Positions 1 through 64,000 of a DNA stretch of 64,000 nucleotides are shown here, piece by piece. The notes under the pieces are model-generated. The model worked only from the letters and a program-made list of their open reading frames with translations. It was not told the DNA's origin and made no database searches. Location: positions 1-64,000 of the forward strand of contig JAPKZJ010000090.1 of assembly GCA_026393855.1 (NCBI GenBank). The letters are read 5' to 3'. Position 1 is the first letter of the stretch, and every line of letters starts with the position of its first letter. Both the position numbers and the translations under genes were made by a program. Source of the DNA: Candidatus Aminicenantes bacterium. GTDB lineage: Bacteria; Acidobacteriota; Aminicenantia; Aminicenantales; UBA4085.

Positions 1-142
1 TGTCTCGCGGAGCCTGCTCAAGACGTCCCTTCGGGCCAGCCTGGCCTGGATGTCGGCGCGGGGCGAATTCAGGGATCATGAGGGCAAGGAGATCCGCCGA
101 CGCTACCGCGAGCTTCTCCGGCGCAAGGGGAAGCTGTTATGA
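1..142 (+). CDS. C-terminal end of an unidentified protein (partial)
   Basis: An open frame entering from the left edge (codons in phase with base 2) ends in TGA at 140-142. It gives about 46 residues, basic at the end (…RRRYRELLRRKGKLL). The stop overlaps the ATG of the next glycosyltransferase as ATGA, the arrangement used throughout this genome for coupled genes, so it is probably the preceding gene of the same polysaccharide operon. The fragment is too short to assign a family. Confidence 0.6.
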   Translation, partial: VSRSLLKTSLRASLAWMSARGEFRDHEGKEIRRRYRELLRRKGKLL

Positions 143-1272
143 GCCGAAGGCGCGTCTTGGAGATGATCGACAAGCCTTTTCTGGGCGGCGGGCAGGCCGT
201 GCTCCTGTCGCTCGCCCGCGGCCTCGATAAAGCCCGCTTCGAAGTCGAGATCGGTGCCCAAGGTGGCGGCCCGCTCGAAAACGCGGCCCGCGAAGCGGGG
301 ATCCCGTTCCGTCCCTTGCCGTTCGGCGGCAAGCTCAAGCGGGGACTGGTGCGGGCGATCGCCCGCGATCTCAAAGCGAACCCGCCGGATATCCTTCACA
401 CCCATGGCGGGGTCGCCGGCCTTTATGGCCGCCTGGCCGCCCGCCGGGCCGGGGTGAAAGCTGTCGTTCACACCATCCACGGCATCCATTATCTCCATTA
501 CACCAATCCGGCGGCCCGTCTTGCCTTCGTCTTGCTGGAAAGATACTGCTCTCGCCGGACGGACGCCGTCGTGCTCGTCTCCCAAGCCGATCTGGATGAA
601 GCCGGGAAGCGGCGGCTGGCGCCCGTAGCCAATCTCAAGCTCGTCCGCAACGGGATCGACCTCGCTGGTACCGCCTCCGAGTCCTTCGCTGAACGAGTCG
701 AGTTCGCCCGGCTGCACTTGAACATCAGCGGTCCCATGATCGGGACGGTAGCCCGGCTCCATAGGCAGAAGGGGCTGATCCACCTCCTGCGCGCGGTTCC
801 GGCGATTTTTGAAGCGCATCCCGCGGTCCGAGTCCTTGTCGCCGGCGGCGGCGAGCTCGAGCCCAAGCTGCGGGTGGAGGTCAAACGCCTGCGGCTGGAC
901 CGCCGCTTCGCCATGCTCGGCGCCCGCCCCGACGCCCTCGAGCTGATGTCCCTTTTCGATATATTCGTCCTGCCGTCCCTGTGGGAAGGCCTGCCTCTGG
1001 TTTTGATCGAGGCCGCTTCCCTGGGCAAGCCGATCGTGGTCACGGACATCGGGGGGACGCGGGAGATCATCACCGACGGCGAGACGGGCCTGCTCGTCCC
1101 GCCCGCTGATCCCGCCGCCCTGGCCGCGGCTATAAACCGCCTTTTGTGCGATCCCGCCCTGGCCGCCCGCCTGGCGGCGAACGCCAAGTCGACGATCCCA
1201 CCCCGATTCACCCTGGATCGAATGGTTTCGGATTATTCGGAAATTTATTCCTCTTTATGCCCCCCAAAATAG
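139..1272 (+). CDS. GT4-family glycosyltransferase
   Basis: A 377-residue GT-B glycosyltransferase, expected to move a sugar from a nucleotide donor onto a lipid-linked or polysaccharide acceptor at the cytoplasmic face of the inner membrane. The N-terminal half carries the glycine loop (FLGGGQAVLLSLARGL, about residues 14-29) and the HTHG stretch near 93. The C-terminal half has the donor-binding region GTVARLHRQKGL (about 201) and the EX7E-type motif EGLPLVLIEA (about 283-292), followed by GGTREII. The start overlaps the upstream stop by 4 bases. The acceptor and sugar cannot be told from sequence. A non-coding gap with a dispersed repeat follows the gene. Confidence 0.88.
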   Translation: MSRRRVLEMIDKPFLGGGQAVLLSLARGLDKARFEVEIGAQGGGPLENAAREAGIPFRPLPFGGKLKRGLVRAIARDLKANPPDILHTHGGVAGLYGRLAARRAGVKAVVHTIHGIHYLHYTNPAARLAFVLLERYCSRRTDAVVLVSQADLDEAGKRRLAPVANLKLVRNGIDLAGTASESFAERVEFARLHLNISGPMIGTVARLHRQKGLIHLLRAVPAIFEAHPAVRVLVAGGGELEPKLRVEVKRLRLDRRFAMLGARPDALELMSLFDIFVLPSLWEGLPLVLIEAASLGKPIVVTDIGGTREIITDGETGLLVPPADPAALAAAINRLLCDPALAARLAANAKSTIPPRFTLDRMVSDYSEIYSSLCPPK

Positions 1273-1388
1273 GGTTTTTTCATTTCCTTGATAGTAAGAT
1301 CCATCTCCCAATTCCGGGAAAAGTCCGCGGTTCGGCGTGTGCCGTTGGGGGGCAACGGTATCATGCTGCGTGAACAGTTCCTTCTATA

Positions 1389-1790
1389 GCCATGATTCTG
1401 GCGAGGGAACAACGCAGCAAGACCGGCCAACGGCCAGGCTTTGCGCGGTCCTCGACGGGACGATTGCTTCAACGGTCCCCGCGAGGGCGAAACCGCGCGG
1501 GTTTAGCTTTTTTGCGCCCCTCTTCGAGGGAACCTGGCTGTGCAGGCGCCGAGGGATGTTTGAGCACGTAATGGTCATCGGGAACGAGACGGCGTGGGAG
1601 ATCGTGCGGATTTGGGAGAGCGATGGTGCGGAGTTCCGTCCTCGCGGGGACCGTCGAAGCGACGTCCCGACGAGGACTGCGAAGCGCTGAGGCGCCGAGC
1701 CAGAGAAGCGCAGGAGGGCGTTAAAAACCCGAAGCCGTCCTCGCGAGGACCGTTGAGGCAACTCTCCTGTCGAGGACGACCAAAGCGTCG
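1389..1790 (+). repeat. Dispersed MITE-like element, copy A (degenerate, three hairpin modules)
   Basis: Most of the gap between 1273 and 1886 is related to intergenic sequence at 12192-12600, 28524-28750 and 50699-51041. All four share the core GGGATGTTTGAGCACG (here about 1553-1568) and the flanking GGCCAACGG block. Copy A contains three forms of the GC-rich hairpin module (1444-1490, 1633-1688 and a degenerate one at 1736-1785). No credible gene lies here; short frames through it have no domain and recur only because the DNA repeats. Bases 1273-1388 show nothing recognisable. Confidence 0.7.
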
Positions 1791-1845
1791 CCGGACCGGA
1801 CTCCGCGACGCAGGCCCTGGAGATGGGAGACGAAGGCGGGGTAAA

Positions 1846-1875
1846 TTGACTTTCCCTGACCCCCCTCCATATAAT
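1846..1875 (+). promoter_or_regulatory. Sigma70-type promoter for the second glycosyltransferase
   Basis: TTGACT at 1846-1851 and a consensus TATAAT at 1870-1875 are separated by 18 bases. Initiation would fall at about 1882, only a few bases before the candidate ATGs at 1887 and 1896, so the transcript should have a very short or no leader. Confidence 0.75.
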
Positions 1876-1886
1876 CGGTGGCAGAA

Positions 1887-3005
1887 ATGGAAAAAATGCG
1901 CGTCGCCCTGGTCCACGACTGGCTGACGGGCCGGCGGGGGGGAGAGAAGGTTCTCGAAGCCCTGGCCGAGCTCTTCCCCGAGGCGCCGATCTACACCCTG
2001 TTCCACTTCAAGGGCAGCCAAGCCGCGGAGATCGAGGAGAAGGTTGTCCGAACGAGCTTTCTTCAACGGATGCCCTTCCTGAAGCGCCATTATCGCTGGT
2101 ACCTTCCCCTGTACCCCATGGCGGCCGAGATGTTCGATCTGCAGGCCTACGACCTCGTCATCTCCAGTTCGCACTGCGTCGCCAAAGGGATCATTCCCCA
2201 TCCGGACGCCCTGCACGTTTCCTATGTCCATTCCCCCGTCCGCTATGCCTGGAATCAATACTGGGCCTACTTCGGTCCCGGGAAACTCGGCGTGTTTTCC
2301 AAGCTGTTGATTCCGCCGATGATCCATGCGCTGCGTCAATGGGACGTGACGTCGGCGGCCCGGGTCGACCACTTCGTGGCCAACGCCGGAGCGGTCGCCC
2401 GCCGAATCGAAAAGTATTACCGGCGGCCCGCCGCCGTTATCCATCCCCCGGTGGATACGGAATTCTTCACTCTCGGCGAGGCGGCTCCCGCCAGGAATTT
2501 TGACCTGATCGTGACCGCGCTGGTCCCCTATAAGCGGGTCGATCTGGCCGTAGCGGCTTACAATCGGAACGGACTTCCCCTCAAGATCGTGGGCGACGGA
2601 CCGGATTACAAGGCCCTTAAGGCGGCCGCCAAGCCCAACCTCGAATTCACCGGCGCCCTGGGCGGCAGCGATCTTCGCGAGATCTACCGGAACGCCCGGC
2701 TCTACCTCTTGCCGGGGGAAGAGGACTTCGGGATCTCCGTCGTCGAAGCCCAGGCTTGCGGGACCCCGGTCGTGGCTTTTGGCCGGGGCGGAGCCACGGA
2801 AACCGTCCTGGACGGCGTCACCGGACTCTTCTTCAAGACTCCGAATGTGGAGGGGCTTCTGGGCGCTCTTGACAAATTCCGGGGCCTGGCCTTTAATAGC
2901 CGGGCCGTTCGGGAGCATGCGCTCCTGTTCTCCGGCGACCGTTTCAAGAGCCGAATCAGCGATTTCCTCCAAGCCAAGTGGCGGGAGTCCAAGGAAAAGC
3001 CGTGA
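1887..3005 (+). CDS. GT4-family (mannosyl-type) glycosyltransferase
   Basis: About 372 residues. The N-terminus MRVALVHDWLTG..GGEKVLE is typical of WbaZ-like GT4 enzymes of O-antigen and capsule synthesis. Further landmarks are HSPVRYAWNQY (about residues 115-125), the nucleotide-sugar loop VPYKRVDLAV, and EDFGISVVEAQACGTPVVAF with the two glutamates of the EX7E motif near 275. An in-frame GTG at 1878 and ATG at 1896 are alternatives; 1896 gives the family-like N-terminus, while 1887 has a weak GGTGG six bases upstream. The stop overlaps the next start (GTGA), so it is coupled to the sugar-phosphate transferase and likely adds the second or third sugar. Confidence 0.87.
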   Translation: MEKMRVALVHDWLTGRRGGEKVLEALAELFPEAPIYTLFHFKGSQAAEIEEKVVRTSFLQRMPFLKRHYRWYLPLYPMAAEMFDLQAYDLVISSSHCVAKGIIPHPDALHVSYVHSPVRYAWNQYWAYFGPGKLGVFSKLLIPPMIHALRQWDVTSAARVDHFVANAGAVARRIEKYYRRPAAVIHPPVDTEFFTLGEAAPARNFDLIVTALVPYKRVDLAVAAYNRNGLPLKIVGDGPDYKALKAAAKPNLEFTGALGGSDLREIYRNARLYLLPGEEDFGISVVEAQACGTPVVAFGRGGATETVLDGVTGLFFKTPNVEGLLGALDKFRGLAFNSRAVREHALLFSGDRFKSRISDFLQAKWRESKEKP

Positions 3006-4453
3006 TCGCCAAACATCGGGCCCGCCTGTCGGGTCTTTTTATTCTCAGCGACGTCCTGGCCATCGTCCTGTCCTTCCTCTACACATACTTATTCCGATTT
3101 TACGCCTACATCCTGCCGGTCGATCCGGTCAAAGGCGTACCCCGGATCGGGTCTTACCTGATCCTCCTGCCGATCTTTTTGGCCGCCCATCTTGGGGTCT
3201 TCTATCTGCAGGGCTTCTACAAGGCCCGCCTGCGGCGGACGAAGCTTGAGGATTTCGTCTACATCTGTTTAAACTCCCTGCTCTCGGTCATGATCGTCCT
3301 GGGCCTGTTGAGCTATTTCAACGCCTACACCCAGGGCGCCGCGCCCCTCTTCCGATTCAACCTGATTAAGCTGTCGCATGTCTTCCTAGCCATCTACGCC
3401 GTGGCCGTCGTCTTCACCATCTCCTTTTTCCGCAACCAGATCTACTACTTCATGAACCGCCGCTACGCCCGCGGCCAGAACCTGCAAAACGTCCTGATCG
3501 TCGGAGCCGGCGAACAGGGCCGCACGGTGGCCCAGAAGCTGATCGAGTATAAGGACCTGGGCTTCGTCATCAAAGGCTTCCTGGACGACGATAGGCCGGT
3601 CGGAGAGATGATCGTGGTCGACGGCGGACTGCCGGTGCTCGGCCGGGCGGCCGATATCGGGGCCGTCATCGAGGCCCAAGCCATCCAGGAAGTCTATGTC
3701 GCTCTCAGCCTGGCCAACTACGCCGAGATCGTGGAGACCCTCCAGATCGTCAACAAGTATCCGGTCAACGTCCGGATCGTGCCCGATCTATTCCAGCTTC
3801 TGACCCTTAAGGCGATGGTCCACGACCTGGACGGCTTCCCGGTCATTTCCATCGACGAGGTCCCGTTGCAGGGCGCGGCCAAGATGGTCAAACGTTCGAT
3901 GGACATCGGGGTTTCGGGGCTGAGCCTCCTCTTGTTGTCCCCGGTCTTTCTGATCGTGGCCGTCCTGATCAAGCTGACCTCGCGCGGTCCCGTCTTCTAT
4001 CATCAGGAGCGGGTGGGCAACGACGGCCGGCGGTTCCGCATCCACAAGTTTCGGACCATGATCTGCAACGCCGAGACGAACGGACCGCAGATGTGCCAGC
4101 CCGACGACCCCCGGATGACCCGGATCGGTCGTTTCCTGCGCAAATACAGCATCGACGAGGTGCCTCAGCTGGTCAATATTTTCAGGGGCGAGATGAGCCT
4201 GGTCGGCCCGCGGGCCGAGCGGCCCGAGTTCGTCAAGGAATTCACCGAGGCCATCCCCAAGTACATGCTCCGCCACAAGGTCCGGGCCGGCCTGACGGGT
4301 TGGGCCCAGGTCCACGGCCTGCGCCAGGACACCTCGATCGAGAAGCGGCTGGAGTATGACTTCTTCTACATCCAGAACTGGTCGCTGCTCTTCGACCTCA
4401 AGATCCTCTGGAAGACGCTCCGCGGCGGCTTCATCGACAAGAGCGTCAAGTAG
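3002..4453 (+). CDS. Polyprenyl-phosphate glycosylphosphotransferase (WcaJ/PglC-like large form)
   Basis: A 483-residue integral membrane enzyme that transfers a sugar-1-phosphate to undecaprenyl phosphate, the committed step of exopolysaccharide or O-antigen synthesis. The N-terminal region (about 10-150) has four hydrophobic segments. A Rossmann-like CoA_binding_3 domain follows with VLIVGAGEQGRTVAQKL near 164. The C-terminal catalytic domain starts at KRSMDIGVS (about 297), with a membrane re-entrant segment, the KFRTM motif (about 349), SIDEVPQL and the GLTGWAQV block. The GTG start at 3002 overlaps the previous stop and has AAGGAAA upstream; an earlier in-frame GTG at 2978 lies inside the previous gene. 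The gene ends 3 bases from convergent pgsA. Confidence 0.92.
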   Translation: MIAKHRARLSGLFILSDVLAIVLSFLYTYLFRFYAYILPVDPVKGVPRIGSYLILLPIFLAAHLGVFYLQGFYKARLRRTKLEDFVYICLNSLLSVMIVLGLLSYFNAYTQGAAPLFRFNLIKLSHVFLAIYAVAVVFTISFFRNQIYYFMNRRYARGQNLQNVLIVGAGEQGRTVAQKLIEYKDLGFVIKGFLDDDRPVGEMIVVDGGLPVLGRAADIGAVIEAQAIQEVYVALSLANYAEIVETLQIVNKYPVNVRIVPDLFQLLTLKAMVHDLDGFPVISIDEVPLQGAAKMVKRSMDIGVSGLSLLLLSPVFLIVAVLIKLTSRGPVFYHQERVGNDGRRFRIHKFRTMICNAETNGPQMCQPDDPRMTRIGRFLRKYSIDEVPQLVNIFRGEMSLVGPRAERPEFVKEFTEAIPKYMLRHKVRAGLTGWAQVHGLRQDTSIEKRLEYDFFYIQNWSLLFDLKILWKTLRGGFIDKSVK

Positions 4454-4456
4454 GCT

Positions 4457-5056
4457 TCAGGCCCGTCGGGCCCGGCGTTCGCGGGCCGTCCGCAGGCCGT
4501 AGAGGAAGTAATCGACCCCCGATCCGAACGTCAGCGCCGCCGTGAGGATGTAGAACCAGGCCATCCAGCCGGGAGCTTTCCCCAAGTCGTTGAGCAGCAG
4601 GACGAGAAAGACCGTGCCCATCTGGAAAGCGGTGCTGAATTTCCCCAGGAGCGAAGGCGGAAACGTCGTCTGCCGCCAGCCCAGGTAGGCGATCAAAGCC
4701 CCGGCCGCGATCAGCAGGTCGCGGCCGAAGATAAGCAGCGTCAGAGCCAGCGGCAGAGCGTTGGGCCGGGCCAGGGGCCGTATGGTCAGGAGGATGGTAG
4801 CGGCGGCCATGAGCAGCTTGTCGCCGGCCGGGTCGAGGATCATGCCCAGCTTCGTCCGGACGTCGAGCATGCGGGCCGCCAGCCCGTCCAAAAAATCGCT
4901 GACTCCGGCGACGAAGAAGATGATCAAAGCCTCCCGCGACCGGTGGTTGAGGACGGCCCAGACGAAGACCGGGGCCAGCAGGATGCGGAAAAAACTGATT
5001 AGGTTCGGGACGGTCCACACGTCCGAGCGCAGGCCGTCGGTGCGGGCCCGTTTCAT
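4457..5056 (-). CDS. pgsA: CDP-diacylglycerol-glycerol-3-phosphate 3-phosphatidyltransferase
   Basis: A 199-residue membrane enzyme of the CDP-alcohol phosphatidyltransferase family. It makes phosphatidylglycerol phosphate from CDP-diacylglycerol and glycerol-3-phosphate at the inner membrane. The family signature (D..DG..AR … G…D…D) is intact: DFLDGLAARMLD, then TKLGMILDPAGDKLL (about residues 56-85). Several hydrophobic helices surround it and the length is normal. It is the last gene of the long minus-strand operon, 16 bases after the TPR lipoprotein stop. Phosphatidylserine or cardiolipin synthases of the same superfamily are alternatives, but the motif context and N-terminal NLISFFRIL favour PgsA. 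Confidence 0.9.
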   Translation of the reverse strand: MKRARTDGLRSDVWTVPNLISFFRILLAPVFVWAVLNHRSREALIIFFVAGVSDFLDGLAARMLDVRTKLGMILDPAGDKLLMAAATILLTIRPLARPNALPLALTLLIFGRDLLIAAGALIAYLGWRQTTFPPSLLGKFSTAFQMGTVFLVLLLNDLGKAPGWMAWFYILTAALTFGSGVDYFLYGLRTARERRARRA

Positions 5057-5072
5057 GCCGGGAGGCGCTCCC

Positions 5073-6398
5073 TCAACGGGCCAACCCGGCCAGCAGATCG
5101 AGAATCCGCACCGCGTCGCGGCCGGTCACCGCAAGCTCCGGTTTGAAGGTCCGGTCGGGGGCCAGCTCCATCAGGCCGTAGGCGATGGACTGGGCCACCG
5201 GCATGAAGTAGAAATGCTCTTGCGGCACATCGGCGATCCGGATGCGGTCGAGAGGGATCTGGGGCAGGATTTTGCTGCCGTTCTTCTTGAGCACCTCGAT
5301 CAGCCGCGAGAGGGTCTCGGCGAACTCGGCCCGGTTCAGGGTCTTCTTGGGCTGGAAGGTGTGATTGGAATAAACCTCCAGGATGCCCAACGCCGCCACT
5401 TTGACGATGTACCGCTGGGCCCAGGAAGTCGTGATATCGACGATGACGGGCGTCTTGGGGTTGAGATCGGCTAAGATTTCCCGGAATTGGACGCCGATCA
5501 GGGCGGCCGCGTCCTCCTTGGCCAGAGACGGGGCCGAGGCGATGCCGGCGAATTGGTCGGGCAGGTCGACGACCCCCAGCCTGTTCTTAATCTGCTCGAT
5601 GCGGTCCTTGGCGGCTTTTTCCTGCGGAGCCAGCGTGACGATCTGCTCGTAGATTTCGAGACTCCGCGACCATTGGCCCGATTTATACAAGGCGTCGGCG
5701 AAATCCCGCAGCAACCCCACGTCCTCGGCCCGCTCGTCTCCGGCCGCCTTCATGTGCAGATAGGCGCTGTGGAAGTCCTTTTCCTTTATGAAGAGGCGGG
5801 CCAGGGCGGTGTGGGCGCCTTTGAGCCGGGGCGAATACTCCAGGGCCTGGAGATAAGCGGACTTGCTTTTCTCCGTCTCCCCGGCCGCCGCGGCCCGCTC
5901 GGCCTCGGCCATGGCGGCGTCGGTCAGCGTCTCGGCCAGAGCCCCGGAGTTCTTCCGGGCGAAGGCGTTCTCCGGGTCTCTTTTCAGGGCCTCCAGGTAC
6001 ATCCGGTGGGCTTGTTCGTTTTGGCCCGTTTTCTGGTAGACCTGGCCCAAGCCCAAGTAGGAGACGATCATCTCGGGCTGCAGCTCGAGCGACCGCTGCA
6101 GGTAATCCTCGGCGGAGGGCAGGTTTTCGTCGATGATGGCGAGGTAGCCGAGGCCGGCCGCGACGAAGGGATTGTCCTGCCGGAGCTTGGCGAACAGCCG
6201 GCGGGCTTTGTCCGACCGGCCTTCGCGAAGCGCCGTCCAGGCGTCCTGGACGGCGATGCGCTCGTCCAGGGTCAGGCTGGCCGCCGCGCCCGGCGAGGGA
6301 GGCTCGATGTAAATATTCGGCCGAACGATCGGCCCCGTCATGCAGGCGGCCAGGCCGCCCAGGATCAGGGCGATCAGCAGGATCGGTTTCCTCATCAA
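5073..6398 (-). CDS. TPR lipoprotein with C-terminal SLH-like region
   Basis: 441 residues. The N-terminus has a hydrophobic signal ending in the lipobox LAAC (Cys19), so it should be a membrane-anchored lipoprotein. Residues about 45-290 form tetratricopeptide repeats (for example AGLGYLAIIDENLPSAEDYL and YLGLGQVYQKTGQNEQAHRM), a scaffold for protein-protein contacts. The C-terminus (about 330-441) has two segments resembling S-layer homology motifs (FQPKKTLNRAEFAETLSRL and FKPELAVTGRDAVRIL), which in other proteins bind cell-wall polymers or act as assembly modules. The start overlaps the hflX stop by 4 bases. No enzymatic function is indicated. Confidence 0.8.
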   Translation of the reverse strand: MMRKPILLIALILGGLAACMTGPIVRPNIYIEPPSPGAAASLTLDERIAVQDAWTALREGRSDKARRLFAKLRQDNPFVAAGLGYLAIIDENLPSAEDYLQRSLELQPEMIVSYLGLGQVYQKTGQNEQAHRMYLEALKRDPENAFARKNSGALAETLTDAAMAEAERAAAAGETEKSKSAYLQALEYSPRLKGAHTALARLFIKEKDFHSAYLHMKAAGDERAEDVGLLRDFADALYKSGQWSRSLEIYEQIVTLAPQEKAAKDRIEQIKNRLGVVDLPDQFAGIASAPSLAKEDAAALIGVQFREILADLNPKTPVIVDITTSWAQRYIVKVAALGILEVYSNHTFQPKKTLNRAEFAETLSRLIEVLKKNGSKILPQIPLDRIRIADVPQEHFYFMPVAQSIAYGLMELAPDRTFKPELAVTGRDAVRILDLLAGLAR

Positions 6399-7663
6399 AG
6401 CTCTCCTCGTCCGCCTTCGATATAAGGGAGATAGGATATCATGCCTTTGGGATCTGCCATGACCCGCACCTCATAATAATCCCCGTGCTCCTGCTTTTTC
6501 AAGATCAGAGTCCAGCGGGCCAGGGAGTCGAGGAGGCCGACCCGGTCCCGCGGGATGCGCAGATCGAAAGTCTTGAGGCCGCGGTATAGGAGAGGCCGCA
6601 GCCGCCGTTCCAGGGCATCCAGGCCGTCTCCAGTCCGGGCCGAAAGGTAAACGGAGTCGGATTCGGGCCCGTCGTTGCGGGCCAGCCAGGCCTCGGCGTC
6701 GGGCAGGCGGTCGATCTTGTTGTAGACGAGCAGGCGCGGGATGTCGCCGGCCCCGATTTCGTCCAGGATTCGGGTCACGGCCTCGGCCTGGGATTCGGAC
6801 CCCTCGGACCCGTGGTCGATGATGTGCAAGATGACGTCGGATTCCAGGACCTCTTCCAGAGTGGCCTTGAACGAGGTGACCAATTGCGGCGGCAGCTTGC
6901 GGATGAAGCCGACCGTATCGCTGAGGAAATAGAGCAGACCGTCCGCCAGCTGGACCCGCCGGACGAGAGGGTCCAGGGTGGCGAACAACTGGGGCGAGGT
7001 CCAGGTCGACTCCCCGGCCAGGCGGTTGAACAAGGTCGACTTGCCGACGCTCGTGTAGCCGACCAGCGCCACGAGGGGGATAAGGCTCTTGCGGCGGCTC
7101 TGCCGCTGGCCCGCCCGGCGGGTCTGCAGGCCGCGGATCTGGTCCTTGATGCGGGACATCCGCAGCTCGATCCGGCGGCGGTCGACCTCGAGCTTCGTCT
7201 CGCCCGGGCCGCGCGTGCCGATGCCGCCGCCCAGCCGGGACATCTGGATGCCCTTCCCGCCCAGCCGCGGCAGGAGATAGCTCAACTGGGCCAGCTCGAC
7301 CTGGAGCTTGCCCTCGGTCGAGCGGGCTCGGCGGGCGAAGATGTCCAGGATGACCTGGGTCCGGTCGATGACCCGCACACCCAGCTCCTTCTCCAAGTTC
7401 CGTCCCTGGCTGGGGCTCAAGCTGACGTCGAAGACGACCAAATCAGCGTCCTTGTCCTCGACCAGCCAGCCGATCTCCTCGGCCTTGCCCTCGCCGATAT
7501 AGGTCTTGGGGTTGATCGAGGGGCGGATCTGCAGGACCGACTCCAGGACTACGGCGCCGGCGGCCCGGACGAGCCCCCCAAGCTCCGCCAGCGATTCCTC
7601 GGCTTCAATCTTTTCCCTGGCGTTGCGGGCCAGGCTGACCAAGACGGCTTTTTCCATGTTCAC
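6395..7663 (-). CDS. hflX: Ribosome-associated GTPase HflX
   Basis: A 422-residue translational GTPase that binds the 50S subunit and splits or rescues stalled ribosomes. The N-terminal HflX domain has the PSINPKTYIGEGKAEE block. A helical linker with the glycine-rich GGKGIQMSRLGGGIGTRGPGE sequence precedes the G domain: G1 GYTSVGKST (about residue 200), G3 DTVGFIRKLP, and G4 in YNKIDRLPD. Length is normal. It overlaps miaA upstream and the TPR lipoprotein downstream by 4 bases each. The miaA-hflX pairing is widely conserved; hfq, which separates them in enterobacteria, is absent here. Confidence 0.95.
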   Translation of the reverse strand: MNMEKAVLVSLARNAREKIEAEESLAELGGLVRAAGAVVLESVLQIRPSINPKTYIGEGKAEEIGWLVEDKDADLVVFDVSLSPSQGRNLEKELGVRVIDRTQVILDIFARRARSTEGKLQVELAQLSYLLPRLGGKGIQMSRLGGGIGTRGPGETKLEVDRRRIELRMSRIKDQIRGLQTRRAGQRQSRRKSLIPLVALVGYTSVGKSTLFNRLAGESTWTSPQLFATLDPLVRRVQLADGLLYFLSDTVGFIRKLPPQLVTSFKATLEEVLESDVILHIIDHGSEGSESQAEAVTRILDEIGAGDIPRLLVYNKIDRLPDAEAWLARNDGPESDSVYLSARTGDGLDALERRLRPLLYRGLKTFDLRIPRDRVGLLDSLARWTLILKKQEHGDYYEVRVMADPKGMISYLPYIEGGRGEL

Positions 7664-8598
7664 CTCAAGCTCGATTCGATGAAAGCGGCGACCCCGTCGA
7701 CGTCGTCGGCGGCAAACCAGTGCAGATCTTCCATGCGCCGGAACCAGGTCATCTGGCGCTTGGCGTAGCGGCGGGTATCCATGGCGGTCCGGGCGGCGGC
7801 CTCCGCGGCCGGGATCTCGCCGTGCAGGACCGCCAGGGCGTGGCGATAGCCGAGAGCCCGGAAGGGCGGGGCCGACTCGTCCAAGCCCGAGGCTAAAAGC
7901 CCCCTCACCTCGTCCAAAAGCCCGCCTTCGAACATGCGGGCGATCCGGGCCTCGATCCGCCGGCAGAGCTCGGCCCGCTCCCGCTCCAGCCCGATCCGGA
8001 TCGTCCGGTAGCCGGGGACGAATCCAGCGGTGCGGCGGAAATGCTCGGACAATGCGATCCCGGTCACGGCCTGAACTTCCAAGGCCCTGATGATGCGGAT
8101 GCGGTCGCGGCGGCCGATCTTGGCGGCATAAACGGGATCGACGGCCTCCAGCCGGGCGTAGAGGGCCTCCAGGCCGTTCCGCCGCAAATCCTCCTCCAAG
8201 GCCGATCGGACGGCATCCTCCCGGCCCGGGCCCGGGAACAATCCGTCGAGGAGGGCCTTGACGTAAAGGCCCGTCCCGCCGACGACCATCGGCAGGCGGC
8301 CGCGGGCCGTGATGTCGAAGATCGCCTCGGAGGCCAGGGCGGCGAAGTCGGCGGCCGTGAATTGATCCCGACCGTCCCGGATGTCGAGCAGATGATGAGG
8401 GACGCGGCGGCGCTCTTCCGGGCCGGGCTTGTCGGTGCCGATGTCGAAGCCGCGATAGACCTGCATCGAGTCGCAGTTGACGATCTCGCCGCCGAACCGC
8501 TCAGCCAGGGAGACGGCTAGGGCGGTCTTGCCGACCGCGGTCGGGCCGACCACGAGGACCAGGACGCGGCCGTCAGAGGACGATGCGGATGAAGGCAT
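7660..8598 (-). CDS. miaA: tRNA dimethylallyltransferase
   Basis: A 312-residue enzyme that transfers a dimethylallyl group to adenosine-37 of tRNAs reading UNN codons. P-loop GPTAVGKT at residues 17-24 and the substrate-contacting DSMQVYRGFDIGTDKP near 43 are intact, followed by PHHLLDI and GGTGLYVKALLDG. The C-terminal RYAKRQMTWFRR tRNA-binding stretch is present. The chosen ATG gives a slightly long N-terminus (about 10 residues before the first beta strand) and lies 26 bases inside the preceding microprotein gene. The stop overlaps hflX by 4 bases. Confidence 0.95.
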   Translation of the reverse strand: MPSSASSSDGRVLVLVVGPTAVGKTALAVSLAERFGGEIVNCDSMQVYRGFDIGTDKPGPEERRRVPHHLLDIRDGRDQFTAADFAALASEAIFDITARGRLPMVVGGTGLYVKALLDGLFPGPGREDAVRSALEEDLRRNGLEALYARLEAVDPVYAAKIGRRDRIRIIRALEVQAVTGIALSEHFRRTAGFVPGYRTIRIGLERERAELCRRIEARIARMFEGGLLDEVRGLLASGLDESAPPFRALGYRHALAVLHGEIPAAEAAARTAMDTRRYAKRQMTWFRRMEDLHWFAADDVDGVAAFIESSLR

Positions 8599-8653
8599 AG
8601 GCCGCCAGGAGAGTCAGAAAGATGAGTCCGGCCAGGATCTGACGCCGGTTCAT
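8573..8653 (-). CDS. 26-residue single-span membrane microprotein
   Basis: A short frame of ATG plus 25 codons and TGA. It begins MNRRQILAG and continues as an almost uninterrupted hydrophobic stretch (LIFLTLLAAYAFI) ending RIVL, which looks like one transmembrane helix with a positively charged start. Its ATG overlaps the stop of the DUF4388 gene (ATGA) and its end overlaps the miaA start region by 26 bases, so it sits in the chain of coupled overlaps seen in this operon. Existence is inferred from that coupling and from composition; function is unknown. It could also be a coupling leader for miaA. Confidence 0.45.
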   Translation of the reverse strand: MNRRQILAGLIFLTLLAAYAFIRIVL

Positions 8654-9750
8654 GGGGCGCCGACTTTTTCGAGGGCCAGCACCAGGGCGCTTTCGTGCCG
8701 GGCGCCGAGGGCCTTGCGCACCGCCAGGACTTCGGCCATCAGGATTTCTTCATAGCCGCGGAGCAGGGCTTTGCGGAGCTCCTCAGGGATGTGCGGCGAG
8801 CCCGGTTTGAGGGCGGGATCGGCCTCGATTCGGCCGTCGGGCAGGAGGGACGCCTTCTGGAATAGGGGGCCGAGCCCGGGTCGGACCTCCTCGATGGATC
8901 GGGCCACGATGGTCCGCCCCAAGGGGCCGATCTCCTTGGTCACGAAGCGATAAAGAAAGGCGCATTTCTCGTTCAGGTTCTCGACCGCCCGGCCGTTGCC
9001 GTCGGCGCTATCCTCGCCGCGCGGCCGGCGGGGCTCCCCCTCGGCCGGCCCGGCGACGCCGAGGGCGAAGAAGGCGAACAGGATCTTGCGGGCTTCCAAG
9101 CGCCCGATCTCGCAGGCCTCGCCGAAGGCTTTCAGGTTGGCGACGCAGCCGATGACTTGGAGGGCGTACCGCTCGTGCGGCTCCCAAACGATCCGGTTCA
9201 AATGGGCCGGGGCGAAGACGCGGATGGGGACCGTTTCGTCCGGCAGGAAGCGATCCATGACGGCGAGGCATCGCATCTGGCGGACGCCCTGCAGAATGAG
9301 CTCCTGGGCGGGCAATAGGCCCAGCCGTTCCCGGACGGGAAGCCCCGCCTCGGTGTCGAGGGCCCAGACGCCGGCCTCCCAGTCGAACAGGGGAAAGATC
9401 CGGCGGGCGTAGAACGATTCCAGAAGACTCCAGAGGGCCTGCGGCGAGATCAAGCCGAGGTCGCCGAGGGCCCGGAACGGCGAGACGTCCCCGGCCTTGG
9501 CCGCGCGGACGCACGTCTTGGCCTGCTCGGCCGTCAGAAAATTCTTTTTGACCAGGGCGGCCAGAAAGTCCTTCTCGGATAGGCCCTCCCGCTCGACCAC
9601 GATGTCGCCGTTCTCGAGGTGGAGGGTTTTCTCGGCGCCGCCGTTGCGGAGGCACAGGCGGCCGGTCGTCCCCGCCCGCCAGAGATCGAAGAGCAGGCGG
9701 GCGAAAGGCGATTCGAGAAGCGATCCTTCCCGCGGGAGGGGGGCCGTCAT
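8650..9750 (-). CDS. DUF4388 (PATAN-type) domain protein
   Basis: A 366-residue cytoplasmic protein. The first about 110 residues match the DUF4388 pattern (SLLESPFARLLFDLWRAGTTGRL, then HLENGDIVVERE), a domain common in deltaproteobacteria and acidobacteria and often linked to gliding or two-component signalling. A second similar segment follows (about 115-230, SPFRALGDLGLISPQALWSLLESFY). The C-terminus is helical with no recognised catalytic motif. It lies 33 bases downstream of the ABC ATPase and overlaps the microprotein by 4 bases. A regulatory or adaptor role is inferred, not shown. Confidence 0.7.
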   Translation of the reverse strand: MTAPLPREGSLLESPFARLLFDLWRAGTTGRLCLRNGGAEKTLHLENGDIVVEREGLSEKDFLAALVKKNFLTAEQAKTCVRAAKAGDVSPFRALGDLGLISPQALWSLLESFYARRIFPLFDWEAGVWALDTEAGLPVRERLGLLPAQELILQGVRQMRCLAVMDRFLPDETVPIRVFAPAHLNRIVWEPHERYALQVIGCVANLKAFGEACEIGRLEARKILFAFFALGVAGPAEGEPRRPRGEDSADGNGRAVENLNEKCAFLYRFVTKEIGPLGRTIVARSIEEVRPGLGPLFQKASLLPDGRIEADPALKPGSPHIPEELRKALLRGYEEILMAEVLAVRKALGARHESALVLALEKVGAP

Positions 9751-9782
9751 GCCTCTAATCTATCCCAACGCGGGGTCCGGCC

Positions 9783-10487
9783 TCAAGCGCGCGGCTTGCG
9801 CTCCTCGCGCTCCAGCTTGCCGTCGCGGATGAAGAGGATTCGCTGGGTCTGGTCGGCCACGTCCCGATCGTGAGTGACCAGGATGATGGTGTTGCCCTCG
9901 GCGTGGAGCTTATGTAAGAGGTTGAGGATCTCCTGGCCGGTTTTGGAGTCGAGATTTCCGGTCGGCTCGTCGGCCAGGATGAGCGAAGGCTCGTTGACCA
10001 GAGCTCGGGCGATAGCCACCCGCTGGCGCTCGCCGCCCGACAGCTCGGGCGGACGGTGGGTCATCCGGTTGGTCATATCGACCTGGGCCAGGGCGGCCTT
10101 GACTCGGGTCTCGCGGTCTTTTTTATGGGTGCCCCTGTAGATCAGCGGCAGCTCGACGTTGCGGAAGGCCGTGGCCCGCGGCAGGAGGTTGAAAACTTGG
10201 AAGACGAAGCCGATCTCGCGGTTGCGGATCTCGGCCAGCTCGTTCTCGGTCATCCGGCTGGCCAGCTTTCCGTTCAGGAAATACTGCCCGCTGGTGGGCG
10301 AATCCAGGCAGCCGAGCAGGTTCATCAGGGTGCTCTTGCCGGATCCGGAGGGTCCCATGATGGAGATGAGCTCGCCGCGTTTGACCTCGAAATTGACCCC
10401 GCAAAGCGCCTCGACCTTGGTCTTGCCCAGGTCGTAAATCTTGCCGAGATTCTCTACCTTGATGACGATGCCGTTCGGTTCGGTCAT
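9783..10487 (-). CDS. ABC transporter ATP-binding protein (MacB/LolD type)
   Basis: 234 residues. Walker [10 protein letters not shown] (about residues 45-53), Q-loop in [22 protein letters not shown], signature [15 protein letters not shown] and Walker [13 protein letters not shown] are complete, with the H-loop THD near 206. The FQxFNLLPR.TA.NVELPL pattern is typical of the MacB/LolD/FtsE group, which powers mechanotransmission rather than classical import. It overlaps the upstream adaptor gene by 4 bases. The matching FtsX-like permease is not in this operon or window, so its partner must be encoded elsewhere. Confidence 0.92.
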
Positions 10488-11722
10488 TTGGTCTTCTTGG
10501 CCTCGATCTTTTCATCGATCTTGATCAGGTCGCCGTCCTTGAGCAGGCGCAGGGCGTCGTAGGGGCCGGCGATGATCTCCTGGCCTTCCTTGAGCCCGGA
10601 CTTGATTTCGATCTCCAGCTCGCCGGTGATGCCCTTGACGACCGGGACGAACTTGGCCCGGCCGGCATCGACGATGAAGAGGCCCTCCTCCTCGACCGTC
10701 TTCTTGTCCGCCTTGATCGTCACGCCGTCCGCGCCCTTCTTTTCCCGTAGAACCAGGGCGGAGATGGGGACGGCCAGGACGTCCTTCTTCTCGGCCGCGA
10801 TGATGTCGGCCGAGGCGGACAGTCCGGGCTTGAGCTGCTTGGGGTCCTCCAGCGTCACCACGACCTTGAAGTCCCGGGACTCCTGGGTCGAGGCGGTGGC
10901 GGCGGTCTTCTGCAGGGCCGAGCTGCCGATCTCCGTCACCAGGCCCTTGAAGACCCGGTCGGGAAAGGCGTCTACCCGGACGTTGGCCGTCTGGCCGAGC
11001 TTGACGCCGATGACATCGGTCTCGTCGACCTCGACCTCGACCTCCATCACCGACAGGTCGGCGATGGTCATCAGGACGGTGCCCGGGTTGTTCATGGTCC
11101 CGATGATGGCCACTTCGCCCTCTTCGACCCGCAGGCTGGTGATGATGCCGTCGATCGGGGCCGAGAAGACCGTCTTGGAGAGATTGTCCAGGGTGCTCTT
11201 CAGCGAGGCCTGGGCCTGCTGGATCTGGAAGCTGATGGCCTTGAAGGAGGCGTCGGCGATCTCGAGCTGGACCTTGGACTGCTCCAGCTGCTCCTTGGAG
11301 ATGAGCTGGTTGTCATAGAGGTTCTTCTGCCGGGCGTAGGCGTCCTGGTTGCGCTTGAGGGTCGCCTCGGCTTTGATCTCTTCGGTCTTGGTCGATTGGA
11401 TGAAGGCCCGATCCCGATCGGCGTTGGCCTCGTACTGGGAGGCGTCCAATTGGAGCAGGAACTCGCCGCGCTTGACCTCCTGGCCCTCGACCACCCCGAT
11501 CTTCAGGATGCGGCCGGGGATCTGAGCGCTGATGTTGATGTTCTTCTTGGGCTTGATCTCGCCCGAGGCCGAGATGAGCTCGGTCAGGTCGGTCCGTTTG
11601 ACCTTCTCGACCGTGGCCTTGACCGGCTTTTCGGCCTTCGAACGGAGGGTCGAGAAGGCGATCAGACCGACGATGACGACCGCGACGGCGATCAGGATGG
11701 TTCTCTTCTTCATGGCAGGCAC
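10484..11722 (-). CDS. Periplasmic adaptor (MacA/HlyD family) with N-terminal membrane anchor
   Basis: 412 residues: an N-terminal transmembrane anchor (about 6-24), then a lipoyl/barrel-sandwich segment ([20 protein letters not shown]), a long alpha-hairpin coiled coil (about 95-185), the second lipoyl half ([18 protein letters not shown]), a beta-barrel domain ([19 protein letters not shown]) and a membrane-proximal domain ([11 protein letters not shown]). This is the layout of MacA-type adaptors linking an inner-membrane ABC pump to an outer-membrane exit duct. Co-operonic with the ATPase (4-base overlap). A good promoter lies 21-49 bases upstream. Confidence 0.92.
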
Positions 11723-11742
11723 AACTCCAGAAAAGGGCGATA

Positions 11743-11771
11743 ATCATAGTCTAATACGGGGTTCAAATCAA
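11743..11771 (-). promoter_or_regulatory. Promoter of the adaptor/ABC/miaA/hflX/pgsA operon
   Basis: On the minus strand, TTGATT (11766-11771) and TATGAT (11743-11748) are separated by 17 bases, with the adaptor ATG at 11722. No other gene gap over 35 bases occurs until pgsA ends, so this promoter could drive the whole minus-strand block. Confidence 0.65.
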
Positions 11772-12191
11772 AAGGTTTGGCTCGGGGGACGGGGGTTCGC
11801 TCTGGCGGAAATATTTACGCCGTTACGGCTCGGTTTTCTCGGCGGCTCGGAACTCGCGTCCCGCATTCGATCTAACGGACACCGCCCGGGACGCTCAGAC
11901 ATCCTCGCCGGCCGGCCTCATTCCGGGCCGGCTTCCCTCGGCACCTGCCGGAGCCGCATGACGAATCCTCCCCTGTTATAGGGGAGGTAGGAGGGGTAAT
12001 ACCAATAAAAAGAGCCGGAATGCGGCTCCGCATTGGCGATATTTCCGCCCTCGCGACGACGGGCGAGGCGCTGGTCGTTACGAGGACGGCGAAGCGACCG
12101 CATCGGCGCTCACCCCCGCCCCCCTCGTCAAAGTCGAAGAAGCTCTTTGTAATTATCGGATTGAATTTTAAGCGTAATGCTCTTTTATTGG
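11772..12191. other. Gene-free stretch with hairpins and a degenerate hairpin module
   Basis: No credible coding region. Visible structures are a perfect 8-bp stem (CCTCCCCT … AGGGGAGG, 11967-11987), a second inverted repeat (AATGCGG CT CCGCATT, 12019-12034), and a degenerate copy of the GC-rich hairpin module at about 12045-12097 (CCTCG…CGAGG arms recognisable). Together with the following element this makes about 880 bases without a gene. Confidence 0.6.
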
Positions 12192-12600
12192 TTCTTCGCC
12201 AAATTCTGGGGAGACCAAGCGGTTCCGGGTGTCGGCCAACGGCCAGGCTTTGCGCGGTCCTCGATGGGACGATTGCTTCAACGGTCCCCGCGAGGGCGAA
12301 ATCGCGAAGGAAAAGCTTTTTATTCCGAAGGCGCACAACACTTTTATTCTCATTGATATCACCACCCCTACCCCGCCTTCGAAGGCGGGGATATGTAAGC
12401 GCCTTCGGCTGCATGTGCCGAGGGCTGTTTGAGCACGCGACGATCCAACGGAATCGAAAAGGAGTGGGTGGTCAAGAAGACCGGGTGATCAAGAATGCGC
12501 AGTTCCGAGGCGCCGAAGAGAACTGTGGGAAAAGGCGAGAAGAGGCCGAAGCCGCCGGGCTGATACTCCGAACCGCCCTCCCCGGAATTGGCCGATGACC
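12192..12600 (+). repeat. Dispersed MITE-like element, copy B (with terminal inverted repeats)
   Basis: About 409 bp ending 4 bases before the dehydratase stop codon. The ends form an imperfect inverted repeat: the left end (12192-12237, with CGCCAAATTCTGGGGAG and GTCGGCC) matches the complement of the right end (12557-12600). The interior shares the GGGCTGTTTGAGCACG core (about 12421-12436) with copies A, C and D, and carries one hairpin module (12252-12298). A palindrome CCCCGCCTTCGAAGGCGGGG (about 12371-12390) followed by AAGCGCC resembles the second repeat family and may be a nested insertion. No transposase frame is present. Confidence 0.72.
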
Positions 12601-12604
12601 TTTA

Positions 12605-13552
12605 TTATTGCCAAGGCAGGCGGTTTAAATCGACGTTGCCGCCGGAGATGATGACCCCGATCCGCGCGCCGGGGGCCTCGAATCCTTTCTCCCAAAGCGC
12701 AGCGAGCGGCACGGCGCTCGACGGCTCGATGACGATCTTGGCCCGCTCCCAGACGAAGCGCATGGCCTCGATGATGGCCGCTTCGGAAACCGTGACGATC
12801 CGCTCGACGAGGTCGCGGATGATTGGATAAGTGTTGTCGCCGAGCGAGGTCAGCAGGCCGTCGGCGATCGTCTTGGGGCTGAGGGAGGGGAGGATGCGGC
12901 CGGCCTGGATCGAGCGATAAGCGTCGTCGGCGGCCTTGGGTTCCGCCGCCACGATCCGGGTTTTAGGCGCTAAGGCGGAAACGGCCACGGCCGTCCCGCT
13001 CATGAGGCCGCCGCCTCCGATCGGGGCCATGACGACGTCGAGACCGGGGATTTCCTCCAGGAGCTCCATCGCCGCCGTCCCCTGGCCGGCGATGACCAGC
13101 GGATCGTTCGAGGGATGGACGAAGGCCGCTCCCGTTTCCTTGACGACTTCGGCCAGCGCCGCCTCGCGGGCCTCGTTGGTCGGCTCGCAATAAACGATCC
13201 GAGCTCCGTAACCCGCCACGGCCGCTTTCTTCACGGCCGGCGCGTTGGACGGCATGACGATGACGGCGGGGACGCCGTGCATGCGGGCAGCCAGGGTCAG
13301 CGCCTGGGCGTGGTTGCCCGAGGAATGCGTCGCGACCCCGCGAGCCGCATCCCGATCGCTCAAAGAGAAGACCGCGTTCACCGCACCGCGGAATTTAAAG
13401 GCCCCGACCTTTTGGAAGTTCTCGCACTTTAAGAACAGCGAAGCATTAAGCCGCTTATCGAGGGCGTTACAGGTCAACACTGGGGTGCGGTGGGCATAGG
13501 GGCGGATGCGTTCGGCCGCCCGCCGGACGTCGTCGATCGTGGGCTGGGTCAT
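12605..13552 (-). CDS. PLP-dependent serine racemase / threo-3-hydroxyaspartate ammonia-lyase-like enzyme
   Basis: A 315-residue fold-type II PLP enzyme. The cofactor lysine lies in GAFKFRGAVNA (about residue 53), SSGNHAQALTLAA holds the phosphate- and pyridine-binding asparagine loop, and GGGGLMSGTA is the tetraglycine phosphate cup. SGGNVDL at the C-terminus contacts the ring nitrogen. The pattern CENFQK…SSGNHAQAL…IVYCEPTNEAREA…IADGL is closer to serine racemase and hydroxyaspartate ammonia-lyase than to biosynthetic IlvA, and the IlvA regulatory domain is absent. ATG at 13552 is preferred (GGGGGA upstream) over 13564, which abuts the previous stop. It is paired with an ornithine-cyclodeaminase homologue, as in EutB/EutC loci. 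Confidence 0.85.
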   Translation of the reverse strand: MTQPTIDDVRRAAERIRPYAHRTPVLTCNALDKRLNASLFLKCENFQKVGAFKFRGAVNAVFSLSDRDAARGVATHSSGNHAQALTLAARMHGVPAVIVMPSNAPAVKKAAVAGYGARIVYCEPTNEAREAALAEVVKETGAAFVHPSNDPLVIAGQGTAAMELLEEIPGLDVVMAPIGGGGLMSGTAVAVSALAPKTRIVAAEPKAADDAYRSIQAGRILPSLSPKTIADGLLTSLGDNTYPIIRDLVERIVTVSEAAIIEAMRFVWERAKIVIEPSSAVPLAALWEKGFEAPGARIGVIISGGNVDLNRLPWQ

Positions 13553-13564
13553 GGCATCCCCCAT

Positions 13565-14563
13565 TCAGGAATTGAGGACGATGCGTTGTCCGAGTCCGCG
13601 CCGGACGGCCTCCAGATAAGCCGCGGCCGCGGCCGCCGTATCCTGCAGCGCGGTTCCCGTCGAATCGAAGATCGTGATCTCTTCGTCCGACGTCCGGCCG
13701 GGAATTCGGCCGGCGATGAGGTCGCCCAGTTCGCCGCGGACGTTGTCGATCGTCAAAAGCCCCGCATCCAAGGCGTGGTGGAGCTCGCCGACATGGGCGC
13801 TCTGGTCCAGGATGTCGACAAAGACCGAGGCGTCCGCCAGCAGGGCCGGGTCTAGCTCCCGCTTGTCCGGGCTGTCCGCTCCCACGGCGGCGATGAACGT
13901 GCCCGGCCGAACGAACGCTCGCATGAGATAGGGCTTCCGGGACGGCGTGCAGGTCACGATGATTTGACTATGTCGGGCGGCGCTCTCCAATTCGGGGGCG
14001 GGGACCACCTCGAGGCCCAGCTCGGCGGACATGTCGGCGGCGAAGACGCGGGCCGTCTCGGCTGAGGCGTCGTAGGCGAAAGCCCTGACGAGGTTGGGCC
14101 TGACAAGCTTCAGGGCCCGCAATTGAACCCGGCCTTGGTTGCCGCAGCCGCAGATCGTCGCCGTATCCGCGTCGGCCCGGGCCAAGCGCTTGGCGGCGGC
14201 AGCCGTGGCCGCGCCTGTCCGCAGGATGGTGATCTCGATCGAATCCATGACCGCCAGCGGCGTTCCGTTCGTCCCGTCGAACAGGATGATGACGCCCTGG
14301 ATGGCCGGCAGGCCGAACAGCTCTTTGTTGCGGAAGAAGCCGCCGTTGGCCTTGAGGCCGACGTAGGTCCGGTCGTCGAGTCGCAGCCCTCCGCCTTTGA
14401 TGTGGAATTCCCCGCCGTCGGCGTCGATATGCATCAGGCCGGGCGCCAGCGCTTTTCCATCGGCCCGCATCCGAAAGGCTTCTTCCACCGCAGGGATGCA
14501 GTCAGCCAGCGTCAGGACCGAGGCGATCTCGGATCGTCGCAGAAGAAGGAGACTCGGGTTCAT
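13565..14563 (-). CDS. Ornithine cyclodeaminase / mu-crystallin family protein
   Basis: A 332-residue NAD(P)-binding enzyme. The Rossmann loop is CGCGNQGRVQL (about residues 137-147). The N-terminal substrate region has GGEFHIKGG and YVGLKANGGFFRNKELFGLPAIQG, with the conserved lysine of the family in VGLKANG. Members act as ornithine cyclodeaminase, alanine dehydrogenase, ketimine reductase or EutC. It is encoded directly upstream of the PLP dehydratase, so the pair probably processes one amino or imino acid: the dehydratase may produce an enamine/imine and this protein reduce or deaminate it. The exact substrate is unknown. Confidence 0.85.
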   Translation of the reverse strand: MNPSLLLLRRSEIASVLTLADCIPAVEEAFRMRADGKALAPGLMHIDADGGEFHIKGGGLRLDDRTYVGLKANGGFFRNKELFGLPAIQGVIILFDGTNGTPLAVMDSIEITILRTGAATAAAAKRLARADADTATICGCGNQGRVQLRALKLVRPNLVRAFAYDASAETARVFAADMSAELGLEVVPAPELESAARHSQIIVTCTPSRKPYLMRAFVRPGTFIAAVGADSPDKRELDPALLADASVFVDILDQSAHVGELHHALDAGLLTIDNVRGELGDLIAGRIPGRTSDEEITIFDSTGTALQDTAAAAAAYLEAVRRGLGQRIVLNS

Positions 14564-14655
14564 CGGCGGCCTCGCACGGGGATTGGGAAAGCCGATTCGA
14601 GTATATCGTCCCGGCGGATAGGGTTCAAGGGCGGGGCCGCCGCCCGCCCGCGGGC

Positions 14656-14684
14656 TTGACTCCCCATCCCGCCGGGCTTAGACT
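14656..14684 (+). promoter_or_regulatory. Promoter of the GH36 gene
   Basis: TTGACT (14656-14661), 17-base spacer and TAGACT (14679-14684). It is followed by a GGAGG ribosome site seven bases before the ATG at 14718. Confidence 0.65.
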
Positions 14685-14717
14685 CCCCGAAAAAGGGAAG
14701 AGAATGGAGGTCCCGTC

Positions 14718-16733
14718 ATGAAACGCATCGCCGGCCCGCTGCTCATCCTGGCCCTTGTCATCCCCGCCGCCGCGCTGGTCGATCCCTTGTCCGTCCACGA
14801 CCGCGCGGCCCGGGACAAGTTCGCCGCGGCCTATGTCGGAAAGCTCCAAACTCCCGCTGTCTCGTTCCAATACGGCGGCAAGCCGTCCGCGGGCCTGTTC
14901 AAGTCCTGGCCCGCGGTCACCGACACCCAAACGGCCGGGACGAAAACCATCCGTACCACCGTTTACACCGACCCTGCGACCAAGCTCCAGGTGACGGTCG
15001 TGACGACCATGTATTCCGATTTTCCGGCCGTCGAGTGGGTGGCCCGGTTCAAGAACGCGGGCGGCAAGGACACGCCGATCATCGAGGGCCTCCAAGCCTG
15101 CGACGTGGTCCTGGCCGACCGCCCCGCGGGCGCCGCGACGCTTTACCGCGCTCTGGGCAGCAGCGCCACGCGCAGCGACTTCGCCCCGGTCCAGGACGCT
15201 TTAGCGATCAATGCCGAAGTGGTGTTCGGCCCCTCCGGCGGGCGGTCATCGGACTCGACGGCTCTGCCGTTCTTCAACATCGCCTCTGATGGCGCCGGGG
15301 TCATGGCCGCGATCGGCTGGAGCGGCAGCTGGACCGCCGCCGTGAAGAGGACCGGGCCGCAGGCCATCCGCCTGAGAGCCGGCCAGTCCGCGACGCGCTT
15401 CGTTCTTCACCCCGGCGAGGAAGTCCGCATCCCCTCCGTGGCCCTCGTCTTCTGGAAGGCCCCCGACCGTCTGGCCGGGCACAATCTTTTCCGGCGCTTC
15501 ATCCTGGCCCACCACTCGCCGTTCCCGAAGACTCCCCTGGCCATGCTGCCGTTCAGCAGCAGCGTCGGCTCCGGCGGCCCGCTGCCCTGCAACGAGCACG
15601 TCTGCGCCACCGAGAGCTATGTCCTGGCCGCCATCGATCGTCTGCGACAGTTCAAGCTCGAGCCGGACGCCTGCTGGATCGACGCCGGCTGGTACGAGAA
15701 CGCTTCCATCTCGTGGTGGGCGGGTGTGGGCAACTGGACCATCAACAAAGCCAACTTCCCGCGCGGCTTCAGGCCGATCACCGACGCCACTCGGGCCTGG
15801 GACGGCAAGCGCTTCGTCCTGTGGTTCGAGCCCGAGCGGGTCTACGAGGGAACGCGGATTGACCGGGAGCATCCGGAGTGGGTGACCAAGCTGCCCGGCA
15901 ATCCCAACCGCCTGCTCAACCTGGGCGACCCCCAAGCCCTCCGCTGGCTCATCGGCGAAATCGCACGCTTCCTCAAAGCCGAGGGCGTCTCGATCTACCG
16001 GCAGGACTTCAACTTCGACCCGGCGCTCTATTGGAAGGCTATGGACGCTCCCGACCGCGTCGGCGTCGCGGAGATGAAGCACATCGCGGGGCTTTATGCC
16101 TTCTGGGACGGCCTGCTGGCCGCCCAGCCCGGCCTGCTGATCGACAACTGCGCCTCCGGCGGCCGCCGCATCGACCTGGAGACCGTCGGCCGCAGCGTGC
16201 CGCTGTGGCGCACCGACTACTCCTACTTCGAGCCCAACGGCTACCAGTGCCACACCTACGGCCTGCACCTCTACCTGCCGTGGAGCGGAACGGGCAACAA
16301 CGACCCGCGCAAGTACAACTTCCGCAGCTCCATGAACGGAGCCGTGGTCACGGGCTGGGAGCTCAACAACTCGTTCCCGATCCCCCTGGCCCAGGACGAC
16401 ATCGCCGAGTTCCGCGCCCTGCGCCCCTACTTCCTTGCCGACTACTATCCGCTGACCGAATATTCGACCGGCGACGAGGCCTGGGCCGCCTTCCAATGGG
16501 ACAGGCCCGAGGAGCGCGACGGAATTGTCCTGGCCTTCCGTCGGCCGTCGGCGCCGGCCGCCTCGATCGTCGTCCGCCTGCGCGGGCTCGACCCGGAGGG
16601 GGACTACGAGGCCAGCTTCGAGGATTACGGGATCGCCGTGGTCAAGACGGGCCGCGAGCTGGGCCAGGGGCTGTCGGTCAAGATTCCGGATGCGCCGGGC
16701 TCGCTGCTCATCCGCTACAAGCGGGTGAGGTAG
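14718..16733 (+). CDS. Secreted GH36 alpha-galactosidase-like glycosidase
   Basis: 671 residues with a cleavable signal (MKRIAGPLLILALVIPAAA). It probably hydrolyses terminal alpha-galactosides in the periplasm or outside. The N-terminal beta-sandwich supersandwich spans about residues 25-260. The barrel carries DACWIDAGWYEN (about 315), the predicted nucleophile Asp in YRQDFNFD (about 430) and the predicted acid/base Asp in RTDYSYFEPNGYQ (about 499), with DNCASGGRRIDLE between. A C-terminal beta domain follows. GH36 also contains alpha-N-acetylgalactosaminidases, so substrate is uncertain. The gene is monocistronic with its own promoter and a GGAGG site. Confidence 0.88.
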   Translation: MKRIAGPLLILALVIPAAALVDPLSVHDRAARDKFAAAYVGKLQTPAVSFQYGGKPSAGLFKSWPAVTDTQTAGTKTIRTTVYTDPATKLQVTVVTTMYSDFPAVEWVARFKNAGGKDTPIIEGLQACDVVLADRPAGAATLYRALGSSATRSDFAPVQDALAINAEVVFGPSGGRSSDSTALPFFNIASDGAGVMAAIGWSGSWTAAVKRTGPQAIRLRAGQSATRFVLHPGEEVRIPSVALVFWKAPDRLAGHNLFRRFILAHHSPFPKTPLAMLPFSSSVGSGGPLPCNEHVCATESYVLAAIDRLRQFKLEPDACWIDAGWYENASISWWAGVGNWTINKANFPRGFRPITDATRAWDGKRFVLWFEPERVYEGTRIDREHPEWVTKLPGNPNRLLNLGDPQALRWLIGEIARFLKAEGVSIYRQDFNFDPALYWKAMDAPDRVGVAEMKHIAGLYAFWDGLLAAQPGLLIDNCASGGRRIDLETVGRSVPLWRTDYSYFEPNGYQCHTYGLHLYLPWSGTGNNDPRKYNFRSSMNGAVVTGWELNNSFPIPLAQDDIAEFRALRPYFLADYYPLTEYSTGDEAWAAFQWDRPEERDGIVLAFRRPSAPAASIVVRLRGLDPEGDYEASFEDYGIAVVKTGRELGQGLSVKIPDAPGSLLIRYKRVR

Positions 16734-16763
16734 GCGAGGCCGCAGGCCTGGCGTTCGGCCGCG

Positions 16764-18062
16764 TCAGTCGTAATGGTCGTGGCCGACCAGCCCCAGGGTC
16801 CCGAAGCGCGGATTGACGACGTTGCTGAAGATCGAGCCGAAGGTGTAGCTCAGGCTGACCTGGAAGCCCAGGTTGTATTCCGTGGCCAGCTCGCGCCGCT
16901 CCAGCAGGACTTCCTCCAGCGAAGCGCCGCCCTTGGGCAGGGAGAGCTGGTCGCGGACCCGCTCGTAAAAGCCGTCGACGTTGAACTCCAGCCCCTTGAA
17001 GATCCGGAAGGACAGCTCGGTTTGGAGCTGAAGCCGGTTTTTAGCGAAATCGTGGAAGTAGTTCGAGCCCTCCAGGCCCGCCGAGAGGCTGCCCCACGGC
17101 TCCTTGATCTCCAGGGTGGCCGAAAGGGTCTGGGCGAACAGCGTCTCGCGCATCTTGTCGTAGATCGTCTCCTCGCGGTAGCGGTTCATCTCGGGCCCGA
17201 CCCGGTAGAGGAAGCGGAGCTGACGCCGGGTGGACTGGGAGTAAGGGCAGAGGTCGTATTCCACGGCGGCGTTGGGGATGAGCTTGGATTTCAGGTTGCG
17301 GAAGGTGGAGGACGAGACGCTCAGATAGACGCCTGCCGACCAGTGCTCGCCCAGGCTCTTGACGACGAGCCCGGCGAAATCCTGCGAGTCGGAGTCGCTG
17401 AGGATGGTCTCCTCCTCGTACATGAACCGCTGCCTGGTGAGCTGGCTGTACAGCCCCAACCGGATCATGAGGCCGGGCGTGATCTTGGCCGCCGTGGCCA
17501 AGAGGCTCAAGGTCTCGTCCTTGGTCTGGCTTTGCTGGTCCAGCTCGCCGCCGACACTTAAGCTGAAGACCCAGAATTTCCAGGGATCTACGACGTCGGT
17601 CGGCGCGAGGCTCTCATTCAGCTCGATCTTGATAAGGCTTCGGATCGGGGTCCGGGCGGCGTAGGGGATGAGGCCCATCCGCAGGACACCGACGTAGCCG
17701 CGGCGGATCTCCTCCTCCGTGGCGGTCTTGTTGGAGGCGTAGATGAGCTTGTTGTCCAGGCCGGCGCAGGCGCCCTGCCCGATAAAGGCCAGGGTGTACT
17801 CCGTGCCGCCGCTGCCCGTGCTCTGGGTCGTGATCAGGACATGGACGTCGGCCTCCTTGCGGTCGCGGACGTAGTTGACGAAGGGGATCTCGGTCCGGAT
17901 GTAGTCGACGTCGCACTCCTTGCAGTCTAGGAAAACCTTGGGCGCGCTCTTGCGGAGCGCGGCCGGATCGGTCTTGGCCTCCTGGGCCGGGAGGCGGGAC
18001 GGCAGGACGGCGAAGGCCAGGACGGCGGCCAGGATCGAAAGCGGGCGGCGGGCTTTTCTCAT
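16764..18062 (-). CDS. Predicted outer-membrane beta-barrel protein
   Basis: 432 residues with a signal peptide (hydrophobic 8-24, ending LPAQ). The N-terminal about 130 residues form a soluble domain with a CKEC pair (KVFLDCKECDVDY) and an unusual GTEYTLAFIGQGACAGLDN segment. The rest alternates polar and aromatic residues in amphipathic strands (LLYSQLTRQRFMYEEE, LQLQTELSFRIFKGLEF, YNLGFQVSLSYTFGSIFS), typical of a barrel. Similar proteins are annotated only as hypothetical in acidobacterial genomes. It is transcribed away from the neighbouring glycosidases (convergent with GH36), so a functional link is not evident. Confidence 0.72.
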   Translation of the reverse strand: MRKARRPLSILAAVLAFAVLPSRLPAQEAKTDPAALRKSAPKVFLDCKECDVDYIRTEIPFVNYVRDRKEADVHVLITTQSTGSGGTEYTLAFIGQGACAGLDNKLIYASNKTATEEEIRRGYVGVLRMGLIPYAARTPIRSLIKIELNESLAPTDVVDPWKFWVFSLSVGGELDQQSQTKDETLSLLATAAKITPGLMIRLGLYSQLTRQRFMYEEETILSDSDSQDFAGLVVKSLGEHWSAGVYLSVSSSTFRNLKSKLIPNAAVEYDLCPYSQSTRRQLRFLYRVGPEMNRYREETIYDKMRETLFAQTLSATLEIKEPWGSLSAGLEGSNYFHDFAKNRLQLQTELSFRIFKGLEFNVDGFYERVRDQLSLPKGGASLEEVLLERRELATEYNLGFQVSLSYTFGSIFSNVVNPRFGTLGLVGHDHYD

Positions 18063-18222
18063 GACGGATCCTCCAAGGCGAGAAGTGCGTTTCGTGTTGC
18101 CGTGCCGGGTCCGGAGAGCCGCGGCCGTTGGTCTATTCTAAACGCGAAGCCGGGAAATAGATACGTTTCTCTTGGCGTGATCGGGCCGGTCGATTCTGAT
18201 ATCATCCGCTCGGGAGGCGCCC

Positions 18223-19431
18223 ATGCATCACTTCGAGATCTCCGATTCGGCCGCTCTGGACCGGCTGGCCGTCGAAGCCCGCCTGAAGATCGGGAGCCTG
18301 CGGAGCCGTGTTCTGCGCCAGGCCAACGGGGCCCTGCCCTTCGACTATATCGTGCCCAACGGCGTCTACGAGGAGCAGTGGGATTGGGACGCCTTCTTCG
18401 TCGGGCTCCACCTCATCTCGATCGACCGGGCCGACGGCATGTATCTCAAAAATTGGTGCCTGAACTTCCTGCGTTTCACCGAGCCCGACGGCCAGACGCC
18501 TGGCGGCATCCGGCCTTGGTCCGGGCGCGACGCCCGCCTCTACCAGATCAAGCCCCTCATGGGCCAGGCCGCCTATTACGCTTCGATCGCCCTGGGCGAT
18601 TTCGGCTGGATCGAGCCGGTCTGGGAGACCATGGCCGCCTGCGTCACCTACCGGGAGCGCAAGATGTCCGATCCCGCGACCGGCCTGGTCAAATGGTGGG
18701 ACAGCATGGAGTCGGGCGCCGACAACAACGTCTCGCTCGTCCGGCGCTACCACAACAGCATGGCTGCCGGCGATGTCAACGGCTTCATGGTGCTGGATTA
18801 CCGGGCCATGGCCTTTATCGCGGCCCGGCTCGGACGGCCGGGCGACGCGGCCGCCTTCGCCGAGCGGGCCCGCCGCTTGGCGGACGCCGTCAACGCCGTC
18901 CTCTGGGACGAGGCCGGCGCGACTTACTATACCTACGACGCGGTCGAGAAGGCGCTCGTCCGGCGCGACACGTACAGCAATATGATCCCCCTGTGGGCCA
19001 GGCTGGCCTCGCCGGAGCGGGCCCGCCGGATGATCGAGCGGCGCGTTCTGGCCCCGGCCAAAATGTGGGCGCCGCACGGCGTCCGTTCGCTGGCCGCCGA
19101 CGATCCGGCCTACAACAACGAGAACGTCATCAAGCCATACTCCAACTGGCAGGGGCCGATCTGGCCGCACGCCAACTGGATGGTTATGCACGCGCTCCTG
19201 CACTACGGCTATCCCGAAGCCGCCCTGGCCGTCGCCGAGCGCGTGACCAGGCTGTGCCTCAAAGACCTGGCCGAAAACGGCATGATGCGCGAGAACTACC
19301 ACGCCGACACGGGGGCTCCGCTGGCTGCGCCCGACTTCATCAGCTGGAACCTGCTCGCGGCCCAGATGATCGACGAAGCCCGGACCGGCGTTTTCCAGCC
19401 GGATCCCGCCCAGACGCTGTTTTCGATCTGA
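18223..19431 (+). CDS. GH63/GH37-type (alpha/alpha)6-barrel glycosidase
   Basis: A 402-residue cytoplasmic enzyme with no signal peptide. Landmarks are EEQWDWDAFFVGLHLISIDR (about 48-67), MESGADNNVS, and PYSNWQGPIWPHANWMVMHAL (about 305-325), the last typical of GH63 and trehalase-like catalytic barrels. The length fits bacterial GH63 members such as mannosylglycerate or glucosylglycerate hydrolases, so a compatible-solute role is a reasonable guess. Trehalase is the alternative. A ribosome site (GGGAGG) lies six bases before ATG 18223. Confidence 0.8.
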   Translation: MHHFEISDSAALDRLAVEARLKIGSLRSRVLRQANGALPFDYIVPNGVYEEQWDWDAFFVGLHLISIDRADGMYLKNWCLNFLRFTEPDGQTPGGIRPWSGRDARLYQIKPLMGQAAYYASIALGDFGWIEPVWETMAACVTYRERKMSDPATGLVKWWDSMESGADNNVSLVRRYHNSMAAGDVNGFMVLDYRAMAFIAARLGRPGDAAAFAERARRLADAVNAVLWDEAGATYYTYDAVEKALVRRDTYSNMIPLWARLASPERARRMIERRVLAPAKMWAPHGVRSLAADDPAYNNENVIKPYSNWQGPIWPHANWMVMHALLHYGYPEAALAVAERVTRLCLKDLAENGMMRENYHADTGAPLAAPDFISWNLLAAQMIDEARTGVFQPDPAQTLFSI

Positions 19432-19452
19432 GGCAGCCACGGCTGCCGTGAG

Positions 19453-19511
19453 TTGTAGCGTTTTCCCTCCGTCGGGCGTATAAAAGAATGAGTGCGGAGG
19501 GCGCTATGAAG
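19453..19511 (+). repeat. Upstream block duplicated with the paralogous genes (copy 1)
   Basis: The 59 bases before and into the first paralogue (TAGCGTTTTCCC … GGCGTATAAA … GGAGGGCGC-ATGAAG) recur at 20427-20484. A TATAAA hexamer (19478-19483) is conserved in both copies, so this is probably the duplicated promoter and ribosome site. No good -35 is visible. Confidence 0.6.
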
Positions 19512-20411
19512 CACGTCCGTTCGTCCGCCGCTTTTTCCAGCGATATCCGTCTCGGTAAGGGTGCGCTCGGCTTGGCGCTTGCGATTCTCGCCGTTTCGGG
19601 CGGCTTTCTTTTCAGTCGGCCTGCGCAAGAGGCGCAGGACCCTGTCCTGACGGCGCTTCTGGGCAAGCTGTCCGCCTACGCCGCCCGGCTGGAGGGCTCG
19701 GTCCTGGACTTCGTCTGCCGGGAAGAGATCGCGGAGAGGATCGATCCCGCCCTCGACGTCAGGGCGGCTTCGCCGCTCGTCCCCGATGCTTTCCGCGACC
19801 GGATCTATGGAAAACTAATCTCGGCCAAGAATCATTATGTCTACGACTACCAGTGTGTGCGTGGAAAGAACGGACTCGTCCGAGAAACCAGGACCCTTCT
19901 TGACGATAATGGGAAAAAGACGAATGTCCCCGACGCGAAGCTCAAGACGGAGGTTTTTGTCTTCGGCATGCCGCTCCTGGGGCCCGTCGGGATCTTCGCC
20001 GAACGCTTCCGTCCGTTCTACGACTACAAGATCACCGGCCGGGAGAAAGTCGACGGCAAACCCGCTTTGATCATCGAGGCTACGCCTACGGCGGAGCGGC
20101 CCGGCGCCACTAACCTCTACGGCAAGGCTTGGGTTGGAGCTGAGGACGGGGAGATTCTCAAGATCGAATGGAGCGAGTCGAGGGTCGGCAGACGCGAGAT
20201 CTTCGAGGAGCGCGCGGAAAAGTACCAGATGCAGCCGCGCATCACCCTGCGTTCGGAGTTCAGCGCCGAGAAGAACGGCATCCGGTTCCCCAGCATGCTT
20301 TGGATGGAGGAGGCCTACCTGAATACGCGCGGCCGGGCCTTCATTCGATCCACGACAACCGTCGCCTACAAGGACTTCAAGTTCTTCACCGTCGAGGTCG
20401 ACGTCCGCTAA
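19506..20411 (+). CDS. Secreted protein of unknown function (tandem paralogue 1)
   Basis: 301 residues with an N-terminal hydrophobic segment (about 20-37). Conserved features shared with the next gene are YAARLEGSVLDFVCREEI (about 50-67), YDYQCVRGKNGLVRETRTLL, FGMPLLGPVGIFAERF, TNLYGKAWV, GEILKIEWSESRVGRR and the C-terminal VAYKDFKFFTVEVDVR. The two cysteines in FVCRE and YQCVR are present in both copies and may pair. ATG 19506 is chosen because GGAGG lies 5 bases upstream; an ATG at 19488 sits almost on the -10. Similar proteins are typical of Acidobacteriota. The fold may be a lipoprotein-carrier-like beta sheet, which is only a guess. Confidence 0.7.
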   Translation: MKHVRSSAAFSSDIRLGKGALGLALAILAVSGGFLFSRPAQEAQDPVLTALLGKLSAYAARLEGSVLDFVCREEIAERIDPALDVRAASPLVPDAFRDRIYGKLISAKNHYVYDYQCVRGKNGLVRETRTLLDDNGKKTNVPDAKLKTEVFVFGMPLLGPVGIFAERFRPFYDYKITGREKVDGKPALIIEATPTAERPGATNLYGKAWVGAEDGEILKIEWSESRVGRREIFEERAEKYQMQPRITLRSEFSAEKNGIRFPSMLWMEEAYLNTRGRAFIRSTTTVAYKDFKFFTVEVDVR

Positions 20412-20426
20412 CGTACAGCTCCATGC

Positions 20427-20484
20427 TGTAGCGTTTTCCCCGCGCTCGGCGTATAAAGTAATGAGTGGGGAGGGCGCCATGAAG
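20427..20484 (+). repeat. Upstream block duplicated with the paralogous genes (copy 2)
   Basis: Matches 19453-19511, including TATAAA (20452-20457) and GGAGG 5 bases before the ATG. A small hairpin (TACAGC … GCTGTA, 20414-20430) precedes it and may end the first paralogue's transcript. Confidence 0.6.
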
Positions 20485-21405
20485 TTCATCTGTTTGAGCC
20501 CCGTTTTCATCAATCGCCGCAATCGTTTTTTGGGCTCGTTCTGCCTGACCGCGGCCGTTTTCGCCGTCGCGGGCGGCTTTCTCTTCAGCCGGCCCGCTCA
20601 GGAGGCGCAGGAACCCGTCCTGGCGAAGCTCCTGAGCAAGCTGTCCGCCTATGCCGCCCGGCTGGAGGGCTCGGTCCTCGATTTCGTCTGCCGGGAGGAA
20701 ATCTCCGAGACGATCAACTACGCCCTCGACCAAGTCCGTTCACGGCCCGATATCATCTCGAACTGGGCCGTCGGAGGCGCCTTCGGGATGTCTTGGGTCG
20801 GTCGGCCGGCGGCCAAGGAGAAAGACGCCTACGTCTATGATTATCAATGCGTGCGGGACAAGAACCGGGCCGTGCGCGAAACCAGGACCCTGCTGAAGGA
20901 AAACGGAAAGCCGGCCAACGAGCCCGGGACGGGGCTTAAGACCCAAAATTTTGTCTTCGGCACGCCGCTTTTGGGACCGGTGGGCATCTTCGCCCAACGC
21001 TTCCAATCCGCGTATACCTATCGAATCATCGGACACGATAAGGTCGGGAAGACGCCGGCCGTGGTCATCGAAGCCGAGCCGCTCTATGATATGCCCGGGA
21101 CGACCAACCTCTACGGCAAGGCCTGGGTCGGGCCCGACGACGGCGAGATCCTCAAGATCGAGTGGAGCGATGCAAGGATCGGCAACCGCGCCGTTTTCGA
21201 GGAGAGGGCCGGGCGCTACAAGCTCAAGCCGCGCATCACCCTGCGTTCGGAGTTCAGCGCCGAGAAGAACGGCATCCGTTTCCCGAGCAAGCTGTGGATC
21301 GAGGAAGCCTACGTCACCGAAAGAGGCCGGGCCTATGTCCGCTCCGAGACGACCGTGGCCTATACGGACTTCAAGTTCTTCACCGTCGAGGTCGACGTCC
21401 GTTGA
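20479..21405 (+). CDS. Secreted protein of unknown function (tandem paralogue 2)
   Basis: 308 residues, clearly homologous along its length to the preceding gene: YAARLEGSVLDFVCREEIS, YDYQCVRDKNRAVRETRTLL, TPLLGPVGIFAQRF, TNLYGKAWVGPDDGEILKIEW and the same C-terminus. It contains an extra insert (about residues 85-115) relative to paralogue 1. The nucleotide sequence is near-identical in places (for example the ITLRSEFSAEKNGIRFP codons), so the duplication is recent or under gene conversion. Both genes have their own ribosome site (GGAGG). Function is unknown; export is predicted from the N-terminal hydrophobic segment. Confidence 0.7.
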   Translation: MKFICLSPVFINRRNRFLGSFCLTAAVFAVAGGFLFSRPAQEAQEPVLAKLLSKLSAYAARLEGSVLDFVCREEISETINYALDQVRSRPDIISNWAVGGAFGMSWVGRPAAKEKDAYVYDYQCVRDKNRAVRETRTLLKENGKPANEPGTGLKTQNFVFGTPLLGPVGIFAQRFQSAYTYRIIGHDKVGKTPAVVIEAEPLYDMPGTTNLYGKAWVGPDDGEILKIEWSDARIGNRAVFEERAGRYKLKPRITLRSEFSAEKNGIRFPSKLWIEEAYVTERGRAYVRSETTVAYTDFKFFTVEVDVR

Positions 21406-21409
21406 CCCG

Positions 21410-21439
21410 TTGACAATGCGGGATCGGCCCGGCTAGGAT
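21410..21439 (+). promoter_or_regulatory. Promoter that fixes the TPR-protein start
   Basis: TTGACA (21410-21415) and TAGGAT (21434-21439) are separated by 18 bases. The -10 overlaps an in-frame ATG at 21438, so translation must begin at ATG 21447 or 21450, seven to ten bases past the -10. This implies a leaderless transcript. Confidence 0.6.
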
Positions 21440-21446
21440 GGCGGGG

Positions 21447-22538
21447 ATGATGATCCCGCGACGAACAACGCCCCCGATCCTGATCGCCCTCGTTCTGGCC
21501 GCCGCCGGCTTGGCCCAAAGCGCGTTTCCGCAAACGCCATCGCCGGAGTCTTTGATCGAAGCGGGGCATTGGCGGCGGGCCAAAGCCGCGGCCGAGGCGA
21601 TGCTGAAGGCGAACCCGAACGATCCCCGAGCCCAGTTCCTGATGTCCCGCTGCCTGGACGCTGCGGGGGACCTGGATGGAGCGCTGGCCCTGGCCGAAAA
21701 GGCCTCCGAGCGCGATCCTCGAAATCCCGATGGCCACGCCTTGCTGGCCTATATTAACGGCCGACGGGCCCAGGGCGCGGGCGTCCTGAGGCAGGTTGGG
21801 CTGGCCCGGCGCATCCGCAAGGAAGCCGAGGCGGCCCTGGCGCTCGACCCGCGCCACGTCGAAGCCCATCTGATCCTGATTGAGTTCTATCGACAAGCCC
21901 CCGGCATCGTCGGCGGCGACAAGGATCGGGCCCGGCAGCTGGCCGAGGAGCTGGTCGCCATAGCCCCGGCGCGCGGATACATAGTCCAAGCGGGCTTTTT
22001 GCGGCGGGAGGCGGGTTCGGCGGGGAAAGTCGAAGAGCTTTATAAAAAGGCCGTGGCTGCCGAGCCGTCTTCATACCAGGCGCTCACGACACTGGCCGGG
22101 TATTACGCGTCCGGCCGTGAGAAACGATTCGCGGAGGGGGAAGCGCTGGCCCGCGAGGCGATGCGGCTCCAGCCCGATCGGGCGGCGGCATACGGCCTCC
22201 TGGCCCAAGCCTACGCTGCCCAAGCCCGCTTTGCGGACCTTGAAGTGGTCTTGCGGGAAGCGGAAACGAACGTCCCCGATAATCCGGCGCCTTTCCTTCA
22301 AGCCGGCCGGGCCGTCTTCCAACAGGGTTCGGATTACGCCCGGGCGGAAGCTTTGATCCGGAAATATCTTTCGCGCCCGCCCGAGCTCGGCGCCCCTTCC
22401 CACGCTCAGGCTTGGTGGCGGCTGGGCTTGGCTCTGGAAAAGCTCGGCCGGAAAAGCGAGGCGGTGGTGGCCCTCCGTAAAGCCGTGGCCCTCGATCCGA
22501 AGCTCGAGGGGGCCAAACGGGACCTTAAGCGGTTCTGA
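21447..22538 (+). CDS. Secreted TPR-repeat protein
   Basis: About 363 residues: a signal peptide (hydrophobic 10-27, ending AFPQ) then tetratricopeptide repeats over most of the length (ESLIEAGHWRRAKAAAEAML, PRAQFLMSRCLDAAGDLDGAL, AAYGLLAQAYAAQARFADLE, WWRLGLALEKLGRKSEAVVAL). It is expected to act as a periplasmic scaffold. The central part (PRHVEAHLILIEFYRQAPGIVGGDKDRA) resembles a group of periplasmic TPR proteins that contain the GGD/K.A motif. No catalytic residues are visible. It converges with the small secreted protein downstream. Confidence 0.78.
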   Translation: MMIPRRTTPPILIALVLAAAGLAQSAFPQTPSPESLIEAGHWRRAKAAAEAMLKANPNDPRAQFLMSRCLDAAGDLDGALALAEKASERDPRNPDGHALLAYINGRRAQGAGVLRQVGLARRIRKEAEAALALDPRHVEAHLILIEFYRQAPGIVGGDKDRARQLAEELVAIAPARGYIVQAGFLRREAGSAGKVEELYKKAVAAEPSSYQALTTLAGYYASGREKRFAEGEALAREAMRLQPDRAAAYGLLAQAYAAQARFADLEVVLREAETNVPDNPAPFLQAGRAVFQQGSDYARAEALIRKYLSRPPELGAPSHAQAWWRLGLALEKLGRKSEAVVALRKAVALDPKLEGAKRDLKRF

Positions 22539-22550
22539 CCGGGAGGCCGG

Positions 22551-22931
22551 TCACTTCAGCTTCTTGGCTTTGAACTCCGCGTCGCCCATGTCGGAGATCT
22601 GGACGGTGCCGGCGATCGTTTCGCCGTCGACCTTGCCTTTGAAGGTCAAAGGGATTTCCCCCATCGGGCCGGTGACCACGACGGTCCAGGCGATTTCGTT
22701 GGCTTTGATCTTCCCGTCGCTCTTGAGCTCGGTCCCTTGCTGGGTCTTCATGACCACCTTGACCGCTTCGCCGGCTTGGACGAAGGCGGTGGCATAGACC
22801 CGGGTCCCCATCGGGGTTTCGAAGGTCAGCTCCCAGCTTCCGGTGACGTCGATCTTGGCCTGGGGCAGGGCCGCGGCCGCAGCGGCGGAGAGAGCCAGCA
22901 GGGCGAGAATGATGAGGGTGTGTTTGCGCAT
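22551..22931 (-). CDS. Small secreted lipocalin-like protein
   Basis: 126 residues with a signal peptide (MRKHTLIILALLALSAAAA). The mature part begins DVTGSWELTFETPMG and alternates short beta strands ending ISDMGDAEFKAKKLK, a pattern seen in small secreted beta-barrel or lipocalin-like proteins that are frequent in Acidobacteriota. The C-terminal domain of the protein at 41383-42300 (LAGTWEGTMKSAGMTVRAVM) looks related in style. No function can be assigned. Confidence 0.65.
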   Translation of the reverse strand: MRKHTLIILALLALSAAAAAALPQAKIDVTGSWELTFETPMGTRVYATAFVQAGEAVKVVMKTQQGTELKSDGKIKANEIAWTVVVTGPMGEIPLTFKGKVDGETIAGTVQISDMGDAEFKAKKLK

Positions 22932-23086
22932 CTGATTTCTCCTGTTGCGCCGAAATTATAACCCATCCCCGGAGGAGAGTCGACAGCCGCCGCTGGCCTT
23001 GTATACGAACTTTCCCCGCTCCCTATTCGTATCTACGGATGAACGGCGGGGTACCCGCCCGCCCTTGCGCGAACAGGAGAATGCCG

Positions 23087-23809
23087 ATGACAGTATCCAA
23101 ATCCTTGACTCTCGGGCTTCTCGCCCTCGGCTTGGCGATCGCACCCGCTTGCGTCATCAACGACGGGGGAAGCGGGCCGATGCAGGAGCGGGTCGAACGC
23201 ATCCCGCTGGAGGGCCTCGATTCGGCCGAGATCGCCCTTAATCTCTCGGCCGGGCAATTGACGGTCCGCGGCTCCGACGGGGCCGACCTCGTGGCCGGCA
23301 CCTTCCGCTACAACCGGACCCGGCTCGAGCCGGGCATCGACTACAGCAAGACCGGAAGCCGGGGCCGGGTCATCATCCGCCATCGCCGGCGGGGGATGTC
23401 CTTGTTCGGCCGCATCCGGAACACTTGGGACTTGGAGCTGAGCAAGCGCGTCCCGCTCGATCTGGACGTGGATTGCGGGGCCGGGGAATCCAACCTCGAC
23501 TTGCGTGGTCTCGACCTTCGCTCCTTGACGATCGACATGGGCGTCGGCGCCCTGCGGGCGGACCTGACCGGCGAGCGGACCCGTAGCCTGGATGTGTCCG
23601 TGGACGGCGGCGTCGGCGAGGCGACTTTGGACTTGCCCGCCTCCGTCGGCGTGCGGGTCGATATCGACGGCGGTCTCGGCTCCATCCATGCTCCCGGCTT
23701 CGCCAAGGCCGGCCACATTTACACCAACGAGGCCTGGGGCAAGACCGCGGCTTCGATCAGCGTCTCGATCGACGCCGGCATCGGCAGCGTCAATCTGAAG
23801 CTCCGCTGA
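23087..23809 (+). CDS. Toast-rack (LiaF/DUF4097-like) beta-helix lipoprotein
   Basis: 240 residues with a lipoprotein signal whose lipobox is IAPAC (about Cys21). The mature protein is a repetitive beta solenoid: NLSAGQLTVRGSDG, DCGAGESNLDLRGL, DMGVGALRADLTGE, DGGVGEATLDLPAS, DGGLGSIHAPGF and DAGIGSVNLKL. This regular GxG…L.L spacing matches the toast-rack family. ATG 23087 is preferred since AGGAG lies 7 bases upstream; ATG 23081 is too close to it. Likely role is in envelope structure or adhesion, based on the fold only. Confidence 0.72.
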   Translation: MTVSKSLTLGLLALGLAIAPACVINDGGSGPMQERVERIPLEGLDSAEIALNLSAGQLTVRGSDGADLVAGTFRYNRTRLEPGIDYSKTGSRGRVIIRHRRRGMSLFGRIRNTWDLELSKRVPLDLDVDCGAGESNLDLRGLDLRSLTIDMGVGALRADLTGERTRSLDVSVDGGVGEATLDLPASVGVRVDIDGGLGSIHAPGFAKAGHIYTNEAWGKTAASISVSIDAGIGSVNLKLR

Positions 23810-23842
23810 CGGGCTCGCCGTTCGGAAAAAACCTCAGGGGGC

Positions 23843-23871
23843 TTGCTTTTCTCCCGAAATACGCCTATATT
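23843..23871 (+). promoter_or_regulatory. Strong sigma70-type promoter of the HU gene
   Basis: TTGCTT (23843-23848), exactly 17 bases, TATATT (23866-23871). A 50-base leader with GGAG precedes the HU start. Confidence 0.7.
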
Positions 23872-23930
23872 GCCGCCAACGGAGATCGCCCCTCGCCGGT
23901 CGGTCCCGGAACAATCGAAAGGAGTTTCGG

Positions 23931-24212
23931 ATGGCAAAAGCAATGACGAAGAGCCAGATCGTGGCCGGTGTCGCTGAAGCGGCAGGCATCACCAAGAAGC
24001 AGGCGGTCGCCGCCGTCGAAGGGCTGGTCGCGATGGCTTACAAGAACGCCAAGAACGGCTTTACGGTTCCCGGTCTGGGCAAGCTCGTTCTGGTAAACCG
24101 CAAAGCTCGTATGGGCCGCAACCCGGCCACCGGCGCCGCGATCAAGATCCCGGCCAAGCGCGTCGTGAAATTCCGCGTCGCCAAGGCCTGCAAGGACGCG
24201 ATCCTCGGCTGA
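23931..24212 (+). CDS. HU/IHF-family histone-like DNA-binding protein
   Basis: A 93-residue nucleoid protein that dimerises and bends DNA. The helical half reads TKSQIVAGVAEAAGITKKQAVAAVEGL. The beta-arm region has VPGLGKLVLVNRKARMGRNPATGAAIKIPAKRVVKFR, with the arm motif RMGRNPATG and the intercalating proline in place. Length is typical. It is a single-gene unit with a strong promoter and a clear intrinsic terminator, which fits high expression. Confidence 0.95.
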   Translation: MAKAMTKSQIVAGVAEAAGITKKQAVAAVEGLVAMAYKNAKNGFTVPGLGKLVLVNRKARMGRNPATGAAIKIPAKRVVKFRVAKACKDAILG

Positions 24213-24258
24213 TCGACGGACCCGGTCCGTTTTCCGCCGGCATTGAACTGATGATCCG

Positions 24259-24288
24259 GGGCCGCTCCGTCCGGAGCGGCTCCTTTTT
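24259..24288 (+). terminator. Intrinsic terminator after the HU gene
   Basis: GCCGCTCCG (24261-24269) pairs perfectly with CGGAGCGGC (24272-24280) and is followed by a run of T (24283-24288). Confidence 0.8.
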
Positions 24289-24359
24289 CTCCTTCCCGCA
24301 TCATTTCGAGAAGAGGGGGGATTGAGCCTTATCCGCGATAAGGGAGTTGTCGGCTCGGA

Positions 24360-25379
24360 TTAAGCCCGGATCAGAGCGCCCAGATTCCGCTTCAGGATGG
24401 GTCCGAAGTCGGCGGGCTTGACGGCCGGGAAGAGGCGGAGCCGCTTTTTCAGAGACTGCTTCAGCGCCTCGCTCGGCGTCCCTTTGAGGATCGCCTTAGT
24501 CTCCTCCTCCGAAACTCCCTCCAGCGTCGCCGTCAGTTCGGGGATGCGGCTGTTTTCGGGACAGGCGGACTGGCACTTCAGGCAGCCCATCAGGACGTGG
24601 TGCATGCTGGGCAGGAAGATATTGGGAAAGTCGCCGGAATTCTCGTTGAACAGCGTCAGGCAGCGCCCCGCGTCCACGATGAAATTCGTCCGGCTCAGGC
24701 ATGAGGTCGGGCAGATGCGGTCGCACATATGGCAATGGCGGCATTCGTCAAGGATCTCGAGCTCGACGTCGGGGTCCGCGGCCGGCTTGGCATCGGTGAC
24801 GAAGGCATGGAGGAGGTTATAGCTGCCCATCCCGTCGACGAAGATCAGGTTGTTGCGTCCGAAGCGGCCCAGCCCGCTGCGGCCGGCCAGATATTTTAGC
24901 GGGACGCGCTTGGAAATGTCGGACAGCTTCCGGCCGGGCTCCTTGAGGAGGTCCGCCTGGATGACCGATTTCAGCTTTTCCGGCGTCCATTCGTCCTCGT
25001 AATACTGGAACGGAACCAGGATGCGGTGGCTCTGGCCATTGTGCCGGAAATCGGCCGTGGCCGACTTGGCGAACGTGGCCGCGACGACGACCGACCGGGC
25101 GTCTTTAAAGTCGGCGGGCAGCCCGAAGTCGAGGGCCTCGAGCGAGGCGCGAAACAGCTTGTGCCGGCTGAGGCCGTCGCCCTGGCGGACCTTTTCAAAA
25201 TCGGCTTTCAGAGCCGTCCAGCGGTCCATCGGGATGATCTTGGTGCGGTAGGGGGGAATCTGGGAGGCATCGATCGGCGCCCGCATCCGGCCGCGGCCGC
25301 CCTGACCCCACTCTTGGAATCGGGGCCAAGCCGCTCCGGCGATGAGCGCGGTCTTCAGAAAATCCCGTCGGGTCGTCAT
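24360..25379 (-). CDS. Tat-exported 4Fe-4S protein related to QueG/reductive dehalogenases
   Basis: 339 residues starting MTTRRDFLKTALIAGAAW, a twin-arginine signal. The middle part resembles the epoxyqueuosine-reductase/reductive-dehalogenase core (SVVVAATFAKSA, KYLAGRSGLGRFGRNNLIF). The C-terminus has two ferredoxin-type clusters: CRHCHMCDRICPTSC (about 225-239) and CLKCQSACPENS (about 280). A corrinoid-binding domain is not apparent. Export argues against a tRNA-modification role, so this is probably a respiratory-type reductase or its paralogue with an unknown substrate. The start at ATG 25379 is fixed by the Tat motif; the frame remains open further upstream but without coding character. 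It is divergent from a second exported enzyme. Confidence 0.8.
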   Translation of the reverse strand: MTTRRDFLKTALIAGAAWPRFQEWGQGGRGRMRAPIDASQIPPYRTKIIPMDRWTALKADFEKVRQGDGLSRHKLFRASLEALDFGLPADFKDARSVVVAATFAKSATADFRHNGQSHRILVPFQYYEDEWTPEKLKSVIQADLLKEPGRKLSDISKRVPLKYLAGRSGLGRFGRNNLIFVDGMGSYNLLHAFVTDAKPAADPDVELEILDECRHCHMCDRICPTSCLSRTNFIVDAGRCLTLFNENSGDFPNIFLPSMHHVLMGCLKCQSACPENSRIPELTATLEGVSEEETKAILKGTPSEALKQSLKKRLRLFPAVKPADFGPILKRNLGALIRA

Positions 25380-25469
25380 AGCGTCTCTCCTGGTCTTGAA
25401 AGAAATTGGACAATTCCGTCCCGTTATCCTTTGACGAGTGGGCCCTGCCTTTCTTCCCGCGCTCCATTC

Positions 25470-25499
25470 TTGACACCCATCGCGGGGCGGGACTATAGT
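25470..25499 (+). promoter_or_regulatory. Promoter of the class V aminotransferase gene
   Basis: Perfect -35 TTGACA (25470-25475), 18-base spacer, TATAGT (25494-25499). The gene starts at 25543 behind GGAGGG. Confidence 0.7.
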
Positions 25500-25542
25500 C
25501 GGCAGGATCGTCTGAATTATCATTCGCGGAGGGACGGGACTC

Positions 25543-26820
25543 ATGAAACGCAAGGATTTTCTCAAGGGGGCGGGAGCGTTGGTCGGCGGCTTGGCCGTGT
25601 CGCGCAAGCTTCCGGCCGCCGATTTCGGGCGCATGCTTCAGGACGGCGCCGGCCGCGGCGACGAGTTCTTCTGGGACGTCATCCGGGACCAGTTCCTCCT
25701 CGACCCGGACTGGACCTACCTTAATTTCGGCGGCTTGGGGTCGTCCCCCCTGCCCATCCTCAACAGCCTGTACGAATGGCTGCGGGTCGAGGAGCGCGCG
25801 CCCTCGGCCGGGTATGACGCCAAGGAATGGGCCTCCGTCAAGACCAAGCTGGCCACCCTGCTCGGGCCCTCGTGTAAGCCCGACGACCTGGGCCTGATCA
25901 GCGGCGCCACCGAGGGCGTCAACGCCATCGTCAACGGCCTGACGCTCAAGACGGGCGACGAGGTCATCACTTCGACCCACGAGCATGTGGCCGTCAACTC
26001 CGCCCTTCTCAATCGGATGCAGCGGGACGGCATCGTCATCAAGCTGTTCGAGCCGGATAAAGTCCGCGGCCTCGGCAACGTCGATCGCATCGCCGCCCTG
26101 ATCACGCCGAAGACCCGGCTGATCATCGCCAGCCACGTCACTTGCACGACCGGCCAGAGGCTGCCCGCCAAGGAGATCTCTCAACTGGCTCGGGCGAAAG
26201 GCATCTGGTTCGCCCTGGACGGGGCCCAGGCGCCCGTCTGCGTCCCCTTCGACATCAGCGATATCGGCGTCGATTTTTATACCTGCAGCACCCACAAATG
26301 GCTGATGGGCCCGAAGCGGACGGGATTCATCTACGTCCGGCCGGGAATGATCGATGCCATCCGGCCGCTGACGGTCGGAGGCGGTTCGTCCAAGGGGTAC
26401 GACATCTTCAAAAGGGAGTTCACCCTCCAACCCACGGCCCAGCGCTTCGAGTATGGAACCCAAAACGACGCGCTGTTCTACGCTATGGGCAAGGCCTGTG
26501 ATTTCGTCCAAACGATCGGGCTGAGGCGCATTTTCGAACGGGCCCATGGTATGGCCGAAGCGTTCTATGCCGGCCTGCGGACGATTCCGGGCCTGGAAAT
26601 CCTCTCGCCCGAGGAGGAGGCGTATCGAACTTGCATGGTCGGTTTCCGGATGAAATCCAAGACGATGAACGAAATCAGCGAACAGCTGGGCAAGGACAAG
26701 ATTCGCGCCCGCCCCGTCGGCGAAGGCGGGCTGAACAGCATCCGGATCAGCTTCTTCTTGTGCAACAAGCCCTCGGATGTCGACTTGGCCCTGGGATCGA
26801 TTAAGAAGCTGGCTGGATGA
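25543..26820 (+). CDS. Exported PLP-dependent class V aminotransferase-fold enzyme
   Basis: 425 residues. The N-terminus MKRKDFLKGAGALVGGLAV looks like a Tat signal with RK in place of RR. The enzyme has the fold-type I PLP core: YLNFGGLGSSPLPIL, SGATEGVNAIVNGL (phosphate loop), ASHVTCTTGQRLPAKEI, DGAQAPVCVPFDIS (ring-contacting Asp, about 227) and the Schiff-base lysine in CSTHKWLMGPKRTGFIY (about 255). It is closest in pattern to isopenicillin-N epimerase/cysteine-desulfurase-like proteins with Tat signals. Substrate is unknown. It overlaps tag by 4 bases. Confidence 0.85.
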   Translation: MKRKDFLKGAGALVGGLAVSRKLPAADFGRMLQDGAGRGDEFFWDVIRDQFLLDPDWTYLNFGGLGSSPLPILNSLYEWLRVEERAPSAGYDAKEWASVKTKLATLLGPSCKPDDLGLISGATEGVNAIVNGLTLKTGDEVITSTHEHVAVNSALLNRMQRDGIVIKLFEPDKVRGLGNVDRIAALITPKTRLIIASHVTCTTGQRLPAKEISQLARAKGIWFALDGAQAPVCVPFDISDIGVDFYTCSTHKWLMGPKRTGFIYVRPGMIDAIRPLTVGGGSSKGYDIFKREFTLQPTAQRFEYGTQNDALFYAMGKACDFVQTIGLRRIFERAHGMAEAFYAGLRTIPGLEILSPEEEAYRTCMVGFRMKSKTMNEISEQLGKDKIRARPVGEGGLNSIRISFFLCNKPSDVDLALGSIKKLAG

Positions 26821-27392
26821 AGCCGCCGGTCCGTTGCTGGGGCGACGGCGATGAATTCCTGGCCCCCTATCACGACCAGGAATGGGGGGTGCCCCTGCAC
26901 GACGACGGCAAGCTTTTTGAGTTTCTCGTCCTGGAGGGGATGCAGGCCGGATTAAGCTGGCGAACCATCCTGGCCAAGCGGGAGAACTTCCGGCGGGCCT
27001 TCCGCGGCTTCGACCCGGACCGGGTGGCCCGCTACGGCCGGCGCGACATGGAGCGCCTGCTGGCCGACGCCGGGATCGTCCGCAACCGGTTGAAGATTGC
27101 CTCGGCCGTCAACAACGCCAAGCGGTTTCTCGAGGTCCAGGAGGAGTTCGGATCCTTCGACGCCTATAGCTGGCGGTTTGTGGATGGCCGGCCGCTCCTG
27201 AACCGGTTTAAAACCCCGGCCGAGCTGCCGGCCCGCACCCCGCTCAGCGACGCGATCAGTGCCGACCTGAAGGCCCGCGGTTTCACCTTTGTCGGCTCCA
27301 CGATCGTCTATGCTCACATGCAGGCGACGGGGATGGTCAACGACCACATCGTGCCCTGTTTTCGGCATCGGCAGGTCGCCGCCCTCTGCTGA
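26817..27392 (+). CDS. tag: DNA-3-methyladenine glycosylase I
   Basis: A 191-residue base-excision repair enzyme that removes 3-methyladenine. The N-terminal zinc-site cysteine sits in PPVRCWGDGDEFLAPYHDQEWGVP. FEFLVLEGMQAGLSWRTIL contains the base-binding glutamate and tryptophan, and the helix-hairpin-helix region follows. The zinc-ligand His and Cys are in VNDHIVPCFRH near the C-terminus. The start overlaps the aminotransferase stop (ATGA), though no functional link is obvious. Confidence 0.94.
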   Translation: MKPPVRCWGDGDEFLAPYHDQEWGVPLHDDGKLFEFLVLEGMQAGLSWRTILAKRENFRRAFRGFDPDRVARYGRRDMERLLADAGIVRNRLKIASAVNNAKRFLEVQEEFGSFDAYSWRFVDGRPLLNRFKTPAELPARTPLSDAISADLKARGFTFVGSTIVYAHMQATGMVNDHIVPCFRHRQVAALC

Positions 27393-27494
27393 GCGGAGGG
27401 GAACCTTTCGGCCGGCTGTTTCGTAATTAACAGGGAAGGGCGCGGTACGTTCCCAGGCGGGGAGGCCGAGCCCAATTTCGATTGGAGATCGATC

Positions 27495-28523
27495 ATGACC
27501 CGAAACAAGCTTATCGCCGCCCTGTCGGCCTTCCTTCTCCTGGCCGGAGTCCTCTCCGCCCAAAGCCTCGACATCCCTTCCCACAGCTGGGGCCTGAGCT
27601 TCGGCAACTCCAAGAATTTCGCCGGCCTGCGCTTCAACTACCGGGACCGCGGCGTCGAGCGGGTGCGCGGGATCAACGTCACCTTGTGGCAGCCGTATGA
27701 GAAAGACACCAACGACTCCGTGATCGAGGGCCTGTCGCTCGGCCTTATCCCCGGCGGCGGGACGCTCCGAGGCGTCCAGATCGGGCTGTTGGGTGTGGCC
27801 GGCATAAAAGACATCCGCGGCGTCTCGTTCGGGCTGCTGGGTGTGGGGACGGGCGGATCGCTCGTCGGGATCAACGTCGGCGGCCTTGGTGCCGGCGCCG
27901 GCGGGAACATTGCCGGGATCAACATCGGCGGGCTGGGCATGGGCGCCGGCGGCAACGTCTCGGGCATCAGCATAGGCGGCCTGGGACTCGGCGCGGGCGG
28001 CAACCTCTCGGGCCTCAACATCGGGGGCTTGGGCCTGGGCGCGTCCGAGAACATTTCCGGCATCAGCATCGGCGGCTTGGGGCTCGGCGCGGGCAAGAAC
28101 CTGTCCGGCCTGAACATCGCCGGCCTCGGTCTCGGGGCGGGCGGCAAGGTTTCCGGCCTGACCATCGGAGGCATCGCCGTCGGTGCGGGAGAAGTCCTCG
28201 GCGGGATCAGCATCGCCGGCGTCGCGGTCGGGTCGAAAGAGATCCGCGGCCTGGCCTTTGCCGGGGCCGTAGTCGGGGCCAAGATGATCAAGGGCATCGT
28301 CTCGGCGGGCGGCTGCACCCTGATCGCCGACGGCGGCGAGCTGCGGGGCGGCGCGGTGGCGCCGGTGAACTGGATCAAAGGCACCCAGACTGGCGTGGTC
28401 GTGGGGATCGTCAATTACGCCTGGAGCCTCAAGGGCGTCCAGATCGGCCTGGTCAACATCGTCCGGGACAATCCCTCCGGGCGGAAAGTGTTGCCGCTCG
28501 TGGCGCTTCGCCCGTCGCTGTGA
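27495..28523 (+). CDS. Surface protein with nine 16-residue glycine-rich repeats (LA_2272-like)
   Basis: 342 residues with a signal peptide (hydrophobic 7-22). Residues about 125-265 consist of nine tandem units of 16 (one of 15) residues with the pattern N/S-IGGLGLGAGGN-[ILV]-SG-[IL]. Flanking segments (GVQIGLLGV, GVQIGLVNIV) match the short repeats of the LA_2272/LA_2273 surface-protein group described in Leptospira. The layout predicts a narrow beta-solenoid with hydrophobic and glycine faces, exposed at the outer membrane. Corresponding 48-base DNA repeats are diverged at third positions, so selection keeps the protein pattern. No enzymatic motif is present. Confidence 0.75.
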   Translation: MTRNKLIAALSAFLLLAGVLSAQSLDIPSHSWGLSFGNSKNFAGLRFNYRDRGVERVRGINVTLWQPYEKDTNDSVIEGLSLGLIPGGGTLRGVQIGLLGVAGIKDIRGVSFGLLGVGTGGSLVGINVGGLGAGAGGNIAGINIGGLGMGAGGNVSGISIGGLGLGAGGNLSGLNIGGLGLGASENISGISIGGLGLGAGKNLSGLNIAGLGLGAGGKVSGLTIGGIAVGAGEVLGGISIAGVAVGSKEIRGLAFAGAVVGAKMIKGIVSAGGCTLIADGGELRGGAVAPVNWIKGTQTGVVVGIVNYAWSLKGVQIGLVNIVRDNPSGRKVLPLVALRPSL

Positions 28524-28750
28524 GGGCGGCTTCGGGTTTTTCACGCTTTTTTGCGCCTTTCTTCTCGGCGCCTGCGGAACTCCGCATGCTTGTTTTAGCT
28601 GACTTGCAAGGCCACCCACTCCGTTTCTTTTCCGACTGATTGTTGCGTGCTCAAACATCCCTCGGCGCCCGCTGGGTTCCCTCGAAGATATGCGCAAAAA
28701 AAGCTAAACCCTCGCGATTTCGCCGTTGGCCGAAAACCCTGCCGCTTCGC
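28524..28750 (-). repeat. Dispersed MITE-like element, copy C (short)
   Basis: Directly follows the stop of the repeat-protein gene. On the minus strand it reads GGCCAACGGCGAAATCGCGAGG, a T-rich GCTTTTTT tract, then the shared GGGATGTTTGAGCACG core (complement at 28646-28661), and ends in AAAAACCCGAAGCCG like copy A. It lacks the internal hairpin modules of copies A, B and D. Bases up to 28775 hold nothing else. Confidence 0.65.
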
Positions 28751-28775
28751 CATCCCACGCGAAACGGAATGGCTA

Positions 28776-29257
28776 TTAAATTTCCTCCCAATTGACGACT
28801 TCAGCCGTATCTTTGTTGGCTCTACCTGCCGTCGCATGCGGCTTAATGACCAGGGCCGGTTTGGCGTCGGCCGGGTCCGGCAGGGGGAAGACGGCGGCCG
28901 AGCCGGCATGCTTTTTGCGCAATACGTCGATGTCGCCGAAATCCAAAGCCCGCATAGGGCAGGCGGCGACGCACGAAGGCGGCTCGCCCGCCCCCGCTTG
29001 AAGATGAGCTTGGCCGTGCAGGAGGGAATGCAGGGCGGGTTCTCGCAGTGGTGGCAGGCCATGGACAGAAAATAGCCGAATACATCCGGCACCCAAACCT
29101 CGCCCTCCTTCTTCCAGCCGCCCCCGGCGACCTCGTAGACCCGCCGCCACAGAATTCCCACTTCGAGGTCGTTCTTGTCCTTGCAGGCGCCCTGGCAGGC
29201 CTTGCAGCCGGAGCAGAGGCTGGAGTCGAAGAAGAACCCGTATTGATGGACGCTCAT
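28776..29257 (-). pseudogene. dmsB: DMSO-reductase-type Fe-S subunit with internal deletion and frameshift
   Basis: Starts MSVHQYGFFFDSSLCSGCKAC and runs correctly through CHHCENPPCIPSC to about 29000. The frame then changes, and the DmsB C-terminus resumes as EPPSCVAACPMRALDFGDI to VVNWEEI in another frame. Compared with known DmsB (about 205 residues), roughly 47 residues are missing, including the CIGCRYC…CPYGAP cluster motif and the CDxC pair. Since the break is not a multiple of three, the product would be non-functional unless the assembly is wrong here. Its ATG overlaps the dmsA stop. No dmsC membrane anchor follows. Confidence 0.8.
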
Positions 29258-31698
29258 GCCTTCACCACTTGAGCCATGATGGTGTGCTGGGCGTTGCCGA
29301 AAGCCAGAGCTGTCGGTCGGGCCGAGGTCAGGACGTTGATCGAGCCGTGCTCGTCGATGCCGGCCGGGCCCGGCCTCCACCAGGCGCCCTGCGGCAGAGC
29401 CACCACACCCGGCCGGATCTTGCGCGTCACCCGGCAAGCCACGAACACGGCCCCGCGGCCGTTGAAAACCTTGACCCGATCGCCGTCTCGGATTCCCCGG
29501 GCCTCGGCGTCGACCGGATGGATGGCCAGGCGGCGCGGAAAGGCCTCTTTCAGCCAAGCCACGTTATCCAGCGTGGAATGGGCGGTGGCCAGCGTGTGCG
29601 GCCCGACGACCTGGAGCGGCGCCGCCTTCGCCTCGGGCCCGAAGGGGTTCTCCCATTCGGGGACGTATTTCGGCACGGCCGGGATTTCATCCGGGCGGCC
29701 CATGTCGTGGAGCTTCTTGGAGAAGATCTCGATCCGGCCCGAAGGCGTCGGCAGGGGGTGCTTAATCGGGTCGCTCCGAAAATCGGCGAAGGCGATCGCG
29801 GGCTTCGTCACGGGCAGGGCGAAGACTCCGGCGTTGGACGCCTCAAACTCGTCAAGGGAAGGCAGCCCGGGGTATCGCGCCCGGCGGAGCTCGTCGATGG
29901 ACCAGGCCGTCCAGCCGCGCTCGTCCCGGCCTTCGGTGTAAGCCTCGCCGAAGCCAAGCCGGACGGCGATGTCGGCGCATATGCGGAAATCGCTCTTGGC
30001 TTCGCCGGGCGGCTCCACGATCTTGGGCATCAGCAGGACTTCGTCACCGTATTTCCAGCCGTCGGCCACACCCCAAGTCTCGAACTGGGTGCAGGCCGGA
30101 AGGACGAGATCGGCGAAGCGGGCCGAAGACGTCAGGAAGTTGTCCTGCACGACGATGAACTCGAGGAGCTTTTCGTTCCGCAGGAGGGCTGCGGTCCGGT
30201 TGATGTCGGCGTGCTGGTTGAGGAGGATGTTGGAGGCGACGGCGTAGACCATCTTGATGTTCGTCGGCAGCCGGTCCGCGCCGATCAATCCGTCGGCGGC
30301 GGTCATCTTTTCGCCGCGAATGACGGCGTCGGCCCAGAGGAAAGCCGGAATCTGGGCTTTGACCGGATTGGGGCCGGACGGGAAAACGTTCCAGAGCGGT
30401 CCGCCGTCGGGCGCCTGCAGGCCCAAACCGCCCGCCCAGCCGCCCGAAATCCCGACGTTGCCGGTGATCGCGGCCAGGACGCAGCCGGCCCGGACGGCCT
30501 GTTCGCCGTAGGCCCGCCGCTGCAAGCCGTAGCCCTGGTAGAGCATGGCCGGTTTGGTTGAGGCGTATTCGCGGGCCAGGCGGGCGATGGTGCCGCGCGG
30601 GATGCCGCAGATGGGCTCCGCCCAGGCGGGCGTCTTGGGGACGCCGTCCCGGGTCCCGAGGATGTAGTCTTTATAGCTCTCCGCTCCTTCGGCCCCGGCT
30701 GGCATCTGGGTCTCGTCGAATCCAAGGCAATGGCTGCGGACGAAGGCCGTGTCATGCAGATTTCCTGCGATGATGACGTGGGCCATCGCTGAGAGCATCG
30801 CCGCGTCCGTGCCCGGCCGGATGGGAATCCACTCGTCGGCCAGGGCGGTGGCGCTTAAAGTCATCCGAGGATCCACGCAGACGATCCGGGCGCCGTTCTC
30901 TTTGGCTTGGCGGAGAAAATATTCGGAGTTCGTCCCGTCGCGCATCTCGCAGGGATTCCAGCCCCACATCAGGATATAGCGCGCGTGGACCCAGTCCTGG
31001 CGCTGGCTGCCGGTCGTGTTGGTGCCGTAGACCGTGGGTGTCGCGGCGGCCATGGCCGCCCAGGAGTAGTTGTTGTAGTAGCCGAGCGAGCCGCCGAACA
31101 GGTTCATCAGGCGCTGGGCCGTTTGGCGGCCGTTGATCTGGTTGTAGCTGCCCGTGCCGTAGGGAACGAAGATCGCGGCGTTGCCGTAGGCGGCTTTGAT
31201 CCGCTTCAGCTGGGCGGCCATCGTGTTGAGGGCTTCGTCCCAGGAGATGGGCGCGAAAGATCCTTCGCCGCGCTTGCCGACCCGCTTGAGCGGATGGAGG
31301 AGACGGTCGGGATGGTATTGGCGGCGGCGGTAGAGCCGGCCCCGGATGCAGGCCCGCAGCTGGGGCGCCTCGATCCCGTCGCCGGCACGGTCGTCGCTTT
31401 CGATGCGGACGATGCGGCCCTTCTGGACAAAGACCTTTAGCAGACAGCGGCCGCCGCAGTTGTGCGAAGGGCAGCCGGTGCGGATCATCCGGATGTTGCC
31501 GGCGGCGGGGTCTTGGAGGCGGGGCGAACGGAGGGCGGGGGACGTGAGCTTGGGGGCGCCCTTGATTTTGAGCGAAAGCGCGCCGGTCCCGACGGCCGCT
31601 CCCCAGCCCAGAAAACGGCGCCTCTTCATCGGCGCCGTGTCGATGCGGCGGGGCAGGGGATTGTCGTCGGGCCGCGGATCCCGTCGGCGGGGGCTCAT
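29254..31698 (-). CDS. dmsA: Tat-exported DMSO reductase-family molybdopterin oxidoreductase, catalytic subunit
   Basis: 814 residues, strongly DmsA-like. A Tat signal MKRRRFLGWGAAVGTGAL is preceded by 23 basic residues; ATG 31629 is the alternative start. The N-terminal 4Fe-4S site is CPSHNCGGRC plus CIRGR. Bis-MGD contacts follow in RVGKRGEGSFAPISWDEAL, NPCEMRDGTNS and DEWIPIRPGTDAAMLSAMAHV, with NYSWAAM holding the likely Mo-ligating serine (about 215). The C-terminal domain has GRIEIFSK and VKVFNGRGAV. It probably reduces an S- or N-oxide (or another oxyanion) in the periplasm. Its electron-transfer partner dmsB is broken, so activity here is doubtful. Confidence 0.88.
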   Translation of the reverse strand: MSPRRRDPRPDDNPLPRRIDTAPMKRRRFLGWGAAVGTGALSLKIKGAPKLTSPALRSPRLQDPAAGNIRMIRTGCPSHNCGGRCLLKVFVQKGRIVRIESDDRAGDGIEAPQLRACIRGRLYRRRQYHPDRLLHPLKRVGKRGEGSFAPISWDEALNTMAAQLKRIKAAYGNAAIFVPYGTGSYNQINGRQTAQRLMNLFGGSLGYYNNYSWAAMAAATPTVYGTNTTGSQRQDWVHARYILMWGWNPCEMRDGTNSEYFLRQAKENGARIVCVDPRMTLSATALADEWIPIRPGTDAAMLSAMAHVIIAGNLHDTAFVRSHCLGFDETQMPAGAEGAESYKDYILGTRDGVPKTPAWAEPICGIPRGTIARLAREYASTKPAMLYQGYGLQRRAYGEQAVRAGCVLAAITGNVGISGGWAGGLGLQAPDGGPLWNVFPSGPNPVKAQIPAFLWADAVIRGEKMTAADGLIGADRLPTNIKMVYAVASNILLNQHADINRTAALLRNEKLLEFIVVQDNFLTSSARFADLVLPACTQFETWGVADGWKYGDEVLLMPKIVEPPGEAKSDFRICADIAVRLGFGEAYTEGRDERGWTAWSIDELRRARYPGLPSLDEFEASNAGVFALPVTKPAIAFADFRSDPIKHPLPTPSGRIEIFSKKLHDMGRPDEIPAVPKYVPEWENPFGPEAKAAPLQVVGPHTLATAHSTLDNVAWLKEAFPRRLAIHPVDAEARGIRDGDRVKVFNGRGAVFVACRVTRKIRPGVVALPQGAWWRPGPAGIDEHGSINVLTSARPTALAFGNAQHTIMAQVVKA

Positions 31699-31795
31699 GC
31701 CGCGATTCTACCGGATTCCCGACTTAGCGTGAAGCGCCCGTACGCGGACTTTGCAGAGTTGACTCTTTCTGTCCGCCGCGATATCTTCCGGCCTG

Positions 31796-31895
31796 GATAC
31801 ATTCGTGGCGCCATACTCCCGATTTTCAAATCGGGGCTATAAGCGCCGCTCAGTATTAACCCTGTTAATACCCCGGGCTCGGCTTCCGCCCCGTC
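31796..31895 (+). repeat. Second dispersed repeat family, copy 1
   Basis: About 100 bases in the 290-base gap between dmsA and the hexokinase. It shares with 60976-61076 the block AAGCGCCGCTCAGTATTA (identical 18 bases) flanked by two hairpins: CCCGATTTTCAAATCGGG (about 31818-31835) and a CCCCGGGC-starting arm. The rest of this gap shows nothing else recognisable. Confidence 0.7.
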
Positions 31896-31991
31896 GGTTC
31901 GATGACGGGGTTGCGGTCCTCATTTGCGAATCTAATGAGGCCTGCAAAGACTGGGGTATCGAGCGGGTTTATTCCATCGAAGGCGGAGACA

Positions 31992-33323
31992 TTGAACGAT
32001 CCCCAGCTGATCGACCTAGAAGGACTTTTCGCCTATCCCGTCGACGCCGTGCGGCGGACGATCGAGGCTTTTCAAAGCGACATGGAGCGGGGCTTGAGCG
32101 GTGAGCCCAGCTCGCTCAAGATGCTTCCTGCCTATGTCGACAATCCCTCGGGGAACGAAAAGGGAGAGATTTTGGCCCTGGACCTGGGCGGCTCGAACTA
32201 TCGCATCCTCCTGGTTCGGCTGGCCGGGGATGGCAGCGCTCCCGATGTGACCAGCCGCAAATACAGCCTCTCGCCCGAAGAGACGGACCGCAACGCGGAG
32301 ACGCTGTTCGGCGCCCTGGCCCGCTCCATCAAAGCCTTTGCCGGCGAATTGGGCGTGGGCGGGGATCGGCCGCTCGGCTTCACCTTTTCGTTTCCCATTC
32401 GCCAGCCTTCCATCGACAGGGGCGAGCTGATCGTCTGGACCAAGGGCTGGTCGGCCGAGGGGGTGGTCGGAAACGACGTCGTCGGGCTTCTCAATGAAGC
32501 TATGGCCCGGGAGGGAGCGGCGCATATCCGCGTTGTCTCGCTGGACAACGATACGACGGGCACCCAGATGGCCCGCGCCTATCTCGATGCCGCCTGCGAC
32601 GTCGGCTGCATTCTGGGCACGGGCACCAACATCTGCTACAGGGAGCGAACCGCCCGCATCCGCAAGCCGCTGGGGCCCTACGTCGGCGAGTCGATGATCG
32701 TCAACATGGAATCGGGAGGCTTCGACAAGGGCCTGCCCCGCAATCGCTTTGACGAGCGTCTCGACGCCGAAAGCGGGAATCCCGGCGCGCAATGGGAAGA
32801 GAAGATGGTCTCGGGCAAATACCTGGGCGAGCTCGTCCGGCTGGTTGTTGTCGAGCAGACGGCTCGAGGCTTGATGTTCGATGGCCGATTACCGAGTGTT
32901 TTCGCCGTCCGGGAGCGCTTCGGCAGCGAGCGGATCTGCGCGATCAAAGAAGACGCCACCGAAAACGCCGCCGGCGTCCGGGCCATTCTGGCCGAGCTGG
33001 GAACGCCGGGGGCTTCGATGCAGGATGCGGCGGCCGTGCGCAGCATCGCCTGGATCGTTTCCCGCCGGGCCGCCCGGATTGCCGCCGCCGGCCTGGCGGC
33101 GACCGTAACCTGGATGGATCCTGGCCTGGAGCGGGATCATACGATCGCCGTGGACGGTAGCGTCTTCGAGAAGCATCCGGGCTTTGCGGCCGGCATGGCC
33201 GCCGCCTTTCGCGAGATCCTGGGCCCTGGCGCGGCCCGCGTCCGGACGGCCCTGACCCACGACGGCTCGGGCCTCGGAGCCGCCATCATCGCCGCCGCGG
33301 CAAATACCGCCGCCGGGAAATAA
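31992..33323 (+). CDS. Eukaryote-type hexokinase
   Basis: About 443 residues that phosphorylate glucose or related hexoses with ATP. The sequence follows the eukaryotic hexokinase family, not bacterial glucokinase/ROK: phosphate-1 motif LALDLGGSNYRILLVRL, sugar-binding signature LGFTFSFPIRQPSIDRGELIVWTKGW (about 130-155), LDNDTTGTQMARAYL with the catalytic Asp, ILGTGTNICY, NMESGGFDKG and adenosine-site DGSVFEKHPGF … DGSGLGAA. The start is uncertain: ATG 31902 is in frame, but codon usage becomes typical only from TTG 31992, which has AGGCGGAG just upstream. This family is uncommon in bacteria. Confidence 0.88.
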   Translation: MNDPQLIDLEGLFAYPVDAVRRTIEAFQSDMERGLSGEPSSLKMLPAYVDNPSGNEKGEILALDLGGSNYRILLVRLAGDGSAPDVTSRKYSLSPEETDRNAETLFGALARSIKAFAGELGVGGDRPLGFTFSFPIRQPSIDRGELIVWTKGWSAEGVVGNDVVGLLNEAMAREGAAHIRVVSLDNDTTGTQMARAYLDAACDVGCILGTGTNICYRERTARIRKPLGPYVGESMIVNMESGGFDKGLPRNRFDERLDAESGNPGAQWEEKMVSGKYLGELVRLVVVEQTARGLMFDGRLPSVFAVRERFGSERICAIKEDATENAAGVRAILAELGTPGASMQDAAAVRSIAWIVSRRAARIAAAGLAATVTWMDPGLERDHTIAVDGSVFEKHPGFAAGMAAAFREILGPGAARVRTALTHDGSGLGAAIIAAAANTAAGK

Positions 33324-33348
33324 AACATAGCAGCATGCCGGAAGAAAT

Positions 33349-33388
33349 CGAGGTTGCCACGCTCCCTTCGGTCGCTCGCAATGACAAC
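33349..33388 (-). repeat. Widespread GTCATTGCGAGCGA-type REP element
   Basis: The minus strand reads GTCATTGCGAGCGACCGAAG then GGAGCGTGGCAACC. This is the short extragenic repeat pattern (TCATTGCGAGCGA … AGCAATC) seen in many unrelated bacterial genomes. It fills most of the 126-base gap before the lipase gene. Confidence 0.65.
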
Positions 33389-33437
33389 CCCGGATTGAGG
33401 GAAACCGCTGCCCTCTATTGAATCCCATGATTCCGGC

Positions 33438-33443
33438 TATAAT
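33438..33443 (+). promoter_or_regulatory. -10 element of a probably leaderless lipase transcript
   Basis: Consensus TATAAT ends 6 bases before the ATG at 33450 and no Shine-Dalgarno sequence is present, so transcription should begin at or next to the start codon. The -35 is weak. Confidence 0.55.
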
Positions 33444-33449
33444 ACCCTC

Positions 33450-34265
33450 ATGAACGAACTGATCGGCGGGGACATCCTCTATCGAAAATGGGACGCGGCG
33501 GGAACGCCCCGCGCCGTCCTTCTTCTCGTCCACGGCATGGGCGCCCACACCGCCCGCTGGGATTTCCTGGCTTCGTATCTCGCGGCCCGGGGGATCTCGT
33601 CCTATGCGATCGAGCTCCGGGGCTTCGGCCGTACGCCCGAGCGCCCGCGCGGCCATGTCGATTCGCCGCGCGTCTGGGAACGGGATATTCTGACCCTGCG
33701 CGAGATTATCGCCGCCGAGCATCCCGGCCTGAAAATATTCGCTCTCGGCGAAAGCCTGGGCTCCTTGATCGTGTTCAACCTGGCCGCAGCTTATCCCGAG
33801 GCGTTCGCCGGGCAGATCCTGATTTCGCCCAGCTTTAAGAACGGGATGAAGTTCCCGCTATCGTCCTATCTGACGCTCATCTGCTTCTATCTGTTCAATC
33901 CCCGCAAGACCGTCACCGTCCCCTTCACTTCGCAGATGTGCACTCGGGACGAAACATACGGCGCCGTGATGGACGCCAACCCCGACGAGCTGCGGGTGTC
34001 CAGCCTGAAGGTGCTCATGGACACCATGTCCGGCCAGAAGCGGGCTTTCAAAGCCGCGGCCTCCGCCTCCGTCCCCGCGCTCTTCCTCCTCTCCGGCAAG
34101 GACTACCTGGTCGATCCGCGAGCTTCGCGCAAGCTCTTCGGCCGCCTGACGATGACCGACAAGACCCTGATCGATTACCCCGAGATGCACCACGCCCTAT
34201 CGATCGAGACCGGCCGGGAGCGCGTCTTCGACGACATGCTGGCCTGGCTGGGGTCGCGAGCTTGA
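33450..34265 (+). CDS. Alpha/beta hydrolase, monoacylglycerol-lipase-like
   Basis: A 271-residue serine hydrolase of the Hydrolase_4 (lysophospholipase/monoglyceride lipase) group. Oxyanion region VHGMGAHTARWDFLASYLAARG (about 27-48), nucleophile elbow GESLGS with Ser at about 110, the acid Asp in LSGKDYLVDP (about 216) and His in MHHALSIE (about 248) are all visible. The lid region is between about 130 and 190. It ends one base before the GTG of glycerol kinase, so the pair likely releases glycerol from monoglycerides and phosphorylates it. Confidence 0.85.
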   Translation: MNELIGGDILYRKWDAAGTPRAVLLLVHGMGAHTARWDFLASYLAARGISSYAIELRGFGRTPERPRGHVDSPRVWERDILTLREIIAAEHPGLKIFALGESLGSLIVFNLAAAYPEAFAGQILISPSFKNGMKFPLSSYLTLICFYLFNPRKTVTVPFTSQMCTRDETYGAVMDANPDELRVSSLKVLMDTMSGQKRAFKAAASASVPALFLLSGKDYLVDPRASRKLFGRLTMTDKTLIDYPEMHHALSIETGRERVFDDMLAWLGSRA

Positions 34266-34266
34266 C

Positions 34267-35778
34267 GTGAAATACGTCCTGGCCATCGACCAGGGGACGA
34301 CGGGCAGCCGGGCCATTGCCTACGACCGCAAAGGACGCTCGATCGTCACCGCCTACCGGGAGTTCCCGCAATACTTCCCCCGCCCCGGCTGGGTCGAACA
34401 CAACCCGCGCGAAATTTGGGACAGCGTCCGGGAAACCGTCGAGGACGTCCTGCGCAACCTGCCGCCCGATTCCATCGCCGCCGTCGGCATCACCAACCAG
34501 CGAGAAACCACGATCATCTGGGACCGCAAGACAGGCCAGCCGGTCCATAACGCTATCGTCTGGCAGTGCCGCCGGACCGCGCCCCGTTGCGAGGCCCTGA
34601 ACCGCGAGCGGGGGATGGCCGCGCTTGTCCGCCGCCGGACGGGGCTTCCGATCGACGCTTATTTCTCCGCCACCAAGATCGAGTGGTTGATCAAAAAGCT
34701 CGGCCTCCGCGCCCGGGCCCGCCGCGGCGAGCTCTGCTTCGGCACGACCGACACTTGGATCCTCTGGAAGCTCACCGGCGGCCGGGTCCATGCCACCGAC
34801 CCGACCAACGCCTCGCGGACTATGCTCTACGACATCGATCATGGCCGCTTTGACGAGGACCTGCTTGGGGTCTTCGACGTTCCGGCGGCGCTGCTGCCGG
34901 ATGTCCGGCCCTCGTCCGGCGAGTTTGGCCGGACCGTCCGCACGGGGGCCATCCCCGAAGGCATCCCGATCACGGGCATCGCAGGCGACCAGCAGGCCGC
35001 CCTGTTCGGCCAGGCCGGCTTCGCCCGTGGCGCCATCAAGGCCACCTACGGCACGGGTTGTTTCATCCTGCTCAACACCGGCCGGACGCGGACGGATTCC
35101 CGCCACGGCCTGCTGACGACCCTGGCCTGCGGCCCGGGCGGGCGGACCGTCTATGCTCTGGAAGGCTCGGTCTTTGTGGCCGGCGCGGCCATCCAATGGC
35201 TGCGGGACAAGCTGGGCCTGCTCAAGACGGCTGCGGACTCCCAGGGCCTGGCCGAGTCCGTTCCCGACAATGCGGGCGTCTATTTTGTCCCCGCTTTCGT
35301 CGGCCTAGGCGCGCCCTACTGGGACCCCGAAGCCCGGGGCACGATCGTCGGCTTGACCCGCGGTACCGAGCGCGGGCATATTGTGCGGGCGGCTCTGGAG
35401 GCGACGGCCTATGCGACGCGCGACGTCCTGGAAACGATGACCCGGGATTCGGGCCTGCGGGTTAAGGATCTTCGGGTCGACGGCGGGGGATCGGCCAACG
35501 CTTTCCTCTGCCGCTTCCAGGCCGGTGTCCTGGGCTATCCCGTCCTGCGGCCGGCGACGATCGAAACGACGGCGCTTGGCGCCGCTTATCTAGCCGGCCT
35601 GGCCGTCGGCTACTGGAAGGACACCGCGGAGATCGGCCGGTTATGGGAAATGGAGCGGCGCTTCGCGCCCGAGATTTCCCGCGCCGAGGCCGCGCGCCTC
35701 TACGCGGGCTGGAAGGACGCCGTCCGCCGGGCCCTCCCGCCCCGCCGCGGACCGGAGCGCAGCGCGCTCAGAAGCTGA
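34267..35778 (+). CDS. glpK: Glycerol kinase
   Basis: A 503-residue FGGY-family kinase converting glycerol to sn-glycerol-3-phosphate. N-terminal ATP/substrate loop DQGTTGSRAIAYDRKG, GWVEHNPREIW, the glycerol-contacting GITNQRETTIIWD (about 77-89), FGTTDTWILWKLTGG, GIAGDQQAALFGQ (catalytic Asp) and GLGAPYWDPEARG are canonical. It starts with GTG, spaced one base from the lipase stop. The 3' end overlaps the convergent barrel-protein gene by 11 bases. glpD and glpF homologues are not in the window. Confidence 0.95.
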   Translation: MKYVLAIDQGTTGSRAIAYDRKGRSIVTAYREFPQYFPRPGWVEHNPREIWDSVRETVEDVLRNLPPDSIAAVGITNQRETTIIWDRKTGQPVHNAIVWQCRRTAPRCEALNRERGMAALVRRRTGLPIDAYFSATKIEWLIKKLGLRARARRGELCFGTTDTWILWKLTGGRVHATDPTNASRTMLYDIDHGRFDEDLLGVFDVPAALLPDVRPSSGEFGRTVRTGAIPEGIPITGIAGDQQAALFGQAGFARGAIKATYGTGCFILLNTGRTRTDSRHGLLTTLACGPGGRTVYALEGSVFVAGAAIQWLRDKLGLLKTAADSQGLAESVPDNAGVYFVPAFVGLGAPYWDPEARGTIVGLTRGTERGHIVRAALEATAYATRDVLETMTRDSGLRVKDLRVDGGGSANAFLCRFQAGVLGYPVLRPATIETTALGAAYLAGLAVGYWKDTAEIGRLWEMERRFAPEISRAEAARLYAGWKDAVRRALPPRRGPERSALRS

Positions 35779-36628
35779 ACCGGACGCCGGCCTGGAAGGA
35801 CAGACCGTTCAACGAGATCTCGGCCTTCTTGGCGCCGGCCGCGTCCGCATCGGTGGGGCCGTTCTTATCGAAATAACCGGCTCGGGGGAACGTCCCTCCC
35901 GTCGTGCTATTGAAAGCCCAGAGATAATATTCGGCCGAGCTGCCGGCGATTGTTCCGGCGTCATTGGCCCCGACCATGGTCCAATTCCCGAACAAATCGG
36001 ACACCTTGCCGGTGCGATAGAGGGCGTCGGCAACGATCGAGACGCTCTTGAGGACGCGATAGGCCAGCCCCAGCCCGCCTTGGGCTCCCAGCGACGTCTG
36101 GCTTGCCGTGAAGGTGACGGTCTGCGAGGTGTTCAAGATCGTCATGGTTGTGGGATTCTCGACGTTGAACTGGACGATCTCGAACAGCGGGCCGGCGTAG
36201 GCGTCCAAGGTCAAGTTTGAGCCGAGTTCGAACTGGTAGTGCAGGTTGACGAAGAAGGGCATGATCGAGAGCCGGGGGATCAGGGTCGACGTGGCGTCGT
36301 AGGCTGTGCCGTTCGAAATGCCTTTGTAGGACACCGAGCCCTCGCTCCTGACCCGAAAATAGCCGCCGCCGACTCCAACGCCGAAGCGGCGTCCCAAGGG
36401 GAGGATGACCTCGGCCTGAAAACCGAACCCGTTCCTCAGCTCTTCGAAAGCGCCCATCATGGAGGTCGAGTTGGCTCGGAGATAGGCGTTTTCGCCCAGG
36501 ATGCGGTCGTTGTAGTCGCCGCCCGAGATCCCGGCCAAGTTGCCGGTCAGCTTGTAGGAGAGAAGCTGGGGGAAAGCCGGGGCGGCCAGGGCCGCTAAAA
36601 TCAAGGCGAAGCCGATGGTTTTTTTCAT
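35768..36628 (-). CDS. Outer-membrane beta-barrel protein
   Basis: 286 residues with a signal peptide (MKKTIGFALILAALAAPAFPQ). The mature chain has alternating strands (FGFQAEVILPLGRRFGVGVGGGYFRV, MPFFVNLHYQFELG, LDAYAGPLFEIVQF, SVSIVADALYRTGKVSDL) and ends in a C-terminal phenylalanine (SFQAGVRFSF), the usual barrel-assembly signal. The start at 36628 has AGGA six bases upstream; the frame stays open far upstream, but that part is antisense to other genes. Function is unknown (OmpW/OprF-like size). Confidence 0.8.
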   Translation of the reverse strand: MKKTIGFALILAALAAPAFPQLLSYKLTGNLAGISGGDYNDRILGENAYLRANSTSMMGAFEELRNGFGFQAEVILPLGRRFGVGVGGGYFRVRSEGSVSYKGISNGTAYDATSTLIPRLSIMPFFVNLHYQFELGSNLTLDAYAGPLFEIVQFNVENPTTMTILNTSQTVTFTASQTSLGAQGGLGLAYRVLKSVSIVADALYRTGKVSDLFGNWTMVGANDAGTIAGSSAEYYLWAFNSTTGGTFPRAGYFDKNGPTDADAAGAKKAEISLNGLSFQAGVRFSF

Positions 36629-36692
36629 GAGAATCCTCATTTGAGGGCCTATTCTCCACTCCCGCCGGGGCAAAGTCAACCGGGCTCCGGAG

Positions 36693-36721
36693 TTGTCTTT
36701 CCCCCCGCCTCGGGGTATAAA
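36693..36721 (+). promoter_or_regulatory. Promoter of a probably leaderless acyltransferase transcript
   Basis: TTGTCT (36693-36698), 17 bases, TATAAA (36716-36721). The ATG at 36728 lies 6 bases past the -10 with no ribosome site in between. Confidence 0.65.
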
Positions 36722-36727
36722 CGGGCC

Positions 36728-37864
36728 ATGGCCGTGACCGTCCGCGAAATCGACACGGAGAACCGCCGGGACGTTCGGAGATTCGTGGATTTCCCCTTCG
36801 AGCTCTATCACGACAGCCGCCTCTGGTCGCCACCCCTGCGGGGGGATGTTCGGCGGGCGCTCGACCGACGAAGATACCCGTTCTACAAACGCTCCGAGGC
36901 CGCGTTTTTTCTGGCCGAGCGAGACGGCCGAACCCGGGCTCGGATCGCCGTGCTGCTGAATCGCCGCTACAACGACTATACCGGCAAGCCGGCGGCGCTG
37001 TTCAACTGGTTCGACGCCGAGGACGACGCCGAAGCGGCCCGGGCCGTCATCGACGCGGCCGCGGCCTGGGCCCGGGCCCGCGGCCTGACCACGCTCTACG
37101 GCCCCAAGGGCATGCTGCGCACGGATTGCCCGGGTATTTTGGTCGAAGGATTCGAATACGAGGCGGCCCTGGGCATGACTTACAACTACGATTACTATCC
37201 CCGTTTGCTCGAGGGCGCCGGATTGGTCAAGGAGATCGACTATCTCTCGGGCTATCTCTCGCAAGGCTACCGCCTGCCTGATCGCTTGGCCGCCTTGGTC
37301 GACAAAATCCGGGAACGGACCGGCCTGCGCGTCCACACCTTCCGGAGCAAACGCGAGCTCAAGCGCTGGATTCCGGCCTTGCAGAAGATCAACAACGAAG
37401 CTTTCGGCCATGTCTGGGGGTTCTATCCGATCGACGCGGACGAGGCTCGGACTGTGGGGAGGCAGCTGCTTCAAGTCGCCGACCCCAAGCTCCTCAACGT
37501 GGTCATGAAGGGCGACGAAATCGCCGGCTTCCTGTTCGTCTTTCGCGATATCTCGGCGGCGCTGCGGGCGACTCGGGGCCGGATCTGGCCCTTCGGCTGG
37601 ATCCGGATCGGCTGGGCGCTCAAGACGAGCCGCCGGATGAGCGGCAACGGCGTCGGGCTTCTGCCCAAGTTCCAGGGCAAGGGGGCGACGGCCCTGCTCT
37701 ACGCCGAGATCACCCGGACCCTGACTGCGGCCAAGGCCGTCCATTGCGACATCGCCCTGGCCCTGGAGACTAACGTCAAAAGCCTGGCCGACATGAACGC
37801 CATCGGAACGACCTGGTCCAAGCGCCACCGGGTCTACCGGCGGGATCTTTCGCCGGAACCCTAG
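36728..37864 (+). CDS. GNAT-fold acyltransferase-like protein
   Basis: 378 residues. The overall pattern (DVRRFVDFPFELYHDSRLWSPPL at the N-terminus, AAFFLAERDGRTRARIAVLLNRRYND, then LYGPKGMLRTDCPGILVEGF) resembles a group of double-GNAT proteins found in Chloroflexi and acidobacteria. The second half contains NEAFGHVWGFYPIDADE and the acetyl-CoA-type segment GVGLLPKFQGKGATALLY (about 305-322; QGKGA in place of QGKG.G). Substrate is unknown; an N-acyl or amino-acid acceptor is possible. The start is fixed by the promoter just upstream. Confidence 0.7.
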   Translation: MAVTVREIDTENRRDVRRFVDFPFELYHDSRLWSPPLRGDVRRALDRRRYPFYKRSEAAFFLAERDGRTRARIAVLLNRRYNDYTGKPAALFNWFDAEDDAEAARAVIDAAAAWARARGLTTLYGPKGMLRTDCPGILVEGFEYEAALGMTYNYDYYPRLLEGAGLVKEIDYLSGYLSQGYRLPDRLAALVDKIRERTGLRVHTFRSKRELKRWIPALQKINNEAFGHVWGFYPIDADEARTVGRQLLQVADPKLLNVVMKGDEIAGFLFVFRDISAALRATRGRIWPFGWIRIGWALKTSRRMSGNGVGLLPKFQGKGATALLYAEITRTLTAAKAVHCDIALALETNVKSLADMNAIGTTWSKRHRVYRRDLSPEP

Positions 37865-37875
37865 GCCTGAAAGAC

Positions 37876-37904
37876 TTGACCTCGGCGGCCGGGCCGAATA
37901 GGAT
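37876..37904 (+). promoter_or_regulatory. Promoter of the TauE/SafE-type permease gene
   Basis: TTGACC (37876-37881), 17 bases, TAGGAT (37899-37904). The ATG at 37913 is only 8 bases further on, again consistent with a leaderless or nearly leaderless message. Confidence 0.6.
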
Positions 37905-37912
37905 GGCGGACG

Positions 37913-38788
37913 ATGGTCACCATTCTGAAAACCGTCCTCGGGCTCATGACTTCGGCCTTCGGGTTCTACTACCTGCGCGATGCTTTCCGGAAGCGCAAGC
38001 AGTTTTCGGACACGGCCTGGCCGAAGCTGTGGACAGTCGGGTTCATCACCAATTTCTTCGATACTCTGGGCATCGGAAGCTTCGCCCAGCAGACGGCCGC
38101 TTTCAAGTTTTTCCGGCTGGTCGACGACCGTGTCATCCCAGGCACGATGAACGTCGGTAACACCATCGCCACCGTGACCCAGGCCTTCCTGTTCATGAGC
38201 GCGGTCCCGGTGGAGGCTCTGACCCTCATTTTGATGTCCATTGCCGCCCCGGCCGGGGCCGTCCTGGGCGCGGGGGTCGTCTGCCGCATGCCCCGGCGCA
38301 AGATTCAGCTGGGGATGGGCATCGGCCTCCTGGCGGTGGCCTTGACCATCCTGGCCGGCCTTCTCAAGTGGTTCCCGCTGGGCGGTGTGGCCATCGGCCT
38401 CACGGGCTGGAAGCTGGTCGTGGCCGTGGTCATGAGCTTCGTCTTCGGCGCCCTGCAGACGATCGGGGTCGGCTTCTACGCTCCCTGCATGGCCATGGTC
38501 TACGCCTTGGGCATGCATCCCAAGACGGCCTTCCCGATCATGATGACGGCCACGGCCATGCTGATGGCCGCCGGCAGCGCCCGCTTCGTCAAAGAGAACG
38601 CCTACGACCCCAAGGCCGCCGTCGCCCTGACGGTGTTCGGTGTCCTGGGGGTTTTCCTGGCCGCTTTTGTCGTCAAATCCCTTCCCCTGACGGTCATGAA
38701 ATGGGTCGTGCTGGGGGTCGTGCTTTACACCTCGATCTGGATGTTCATCTCATCCCGGCGGACGGAGAGCCCGCCCGCCTGTCCCTAG
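37913..38788 (+). CDS. TauE/SafE-family (sulfite exporter-type) permease
   Basis: A 291-residue integral membrane protein with about eight hydrophobic segments. The family repeats show as WTVGFITNFFDTLGIGSFAQQTAAFKF (about 43-69) and VVMSFVFGALQTIGVGFYAPCMAM (about 180-203), two inverted copies of the GxGGG-like region. The family exports sulfite, sulfonates or other organic anions; this subgroup is poorly characterised. It has its own promoter, so no operon partner suggests a substrate. Confidence 0.8.
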   Translation: MVTILKTVLGLMTSAFGFYYLRDAFRKRKQFSDTAWPKLWTVGFITNFFDTLGIGSFAQQTAAFKFFRLVDDRVIPGTMNVGNTIATVTQAFLFMSAVPVEALTLILMSIAAPAGAVLGAGVVCRMPRRKIQLGMGIGLLAVALTILAGLLKWFPLGGVAIGLTGWKLVVAVVMSFVFGALQTIGVGFYAPCMAMVYALGMHPKTAFPIMMTATAMLMAAGSARFVKENAYDPKAAVALTVFGVLGVFLAAFVVKSLPLTVMKWVVLGVVLYTSIWMFISSRRTESPPACP

Positions 38789-38817
38789 GCTGCCGGGCGG
38801 TCATCTTGCTTCCGGGC

Positions 38818-38847
38818 TTGGAGCGAGCCCGCCCAATCGGATAGAAT
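38818..38847 (+). promoter_or_regulatory. Promoter of the GPH-family transporter gene
   Basis: TTGGAG (38818-38823), 18 bases, TAGAAT (38842-38847). A normal leader with GAGGAG follows before the ATG at 38880. Confidence 0.55.
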
Positions 38848-38879
38848 ACCCGCACCGAACAGCCTGACGAGGAGATCGC

Positions 38880-40343
38880 ATGCCCCACGCCAAGTCCGGA
38901 CGGCTTCCCTGGCTGACCAAAGTCATTTACGGCACGGGCGACTGGGGCTTGGCCACGTTCAACACCCTGCGTCAGATCTTCTACGCCATCTTCCTGACCG
39001 ACGTCGTCGGTCTGGACCCCCGGCTGGCCTCCTTCGCCGCCTTCGTCGGCGTGGTCTGGGACGCGGTCAACGACCCGCTGGTCGGCATCATCAGCGATAG
39101 AACCCAGACCCGTTGGGGCCGGCGGCGCCCCTTCCTGCTGATCTTCGCCGTCCCCTATGGGCTGGCCTTCCTGATCCTATGGTGGGCGCCTCCCATCCAT
39201 AACCAGATTCTGCTGATGCTCTATGTCATGTTGTCCTATGCCGTGAGCGACACCTTCCAGACTCTGGTCATCGTCCCCTTCCACTCGCTGACGCCGGAGA
39301 TCTCCTCGGATTACGACGAGAGGACTTCGTTGGCCGGATACCGGATGTTCTTCAATTTCCTGGCCTCGATTGCGACGGCCATGGCCTCTCCCATGATCGT
39401 GGACGCGGTGATGCGGGGAGGTGGAACTCAGCAGCAGGGCTTCGCCCTGGCCGCGGCCTGCTTCGGCGTCTCGGCCATCGTGCCGTATCTGTTGATCTTC
39501 TTCACCATCAAGGAGAAACCGAGAGAGGACATCAAGGTCGAATCGGCAACCCTCCGCCAGACCGTCCGGCTGGCCTGGAAGAACGTCCCCTTTCGCTACG
39601 CCACCGCCCTCTACATGCTAAACTGGGTGGCCTTCGACCTGACCGGGGTGGTTCTGCCGTACCTTCTCGTCTACTGGACCATGCGGGGCGACCTGCTGGC
39701 CAAGGTGCCCGGGTTGGGCCTACCCATCGAGTCGGCCGTCCTCGGCTTGATGATGATCACGGCCACGATCGTCCTGCCGTTCTGGATCTGGCTGGCCAAA
39801 CGGATCGGCAAGCGGGTGGCCTTCATGTCCGCCCTGGTCTTCTGGATCGTCCTGATGCTCCTCATCCCGTTCATTCCGCAGGGGGCTACCACCTTGACCC
39901 TGGCCTTAGCGGTGGCCATCGGCATCAGCGTCTCGGCCGCCCACGTCCTTCCGGACGCCATCTTCCCGGACGTCATCGAATGGGACGAGCTGAAGACGGG
40001 CCGGCGCCACGAGGGCATCTATTACGGGGCCAAGAACTTCGTCCGCAAGCTGACCACGGCCTTCGCCATCTTCATCGTCCTGCAGGTTCTGGGCTGGTTC
40101 GGCTATCAGGCTCCGCCCAAGGGCGTGACCAAGTTTGCCCAGCCGGCCTCGGCCCTCAACGCCATCCGGTTCCTGATCGGCCCGGTCGGGGCGCTGCTGC
40201 TCGTGGCCACCCTGGTCGTGACCTGGTTCTACCCTCTTGATCGGGACAAATTCAACCGGGTCCGCCGCCTCCTGGACCATCGCCGGGACCGCCGGGCCGC
40301 CCGCCGGGCAACGGCTTCCGTAGTCCCCCCGCCCGGCTCTTAG
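38880..40343 (+). CDS. GPH-family sugar:cation symporter (MFS)
   Basis: 487 residues with about 12 transmembrane segments. The N-terminus KVIYGTGDWGLATFNTLRQIFYAIFLTDVVGL and the loop WDAVNDPLVGIISDRTQTRWGRRRPF (about 60-85) are the hallmark of the glycoside-pentoside-hexuronide:cation family (MelB-like). The C-terminal half has FPDVIEWDELKTGRRHEGIYYGAKNFVRKL, another family motif. It probably imports an oligosaccharide or glycoside coupled to Na+ or H+. Several glycosidases lie elsewhere in this window, but none is in its transcription unit. Confidence 0.88.
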   Translation: MPHAKSGRLPWLTKVIYGTGDWGLATFNTLRQIFYAIFLTDVVGLDPRLASFAAFVGVVWDAVNDPLVGIISDRTQTRWGRRRPFLLIFAVPYGLAFLILWWAPPIHNQILLMLYVMLSYAVSDTFQTLVIVPFHSLTPEISSDYDERTSLAGYRMFFNFLASIATAMASPMIVDAVMRGGGTQQQGFALAAACFGVSAIVPYLLIFFTIKEKPREDIKVESATLRQTVRLAWKNVPFRYATALYMLNWVAFDLTGVVLPYLLVYWTMRGDLLAKVPGLGLPIESAVLGLMMITATIVLPFWIWLAKRIGKRVAFMSALVFWIVLMLLIPFIPQGATTLTLALAVAIGISVSAAHVLPDAIFPDVIEWDELKTGRRHEGIYYGAKNFVRKLTTAFAIFIVLQVLGWFGYQAPPKGVTKFAQPASALNAIRFLIGPVGALLLVATLVVTWFYPLDRDKFNRVRRLLDHRRDRRAARRATASVVPPPGS

Positions 40344-40423
40344 CCGGGCCGGGACGGGGGAGCCGCCCGCCTCCCCGCTCCAGCCCTGAAGGGGCCGCCC
40401 TTGTTTTTTGATTTATATTTTTG

Positions 40424-40432
40424 TGCTATAAT
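40424..40432 (+). promoter_or_regulatory. Extended -10 promoter of the RRM-protein gene
   Basis: TG-C-TATAAT (TATAAT at 40427-40432) in an AT-rich stretch after a T run. Predicted initiation near 40439 leaves a leader of about 124 bases before the ATG at 40563. Confidence 0.7.
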
Positions 40433-40479
40433 TTCGGCCGAGAATAAAGGAAGGGTCACGGGACCTGACCGGTCGCATA

Positions 40480-40561
40480 CTCCTCTCCTTTATTTCGAGC
40501 CCCAAGTTCTGGGACGCTCCGGCGAAACAGCCGGGGAAGATCCCTCGTCAAAGGAGACGAG
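40480..40561 (+). promoter_or_regulatory. Leader with anti-Shine-Dalgarno arm (predicted translational switch)
   Basis: CTCCTCTCCTTT (40480-40491) can pair with the ribosome site AAAGGAGACGAG (40550-40561) over 11 of 12 positions (one C-C mismatch). The enclosed loop holds a small hairpin (CCGGC … GCCGG, 40519-40534). When paired, the Shine-Dalgarno sequence would be masked. This is read directly from the bases; regulation is inferred. Confidence 0.5.
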
Positions 40562-40562
40562 T

Positions 40563-40892
40563 ATGAACATTTACGTTGGAAATCTCTCGTTCAGCGCCAC
40601 TGACGCCGACCTCAAGGAAACCTTCGGCGCTTACGGCGCGGTAACGACCGCGTCCATCATCAAGGACAAGTTCAGCGGCGAATCGCGCGGCTTCGGCTTC
40701 GTCGAGATGCCGACCAAGGAAGAGGCCGACCGGGCCATCGCCGCCCTGAACGGCCGCGACCTCAAGGGCCGCAATATGACCGTCAACGAGGCTAAGCCCC
40801 GGACTGATCGCCCCCGCAGCGGCGGCGGCTTCGGCGGCGGCGGCGGGCGTGACCGCGGCTTCGGCGGCGGCGGCGGCGGCCGGCGCTTCTGA
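40563..40892 (+). CDS. RRM-type RNA-binding protein with glycine-rich tail
   Basis: 109 residues. A single RNA-recognition motif has RNP2 IYVGNLSF (residues 3-10) and RNP1 SRGFGFVEM (about 41-49). It is followed by a GGGFGGGGGRDRGFGGGGG tail ending RRF. This is the small bacterial glycine-rich RNA-binding family, which includes cold-inducible cyanobacterial Rbp proteins. ATG 40563 is fixed by AAGGAG 7 bases upstream; codons further upstream belong to the leader. A likely role is as an RNA chaperone, possibly cold- or self-regulated through the leader. Confidence 0.93.
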   Translation: MNIYVGNLSFSATDADLKETFGAYGAVTTASIIKDKFSGESRGFGFVEMPTKEEADRAIAALNGRDLKGRNMTVNEAKPRTDRPRSGGGFGGGGGRDRGFGGGGGGRRF

Positions 40893-40961
40893 CCCGATTT
40901 CCGGTCTCGGCCGACGGCCCGGACCCCGGGTCCGGACGGCCTTACTGATCTTTCGAATTTC

Positions 40962-40996
40962 GAGGGGGGCGGCCCTTGTCGGCCGTCCCTCTTTAT
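40962..40996 (+). terminator. Probable terminator after the RRM gene
   Basis: GAGGG…GGCGGCC and GGCCGTCCCTC form a GC-rich stem with a CTTGTC loop, followed by TTTAT. A second strong hairpin (CCGGACCC/GGGTCCGG, about 40919-40936) precedes it. Confidence 0.6.
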
Positions 40997-41067
40997 CCTT
41001 ATCTAGGCCTTTCGCGGCCCGGCCGTGTTTATGATAGGATGGGGACACCCTCGAGGAGGAGACGGCG

Positions 41068-41316
41068 ATGGCTAAGAATAATCGAGCTTATAAAAGCGCC
41101 AAGCGCAATAAGGAAATCTCCCGGCTGAAGAAGGCCGAGGAAAAACGGCGACGCAAGGTTGAGCGCGAGAAATCCGGCCTCAGCGGCCCCCCGATCGAAG
41201 GCATCGACGAAGGCCCCGCCGGCGGAACCGCGGATGACGCCGAAACTCCCGAAACCCCGGAAACCTCCGAGACCCCCGAAACTGCCCCCGAGTCGCAAGA
41301 ACCCGCCGCCGGCTGA
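41068..41316 (+). CDS. Small, highly charged protein with Pro-Glu-Thr tail
   Basis: 82 residues. The first half is very basic and helical (RAYKSAKRNKEISRLKKAEE then KRRRKVEREK), and the second half is acidic and low-complexity with PET/SET repeats. An excellent GAGGAGGAG ribosome site precedes ATG 41068, and a TATGAT/TAGGAT -10 region sits at 41030-41040. The basic half could bind nucleic acid or ribosomes. No known domain is recognised, and it may be a stand-alone gene. Confidence 0.6.
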   Translation: MAKNNRAYKSAKRNKEISRLKKAEEKRRRKVEREKSGLSGPPIEGIDEGPAGGTADDAETPETPETSETPETAPESQEPAAG

Positions 41317-41382
41317 AGACGCGGCGCCGGCCTCCCCCCCAGCCCGGCTCACAAGATGGACTTAGACCTTTGTCCGCTCGAG

Positions 41383-42300
41383 CTACTGCTTCCGCCTCAG
41401 GGTCAACAAGGCGTTTGCCCCTTTGATTAAAAGCGTTTCGTTCTTGAGCTCGTATCTTTCGGCTTCTTCCATGCCGTCGTTGGGCGCCAGGACGAGATTG
41501 TTGTGGACGACCGACCATTTGCCCTGCTGCAGGTAGCCGCTGACGTTGAGCGAATAATCCCCGTTTCGATCGAACGTCATCACGGCCCGCACCGTCATCC
41601 CCGCCGATTTCATGGTCCCTTCCCATGTTCCCGCCAGTTCCTCCGAGGGTGCCGGCGGCTCCGGCAGGGGCGGCTCGGGATTTGGCTGCAGCTTCGGCGC
41701 GGCGGCCGTCTTCAAGGCCTTCACCGAATCTGCAGGTACGCCGATCCGCATAAGCTCCATGGCCTCCTCGACCGAAAGAGCGGTTTGGACAAATCCCAGC
41801 ATCTTGCCGAGCTGTTCGAAAACGGGAGGATCGGCTTTCTCCTCGGCCAAGGCTCGAACCTCGGCAACGCCCAGGGGACGGCCGCGCAGGGCGAAAATGA
41901 CGGCGGCCGGGATTTTCTGGCGTTGCAGATTCAGAGCTTCCATGGCTCCCAGCGGCGGTTTCCCCGCAGCGCCGGCGATCGCGTCGATGATCCGGGCCGT
42001 AGGCTGCCCGGCCTTCACCATGCGGATCACGTCTTCGAGGGCGATGTCTCGGGGAGGATTGCCCAGGCCCTTGATCAGGGCGTCCGAGGCTCCGGCCGCC
42101 TTTAGCTGGGCCACATCGGCTTCGGTCAAGGCGAGCTTCGGGCCCGACTTGGCCGCTTCGGCCAGAATTTCCGTGTCCGAAAATCCCAGCTTCTTCAGGC
42201 TGATGACGTCCTTGACTGTCATCTGGGCCGCCCCCAAGGAGGCGCAGGCAAGCGCCGCGCAGAGGACCCCCGAGAAACGAAATAGGGATCGAGTCTTCAT
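41383..42300 (-). CDS. Secreted two-part protein: helical repeats plus lipocalin-like domain
   Basis: 305 residues with a signal peptide (ending SLGAAQ). Residues about 25-200 contain repeated helix-turn units (MTVKDVISLKKLGFSDTEIL, IALEDVIRMVKAGQPTARII, LSVEEAMELMRIGVPADSV), a pattern common in acidobacterial secreted proteins. A proline-rich linker (PNPEPPLPEPPAPSEE) leads to a C-terminal beta domain (LAGTWEGTMKSAGMTVRAVMTFDRNGDYSLNVSG), similar in style to small lipocalin-like domains. No catalytic motif is seen. It is a single-gene unit and its role is unknown. Confidence 0.68.
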   Translation of the reverse strand: MKTRSLFRFSGVLCAALACASLGAAQMTVKDVISLKKLGFSDTEILAEAAKSGPKLALTEADVAQLKAAGASDALIKGLGNPPRDIALEDVIRMVKAGQPTARIIDAIAGAAGKPPLGAMEALNLQRQKIPAAVIFALRGRPLGVAEVRALAEEKADPPVFEQLGKMLGFVQTALSVEEAMELMRIGVPADSVKALKTAAAPKLQPNPEPPLPEPPAPSEELAGTWEGTMKSAGMTVRAVMTFDRNGDYSLNVSGYLQQGKWSVVHNNLVLAPNDGMEEAERYELKNETLLIKGANALLTLRRKQ

Positions 42301-42446
42301 GCCGTTTCTCCTTTCGAGGCTCTTTTTCTAACGGTCCGATCCAAAAAAGATCTTGAGGGCATGGTGGACTACGGAGTCATCATATCGATTATAGGCGAAA
42401 TTTCAAATTCAGATCCGGGGGACTCAGGGCCGAGAAAGCTCGAAGC

Positions 42447-43403
42447 TCAAGGGAGGTGCCGTGTCGCCGGTTCGATGAGCGGATGGATCCGGCCCGCTTG
42501 GTCGAACTCCACGCGCAGGATCCCCGGCTTCTCGGTGAACGGAGCGTTTTTATCGTTGCCGAAGAACGTGCTCCACCACCGGCCGTCCTTGTCCTTGAAG
42601 AACATGTTGTGCCCGCCGTGGGGGATGGCCAAGTAGCGATCGCTCCACGGGCCGGCCAGCGAGTCGGCGCTGGCGATCATGCCATGGTACTCGTCGTTGA
42701 TGAACTCAGCGCACGACAGGTAGTACCGGCCCCTGATCTTGAACACGAACGCCGCCTCGAAGCCCACATGGTCGGCGTTGGCCGGCTTGAGCAGGCGAGG
42801 CTTCTCGGCCAGGGCACTGAGGTCGTCCTTCAAACGAGCGATCTTGCCATCCTGATAGACGAAGTACAGCTTCCCGTCGTCGTCCTGGAAGAGCGAGGCG
42901 TCGATTTCCTGCGTGAGCGGTCCGTCGGGCTTGACGTCCACGTAGGGGCCCTCGGCCTTGCCGGTCGTGCTCTTGAGAATTCCCGTGCCCCCGCCCGGCC
43001 AGTTGATGCAGTAGGCCAGCCAGAACGTCCCCTTGAGGTAGTGCAGTTCGGGGGCCCAGATCGCCCGATGGCCGTCTTTGATCGCCTTCTGCCAGGTGCC
43101 GTCCCTCTCGATGGACCACACCAGGCCCAGCGGCTCCCACGTCTTGAGGTCCTTCGACTTCCAGATCCGGATGCCCTCGTTGGTCTTCCACCAGGTCGGG
43201 GCGCCGGTCGTGCCGGTCAAGTAGTAGACGTCGTCCACCAGGCACACACAGGTGTCGCGCACGGGGAAGTCGAACAGAGGCTTGAGCCCGTCGGGGAGCC
43301 TGGCCGCGGACTGACCGGCGGCCGCGGATGGCTTGGTCCCGAGCGCCGCACCCGGTTGGAGTAGGGCGGTCATCAGAATCATCGCGATGACGGTTATGCG
43401 CAT
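42447..43403 (-). CDS. Secreted GH43-family glycosidase
   Basis: 318 residues with a signal peptide (MRITVIAMILMTALLQPGAA). A five-bladed beta-propeller pattern is seen: the predicted base Asp in PVRDTCVCLVDDVYYLTGT (about 51), the pKa-modulating Asp in EIDASLFQDDDGKLYFVYQDG (about 189) and the acid Glu in GFEAAFVFKIRGRYYLS (about 232). GH43 enzymes remove alpha-L-arabinofuranose or beta-xylose from plant polysaccharides; specificity cannot be told. The intergenic bases on either side (42301-42446, 43404-43515) show no further gene. Confidence 0.85.
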   Translation of the reverse strand: MRITVIAMILMTALLQPGAALGTKPSAAAGQSAARLPDGLKPLFDFPVRDTCVCLVDDVYYLTGTTGAPTWWKTNEGIRIWKSKDLKTWEPLGLVWSIERDGTWQKAIKDGHRAIWAPELHYLKGTFWLAYCINWPGGGTGILKSTTGKAEGPYVDVKPDGPLTQEIDASLFQDDDGKLYFVYQDGKIARLKDDLSALAEKPRLLKPANADHVGFEAAFVFKIRGRYYLSCAEFINDEYHGMIASADSLAGPWSDRYLAIPHGGHNMFFKDKDGRWWSTFFGNDKNAPFTEKPGILRVEFDQAGRIHPLIEPATRHLP

Positions 43404-43515
43404 GTCGTATGCTCCTTACGCTAGGTCGCTCGTCCGACGGACACCGATCGTTTAAAGAATCTAAAAGCAAATTCCCTCTCGATCATCCACGAGCCGCCCT
43501 GACGGCGAACCGGCG

Positions 43516-45960
43516 TCAATTGAGAAGCCGCATCGCCCCGCGCAGCTCGACCAGAAGTCCCGGCGAGCCGGTGATGATCCCGGAAGGGAAGCGCCGGTCG
43601 GCCATGATCTCGTCGTAGAGGCTCATGCCCTTGGCGGCGTTGAGCCCGAGCCCGGCCAAGTACTGCAGACGCAGATTGCGGTCGCGGTTGATGGCCGCCC
43701 CCTTGAGATACAAGGCCAGGTCCGGCCCATAGCCGGCGAACGTGCCCAGCAGGGCGGTGGCGGAAGGGAAACCCACTTCCTCGAGCGAGGCCAGAACCGG
43801 AGCCTGGGCCGGCGCGGCCAGCCTTCCAGCCAGGGCGTCCAGATCGATGTGCAGCTCTCCGGCCTGCCCCAACAGCACGACGTCATAGCCCAGGCCTTGT
43901 AGGTCGTTACCCCAGATCGTTCCTCTCGGAAAGACGTCGAAGAAAGTGGCCATCTCGCTCTGGACGGCCTCGCGGGTGCTCTCGTAGAGCGGAACCCATT
44001 GGGTCACCAGCCCGCCCGGATTGAGCCTTTGGCGGACAAGCTCGAAATACTCCTTGGAGTAGAGCGAAGCCGAGCCCTTGACCCAGGGGTGGATGGGGTC
44101 CGAGGTGATGATGTCGAACTTTTCGCGCGTGGTCAGGATGTAGTGGCGGGCGTCGTCGATGACGACCTCGACCCGCGGGTCGTCCAGGACGCCGTGGTTC
44201 TGGGCGGCGAAGAATCGGGCCACGACCTTTGGGATGAGCGGCTCGATCTCGCAGATGACGATCCGTTTGACGCTCGGGTAGGGGACGAACGATCCGGCGG
44301 TCACCCCGGCTCCGCAGCCCACGATCAGCACCGATTCGGGCTTGGGATGGAGCAGGGCCGGGATGTGGCCGAGCATGCGTTGCAGGCGCATGTCCTGCGG
44401 GTCGCTCGAGGCTTCGACCTTGCCCGAGACGTGGAAGTTGGTGATCTGTTCGTCCAGCTTGACGACCGCCACGGATGAGCTCATGCCTTCGCCGACGTAG
44501 AGCGGCGTCCCCTTGATGGTTCGGCTGGCCACGGTCCGGCCCCAGGCGATGATCACCCAAGGCACGCCGGGCACGCTCCAGAGAAGGAGCGCGGTTGCGA
44601 GGAGCGCAGCCGTCCATGCCGGGATCGAGATGCCGAGGCCTCGTTTCGTTGCGGCGGCCGCGAGGGGCTTGCGGCGGTAAACCCCGGCGACAAGGGCGGC
44701 GGCGAAGGCCAGGCCGATCATCAGACGCTGGGACTGCTGGGTGCCGATGGTCGGGATGAAGATCAGGCTGAAGCCGACGGCGCCCAGGATCGCGCCGGCC
44801 GTGTTGGCGGCATAGACCTTGGCGACCGAGCGACCGGGATCACGGCCCGGTCCGGCCACGGAGGCCAAGGTTAGGGGGAAGCTCGCGCCCCAGAGCAGGG
44901 CGGCCGGGAAGACCGCCCAGAGGCATCGGATGAGATCGATCTGGAAGACCGGTCCCGGACTCGCGGCCATGGTCGCGTTGATCGGCCAAAGCGGCAGAGC
45001 TTTTGAAACGGAGAAAGCGGCCCAGGCGATTCCTGCCGTTAACAGGAGCTGGCAGGCTGCGAGCAGAGATCGGGCGGGGATTTTCCCCCTGGCCAGGAGC
45101 GAGCCGGCGCCGCCGCCCAGGCCGATCCCGGCCAGAAAAACGGCCAGGATAATGGAGAACGTGTAGACGGTGCCGCCGAGAAGGAGGGAGAGAAGGCGCG
45201 TCCAGACCACTTCCGCGCCGAGGGCACAGAAGCCGGACAGGCCGATGGCGACGAGAACGGCGGCGGTCCCCCGATCTTCCGATGCGGCCGCCGCGGGAAG
45301 GACGGAGGACTCGGCCTCGCCGGACTCCTTCTTCTGCCGGCGGGCGACGAGGGAAAGCACGAGCGCCGCCGAAGCAACGACCGCGTTGACGGCGACGGCA
45401 ACGTAGGTGGCGACGCCCATGTCGTAGAGGCGCAGAAGATAGAACCCGGCCAGCAGGCAACCGATCACCGCGCCCAGGGTGTTGACGCCGTAGAGCAAGC
45501 CCAGCCAGGAAACGCCTCGCGGCGTCGCCTCGATCCAGCGCGAGATCGCGGGCAGGGTGGCGCCCATGAGGAGGGTGGGAACGAGGAGGCAGGCGGCCCC
45601 GACGACGCCGCGGCCGAGCAGTCCGGCGAAGCCGTGCCCTGCCAACGACGAATAGACCCGGACGACGGCCGGCATGCCGAAAAGGATGGCCAGCCCGCAC
45701 AAGCCGATGCCCGCTTCGAGCGCGGCGTAAACACGGAGCGGGTTACGGCGGGGAGAAACGAGGCGGGGCAGAAGAAGGCTGCCGGCGCCCATGCCACCCA
45801 TGTAAGTCCCCAGAAGAACCGCCAGCGATACCGCAGACGAACCGACCACCATCTCCAATAACTGGAACCAGACGATCTCATAGATCAGGGCGGCGCAGCC
45901 GCTGCCGAGGAAGAGGACGAGAAGCGCGGGAAGATATCGTGAGGCCGGGCGGTCGTTCAT
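43516..45960 (-). CDS. Membrane-fused spermidine synthase-like protein
   Basis: 814 residues. The N-terminal half (about 1-480) has many hydrophobic segments, starting LPALLVLFLGSGCAALIYEIVWFQLLE, a signature of fused MFS-type/spermidine synthase proteins. The C-terminal soluble half carries the class I methyltransferase-like fold of SpeE: VLIVGCGAGVTAGSFVPYPSVKRIVICEIEPLIP (about 605-640) and DDARHYILTTREKFDIITSDPIHPW. Such proteins are widespread but largely uncharacterised; aminopropyl transfer is not demonstrated. ATG 45960 has CGGAGGA upstream. It is divergent from the giant adenylating enzyme with a 57-base shared promoter region (TATACT in between). Confidence 0.85.
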   Translation of the reverse strand: MNDRPASRYLPALLVLFLGSGCAALIYEIVWFQLLEMVVGSSAVSLAVLLGTYMGGMGAGSLLLPRLVSPRRNPLRVYAALEAGIGLCGLAILFGMPAVVRVYSSLAGHGFAGLLGRGVVGAACLLVPTLLMGATLPAISRWIEATPRGVSWLGLLYGVNTLGAVIGCLLAGFYLLRLYDMGVATYVAVAVNAVVASAALVLSLVARRQKKESGEAESSVLPAAAASEDRGTAAVLVAIGLSGFCALGAEVVWTRLLSLLLGGTVYTFSIILAVFLAGIGLGGGAGSLLARGKIPARSLLAACQLLLTAGIAWAAFSVSKALPLWPINATMAASPGPVFQIDLIRCLWAVFPAALLWGASFPLTLASVAGPGRDPGRSVAKVYAANTAGAILGAVGFSLIFIPTIGTQQSQRLMIGLAFAAALVAGVYRRKPLAAAATKRGLGISIPAWTAALLATALLLWSVPGVPWVIIAWGRTVASRTIKGTPLYVGEGMSSSVAVVKLDEQITNFHVSGKVEASSDPQDMRLQRMLGHIPALLHPKPESVLIVGCGAGVTAGSFVPYPSVKRIVICEIEPLIPKVVARFFAAQNHGVLDDPRVEVVIDDARHYILTTREKFDIITSDPIHPWVKGSASLYSKEYFELVRQRLNPGGLVTQWVPLYESTREAVQSEMATFFDVFPRGTIWGNDLQGLGYDVVLLGQAGELHIDLDALAGRLAAPAQAPVLASLEEVGFPSATALLGTFAGYGPDLALYLKGAAINRDRNLRLQYLAGLGLNAAKGMSLYDEIMADRRFPSGIITGSPGLLVELRGAMRLLN

Positions 45961-46017
45961 GCTGGATCCTCCGGGCGGTATTCTATACTTTTTCCAAATC
46001 CGTTCCGATCTGCTAAG

Positions 46018-49000
46018 ATGAATTGTTCCCCAATGAACGAAGAACGCCACTCCGCCGTCTCAGCTTTGACGCCGTGCTTGACGGCATGGTTTGGCTCCCA
46101 CGCGGTGGGCGATTCCGGTCGCTTGGCCGGAGAGCTCCTCGCCGTTCTGGAGGAAGCCGTCTCGGCCGGGCCGTTCGATCCCGCCGAGGCCGCGATCGTC
46201 CGAAAGGCGCTGTTTGAAACCGGCCGGCGGCCTTTCCTGCGCGCTTTGGGCGATGACGCCGCCCGCGCCCGTTGGGCCGAGTCCGCCCTGCGGCTCATCC
46301 GCGGCGTCGATTACTCCCTTCTCGAGATGTTCCAGGCCCGGGTCGAAGCCCATCCGGAGAAGGCGCTCTTCCGGGACGCCTCCGGGCCGGCGCCCGCCGA
46401 ATGGAGCTATCGTCAGGTGGAGCGCAAGACGCGGGAGATCGCGGCCGCTTTCTTCCATTTGGCCGCGGCGGACGAGCCGGCCGGGCCGCCGCGCGTGGCG
46501 CTGTTCGCCGACAACGGTGTGGAAAACGCCTGCGCCGACCTGGCCTGTCTTTTCTACGACATCCTGGACACGCCGATCAACACCCATTTCAGCCAAGACA
46601 ATCTGATCGACATCTTCGACCGCCTGGGCATCACCCTGGCCGTGACGGACTCCCCGGCCCGGCGGCTCCTGCTCGAACAAGTCCGGGAAAAGACGGCCGT
46701 CCCGTTCCGGATCGTCGCTCTCGACGCGGGGACGGCCGACGAAAGCCGGGGCGTTCCGTTCTTGGGCGAGGTCTGCAAACGGCTCGGTGCGGCCGAAATC
46801 GACGCTCGGCTCGCCGGCCGCCGGCGGTTCGCCCTCGACGAAGTCGCGACCGTCCTTTTCACTTCGGGCAGCACGGGCCGCCCCAAAGGCGTCTCTTTTT
46901 CGATCTACAACCTCACCGCCAAGCGGTTCGCCCGGGCGGCGGCTTTGCCGGACGTCGGCGAGGATGAAGTCTTTCTCTGCTTCCTGCCGCTCTATCACAC
47001 CTTCGGCCGCTACCTGGAGCTCCTGGGGTCGATTTATTGGGGCGGGACCTACGTCGCCTCGGGTAATCCCTCGCCCGAGCGCCTGTTCTCCCTGTTCCCG
47101 CAGATCCGGCCGACCGGATTCATCAGCGTGCCCATCCGCTGGGCCCAGCTCTACGAGGTTTGCCTGGAGGCGATGGAAGCGGCCGGACCCGGGGCGGACC
47201 CGGCGGTCGTCCTGCGACGGATCGTCGGCCCGGATCTGCGCTGGGGGCTTTCCGCGGCCGGGTTTCTGGACCCCAAGGTTTTCCGGTTCTTCGAGAAAAG
47301 CGGCATCGCCCTCTGCAGCGGCTTCGGGATGACCGAGGCCACGGGCGGCATCACCATGACCCCGCCCGGCCGCTATGTCGACAATGCCCACGGCCTCCCT
47401 CTGCCCGGGATCGAGGCCCGGCTGACCGGAGAAGGGGAGCTCGAAATCCGGGGGGCCTATGTCGCCCGGTATCTCGACGCGGCTCCGCCCGGCGGCGTCG
47501 TGCCCGTCCCCGGCGAGCCTGGCGGGGACGAGTGGCTGGCCACCGGGGATGTCTTCGAAATTTTGCCCAATGGGTATTATCGGATCGTCGACCGGATCAA
47601 GGATATCTACAAGAACACCCGAGGTGAGACGGTCGCTCCGCTCAAGGTCGAGAGCAAGTTCGCCGGAGTGCCCGGCATCAAGCGCACCTTCCTGGTCGGC
47701 GACGGCCGTCCCCACAACGTCCTGTTCATCGTCCCCGACTACGGCGACGCCGTCTTGCGCGCGGCCCTGGACGCCGACGGCGAGCGGGCGTATTACCGCC
47801 GCATCGTCGGCGCGGCCAACCTGGACCTGGCCCCCTACGAACGGGTCGTCAACTTCGCCGTCCTGGATCGCGATTTCGAGGAGGCCCGCGGTGAGCTGAC
47901 GACCAAAGGGTCGTACAACCGCAAGCGGATCGAGGCCGGGTTCGCGGCCGAGATCGAGGCGCTTTACCGCAAGAGCTTCGTCGAGCTGGAGTACCACGGC
48001 TGGCGGGTTCGCATTCCGCACTGGTTCTACCGCGACCTGGGCGTGCTTGAGGACGAGATCTTCTTCGTCGGCGATTTCCTGTTTGATTCGTTCCGCAAGA
48101 CCATGCTGCCGCTGGCGGTCGAGGCCGGCTCGGGCCGACGGCTGATCGGGGACCTGGAGTACCGGATCGAAGGCGCAGTCATCGACTTGGGCGTGTTCGC
48201 CCGCCAGCCGCGTCTCTGGTTCGGCAACCCCGCCCTGGCCCGCTTCTGCCCTTGCCGGGCCGGCTGGGACGTGCCGGCCGAAAGCGTCGCCGAACAGGTC
48301 TTTCTGCCGGCGTCCCGCGACCGGATCTACGGAACTGACGACGTCACAGCCCCGCTTCGAGTCCGGGAGGAGAGCCTCCTCGCGGCCCACAAGCTGGCGT
48401 CCATGGCCCTCTTCGGCGAAACGCCCGAAGCCCGGGCCGCCCTGATCAGGATCGAGGGTCTGCTGGCCGCGCCCGACCTGCGGATCGCGCCGCTGCTTCG
48501 CGCCCGGCTCGAGGCCTCGGCCGGGCATCCGGAGGAGTCGATTCGTTGCGACGCTTACCGCATCCTGCTCCTCGACGAGCCGAACCCCGAGTACGACCGG
48601 GCCCTGACCTCTTTCGTCCATTCGGGGCTGAGCTTTCTCAACGAAGCCTCGATCGAGGCCATCTCTTCTTCGCCGCTCGGGCCGGAGCGCTTCGACGCCC
48701 TCCGTCGTCGCATGGCGGCCTACCGGGAAAGCCTGGCCGGAGGCGGAGAGGAGGCCGAGCCGGCCCGAGCCCAGTTCCTCCGGATCCTTCGGCTGTTCGT
48801 CGACTTCGCCCGCTATCACCCGGACTACTACCGCCATGTCCGGGCCGAGCTGGCCAGCTGGGCTCTGCATAGGGTCGATCCCGAGCTCTCGCGCTCGGCG
48901 GTCTCCCGGCTGAGCGAGCTCGATTCGGACCACGAGGGTTGGCTCGGCCGGCGGCTGCGGCCGCTGTCCCCGCAGGAGTGGGAGGCCCGCCTGGCCTTTG

Positions 49001-50682
49001 ACGAAGGACTGCCGGCGGCCGAAGTCGGCCGCATCCGGCGCATTCTGACGGACCCGACATTCCTGCCGCAGTCGATCGGGCTCGTCTTCGGCCGCGAGGG
49101 CTTCGATCCGAGGGAGATCCCCGCCGACGGCATCTGGGTCTCCCGCCTGCCGGAGTATGACGGCCGGCCCAGCGTCCGCGTCCATGTCCGGAGCGCGTCC
49201 GGCGAGGCCTTCGATCTGCGGCTCATTACGGCGGACGATCTGGGGGTCCAACCGGAGGCCGAGACGCTGTTCTGGCACCTGGCTATCGCCAACTACCCGT
49301 TAGGCGAGCCCATCCTGCCGCGGATCGGGAGCCTCCGGCCGGGCCTCGGCGCTGTGGCCATTCTCTACTCGGGACGGCTCAACGTCTGGGAGAGGCTCCG
49401 GCTCCGTGACGGAGACGAGGAGCCGGAGCGCTCCGTGCTGGGGCCGGGCCGTTGGCGGACGCTGGCCATCGAGGGTATGGCCGCGTTCTTCAAGGCCTGG
49501 CGGTTTTCCGGCGGGCGGATCGTGCCGGGACTCCCGTCCCCGACCAACGTCATGGTCGCCGAAGCAAGCTCGCCGAGGCCCGCGATGATCCACTCGCTGG
49601 CGGGCTGGCGAGCCTACGAGGGGCCGCTGTCTCTCGTCCGGCCGCTTATCCGCAATTTTTTCCTCAAGACCGCGGCCCATTATCCGTGGCTGGCTGGGCG
49701 TCAGGATGTCCGGTGGCTCTTCGACGCCTGCTACGAGGCGCTGGGCTACGCCGAGGCCTCGGCCTTTTTCCAAGCCCTTGCGGCGGCCCTGGAGAAAGAA
49801 CCCGTCGCGGGCCTCGAGGGCGTCGCCTTGGCCGAGTCTTTGAGCGCTTATCTGTCCGAGTTCCGATCCCATTACATGATCCCTCTGCCGGCGGTCAACG
49901 CCGTCCGCCGGTACAAGGAATGGGAGCTGCAAAACGCCCCGTCCGGGGCGGCCGATCGGGAGGGCAAGGTGTTGGAGGTCCTCGGCGTCTTCGGCCTGGA
50001 CCGGTACCCCGAAGCGGCGCGCTACTATCTCTACCGGCAGACTTATTTCGCGGGCGCCTCCGAGGCCGTCCTGGCGGCTTTCGACAAGTTGCTCGGGCGG
50101 ATGACGGAGGAGGTCAAGACGCCGGCCGTGCATTTCGCGGAGCTCTCCGATCTCCAGGCGGCTCTGGCCGACGAAGCCGATAGGGCGGTCTTCGCCAAGA
50201 TGGTCTTTCCCCGGGCCGCGGCCGGCCGAAGCTTCGATATCCGGCCGTTCGGGGAGGACCGCGTCAAGCAGGTTATCGTCCGGTCCGCCGTTTCCGACCG
50301 GAAGGGCGAATCTTATGAATTCGCCGAAACGTTCGACCCGGCGGAGATCGGGCAGCTCTACCGGCTTTTCTATCTCGAGAACTATCCCAAAACGATCTCT
50401 CAGCAGGATCGTCATTATATCCTGCGCGACTCCCGGGAGCGCGTGATGGGCGGGCTGTGTTACCGGCTGATGTCGGCCAATGCCGCGTTCATCGACGGCA
50501 TCGTGATCGCCTCGGCCTTGAAGGGCAGGGGCTTGGGCGGGGCGATGATCGAAGAGTTCTGCCAGCGGATGAGCGCGGCCGGAATCCATGTCATCCTGAC
50601 CCACTTCTATCTGCCCGGATTCTTCCTCCATCAGGGATTTCGGGAGGACAAGCGCTGGGGATCGCTCGTCCGAGAATTGTGA
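46018..50682 (+). CDS. Giant AMP-binding ligase / GNAT acyltransferase fusion (1554 aa)
   Basis: A single uninterrupted frame. Residues about 100-640 form an adenylate-forming (ANL) domain: A3 loop LFTSGSTGRPKGVSF (about 279-293), A5 GFGMTEATGG (about 435), A7 ATGDVFEILPNGYYRIVDRIKDIYKN (about 507-532), and a conserved lysine in LTTKGSYNRKRI. Residues about 660-1430 are not recognisable, but contain WVSRLPEYDGRPSVRVHVRS and a long helical part. Residues about 1440-1554 are a GNAT domain (ASALKGRGLGGAMIEEFCQRM). It likely activates a carboxylic acid and acyl-transfers it, perhaps in lipid or natural-product modification. ATG 46033 is an alternative start. Confidence 0.75.
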   Translation: MNCSPMNEERHSAVSALTPCLTAWFGSHAVGDSGRLAGELLAVLEEAVSAGPFDPAEAAIVRKALFETGRRPFLRALGDDAARARWAESALRLIRGVDYSLLEMFQARVEAHPEKALFRDASGPAPAEWSYRQVERKTREIAAAFFHLAAADEPAGPPRVALFADNGVENACADLACLFYDILDTPINTHFSQDNLIDIFDRLGITLAVTDSPARRLLLEQVREKTAVPFRIVALDAGTADESRGVPFLGEVCKRLGAAEIDARLAGRRRFALDEVATVLFTSGSTGRPKGVSFSIYNLTAKRFARAAALPDVGEDEVFLCFLPLYHTFGRYLELLGSIYWGGTYVASGNPSPERLFSLFPQIRPTGFISVPIRWAQLYEVCLEAMEAAGPGADPAVVLRRIVGPDLRWGLSAAGFLDPKVFRFFEKSGIALCSGFGMTEATGGITMTPPGRYVDNAHGLPLPGIEARLTGEGELEIRGAYVARYLDAAPPGGVVPVPGEPGGDEWLATGDVFEILPNGYYRIVDRIKDIYKNTRGETVAPLKVESKFAGVPGIKRTFLVGDGRPHNVLFIVPDYGDAVLRAALDADGERAYYRRIVGAANLDLAPYERVVNFAVLDRDFEEARGELTTKGSYNRKRIEAGFAAEIEALYRKSFVELEYHGWRVRIPHWFYRDLGVLEDEIFFVGDFLFDSFRKTMLPLAVEAGSGRRLIGDLEYRIEGAVIDLGVFARQPRLWFGNPALARFCPCRAGWDVPAESVAEQVFLPASRDRIYGTDDVTAPLRVREESLLAAHKLASMALFGETPEARAALIRIEGLLAAPDLRIAPLLRARLEASAGHPEESIRCDAYRILLLDEPNPEYDRALTSFVHSGLSFLNEASIEAISSSPLGPERFDALRRRMAAYRESLAGGGEEAEPARAQFLRILRLFVDFARYHPDYYRHVRAELASWALHRVDPELSRSAVSRLSELDSDHEGWLGRRLRPLSPQEWEARLAFDEGLPAAEVGRIRRILTDPTFLPQSIGLVFGREGFDPREIPADGIWVSRLPEYDGRPSVRVHVRSASGEAFDLRLITADDLGVQPEAETLFWHLAIANYPLGEPILPRIGSLRPGLGAVAILYSGRLNVWERLRLRDGDEEPERSVLGPGRWRTLAIEGMAAFFKAWRFSGGRIVPGLPSPTNVMVAEASSPRPAMIHSLAGWRAYEGPLSLVRPLIRNFFLKTAAHYPWLAGRQDVRWLFDACYEALGYAEASAFFQALAAALEKEPVAGLEGVALAESLSAYLSEFRSHYMIPLPAVNAVRRYKEWELQNAPSGAADREGKVLEVLGVFGLDRYPEAARYYLYRQTYFAGASEAVLAAFDKLLGRMTEEVKTPAVHFAELSDLQAALADEADRAVFAKMVFPRAAAGRSFDIRPFGEDRVKQVIVRSAVSDRKGESYEFAETFDPAEIGQLYRLFYLENYPKTISQQDRHYILRDSRERVMGGLCYRLMSANAAFIDGIVIASALKGRGLGGAMIEEFCQRMSAAGIHVILTHFYLPGFFLHQGFREDKRWGSLVREL

Positions 50683-50698
50683 AACGCGGATTTATTGA

Positions 50699-51041
50699 TC
50701 TTTGCCGAATTCCGGAAAGGCAGCTCGGAGTATCGGCCCGGCGGCTTCGGCCTCTTCTCGCCTTTTCCCACAGCTCTCTTCGGCGCCTCCAGCGCTTCGC
50801 AGTCCTCGTAGGGACGTCGCTTCGACAGTCCCCGCGAGGGCGGAACTGCGCATTCCAGATCGCCCGGTCTTCAAGGCCCCCCACTCCTCTTCGATTCCTA
50901 CAGATGGTCGCGTGCTCAAACAGCCCTTGGCGCCTGGCCAGAGCCAGGTTCCCTCAGAGAGCTATGGAAAAAGGCGCCGGCCTCGCGATTTCGCCGTTGG
51001 CCGATACCCCGAACCGCCTGATTTCACGGAATTCGGCGAAG
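50699..51041 (-). repeat. Dispersed MITE-like element, copy D (best terminal inverted repeats)
   Basis: About 343 bp filling most of the 489-base gap before the regulator gene. The ends 50699-50738 and 50999-51041 are imperfect inverted repeats: CTTTGCCGAATTCCG…GTATCGGCC on the left matches the complement of GGCCGATACC…CGGAATTCGGCGAAG on the right. The interior contains the shared core (complement at 50911-50926) and one hairpin module (50792-50844). No transposase is encoded. Bases 51042-51099 show nothing else. Confidence 0.75.
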
Positions 51042-51099
51042 TCCATTTTGTTTCTTACCGCTAGGCAAATCGTCGGGAATGGAATGGCAAAAATAGTAC

Positions 51100-51138
51100 T
51101 TGACATGAGCCTGATTGGAGGTTATATAGGACTAGTCC
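51100..51138 (+). promoter_or_regulatory. Promoter and candidate operator of the methylaspartate operon
   Basis: Perfect TTGACA (51100-51105), 17 bases, TATATA (51123-51128). The perfect palindrome GGACTAGTCC (51129-51138) abuts the -10 and covers the predicted start of transcription. A GntR dimer bound there would block initiation, so autoregulation is likely. An AGGAGG (51162-51167) sets the regulator start. Confidence 0.75.
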
Positions 51139-51171
51139 ATTATGTATGGTATGGTCCACACAGGAGGATTC

Positions 51172-52176
51172 ATGTTTAACATAAAGCTCGATAAGTCCGA
51201 CGGCTCCAGACCGGCCTATCAGCAAATCATTGATCACATCGAACACCTCATCAGGACTTCCAGGCTCAAAGTGGGAGACAAGATTCCGCCCGAGCGCGAG
51301 CTGGCCGAGATGCTCGGCGCCGCCCGCGGGACGGTCAAAAAGGCCTACGAGGAGCTGTCGCGCAAAGGGTTGATCGAAGTGACCCAAGGCCGAGGGAGCT
51401 TCGTCTCGGCCCCCTACACTCCGTCGATGGCCGACCGCAAAGAGAGGGCCGGGGTTCTCATCGCCGGAGTCATCGACGAGCTCGTCCGCTTTAAGTTCTC
51501 GTACCAGGAGATCAAAGCCTTCTTCGACCTCCGCCTGTTAGAGCGCGAAGAAGCCTTGCGCGATCTGGCGGTGGCGGCGGTCGACTGCAACCCGGAGGCC
51601 CTGGAGATTTACGAGAAGCAGATCTTCCTCCTGCCCTTCGTCAACATGGCCAAGTTCCTCCTGGACGACATCCTCAAGGACCCGGCTCTGGGCCGCCGGC
51701 TGACCCAGTTCGACCTCATCCTGACCACTCCCACCCACATCGAGGACCTCAAGTCCCGCTACCCCGAGCTGGCCGACAAGATCCTGCCGGTGGCCGTGGC
51801 CCCGGCCCGCGACTCGATCATCCGGCTGGCCCGGCTGACGCCCTCACAGCGAATCGGCGTCGTCTGCCGCTCGCCCCGCTTCTTCGCCATCATCACCCGC
51901 CACCTCAAGGAGTTCGGCATCCCGGCCGACAGCATGGCCGTTCTCTACGACCAGGATCTGGAAGGATTGGGCGACTTCATCTGCGGGTTGGATGCCGTCA
52001 TCATCCCGCCCGGACTGTCGCTCATCAGCCGCAAGGAGAACCTGGCCCAAGTCCAGGCCTTCACCGAGCGCGGCGGAATCGTCATCCCCTTCGATTACAA
52101 GATCGAGCAGGGTTCGCTCCTCCACGTCGAGGAGCGCCTGCGCGGAATCCTGGCCGATGCCGCCGGGCGGGCGTGA
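51172..52176 (+). CDS. GntR-family transcriptional regulator of the methylaspartate pathway
   Basis: 334 residues. The N-terminal winged helix is canonical ([61 protein letters not shown], about 14-80). The C-terminal about 240 residues form an effector-binding domain with a helical part and an alpha/beta part ([33 protein letters not shown]) unlike FadR or HutC types. ATG 51172 is chosen for the AGGAGG 4 bases upstream; an in-frame ATG at 51142 lies within the operator region. It is the first gene of the operon, ending 10 bases before GlmS. It presumably senses glutamate or a pathway intermediate (inference). Confidence 0.87.
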
Positions 52177-52186
52177 GGGGCCGGCC

Positions 52187-52603
52187 ATGAACATCGTCCT
52201 CGGAGTCATCGGATCGGACTGCCACTCCGTCGGCAACAAGATCCTGGAGGCCTTCTTCGGCGAAGCCGGCTTCCATGTCGTCAACCTCGGCGTCATGGTC
52301 ACTCAAGAGGAGTTCATCGACGCCGCCGTCGAGTCGGACGCCAAGGCCATCCTGGTTTCGTCGCTCTACGGCCACGGCGAGATCGACTGCGAAGGTCTGC
52401 GCCAGAAATGCATCGAGCGCGGGCTGGAGGACGTCGTTCTCTATGTCGGCGGGAATCTGGTCGTGGGCAAGACGCCCTTCGACGAGATCGAGCGCAAGTT
52501 CAAGGCCATGGGTTTCGATCGGATCTTCCCCCCGAACGCCGATCTGAATCAAGCGGCCGAGGATCTCCGGACCGACATCGCGGCGAGAGGAGCCCATGCC
52601 TGA
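52187..52603 (+). CDS. glmS: Methylaspartate (glutamate) mutase, cobalamin-binding S subunit
   Basis: 138 residues. The B12 motif is [15 protein letters not shown] (DxHxxG; the His ligates cobalt from below), with [18 protein letters not shown] and [10 protein letters not shown] downstream, matching clostridial GlmS along its length. Together with GlmE it binds adenosylcobalamin and converts L-glutamate to (2S,3S)-3-methylaspartate by a radical carbon shift. It sits 10 bases after the regulator and overlaps the MutL start by 8 bases, so translation is coupled. Confidence 0.96.
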
Positions 52604-54005
52604 ACCGGCCTGGCTCAGCGTCGACATCGGGTCGACCTTCACCAAGGGGGCCCTCTTCGTCCCCGAGGGGGACGCCCTGGCCTTGCGGGCCCAGTCCGCC
52701 GTCCCCACGACCGTCGACGACCTTTCGCGCGGCTTCGAGATCGTCGAAGCCGCGCTCAAGGCCGCCGCCGGCCCGGCCGGAATCGGCCGCGCCTATTTCT
52801 CCTCCTCGGCCCGTGGCGGGCTCAAGATCGCCGCCGTCGGGTTGACGACCGACCTGACGGTCTCGATCGCCCGTCTGGCCGCCTGCTCGGCTGGCGGCAA
52901 GGTCGTCAAGGCTTATTCCTATCGCCTGACCCGGGCCGAGATCGAGGAGCTTGAAGGCTTGGCGCCCGACATCGTCCTGTTCACGGGCGGCACGGACGGC
53001 GGCCACGAACGGACCAACCTGGCCAACGCCGAGGCCCTGGCGGCCTCCTCTCTGACGGCCGTGATCCTCTATGCCGGCAACGCCAAGATTCAAGACGAAG
53101 TCCTGGCCCGGCTGAAGGGCAAGAACGCGGTGGCCGCCGCCAACGTCATGCCCGAGGTCGGCGAGGTCCGCATCGAGCCGGCCCGCGAAGTGATCCGCCG
53201 CGTCTTCCTGGAGCGGATCGTAGACGGCAAAGGCCTGTCCCGGATCGTGCGGCGGATCGGGACCGATCCCAAGCCGACGCCCCTGGCGGTCTACGACCTG
53301 GTTCGGACGATCCCCGAGGTTCTGCCCGACTGGGACGATCTGGCTGTCATCGACATGGGTGGCGCGACCACGGATTTCTATTCCAACACCGAATCCGACC
53401 GGGCCGGAGACGGCGTCCTGGTCAAGGGCCTGCCCGAGCCTCGCGTCAAACGCACGGTCGAAGGCGACCTGGGCTTGCGGGTCAGTGTCCTGGCTTTGGC
53501 CGCCTCGCAGGCCGGCGAGATCGAGGACCGGCTGACGGCCGAGGGGTTGGACAAGCCGGGCTTCGACGCGTATGTCGCGGCCGTCGCCGCCCGCCCCGAG
53601 GCGGTCCCCGGCTCCAGGCTCGAAGAGCGCTACGATGCGATCCTGGCCGGCGCCTGCGTTCGGGCCGCAGCGCTTCGCCACGCCGGCCGGCAGACCCGAT
53701 TGGCCACTCTTCAAGGCGTCGTTCACATCCGCCGGGGCAAAGATCTCAGCCGCCTCCGCCGCATTGTCGGGTCCGGCGGCTTCCTGTCCCGCTGCTCCGA
53801 TGCATCCGTCCTGGCGGAAGCCTGCCTCCGGCCCCGGGAGGATCCCGAGGACCGGCCCTTGCTTCCCGCCGCTCCCGAGCTTTTTTCCGACGCCCTGTAT
53901 CTCTTTCCCCTGTTGGGGAATCTCGTCGCCGATCATCCCGCGGAAGCCGCCCGGACGGCCGTCCGCCAAACCATAAAACTGGAACAAGCGAGGTCATCGA
54001 TATGA
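52596..54005 (+). CDS. glmL: Glutamate mutase chaperone/reactivase GlmL (MutL family)
   Basis: 469 residues with an actin/Hsp70-like ATPase fold. Phosphate loops: [14 protein letters not shown] (residues 5-18), [15 protein letters not shown] (about 130-144) and [14 protein letters not shown] (about 250-263). GlmL proteins sit between the S and E subunits in glutamate-fermenting clostridia and are thought to reactivate the B12 enzyme. They are not related to the DNA-repair MutL. The stop overlaps the glmE start by 4 bases. Confidence 0.92.
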
Positions 54006-55450
54006 AACATTTCTCCCTTCCCTGGAAGGACTTCCTGGCCGAACGCGAAGAGGTCCTGCGGGCTTGGCCGACCGGCCGCGGGATCACTCTCGAGGACGGG
54101 GTCCGCTATCAGAGCCAGATCCCCAAGGAAAAAAATTTCGCCTTGGCCATGCGCAAGGCCCGCGAGCTGAAAAAAACCTTGACCCAGCCGCGGGCCGGCG
54201 TCGCCTTGGTCGATCAGCACATCCAGCTCCTCCGCTATCTCGAGTCGGAAGGCGGGGCGGACCTCCTGCCGACGACCATCGACGCCTACACCCGCCAGAA
54301 CCGCTACGAAGAGGCGGCCAAGGGCATCGAAAAGTCGCAGGCCGCCGGCCATTCCCTGCTCAATGGTTTTCCCGCCGTCAACCATGGGCTGGAAGGCTGC
54401 CGACGCGTTACGGAAGCCGTCCGGCGCCCGATCCAAGTCCGGCACGGAACGCCCGATGCCCGCCTGTTGGCGGAGATCACCCTGGCTTCGGGCTTCACCA
54501 GCTTCGAGGGCGGCGGGATCTCCTACAACATCCCCTACGCCAAGAAAGTCCCGCTGGACAAGTCCATCCGGGACTGGCAATATGTCGACCGTCTGGTCGG
54601 CTACTACGAGGAGAACGGCGTCTCGATCAATCGCGAGCCCTTCGGCCCGCTGACCGGGACACTCGTGCCGCCCTTCATCAGCCACACCATCGCCATCCTG
54701 GAAGGCCTGTTGGCCCTGGAGGAGGGCGTCAAGTCGCTGACCCTGGGCTACGGGCAGGGCGGCAACATCATCCAGGATTTGGCCGCCGTCGTCTCCCTGC
54801 GCGAGCTGGCCCACGCCTATTTCCGGGAGGCCGGCCACACCGACTACGACCTGACCATCGTCTTCCACCAGTGGATGGGCGGCTTCCCCGAGGACGAGGC
54901 CAAGGCCTTCGCGGTCATCAACCTGGGCGCCGTTGTGGCGGCCATGGCCAAGGCCGAGAAGATCATCGTCAAGACACCGCATGAAGCCATGGGCATCCCG
55001 ACCAAGGAGGCCAACGCGGCGGGGCTTAAGTCGACCCGCCAGATCCTGAGCATGGTCGAGGAGCAGGTCGTCTGCGCCGACAACGAGTCCGTCCGCGAGG
55101 AAGCCGGGCTGATCGGGCGCGAAGTCGCCTGCCTGATGAAGGCTGTGGCCGCGGCGGGCGAGGGCGACCGGGCCCGCGGCATCGTCCGGGCCTTCGCCGC
55201 CGGCCTGCTCGACGTGCCCTTCGCCCCCTCTTCCTACAACCGGGGCAAAGTCCTGCCGATCAGGGACAATGAGGGCTTTATCCGCGTCTACGCCAAGGGC
55301 TTCCTGCCCCTGGACGCGGAGATCATGGCCGTCCACAAGGCCCGCCTGGACGAGCGGGCCAAGGCCGAAGGCCGCGCCGCCTCCTTCCAAATGGTGACGG
55401 ACGACATCTATGCCATCAGCAAAGGCAAGCTCATCGGGAGGCCGAAATGA
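54002..55450 (+). CDS. glmE: Methylaspartate (glutamate) mutase, catalytic E subunit
   Basis: 482 residues, the normal length for GlmE, forming the TIM barrel that binds glutamate above the cobalamin. Characteristic stretches are TRQNRYEEAAKGIEKSQ, LLNGFPAVNHGLEGCRRV, RHGTPDARLLAEITLASGFT (substrate arginines), EGGGISYNIPYAKKVPL and YGQGGNIIQDLAAV. Overlaps of 4 bases at both ends tie it to glmL and mal. Confidence 0.96.
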   Translation: MKHFSLPWKDFLAEREEVLRAWPTGRGITLEDGVRYQSQIPKEKNFALAMRKARELKKTLTQPRAGVALVDQHIQLLRYLESEGGADLLPTTIDAYTRQNRYEEAAKGIEKSQAAGHSLLNGFPAVNHGLEGCRRVTEAVRRPIQVRHGTPDARLLAEITLASGFTSFEGGGISYNIPYAKKVPLDKSIRDWQYVDRLVGYYEENGVSINREPFGPLTGTLVPPFISHTIAILEGLLALEEGVKSLTLGYGQGGNIIQDLAAVVSLRELAHAYFREAGHTDYDLTIVFHQWMGGFPEDEAKAFAVINLGAVVAAMAKAEKIIVKTPHEAMGIPTKEANAAGLKSTRQILSMVEEQVVCADNESVREEAGLIGREVACLMKAVAAAGEGDRARGIVRAFAAGLLDVPFAPSSYNRGKVLPIRDNEGFIRVYAKGFLPLDAEIMAVHKARLDERAKAEGRAASFQMVTDDIYAISKGKLIGRPK

Positions 55451-56703
55451 AGATTCAGCGAGCTGTCTTCTCGCCCGGCATCTCGGCGTTCTTCTTCGAT
55501 GACCAGCGTGCCGTCAAGGCCGGCGCGGCCCACGACGGATTCGTCTATAAGGGAACGCCGGTGACCCCGGGCTTCCGAAGCATTCGCCAGGCCGGGCAGA
55601 GCGTCTCGGTCAATCTGATCCTGGAGGACGGGTCCGTCGCCGTCGGCGACTGCGCCGCCGTCCAGTATTCCGGAGCCGGGGGGCGCGATCCGCTGTTCCA
55701 GGCGGCCGAAATCATCCCCTTCCTGGAGAGCCGCATCCGGCCGCTCCTCGAGGGTCGGACGATCAATCCGTTCCGGACCATGGCGGCCGAATTCGAGGGT
55801 CTGGAGTTCGACGGCAAGCGTCTCCACACCGCGGTCCGCTACGGGCTGTCGCAAGCTCTTCTCAGCGCCCGGGCCCTGGAGCGGCGCCGGCTGATGGCCG
55901 AGGTCGTGGCCGAGGAATACGGCCAGGCCCCGCCCGACGCCCGCGTCCCCATTTTCGGGCAAAGCGGCGACAACCGCTACGAGAACGTGGACAAAATGAT
56001 CCTCAAGGAGGTCGACGTCCTCCCGCACGGGCTCATCAACCACATCGACGAGAAGCTCGGCCGCAACGGCGAAAAGCTTCGCGAGTACGTCGAGTGGCTG
56101 GTCCGCCGGATCAAGGCCCTGCGCCGGCGCGAGGATTACCGGCCGGCGCTCCACATCGACGTCTACGGCACGATCGGCGCCGCCCTGGGCTTGGACGCCG
56201 GGGTCATCGCCGATTATTTGGCCGGGCTGGAAAAGGCCGCCGGCGGCCATCGCCTCTATATCGAGGGGCCGGTCGACGTCGAGGAGAAGGGCCGCCAGAT
56301 CGAGACGCTGAAGGCGATCACCGAGGCCCTGCGGGCCAAGGGCTGCGGCGTCAAGATCGTGGCCGACGAGTGGTGCAACACGCTCGAGGACATCCGCGAC
56401 TTCACCGACGCGGGGGCCTGCCACATGGTCCAGATCAAGACGCCCGACCTGGGCGGGGTGCAGAACATCGCCGAGAGCGTGCTGTACTGCAAGGCCCGCG
56501 GCATGGAGGCCTACCAGGGCGGCACCTGCAACGAAACCGACGTCTCGGCCCGGGCCTGTGTCCACATCGCCGTGGCCGTCCGGGCCGATCTGACCCTGGC
56601 CAAGCCCGGCATGGGCTTCGACGAGGGCTTCACCATCGTCAACAACGAGATGGAGCGCATCCTGGCCGTGGCCAAGGCCCGGCGGGAAGGAGCGACGAGA
56701 TGA
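55447..56703 (+). CDS. mal: Methylaspartate ammonia-lyase
   Basis: A 418-residue enolase-superfamily enzyme removing ammonia from 3-methylaspartate to give mesaconate. Mg ligands lie in LHIDVYGTIG (about 238), IEGPVDVEEK (about 273) and IVADEWCNT (about 308). The catalytic base lysine is in VQIKTPDLGGVQN (about 331-340), followed by YQGGTCNETDVSA and the C-terminal GMGFDEGFTIV. Length matches the clostridial enzyme (413). It is coupled to glmE and to the AtuA-family gene by ATGA overlaps. Confidence 0.96.
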   Translation: MKIQRAVFSPGISAFFFDDQRAVKAGAAHDGFVYKGTPVTPGFRSIRQAGQSVSVNLILEDGSVAVGDCAAVQYSGAGGRDPLFQAAEIIPFLESRIRPLLEGRTINPFRTMAAEFEGLEFDGKRLHTAVRYGLSQALLSARALERRRLMAEVVAEEYGQAPPDARVPIFGQSGDNRYENVDKMILKEVDVLPHGLINHIDEKLGRNGEKLREYVEWLVRRIKALRRREDYRPALHIDVYGTIGAALGLDAGVIADYLAGLEKAAGGHRLYIEGPVDVEEKGRQIETLKAITEALRAKGCGVKIVADEWCNTLEDIRDFTDAGACHMVQIKTPDLGGVQNIAESVLYCKARGMEAYQGGTCNETDVSARACVHIAVAVRADLTLAKPGMGFDEGFTIVNNEMERILAVAKARREGATR

Positions 56704-58064
56704 GAAAACGCGAAGACGAATTCCGGGTTTTATCGACCACCGCCATCTTGGGCTACGGCTTCCCCCAGGCCTCTTTCGAGGCCGGTCTGCGCCGGCGCCC
56801 GCACCTAATCGCCGTCGACGCGGGATCGACCGACCCCGGTCCCTACTACCTCGGCGCCGGCAAGTCGTTCACCAACCGGGACGCCGTCAAGCGCGACCTC
56901 CGGTTCATGCTCAAGGCCGGGATCGCCCGCGGCATCCCGGTCGTTATCGGCAGCGCCGGCGGCAGCGGCGCCCGGCCCCATGTCGACTGGTGCGAGGCCA
57001 TTGTCCGCGAAATCGCCCGCGAGGAGAAGCTCAAGTTCCGGATGGCCGTCGTCTACGCCGACGTGGACAAGCGCCGGGTCCGGGCCCACCTCCGCAAGGG
57101 CGAGATCGTGCCGTTGGCCTGTGTCCCGCCGCTGGACGAAGAGACGCTGGATGCCTCCATCAACATCGTCGCCCAGATGGGTGTGGAACCGCTCCTGCAG
57201 GCCCTCGACACGGGCTGCGACGTGGTCCTGGCAGGCCGCTGCTACGACCCGGCGGTCTTCGCCGCGCCGGCCATCCGCCGAGGCTTCGACCCCGGCTTGG
57301 CCCTGCATATGGGCAAGATCCTGGAGTGTGCGGCCATCGCCGCCACCCCCGGCTCGGGCGCCGATTGCGCCATGGGCACGCTGAAGAAAGACTCGTTCAT
57401 CTTGGAGGCCCTGAACCCCAAGCGCAAGTTCACCAAGGCTTCCACCGCCGCCCACACTCTTTACGAGAAGTCCGACCCCACCCATCTTCCGGGCCCGGGC
57501 GGCGAGATCGACCTGACCGACTGCACTTTCACCGAGCTGCCCGGCGGGCGGGTCGAAGTGCGCGGCAGCCGGCACGTTGATTCCGAGCGGTATTACGTCA
57601 AGCTCGAGGGCGTCCGGCGGGCCGGCTTCCGGACCATCTCCGTGGCCGGGACCCGCGACCCGATCATGATCGCCTCGATCGACCCGATCCTGAAGGCCGT
57701 CGAGGCCCAAGTTCGGGACATCCTGAAAGCCGAGAAGATCGCCGGCCGGGTCTGCTTCCACGTCTACGGCCGCGACGGCGTCATGGGCGCTCTGGAGCCC
57801 GAGACCGAGATTCGCGGCCACGAGCTGGGCCTGGTCATCGAGGCCGTGGCCCCGACCGAGCGCGAGTCGGAGTCGCTCTGCAGCCTGACCCGGTCCACAC
57901 TCCTGCACTACGGCTACCCCGGCCGCATTTCCACGGCCGGCAACCTGGCCTTCCCGTTCTCGCCCTCGGACGTTAAGATGGGCGAGGTCTTCGAATTTTC
58001 GCTCTACCACCTGATGCCGGTCAAGGACCAGGGCATCTTCAAGATCCGGACCGTCCGGATCTGA
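56700..58064 (+). CDS. AtuA-family (DUF1446) protein
   Basis: 454 residues. The family pattern is clear: LSTTAILGYGFPQASFEAGL, IAVDAGSTDPGPYYLGAGKSF (about 37-57), VVIGSAGGSGARPHVDW (about 80-96), PLLQALDTGCDVVLAGRCYDPAVFAAP and HTLYEKSDPTHLPGPGGEIDL. AtuA-type proteins occur in acyclic terpene utilisation and other acyl-CoA catabolic loci, but the reaction is unknown. The start overlaps the mal stop. In this operon it is followed by DUF4387, which looks like the detached C-terminal partner of AtuA-like proteins. It may act on mesaconate, citramalate or their CoA esters (inference). Confidence 0.88.
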   Translation: MRKREDEFRVLSTTAILGYGFPQASFEAGLRRRPHLIAVDAGSTDPGPYYLGAGKSFTNRDAVKRDLRFMLKAGIARGIPVVIGSAGGSGARPHVDWCEAIVREIAREEKLKFRMAVVYADVDKRRVRAHLRKGEIVPLACVPPLDEETLDASINIVAQMGVEPLLQALDTGCDVVLAGRCYDPAVFAAPAIRRGFDPGLALHMGKILECAAIAATPGSGADCAMGTLKKDSFILEALNPKRKFTKASTAAHTLYEKSDPTHLPGPGGEIDLTDCTFTELPGGRVEVRGSRHVDSERYYVKLEGVRRAGFRTISVAGTRDPIMIASIDPILKAVEAQVRDILKAEKIAGRVCFHVYGRDGVMGALEPETEIRGHELGLVIEAVAPTERESESLCSLTRSTLLHYGYPGRISTAGNLAFPFSPSDVKMGEVFEFSLYHLMPVKDQGIFKIRTVRI

Positions 58065-58081
58065 CCCGCAAGGAGTGCATC

Positions 58082-58393
58082 ATGGCCCAATCCATCCTCA
58101 AAGCCGCCCGCGTCATCCGCTCCAAGAACTCCGGCCCGTACGAACTGACGCTTGACATCATCTTCAAGAACAAGCGATATTATGACCTGTTCCGGAGGCG
58201 GGGCATCGTCACGAAGAAGAGCATCGCCGCCCTCTACCGGCGACCGGTCAAAGACGTCCTCAAGCTGCTCTATTTCGAGCCCGCGACCGCCCTCAAGATC
58301 ACCCTGCGGCGCCCCATCCCGTCCGGACACCCGGGCGAGACCGATATTTACGGCGCCCAGCAGCACGCGCCCCTGCTGCGGATCACCTACTAA
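58082..58393 (+). CDS. DUF4387 protein
   Basis: 103 residues matching the DUF4387 pattern from end to end: IRSKNSGPYELTLDIIFKN near the start, KKSIAALYRRPVKDV in the middle and the invariant GETDIYGAQQHAPLLRI at the C-terminus. DUF4387 genes usually sit next to AtuA/DUF1446 genes, suggesting a complex or a split enzyme. The invariant YGAQQHAPLL could be an active-site or interface loop. It follows the AtuA gene by 17 bases behind an AAGGAG site. Confidence 0.88.
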   Translation: MAQSILKAARVIRSKNSGPYELTLDIIFKNKRYYDLFRRRGIVTKKSIAALYRRPVKDVLKLLYFEPATALKITLRRPIPSGHPGETDIYGAQQHAPLLRITY

Positions 58394-58408
58394 GGCGCCG
58401 GGAGGTCC

Positions 58409-59353
58409 ATGCGATACCGGTTCAGTTCCGGCCCGCGCGAGACGCTGGTCTACGCCACCTACTACGCCCCGCACGGCCGCCTGCGCCTCTACAGCGTCGC
58501 GGCCGAGCTGTCCCAGCGCTACCTGATGCCGACCGACCTGCTGATCGGAATCATCGGCGCCGAGGGCTCGGGCAAGTCGACTCTGATCAAGGGCCTCTTC
58601 CCGGGCCTGGAGCTGACCAACGACGACGACGGCATCAACGTCCAGCCGACGCCGCTGCTCCACTTCCAGCCGGACGACCCGTTCTCGGGCCACACCTTCC
58701 ACATCGACATCCGCTACGAGTCGGCCTTCCATCAGATCTACGAGATCGTCGAGGCCGTCAACAGCGCCATCACCCGCGGCCGGCGGGTCATCATCGAGCA
58801 CTTCGACCTGCTCTACGGGGCCCTGGGCTACAACGCCCAGGTCCTGATCGGGATCGGCGAGGAGATCATCGTGGCCCGGCCGACGATGTTCGGCCCCTTC
58901 CCCAAGTCGATCAAGTCGATCGTCCACCGGACGATCAAGTTCCGGCGGATGGCCCACTCGGCCGAGGATATCGTCAACTCGATCCTGCGGCGCGACCATC
59001 CCTATCTCCTGCCCTCCTCCCACTCCGATGTCAAGCAGGGCTTCGTCATCAACTTCCACCACAAGCCCGACATCGACCTGGCCGAGCTGGAGCGCAAGGC
59101 CTTGGAAGTCATCGCCCAGGACGTGCCCATTTCGCCGGTAGGGGAGGATCGCATCACCATCGGCGACTGCGCCATGCCTTGCACCGGGACGCGGACCCAC
59201 GTCACTTCCTCGGGCAAGATCGATAACTTCCGGCTGATCAAGGAGTTCAAGTACGACCCGATCGCCAAGGAATACCTCCTGATCGGGCTGATCGGCCGCA
59301 AGACGATCGTGGGGTTCGAGGACATGGTCGACGTCTCGCGCTTGGACAAATAA
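58409..59353 (+). CDS. P-loop protein with AlaRS second-additional-domain-like C-terminus
   Basis: 314 residues. The N-terminal half holds a nucleoside-kinase-like P-loop, GIIGAEGSGKSTLIKGLFPG (about 48-67), then GRRVIIEHFDLLYGALGYNAQ resembling a Walker B region. The C-terminal half (about 225-290) resembles the metal-binding second additional domain of alanyl-tRNA synthetase: ITIGDCAMPCTGTRTHVTSSGKIDNFRLI. Proteins of this description are annotated as alanine-tRNA synthetase second additional domain-containing. The role is unknown. Position between DUF4387 and the mesaconase suggests a pathway-linked kinase, ligase or cofactor-handling function. GGGAGG precedes the ATG. Confidence 0.75.
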   Translation: MRYRFSSGPRETLVYATYYAPHGRLRLYSVAAELSQRYLMPTDLLIGIIGAEGSGKSTLIKGLFPGLELTNDDDGINVQPTPLLHFQPDDPFSGHTFHIDIRYESAFHQIYEIVEAVNSAITRGRRVIIEHFDLLYGALGYNAQVLIGIGEEIIVARPTMFGPFPKSIKSIVHRTIKFRRMAHSAEDIVNSILRRDHPYLLPSSHSDVKQGFVINFHHKPDIDLAELERKALEVIAQDVPISPVGEDRITIGDCAMPCTGTRTHVTSSGKIDNFRLIKEFKYDPIAKEYLLIGLIGRKTIVGFEDMVDVSRLDK

Positions 59354-59369
59354 CCGATCGGAGCCGATC

Positions 59370-60977
59370 ATGAGCCCATCTCCGACCGATCCCGTCTTTG
59401 ATTATGGTCCGGACAAGGCCGCCTACCGCAAGGTCGCGGGTTCCGGCGCCCGCCGGGTCGTCTGCGGCGGCCGCGCCTATTGGAGCATCCCGGCCGGCGT
59501 CCTGACCCGCCTGGCCCGCGAGGCCTTCGAGGACCTCGCTTTCTACCTGCGGCCGTCGTTCCTGGAGAAGCTGGCCGCGATCCTCAAGGACCCCGCCGCC
59601 TCCGACAACGACCGTTTCGTGGCCCGGGCGCTCCTGCGCAACGCCGTGATCGCCGCCGAGGGCGAACTGCCTTTATGTCAGGACACGGGGACGATCAACG
59701 TCTTCGGCCGCAAAGGCCATCGCGTCCTGACCGACGGCCAGGACGAGGAGGCTTTGGTCCGCGGCGCGGCCGGCGTTTACCGGGAGCGCAATCTGCGCTA
59801 TTCGATCATGGCCCCTGCGACCGTCCTGGACGAAACCAACACCGGCTCCAACCTGCCCGCCCAAGTCGACCTGGCGGCGGCCGAGGGAGTCGAATACAAG
59901 TTTCTCTTTATGGCCAAGGGAGGCGGCTCCTCGAACAAGACTTTGCTCTTTCAAGAGACCAAGGCCCTGCTCAACGAGAAAAGCCTGCAGGCGTTCCTGG
60001 TCGAGAAGATCGCGGCCCTCGGGGTCGCGGCCTGCCCGCCCTATCGGGTCGCGGTCGTCGTCGGCGGGCTCTCGCCCGAAATGACGCTCAAGACCGTCAA
60101 GCTTGCTACGGCCGGCTACCTGGACGGCCTGCCGCGGCGCGGCTCGAAACGGGGCGGCGCCTTCCGCGATCGGGCCTGGGAAGAGCGAATGCTCGCGATC
60201 GCCCGCGAGACCGGCCTGGGGGCCCAGTTCGGCGGCCGCCACCTGGCCCATGAGACCCGCTTCATCCGCCTGCCCCGCCATGCCGGCTCCTGCCCGGTCG
60301 CGATCGGGGTGGGCTGCAACGCCGACCGGAACCTCAAGGCCAAGATCACGGCCGAGGGCGTCTTCCTAGAGGCTGTCGAGCGCAACCCTGCCCGATTCCT
60401 CACCGGCGCCGAAGCAGGGGCGCCCGCGGGTACTCCCGTCGATCTCAACCGGCCCATGCCCGAAATCCTGAAAGCCCTGGCCGCTCTGCCCGTCGGGACG
60501 CTGGTCCGGCTGTCCGGCCCTCTCGTCGTAGCCCGCGACATCGCTCATGCCCGATTGAAAGAGCAGCTCGATAAGGCGGGCAGCGTCCCTGACTATCTGA
60601 AAAAGCACCCCGTTTACTACGCGGGCCCGGCCAAAACGCCGCGCGGATACGCCTCGGGCAGCTTCGGGCCGACCACGGCCCAGCGGATGGATGTCTACCT
60701 GGCCGACCTCATGAAGGCGGGCGGCTCGCTCGTGACTCTGGCCAAGGGCAATCGCGCGGCAGGCGTCACCGAGGCCTGCAAGACCTTCGGCGGCTTCTAT
60801 TTGGGGACGATCGGCGGTGCCGCGGCCCTGATGGCCAAGGAGTTCATCGTCGCCTCCGAAGTCATCGATTACGCCGATCTGGGCATGGAAGCCGTGCGCC
60901 GCATCGTCGTCAAGGATTTGCCGGCCTTCGTCGTCTGCGACGACAAGGGCGGCAACCTCTACGCGCGGCGAGCTTGA
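59370..60977 (+). CDS. Class I fumarase-family hydratase, alpha-beta fusion (probable mesaconase)
   Basis: A 535-residue oxygen-sensitive 4Fe-4S hydro-lyase. The N-terminal fumarase alpha part has LPLCQDTGTINVFG (about 104-117), APATVLDETNTGSNLPAQVD, AKGGGSSNKTLL and RHAGSCPVAIGVGCNADRN; Cys in LCQDT, SCPVA and VGCN are candidate cluster ligands. The C-terminal beta part has GSFGPTTAQRMDVYLADLM and GTIGGAAALMAKE. Clostridial mesaconase uses two separate subunits; here they are fused, as in many fumarases. Context after mal makes mesaconate to (S)-citramalate hydration the likely job, with fumarate a possible second substrate. Confidence 0.9.
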   Translation: MSPSPTDPVFDYGPDKAAYRKVAGSGARRVVCGGRAYWSIPAGVLTRLAREAFEDLAFYLRPSFLEKLAAILKDPAASDNDRFVARALLRNAVIAAEGELPLCQDTGTINVFGRKGHRVLTDGQDEEALVRGAAGVYRERNLRYSIMAPATVLDETNTGSNLPAQVDLAAAEGVEYKFLFMAKGGGSSNKTLLFQETKALLNEKSLQAFLVEKIAALGVAACPPYRVAVVVGGLSPEMTLKTVKLATAGYLDGLPRRGSKRGGAFRDRAWEERMLAIARETGLGAQFGGRHLAHETRFIRLPRHAGSCPVAIGVGCNADRNLKAKITAEGVFLEAVERNPARFLTGAEAGAPAGTPVDLNRPMPEILKALAALPVGTLVRLSGPLVVARDIAHARLKEQLDKAGSVPDYLKKHPVYYAGPAKTPRGYASGSFGPTTAQRMDVYLADLMKAGGSLVTLAKGNRAAGVTEACKTFGGFYLGTIGGAAALMAKEFIVASEVIDYADLGMEAVRRIVVKDLPAFVVCDDKGGNLYARRA

Positions 60978-61076
60978 TATATTCGCGGTGCCGAACCCCG
61001 ATTTTAATATCGGGGAAAGAAGCGCCGCTCAGTATTAGCCCTGGATATATACCCCGGGCTTCAGCCCGGGGAGTCG
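60976..61076 (+). repeat. Second dispersed repeat family, copy 2 (possible operon terminator)
   Basis: Begins at the mesaconase stop codon. Two hairpins: CCCCGAT … ATCGGGG (60996-61015) and CCCCGGGC TTCA GCCCGGGG (61052-61071). Between them is AAGCGCCGCTCAGTATTA, identical to 31796-31895. The stable second hairpin may stop transcription of the methylaspartate operon, though no T run follows. Confidence 0.72.
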
Positions 61077-61202
61077 AGCGAATTAAAAAAGACAGGAAAA
61101 TCTAAGGCGATCACAAGGGAAAGAGAGAACAAGGTTCGAACTGGAACGCCCGCCAAGCGCGGCCGGAAGCCGAACCCTTACACCCAGTCGCACAAAACTT
61201 CC

Positions 61203-61352
61203 ATGGCCGAAATGAAACGTTGCTTGGCGCTAATAAAACGATTCGCCTGGAAGCAAGAAACCCTATGCAATCAATCCCAAGAATATCAAGCAAGCCCCAT
61301 CATAGTCCTCAATCAGAGGATTGACGGCTTCTTGGCCGACAAGCGTAGGTAA
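61203..61352 (+). CDS. Possible small protein (Spo0E-like pattern, AT-hook upstream in frame)
   Basis: 49 residues starting MAEMKRCLALIKRF and ending SPIIVLNQRIDGFLADKRR. The helix-turn-helix spacing and the NQRIDGFL end resemble short Spo0E-type phosphatase peptides (SQxLDxLI), but key positions differ. The frame is open upstream to about 61073 and contains KRGRKPNPY (AT-hook-like), but has no ATG, GTG or TTG in that part and no ribosome site. It could be the remains of a longer gene whose start was replaced by the repeat. The rest of 61077-61410 shows no feature. Confidence 0.28.
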   Translation: MAEMKRCLALIKRFAWKQETLCNQSQEYQASPIIVLNQRIDGFLADKRR

Positions 61353-61410
61353 CTTAGAGGATTGAAGAGATCTGCCGGCGCGGCGGCTGTCGAATGATAA
61401 TAAGCCAGCC

Positions 61411-62337
61411 TTAGCGAGAAGAGATCTTCACGCAATACACATCTGCTTCCGTTTTTAAATACTGATATATGGCTTTTGCTTTTTTACACATTCTGAAGTC
61501 TTCGCTCAACAATGCAGAGCAATAAGAAGCGTGCCCGACGTGCGATGCATCGCTGTTAATACCGGGTATTTTACTTGGATTGCTTATTTTGCTATCCGGC
61601 CAGTATCCCAAGTAATTAAGAGCGGTATAACATGCGACCACGTTGTTAAAACGGACATCGGTACTTTCACCAGTTTGAGGAGACGGAAACAATTGGCCCA
61701 TCATCGAGTACCCCCATTTTGGCCCGAGAAGCTCCCATATTCTATCGATAACTGGGCCTTCTGTTTCGTCGATAGTGCTCAATTCTATCCCGGCGAGTAA
61801 TTTCCTGGTTTTTTCAATCGGTTTTATCGAATCCGCTGCCGCATTGAGTGCCGACTGAAGCGCATTCCCTATACTTGCCACCGCATCCTTGAATGTCTTC
61901 TCCATTTCTTTGTTATTAATGAGCGATAATGAATCGCCAAGTAGGCTCATAATGGTGGCTTCGAAATCCTTCGCGACTTGAGCTCTCTGAATGGCATCCT
62001 TATTGCCATGGAGAAATGCTTGAAGTTTGGGGAGATCGAGACTCACCACGGGAATCTTTCCTGTAGTGTCCAAGTATTCATTGTATACATCTTCAGCTTT
62101 TCTATAAGGATCGAGAGAGCATTTATTCGTAAGATGGTTCTTTGCATCCCTCTCAATAATTATTTTTCTCGCGTGCAGAATGTCGATGCTTTCTAATAGC
62201 TTCATCATTCCGGATCTTTCAATCTCCGATAAATGTTCATCGGAATATACCCATTCCACATTATCCCTTGCCGGCAAATCTATCTTCCCTTCGGAAAGGT
62301 AGCCGAGGATATTTTGATCAATGTAGATAAGCCGCAT
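61411..62337 (-). CDS. PIN-like domain protein (putative nuclease)
   Basis: 308 residues in AT-rich DNA. The N-terminus RLIYIDQNILGYLSEG supplies the first acidic residue (Asp7), EWVYSDEHLSEIERSG the second (about 36-40), and the C-terminal SDASHVGHASYCSALLSEDFRMCKKAKAIY (about 265-294) looks like the DxxH…A…C…L.SxD pattern of PIN-fold RNases. A long helical insert fills about 60-200. Such stand-alone PIN-like proteins occur in defence islands. It is divergent from the DUF3800-like gene (176-base gap). Function is inferred from motifs only; no toxin-antitoxin partner gene is adjacent. Confidence 0.6.
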   Translation of the reverse strand: MRLIYIDQNILGYLSEGKIDLPARDNVEWVYSDEHLSEIERSGMMKLLESIDILHARKIIIERDAKNHLTNKCSLDPYRKAEDVYNEYLDTTGKIPVVSLDLPKLQAFLHGNKDAIQRAQVAKDFEATIMSLLGDSLSLINNKEMEKTFKDAVASIGNALQSALNAAADSIKPIEKTRKLLAGIELSTIDETEGPVIDRIWELLGPKWGYSMMGQLFPSPQTGESTDVRFNNVVACYTALNYLGYWPDSKISNPSKIPGINSDASHVGHASYCSALLSEDFRMCKKAKAIYQYLKTEADVYCVKISSR

Positions 62338-62513
62338 GATACCCTTCTTATGCCATTCAAATTATTACCATTAAATACCACCATCGACAACATGAACAAA
62401 TCGGGCTGAATGATACTCATCTGCTTATTGGGCTACGCATCTGCGCAGAACAAAAACGTACGTTTACTTTCCTTTGTTTGTTGATTCCTTTAAAATGCTA
62501 AGTAATCGGTAAA

Positions 62514-63452
62514 ATGGTGTACGATATTTACCATGACGAATCGAAGCAGGAGTCATATTGGCACGTATTTCTATTCGTACCTAGGGACACTAGGGCAGAC
62601 CTTCTTCGATATTTGGTCGAAGCAAGGCATCTCAACTCGTACAATGGGGACCGTCTCAACTTCAAGAATCTGAGGAGTAATAGCTCATTCTCTTGTGCTA
62701 AAAGTTGGATCTCTATCCTCGCGGCAGCATTGCAGCAAGTAGAAAAAGGCCAATTGGAGCCATTTATTCTTGGTAGAGTGCGTGCTAATCGAAATCCATC
62801 CTCAATATGTGGAGTATTCGAACGATTCTCAACGCCTCCGAAATGCAAAATAGGGGTCTTCCACCTAGAAAATGGACTCCGCGATATGTCCGTTTTTCTC
62901 GACGGTCTATCGAAAATTGAAACGACCTTCCGGATGGGGCTGCAAGGCGCTGCCCATTATCTCTTTAGCGAATCCGAACCCTTGGAGATCGGTAAAATAT
63001 TCCTGGACCGCGAAGTGCATTATAGGATCGAATATAGAAGAGAATTCGATAAATCCAAGATCCTAAACAGATTGAGTACGAATTTTCGGCAATATTGCTC
63101 GTTACATCCTGATTGCGAAATTATGGGCGAAGGCGTTGGCAGTGATGACAACATCCTCTTGGATCTCGCAGATGTCGCTCTGGGAGCGATACGCTTCGCC
63201 ACGCTGACACCATGCCAATTGTCATATGAAGATGCAAAGCAGCGAAAGCGAGTGGAAATCTGTAAAATGTTATTTCCGTTAGTAAAAAAGCTGCGTGATG
63301 GTCATGCGAGAATGCAGAATAGCCGCTTCGTCAATTTCGGGACTTTTTCATCTGCTAAAATTGAGGATGCGACTTGGCAGTTCAAGGATCTATCGCATCG
63401 ATATCTTTTTAGTCCGGCGCATGAGTCCTTTGGCCTTTTCGAGGCAAATTAG
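62514..63452 (+). CDS. DUF3800-like protein (RNase H-fold putative nuclease)
   Basis: 312 residues in AT-rich DNA. MVYDIYHDESKQESYWHVFLFVP begins with the DES motif typical of DUF3800 (Y.DES….F), and DDNILLDLADVALGAIRF (about 222-239) matches the family's C-terminal LADxxAGA helix. The middle (residues 60-200) diverges from standard members. DUF3800 is predicted to have an RNase H-like nuclease core and is found in phage-defence and accessory loci. The ATG at 62514 has only a weak ribosome site. It is paired head-to-head with the PIN-like gene, so the two could work together (inference). Confidence 0.6.
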   Translation: MVYDIYHDESKQESYWHVFLFVPRDTRADLLRYLVEARHLNSYNGDRLNFKNLRSNSSFSCAKSWISILAAALQQVEKGQLEPFILGRVRANRNPSSICGVFERFSTPPKCKIGVFHLENGLRDMSVFLDGLSKIETTFRMGLQGAAHYLFSESEPLEIGKIFLDREVHYRIEYRREFDKSKILNRLSTNFRQYCSLHPDCEIMGEGVGSDDNILLDLADVALGAIRFATLTPCQLSYEDAKQRKRVEICKMLFPLVKKLRDGHARMQNSRFVNFGTFSSAKIEDATWQFKDLSHRYLFSPAHESFGLFEAN

Positions 63453-63565
63453 AAACTCATTATAACCGGCCAAAGGACCTCTATTTCGCACTTGGCGGGA
63501 TAGTATTTCAACTCAGGGGGAGCAATCGCTGCAGAAAAGCTAACCCGGTCTATACATGGAGGTGC

Positions 63566-64000
63566 TTAGAAGCCGAGCCATTCCAGGGGCGGAGAAATGT
63601 CGCCGATGATCTCTTTGAGAATCAAACCGGTGACCGATTGACGCAGATTTCCAACCAGAAAAATAGTGATGGCGGTCATCGGGCCAGGCGTACCGGAAAT
63701 GGTTACCGCCGTGCCGGAAATGGTTACCGCGCAGTACTCGGATGTTGGGGTTCGTTCCCCCATGATTCCGATTTTGGTGTCTTTACCGTGGTAGATGATC
63801 CGACCGAATGCCCAACCCATTTCAGAAGGAAGGTTTGGGAGAGGATGTGAACGTTGGGGCGAATAGATAGTCATACTGTGGATGCCGATTTGACTATAGT
63901 AATAGGGCAGGCTTTGCATGGGTTTCAAGAACCGCCCCCCGCCGAATATGACGGTGTTCAAGAATTTATTGAAATCCGAGGCCGTCGCATAGAACGCCGT
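63566..64000 (-). CDS. C-terminal part of a serine hydrolase (beta-lactamase family), partial
   Basis: The minus-strand frame enters from the right edge. Its first residues, FYATASDFNKFLNTV followed by GGRFLKP, are the typical late block of beta-lactamase/D-alanyl-D-alanine-carboxypeptidase-like serine hydrolases. The C-terminus contains GWAFGRIIYHG and ends PPLEWLGF. Catalytic motifs SxxK and YxN would lie outside the window. A 21-base tandem duplication adds a second AVTISGT in a row (bases about 63694-63735). Codon usage is less GC-rich than the main window. Confidence 0.65.
   Translation of the reverse strand, partial: TAFYATASDFNKFLNTVIFGGGRFLKPMQSLPYYYSQIGIHSMTIYSPQRSHPLPNLPSEMGWAFGRIIYHGKDTKIGIMGERTPTSEYCAVTISGTAVTISGTPGPMTAITIFLVGNLRQSVTGLILKEIIGDISPPLEWLGF

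Follow-up and report, generated by a model that had tools for sequence, protein, structure and literature searches.

A mosaic MITE family with arm-matched palindromic interiors in Candidatus Aminicenantes

The palindromic element at 50.7 kb belongs to a mosaic MITE family. It lies in a window of 64,000 nucleotides, the whole stretch of DNA analysed here (C90:1-64000), taken from a 3.68-Mb MAG of 144 contigs. The family comprises about 100 copies and very probably consists of non-autonomous cut-and-paste (DDE-type) transposable elements. A non-autonomous element with terminal inverted repeats (TIRs) had been proposed in the first-pass annotation of the window. That reading holds, given the shared ends, an 8-bp target duplication and the empty sites in congeners. 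New beyond it are the mosaic, arm-matched palindromes, the conserved boxes in the interior, and ends that are common to other interiors across families.

The first-pass annotation listed four copies that have a common interior, lie in both orientations and occur between genes, and all of this was confirmed (Table 1). Its boundaries for two copies (50699-51041 and 12192-12600) were close to the exact ones, while a third (1389-1790) missed both ends. The copy placed at 28524-28750 proved to be truncated and to extend further: it starts directly after the stop codon of the ORF 27495-28523 and retains only one end, the right one, which is a divergent TIR variant. The right end of the 12.2-kb copy is located 3 bp from the end of a PALP gene. 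The end motif proposed for this copy and the 50.7-kb copy does not apply to both: GCCGAATTCCG occurs in the 50.7-kb copy alone, both ends of which bear the same private CCGAATTCC variant, and the 12.2-kb copy has GCCAAATTCTG / GGCCAATTCCG. Likewise, a shared core exists, but the proposed GGGATGTTTGAGCACG is the core of only two copies and GGGCTGTTTGAGCACG is commoner. The inverted repeats, put at about 40 bp, are at full strength over ~24 bp; complementarity extends to ~48 bp and then continues imperfectly through nearly the whole element. The 50.7-kb copy has a fold z-score of -7.5. In a BLAST search it matched 40 places in the genome, and the best matches were 70-94% identical, none of them near-identical.

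Table 1. Positions of MITE copies, their parts and Y1-linked repeats
Feature	Position	Strand	Description
MITE copy in focus	50696..51045	core on minus strand	350 bp, arm type A + module X; TIR scan and pairing
Left terminal inverted repeat, 50.7-kb copy	50696..50719	+	starts TGATCTTTGCCGAATTCCGG...; from TIR scan
Right terminal inverted repeat, 50.7-kb copy	51022..51045	-	TIR scan
Internal hairpin module X, 50.7-kb copy	50790..50840	-	CCCTCGCGGGGAC..CGAGGACTGCGAAGCGCTG, ~53 bp; present or absent among otherwise similar copies
Interior box 1, 50.7-kb copy	50910..50932	-	CGCC(A/G)AGGGCTGTTTGAGCACGC; 97% pairwise identity, 19 aligned copies
MITE copy	1298..1836	+	539 bp, arm type C, modules X + V
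MITE copy	12190..12601	+	412 bp, module Y replaces left inner arm
Truncated MITE copy	28524..~28770	-	arm type C, without left end; boundary approximate
Y1-linked short repeats AATAGGGGTACAGTATACGTAAATCCC / AATAGGGGTCAGGTCTTAAGATATAAG	L226 1124-1165, 2170-2208; L207 906-942, 1296-1333; L230 815-850, 2030-2060

Targeted stretches of the genome were read. In the genome, a 20-mer terminal motif has 153 matches (80 forward and 73 reverse), compared with 8 (4 + 4) for the reversed control pattern. The core GGGNTGTTTGAGCR has 84 matches, 42 per strand and hence without strand bias, and its control has none; G002, a congener, has four matches, and the other genomes of the class are at background (0-2). 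We aligned the ends, derived a weight matrix and matched ends that face each other, which yielded 42 copies, and 57 distinct ones of ~50-691 bp once more loci were added. The family end derived from this alignment is GG(T/A)TC(T/A)TC(T/G)CCCA(A/T)(T/C)TCCGGG. The first-pass annotation had suggested looking for shared boundaries, target-site duplications and an autonomous transposase; the first of these are seen in the 57 paired copies with facing ends.

The 8 bp outside the ends are mostly A or T. When the left and right flanks of the 57 copies were compared in a fixed register, columns 1-8 agreed in 53-67% of cases, versus 27-42% for flanks taken from different copies, and agreement at columns 0 and 9 was at the control level. 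Since the match is confined to columns 1-8, the target duplication is 8 bp long. Matching flank runs of at least 7 bp occur in 15 of 42 copies, versus a mean of 2.5 and a maximum of 7 in shuffled pairings, and exact duplications include TTTTATTT (L132), AAATAAAA (L006) and TATTCTTT (L026). In the complete copies of the window the duplications are imperfect or lost; these copies are older, and the decay of their duplications counts against the transposon reading.

A duplication of the same length was found independently in order-mates with the same ends. The end motif has 85 matches in a genome of another family of the same order (G076) and approximately 10-16 in each of six relatives of its genus. 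Together these genomes contain 23 paired copies with an 8-bp A/T-rich duplication, whose mean identity is 5.35 of 8 positions versus 2.83 after shuffling (maximum of 5000 shuffles, 4.43). The copies of this group number in the dozens (for example, L305-L323) and have palindromic interiors unrelated to those of the elements described here. The combination of the same ends with unrelated interiors shows that one end system carries different folded interiors across lineages. A whole-element match to the 50.7-kb copy was absent from the plasmid and phage collections. A wider family based on the motif TGTTTGAGCGNAGCGAGTTCCG was considered and rejected: the motif has no matches in viral contigs, a shorter form gave three unrelated matches, and plasmids gave matches at chance level only.

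Two copies of the window, 1298-1836 and 50696-51045, have no counterpart at the orthologous intergenic sites of the congeners G001 and G002. The same neighbour genes are present there, and the aligned blocks are ~40-180 bp apart versus ~450-700 bp with the element. These two copies were inserted since the split from the two congeners; the empty-site junctions are too diverged for reading the original target. According to rough gene calls, the copies lie between co-directional (28), convergent (14) or divergent (8) genes, and stop codons are located at a median distance of 12 bp from the element. Many copies adjoin an existing terminator-like hairpin. The intergenic placement could be explained by the target, because A/T tracts in a G+C-rich genome lie mostly past stop codons or in the T-runs of terminators. 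Targeting of A/T tracts would then be enough to account for the placement, and no function would be needed.

The copies are nested quasi-palindromes that come in size steps: ~50 bp with the ends only (L125, L210), ~120 bp (L124, L131, L132, L200, L217), ~290-300 bp, ~340-350 bp where module X is present, and as much as 691 bp in copies that carry X, Y or V. The inner arms are of three sequence types, and the 35 copies in which both arms could be typed are AA, BB or CC, with no mixed pair. In 19 aligned copies without module X, the long hairpin has 96% of its cells paired, and 35 of 87 pairs show compensatory change, compared with 3-10 when the partners are slid by 1-3 columns. The two ends within a copy are also alike, at 16.8 of 20 positions versus 15.1 by chance (maximum of 5000 permutations, 15.9). 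The signal from strictly private variants is the weaker one, with a match on the two sides in 4 of 41 cases (control mean 0.35, maximum 5); that from variants in at most three copies is stronger, with 21 of 79 matched (control mean 2.6, maximum 13). Much of the covariation is therefore common to lineages of copies.

Internal hairpin modules were found at alternative positions. Module X is present or absent in arm types A and B alike, so the modules appear to move between copies. We rejected X, Y and V as independent repeats: once overlapping loci and unpaired copies are taken into account, nearly all their matches fall inside the elements, in a sample biased to element loci.

The interior contains two boxes, CGCCGAGGGCTGTTTGAGCACGC and CGGAGTTCCGAGGCGCCGA, with 97% pairwise identity. 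The sequence outside them is at 65-83%, including 73-74% for the ends and 76% for the loop between the boxes, in an alignment of copies picked by a core filter that favours box 1. Copy L215, which fails this filter, still has the greater part of each box, with a different loop between them. For a pure MITE it is unusual that boxes are more conserved than ends, and this counts against the MITE explanation. The conservation of the boxes exceeds what a MITE would require.

One rather unlikely explanation is that the mobile element has a selected interior, either a structured RNA or a protein-binding DNA, so that the boxes and the covarying arms reflect function and not only hairpin repair. It would account for the contrast between the boxes and the remaining sequence, for the compensatory changes, and for the presence of both boxes in the congener G002 too. 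However, the window has no Rfam match at the gathering score, and a scan of two copies revealed no site resembling a promoter or terminator. Nor does the core show a clear orientation preference relative to genes (8 same, 12 opposite). Box 1 and the loop are entirely missing from copy L130 and from the short copies, and the G076 copies combine the same ends with unrelated interiors. The similarity of the middle part could also be maintained by gene conversion between copies. A more elaborate scheme seems improbable as well: the interior would be a structured nucleic acid with a selected function of its own (a small RNA or a protein-binding hairpin) on a MITE chassis, the ends being common across families of the order and each lineage loading a different folded cargo.

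Under the preferred reading of a non-autonomous DDE-type element, a transposase acting in trans would bind the ~22-bp ends and the element would insert into 8-bp A/T tracts. The interiors may then diversify by hairpin-driven replication errors, with the arms corrected against each other, which would produce the covariation. The ~50- and 120-bp forms could result from hairpin loss through slippage between short direct repeats. Exchange between copies may also affect modules X, Y and V.

No transposase is encoded inside the copies, as the first-pass annotation stated; they are 50-691 bp long, with palindromic interiors and no coding capacity. The ends of ISL3 insertion sequences and of the MITEs derived from them start with GG(C/T)TCTT, and their 8-bp duplications are often in A/T-rich DNA. 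The GG-starting ends and the 8-bp duplication seen here are alike, but no ISL3 transposase (PF01610) was found in this genome (G000) or in the congeners G001 and G002, and membership is not claimed. The same three genomes have no IS1595 (PF12762) and no IS256 / Mutator-type (PF00872) transposase. Regions around ends without an obvious partner were fetched, and an autonomous element with the same ends was found in none of them (30 regions of this genome, 19 of G076 and one of G075). The only distant pair of ends, in G076 (contig C4) and 2.1 kb apart, was discarded: judged by sequence, they enclose an AAA-type (sigma-54-type) regulator-like gene and a truncated element, and no transposase.

The autonomous partner suggested for search was thus not found in the sampled loci of this genome or among the three tested transposase families, which counts against the transposon reading, although a MAG of 144 contigs may lack a multicopy IS. 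Probably the enzyme has been lost, is absent from the assembly, or belongs to a family outside ISL3, IS1595 and IS256. Since the best matches of the 50.7-kb copy include none that is near-identical, the family may have lost its enzyme.

The copies are very unlikely to be REPIN-like elements that a Y1 (RAYT) transposase mobilizes in single-stranded form. As in REP/REPIN-RAYT systems, palindromic intergenic repeats in high copy number coexist here with Y1 transposases, and three Y1_Tnp genes were found in this genome and likewise three in G002. However, Y1 enzymes are not known to make target duplications, and the 8-bp duplications observed here largely refute this explanation. The long terminal repeats are a further difference from REP/REPIN-RAYT, and the Y1 genes examined are associated with other repeats. 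In this genome, a different short repeat, AATAGGGGTACAGTATACGTAAATCCC or AATAGGGGTCAGGTCTTAAGATATAAG, flanks two of the three genes (L226, L230) in place of MITE ends, and at the third (L228) no queried repeat unit was found. At another locus, L207, a MITE copy lies between two of these Y1-linked repeats.

A second repeat, unit Z, consists of two palindromes, CCCCGATTTTAATATCGGGG and CCCCGGGCTTCAGCCCGGGG, and occurs in the window at 31793-31879 and 60973-61100 and in L023 at 2369-2471. In G002 it is present in dozens of places and adjoins two of the three Y1 genes (L227, L231). Unit Z and the Y1 genes of G002 look like a RAYT-REPIN system.

That the copies are transcription terminators spread by recombination rather than transposition is equally hard to credit: they hug stop codons, and most full-length copies have T-tracts in each of their arms (32 and 31 of 35), but a terminator-like site is absent from the two window copies scanned, many copies already lie beside a terminator-like hairpin, and recombination would not yield 8-bp duplications outside the ends.

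Bacterial MITEs such as Correia/NEMIS, RUP and ERIC are ~100-200 bp long, most of them with TA at the termini (PMC2229807, Table 1). The elements described here are similarly short, non-coding and intergenic, with terminal inverted repeats, a target duplication and a strong hairpin. In contrast to those MITEs, their ends start with GG, the duplication is 8 bp, and the length ranges from ~50 to 690 bp via stacked modules. The pneumococcal BOX element (boxA-boxB-boxC) varies in size by tandem copies of boxB (PMC3049150). Both families are composite and modular, vary widely in size, and have terminal repeats and a target duplication, and in both settings repeat families insert into one another (PMC3049150). 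Compared by architecture, they differ in that the variation here lies in nested hairpin arms of matched types and in modules at alternative positions.

The family is a well-resolved example of bacterial MITEs from an uncultured lineage, and its footprint has been measured. One set of ends occurs with unrelated folded interiors in two bacterial families, and the arms stay complementary while their sequence changes. The copies form a natural data set for studying the correction and shortening of genomic quasi-palindromes, and for asking which transposase acts on the ends. Such intergenic hairpins also confound both assembly and the annotation of non-coding RNA.

Two other features of the window were noted. 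At 19454-21405, a gene of ~310 codons and the region upstream of it are duplicated in tandem; the copies share 72-80% identity and are spaced 973-994 bp apart. An ORF of 1554 amino acids (46018-50682) has an AMP-binding domain at its N-terminus and a GNAT acetyltransferase domain at its C-terminus, and its middle part has no Pfam match.

Follow-up and report, generated by a model that had tools for sequence, protein, structure and literature searches.

The SAD fold is known for the removal of wrong amino acids from tRNA, and free-standing AlaX proteins act in trans. P-loop and SAD domains are also paired in nucleoside kinases with a TGS-SAD-uridine kinase layout. The methylaspartate pathway has been under study since about 1960. 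In the passages of PMC4041444 that deal with ThrRS, residues H73, H77, C182 and H186 are all described as critical for Ser-tRNA editing. TsaE resets TsaD-TsaB through ATP hydrolysis; TsaB, a paralogue of TsaD, is itself of the ASKHA type (passages of PMC11648230 and PMC9654439). According to the relevant sections of PMC8473912 and PMC4682846, the methylaspartate pathway of glutamate fermentation is textbook knowledge, and fumarase-type enzymes of the kind considered below cluster with its genes (PMC4682846).

We analysed a window of 64,000 nucleotides from a Candidatus Aminicenantes bacterium, meaning the whole stretch at its full length. It carries an operon of this pathway together with a gene that we call PSAD:

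51142 to 52176, + strand: GntR-family regulator at the operon head (Pfam GntR, 5.9e-19)
52187 to 52603, + strand: glmS, glutamate (methylaspartate) mutase subunit S (NF002612, 2.7e-65, over cut-off)
52596 to 54005, + strand: glmL, mutase accessory protein (TIGR01319, 1.1e-118, over cut-off)
54002 to 55450, + strand: glmE, mutase subunit E (TIGR01503, 3.5e-219)
55447 to 56703, + strand: methylaspartate ammonia-lyase (TIGR01502, 8e-175)
56700 to 58064, + strand: AtuA-like protein, identified as CmlA, subunit A of citramalate lyase (phmmer 1.2e-171 to chain A of PDB 9erq/9evf)
58082 to 58393, + strand: DUF4387 protein, identified as CmlB, subunit B of citramalate lyase (phmmer 9e-27 to chain B of PDB 9erq/9evf)
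58409 to 59353, + strand: PSAD (314 aa), in which a TsaE-like ATPase is fused to a SAD domain
58442 to 58903, + strand: N-terminal P-loop domain of PSAD, residues about 12-165, TsaE/YjeE fold
58556 to 58582, + strand: Walker A motif of PSAD, GAEGSGKST, residues 50-58
58931 to 59299, + strand: C-terminal SAD domain of PSAD, residues about 175-297
58955 to 58969, + strand: H183-S-A-E-D187 of PSAD, equivalent to ThrRS H73xxxH77 except for Asp in place of the second His
59180 to 59200, + strand: C258-x-G-x-R-x-H264 of PSAD (CTGTRTH, residues 258-264), counterpart of ThrRS C182xxxH186 plus two residues
59370 to 60977, + strand: class I fumarase, most likely the mesaconase (Pfam Fumerase, Fumerase_C)

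Since the AtuA-like and DUF4387 proteins match CmlAB (for the AtuA-like model against 9evf chain A, TM 0.92 and 57% identity), the operon covers the route from glutamate through 3-methylaspartate, mesaconate and citramalate to acetate plus pyruvate. The amino-acid catabolic operon of the preliminary description is thus one of methylaspartate glutamate fermentation. PSAD is its sole gene without an assigned step; every other gene except the GntR regulator has a place in the pathway. Because all catalytic steps are assigned and pathway genes exist elsewhere without PSAD, we regard PSAD as accessory and not as a step. Its open reading frame is real, with the boundaries first proposed for it (ATG at 58409, TAA at 59353), and encodes a 35-kDa protein; 15-17 nt separate it from its same-strand neighbours, the DUF4387 gene upstream (a gap of 15 nt) and the class I fumarase gene downstream (16 nt). 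Upstream of the operon, positions 46018-50682 encode a protein of 1554 aa that combines AMP-binding with GNAT acetyltransferase domains and has tblastn matches in 13 of the 82 PSAD loci described below.

The PSAD sequence has no Pfam or NCBIfam match above cut-off, no model in either collection is dedicated to its family, and the PDB gave no sequence relative apart from matches to Walker A and some weak stretches. The predicted structure (AlphaFold2, 54-row alignment; pLDDT 86, pTM 0.83) contains both a P-loop core and an AlaRS/ThrRS-type SAD fold; the preliminary description had anticipated a P-loop and an AlaRS-type domain. When this model was compared with known structures (VIA-align), residues ~12-165 superimposed on TsaE/YjeE chains (Z 9.2-9.9, rmsd 3.4-4.4, 123-132 residues aligned), with ABC and PilT chains ranking after TsaE (Z 7.8 and below). 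The TsaE profile scored 48 against this half in hhalign, the maximum among the 20 column-shuffled controls run for each comparison being 17.7. Pfam TsaE matched 48 of 54 family members at E <= 1 (best 9.6e-4, sub-cut-off), while general P-loop families matched equally often (ABC_tran, 53/54); the window's PSAD is absent from the TsaE (PF02367) matches at E <= 1, and the PF02367 gathering score was not reached. The P-loop half, first described as kinase-like, thus appears to have the fold of TsaE rather than that of a kinase. Uridine kinases of close relatives (3 genes, 20 genomes) aligned at the Walker A stretch only (hhalign 36 versus 18.2 for shuffled profiles, 23 columns), and kinases are absent from the 50 best structural rows, which are filled by matches to the two domains and are hence no proof that kinase matches are lacking. 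PSAD also differs from the TGS-SAD-uridine kinases, as far as their description goes, in P-loop family, in its reverse domain order and in its much shorter length.

PSAD shares with TsaE (YjeE) the fold, the helix before Walker A and Walker A itself. Because the PSAD-TsaE profile alignment is reliable no further than Walker A, H98, D100 and E130 were matched to later TsaE motifs by eye. By the same approach S57, E130 and H131 would be the counterparts of T43, E108 and W109 in E. coli TsaE, which the profile alignment does not confirm; the E130-H131 pair is invariant in 88/88 PSAD proteins, its relation to the Mg-binding Glu and switch residues of E. coli TsaE (E108, W109 and Y82) resting on the alignment that is unreliable past Walker A. 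We rejected PSAD as a substitute for TsaE in t6A synthesis on the indirect ground that separate true TsaE genes coexist with it in five genomes (G089, G083, G081, G057 and G052). TsaE was found in 21 of 25 searched genomes and not in the PSAD-carrying drafts G000 (the window genome), G088 and G043, where assembly gaps are the probable cause. A role as an anti-phage protein was likewise dismissed, as the PADLOC matches cover Walker A only (11-17 bits).

The C-terminal half (residues ~175-297 of the predicted model) superimposed on AlaX, AlaRS and ThrRS chains with Z 11.4-14.6 (rmsd 2.5-4.2, 118-154 residues; VIA-align). Its hhalign scores were 60 for the ThrRS SAD, 41 for AlaX and 41 for AlaRS, with shuffled maxima of 19, 28 and 24, respectively. 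The proposal of an AlaRS-type editing domain thus holds as far as the SAD fold is concerned, but the closest kin is ThrRS. Pfam tRNA_SAD matched 43 of 54 members at E <= 1 (best 1.3e-4, sub-cut-off). With the editing domain of ThrRS (SAD/N2) PSAD shares the fold, the HSA motif, the GF(V/Y) strand and the C...H-V-x-S-T/S-G-x-I motif; it differs in having Asp for the second His, a last His preceded by two additional residues, 29 fewer residues between the last helix and the Cys, and an ATPase instead of a synthetase as partner. The AlaX/AlaRS editing domain has the same fold (Z up to 14.6) but matches less well in sequence than ThrRS does, and PSAD has neither the second HxxxH histidine nor the N-terminal domain of AlaX. 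Profile alignments place the stretch that PSAD lacks relative to AlaRS and ThrRS SADs, 22-29 residues, between the last helix and the Cys motif. The canonical HxxxH and CxxxH tetrad is replaced by HxxxD in 87 of 88 proteins (HxxxE in one) and by Cx5H in 87 of 88 (Cx5Q in one). Three of the four residue types are retained, with counterparts for ThrRS H73, C182 and H186 and Asp in place of H77. As a separate observation, the AlaRS frame of the window genome (L173, contig C123, about 45147-45278) contains one in-frame TAG just before CGGAH, either an assembly error or real.

Conservation was assessed on 122 matching loci, which, after one short fragment was dropped, gave 88 distinct full-length proteins. 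Invariant in all 88 are G50, G53, G55, K56, S57, H98, D100, E130, H131, H183, E186, C258, G260 and R262, whereas D187 (one E), H205, S206, D207 and H264 (one Q) are kept in 87 and R102 in 84. GAEGSGKST is accordingly a valid Walker A, as had been proposed. Of the Cys/His ligands whose conservation was in question, H183, C258 and H264 are kept, and the position of the second ThrRS histidine is held by D187. The retention of these residues across 88 distinct proteins argues that the motifs are not due to chance, and with the nucleotide-binding site and the H-D-C-H tetrad almost invariant both halves look active. With a mean pI of 5.9, the PSAD proteins are mildly acidic. By computation, PSAD is a TsaE-like P-loop ATPase fused to a shortened ThrRS-type SAD domain and kept in the methylaspartate glutamate-fermentation operon: the parts are known, the architecture is new. 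In the open-licence literature we found no description of PSAD, its domain pair or methylaspartate mischarging; both folds are known, and their combination and its tie to the pathway were not found described there.

A scan of genome contigs gave at least 594 pattern matches, at least 532 of them encoding PSAD relatives. PSAD is therefore a conserved family of the pathway and not the odd one-off fusion that it had been taken for. The best 80 were retained, and two plasmid records added more distant members (46-47% identity). Within the window's order (94 genomes) PSAD occurs in 32 genomes and GlmE in 29, and all 29 GlmE genomes have PSAD; PSAD stands without GlmE in G062, G073 and G065, the last with a match that is weak and broken. 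Among 392 Planctomycetota genomes, PSAD was found in 6 (E <= 1e-20) and a GlmE-family match in 12, of which six are full-scoring and lie in the same six PSAD genomes, one is divergent and five fall below cut-off. Canonical GlmE and PSAD are thus found in the same genomes in two of the three sampled groups. The third, Spirochaetota (198 genomes), has a strong PSAD match in 7 genomes, GlmE in 14 and both in 5; 9 of the 14 GlmE genomes have no PSAD (one of these GlmE is a fragment and one divergent), and the 2 PSAD-only cases lie on contigs of 6.6 and 4.1 kb. Seven more Spirochaetota gave weak matches (L130-L137, E 4e-5 to 8e-4) to the Walker A region only and were excluded from the family. Plasmids carry GlmE-family genes in 30 records and PSAD in 2, and a sample of 369 genomes from the class of Aromatoleum gave one canonical and four divergent GlmE genes. 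The cluster of E. coli O157 Sakai contains the mutase, ammonia-lyase, CmlAB and FumD and no PSAD gene; ECs_0767 (314 aa, near glmS) is unrelated to PSAD. The Sakai CmlAB pair (L114, 4934-6618; AtuA 60% identity) lies next to FumD and is annotated as an ammonia-lyase and an acyl-CoA synthetase. The fate of citramalate in this strain is left open in the passages of PMC4682846 that bear on it.

The genomic context was examined in 82 loci, namely the best 80 of the at least 532 relatives and the two plasmid records. The gene upstream of PSAD is DUF4387 in 68 loci (in one further locus it lies farther off), ammonia-lyase in 3, CitE in 3 and CitC in 1; 3 loci end at a contig edge and in 3 none was found. 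Downstream lies a same-strand fumarase in 56, an opposite-strand fumarase in 1 and CitX in 1, with none found in 19 and an edge in 5. Ammonia-lyase is present in 68 loci and GlmE in 62, many loci being cut by contig ends. Of 12 genomes picked for having no GlmE in the PSAD locus, GlmE was found elsewhere in 8, and in the other four the PSAD locus is near a contig end; a 13th (L093) has GlmE inside the locus. AtuA occurs in 68 loci and CitE in 4, and the AtuA/DUF4387 and CitE modules never occur together. The alternative citramalate-cleaving modules are a CitDEF-type lyase in L031 and CitE in L060, L100 and L103, the last two with two further genes that resemble, by eye, a succinyl-CoA-synthetase-type ligase; in L073 and L087 no such module was detected between ammonia-lyase and PSAD. 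PSAD hence stays with the glutamate-mutase/ammonia-lyase core across three citramalate-cleaving modules or none detected. Because it also accompanies CitE, CitDEF or, in the interval from ammonia-lyase to PSAD, neither, we rejected it as a subunit or cofactor gene of citramalate lyase, CmlA and CmlB being the two deposited subunits. Apparent fusions to neighbours (long frames in L019 and L022) proved to be neighbouring genes read through in another frame. The PSAD cluster of Peptoclostridium acidaminophilum (L031) neighbours an operon for histidine degradation, a route that supplies glutamate.

Several observations could fit a small-molecule role, with PSAD as an ATP-dependent, tRNA-free hydrolase or repair enzyme for a pathway metabolite or protein adduct, such as methylaspartate, mesaconate or citramalate in the form of an acyl ester, thioester or acyl phosphate. 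In Peptoclostridium, a citrate/citramalate-lyase cluster has PSAD placed between its citC and citX genes, both sites are conserved, the family is mildly acidic and the SAD domain is without the 22-29 residues of the tRNA-editing versions. Nevertheless, no pathway side product is known that would need PSAD, and we know of no SAD protein that acts on a non-tRNA substrate; we consider such a role unlikely. A GntR regulator shares the locus in 41/82 cases and some lineages dispense with PSAD, as might be expected of a metabolite sensor whose SAD domain binds methylaspartate or another pathway acid and whose ATPase signals to expression or enzyme activity. This appears quite improbable, as PSAD has no DNA-binding or output domain, its catalytic cysteine and histidines are almost invariant, and it evolves at the pace of the operon's enzymes.

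We compared distances over the 28 loci that have all eight genes. The mean distance of PSAD (0.44) is close to that of CmlA (0.43), and GlmL is the fastest-evolving of the operon proteins (0.86, the others 0.31-0.64). PSAD distances correlate with those of GlmE (0.90), ammonia-lyase, GlmS and GlmL (0.89 each), AtuA and DUF4387 (0.86 each) and fumarase (0.80). GlmS (0.42) and DUF4387 (0.36) have the highest partial correlations; that of GlmL is 0.25, and for fumarase the value is nil (0.01). Due to shared tree history, such values rank candidates and prove no contact. The GlmS value would suit a reactivase or assembly ATPase, in which the TsaE-like half resets a partner (mesaconase, GlmL or glutamate mutase), the SAD domain serving only for docking or ligand binding. 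Like TsaB, GlmL presumably belongs to the ASKHA superfamily, and the mesaconase gene not only follows PSAD in 56/82 loci but stays with it in Gracilinema/Treponema (L095, L098, L099), where the two stand apart from the glm operon. The ATP-driven reset of TsaD-TsaB provides a precedent (passages of PMC11648230 and PMC9654439). However, the partial correlations with mesaconase and GlmL are low, GlmL was not found in three operons that have PSAD (L050, L060, L111), and a docking module has no need of the invariant H-D-C-R-H site. Moreover, E. coli FumD, from a cluster without PSAD, is an active mesaconase when made heterologously, as reported in a passage of PMC4682846. We rate this role as rather unlikely.

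Near-invariant sites in both halves and enzyme-like slow evolution suggest that PSAD is probably an active, coupled enzyme. We tentatively propose, as the leading possibility though short of even likelihood, that PSAD strips wrongly charged 3-methylaspartate from tRNA as an ATP-switched hydrolase; its chief rivals are the reactivase and sensor roles. The SAD half would hydrolyse an aminoacyl ester, and the ATPase half would gate or reset it as TsaE resets TsaD-TsaB. The likeliest substrate would be (2S,3S)-3-methylaspartate attached in error to a tRNA, probably tRNA-Asp, so that PSAD would act as a pathway-borne proofreading factor shielding the proteome from a catabolic intermediate. The proposal is made because 3-methylaspartate is the only non-protein amino acid of the pathway and AspRS takes another beta-substituted Asp: L-threo-beta-hydroxyaspartate is charged by AspRS and used by the ribosome (as stated in part of PMC1989143). 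In the open-licence literature no report was found of AspRS accepting 3-methylaspartate. In favour of editing we count both folds, the consistent sub-cut-off Pfam matches, the three retained tetrad residues, the co-occurrence with GlmE, the persistence of PSAD across citramalate-cleaving modules, and a divergence that tracks the GlmS/E/L and ammonia-lyase core more than mesaconase. Against it we count the mildly acidic pI, the shortened SAD domain and the one changed tetrad residue; moreover, to our knowledge SAD editing of the described kind needs no ATP. E. coli O157 Sakai and the 9 PSAD-less GlmE Spirochaetota also argue against editing, as they should make methylaspartate too. Of the two reactions that the preliminary description had considered for an aminoacyl product, hydrolysis would be the best guess, and nothing supports ligation. 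That PSAD represents a new class of trans-editing enzyme, a catabolic operon's own proofreader for 3-methylaspartate-mischarged tRNA and the first with a TsaE-type ATPase, is a more doubtful extension of the proposal.

Now that CmlAB is in the PDB, PSAD alone among the genes of the full operon has no assigned role, and the protein is conserved in many phyla. If methylaspartyl-tRNA proofreading proves true, one operon would tie the metabolism of an unusual amino acid to translation fidelity, and other pathways that make amino-acid look-alikes may hold similar proofreaders, which would be worth searching for. If PSAD is instead a reactivase, a TsaE-type ATPase would join the helpers of B12 or Fe-S enzymes.
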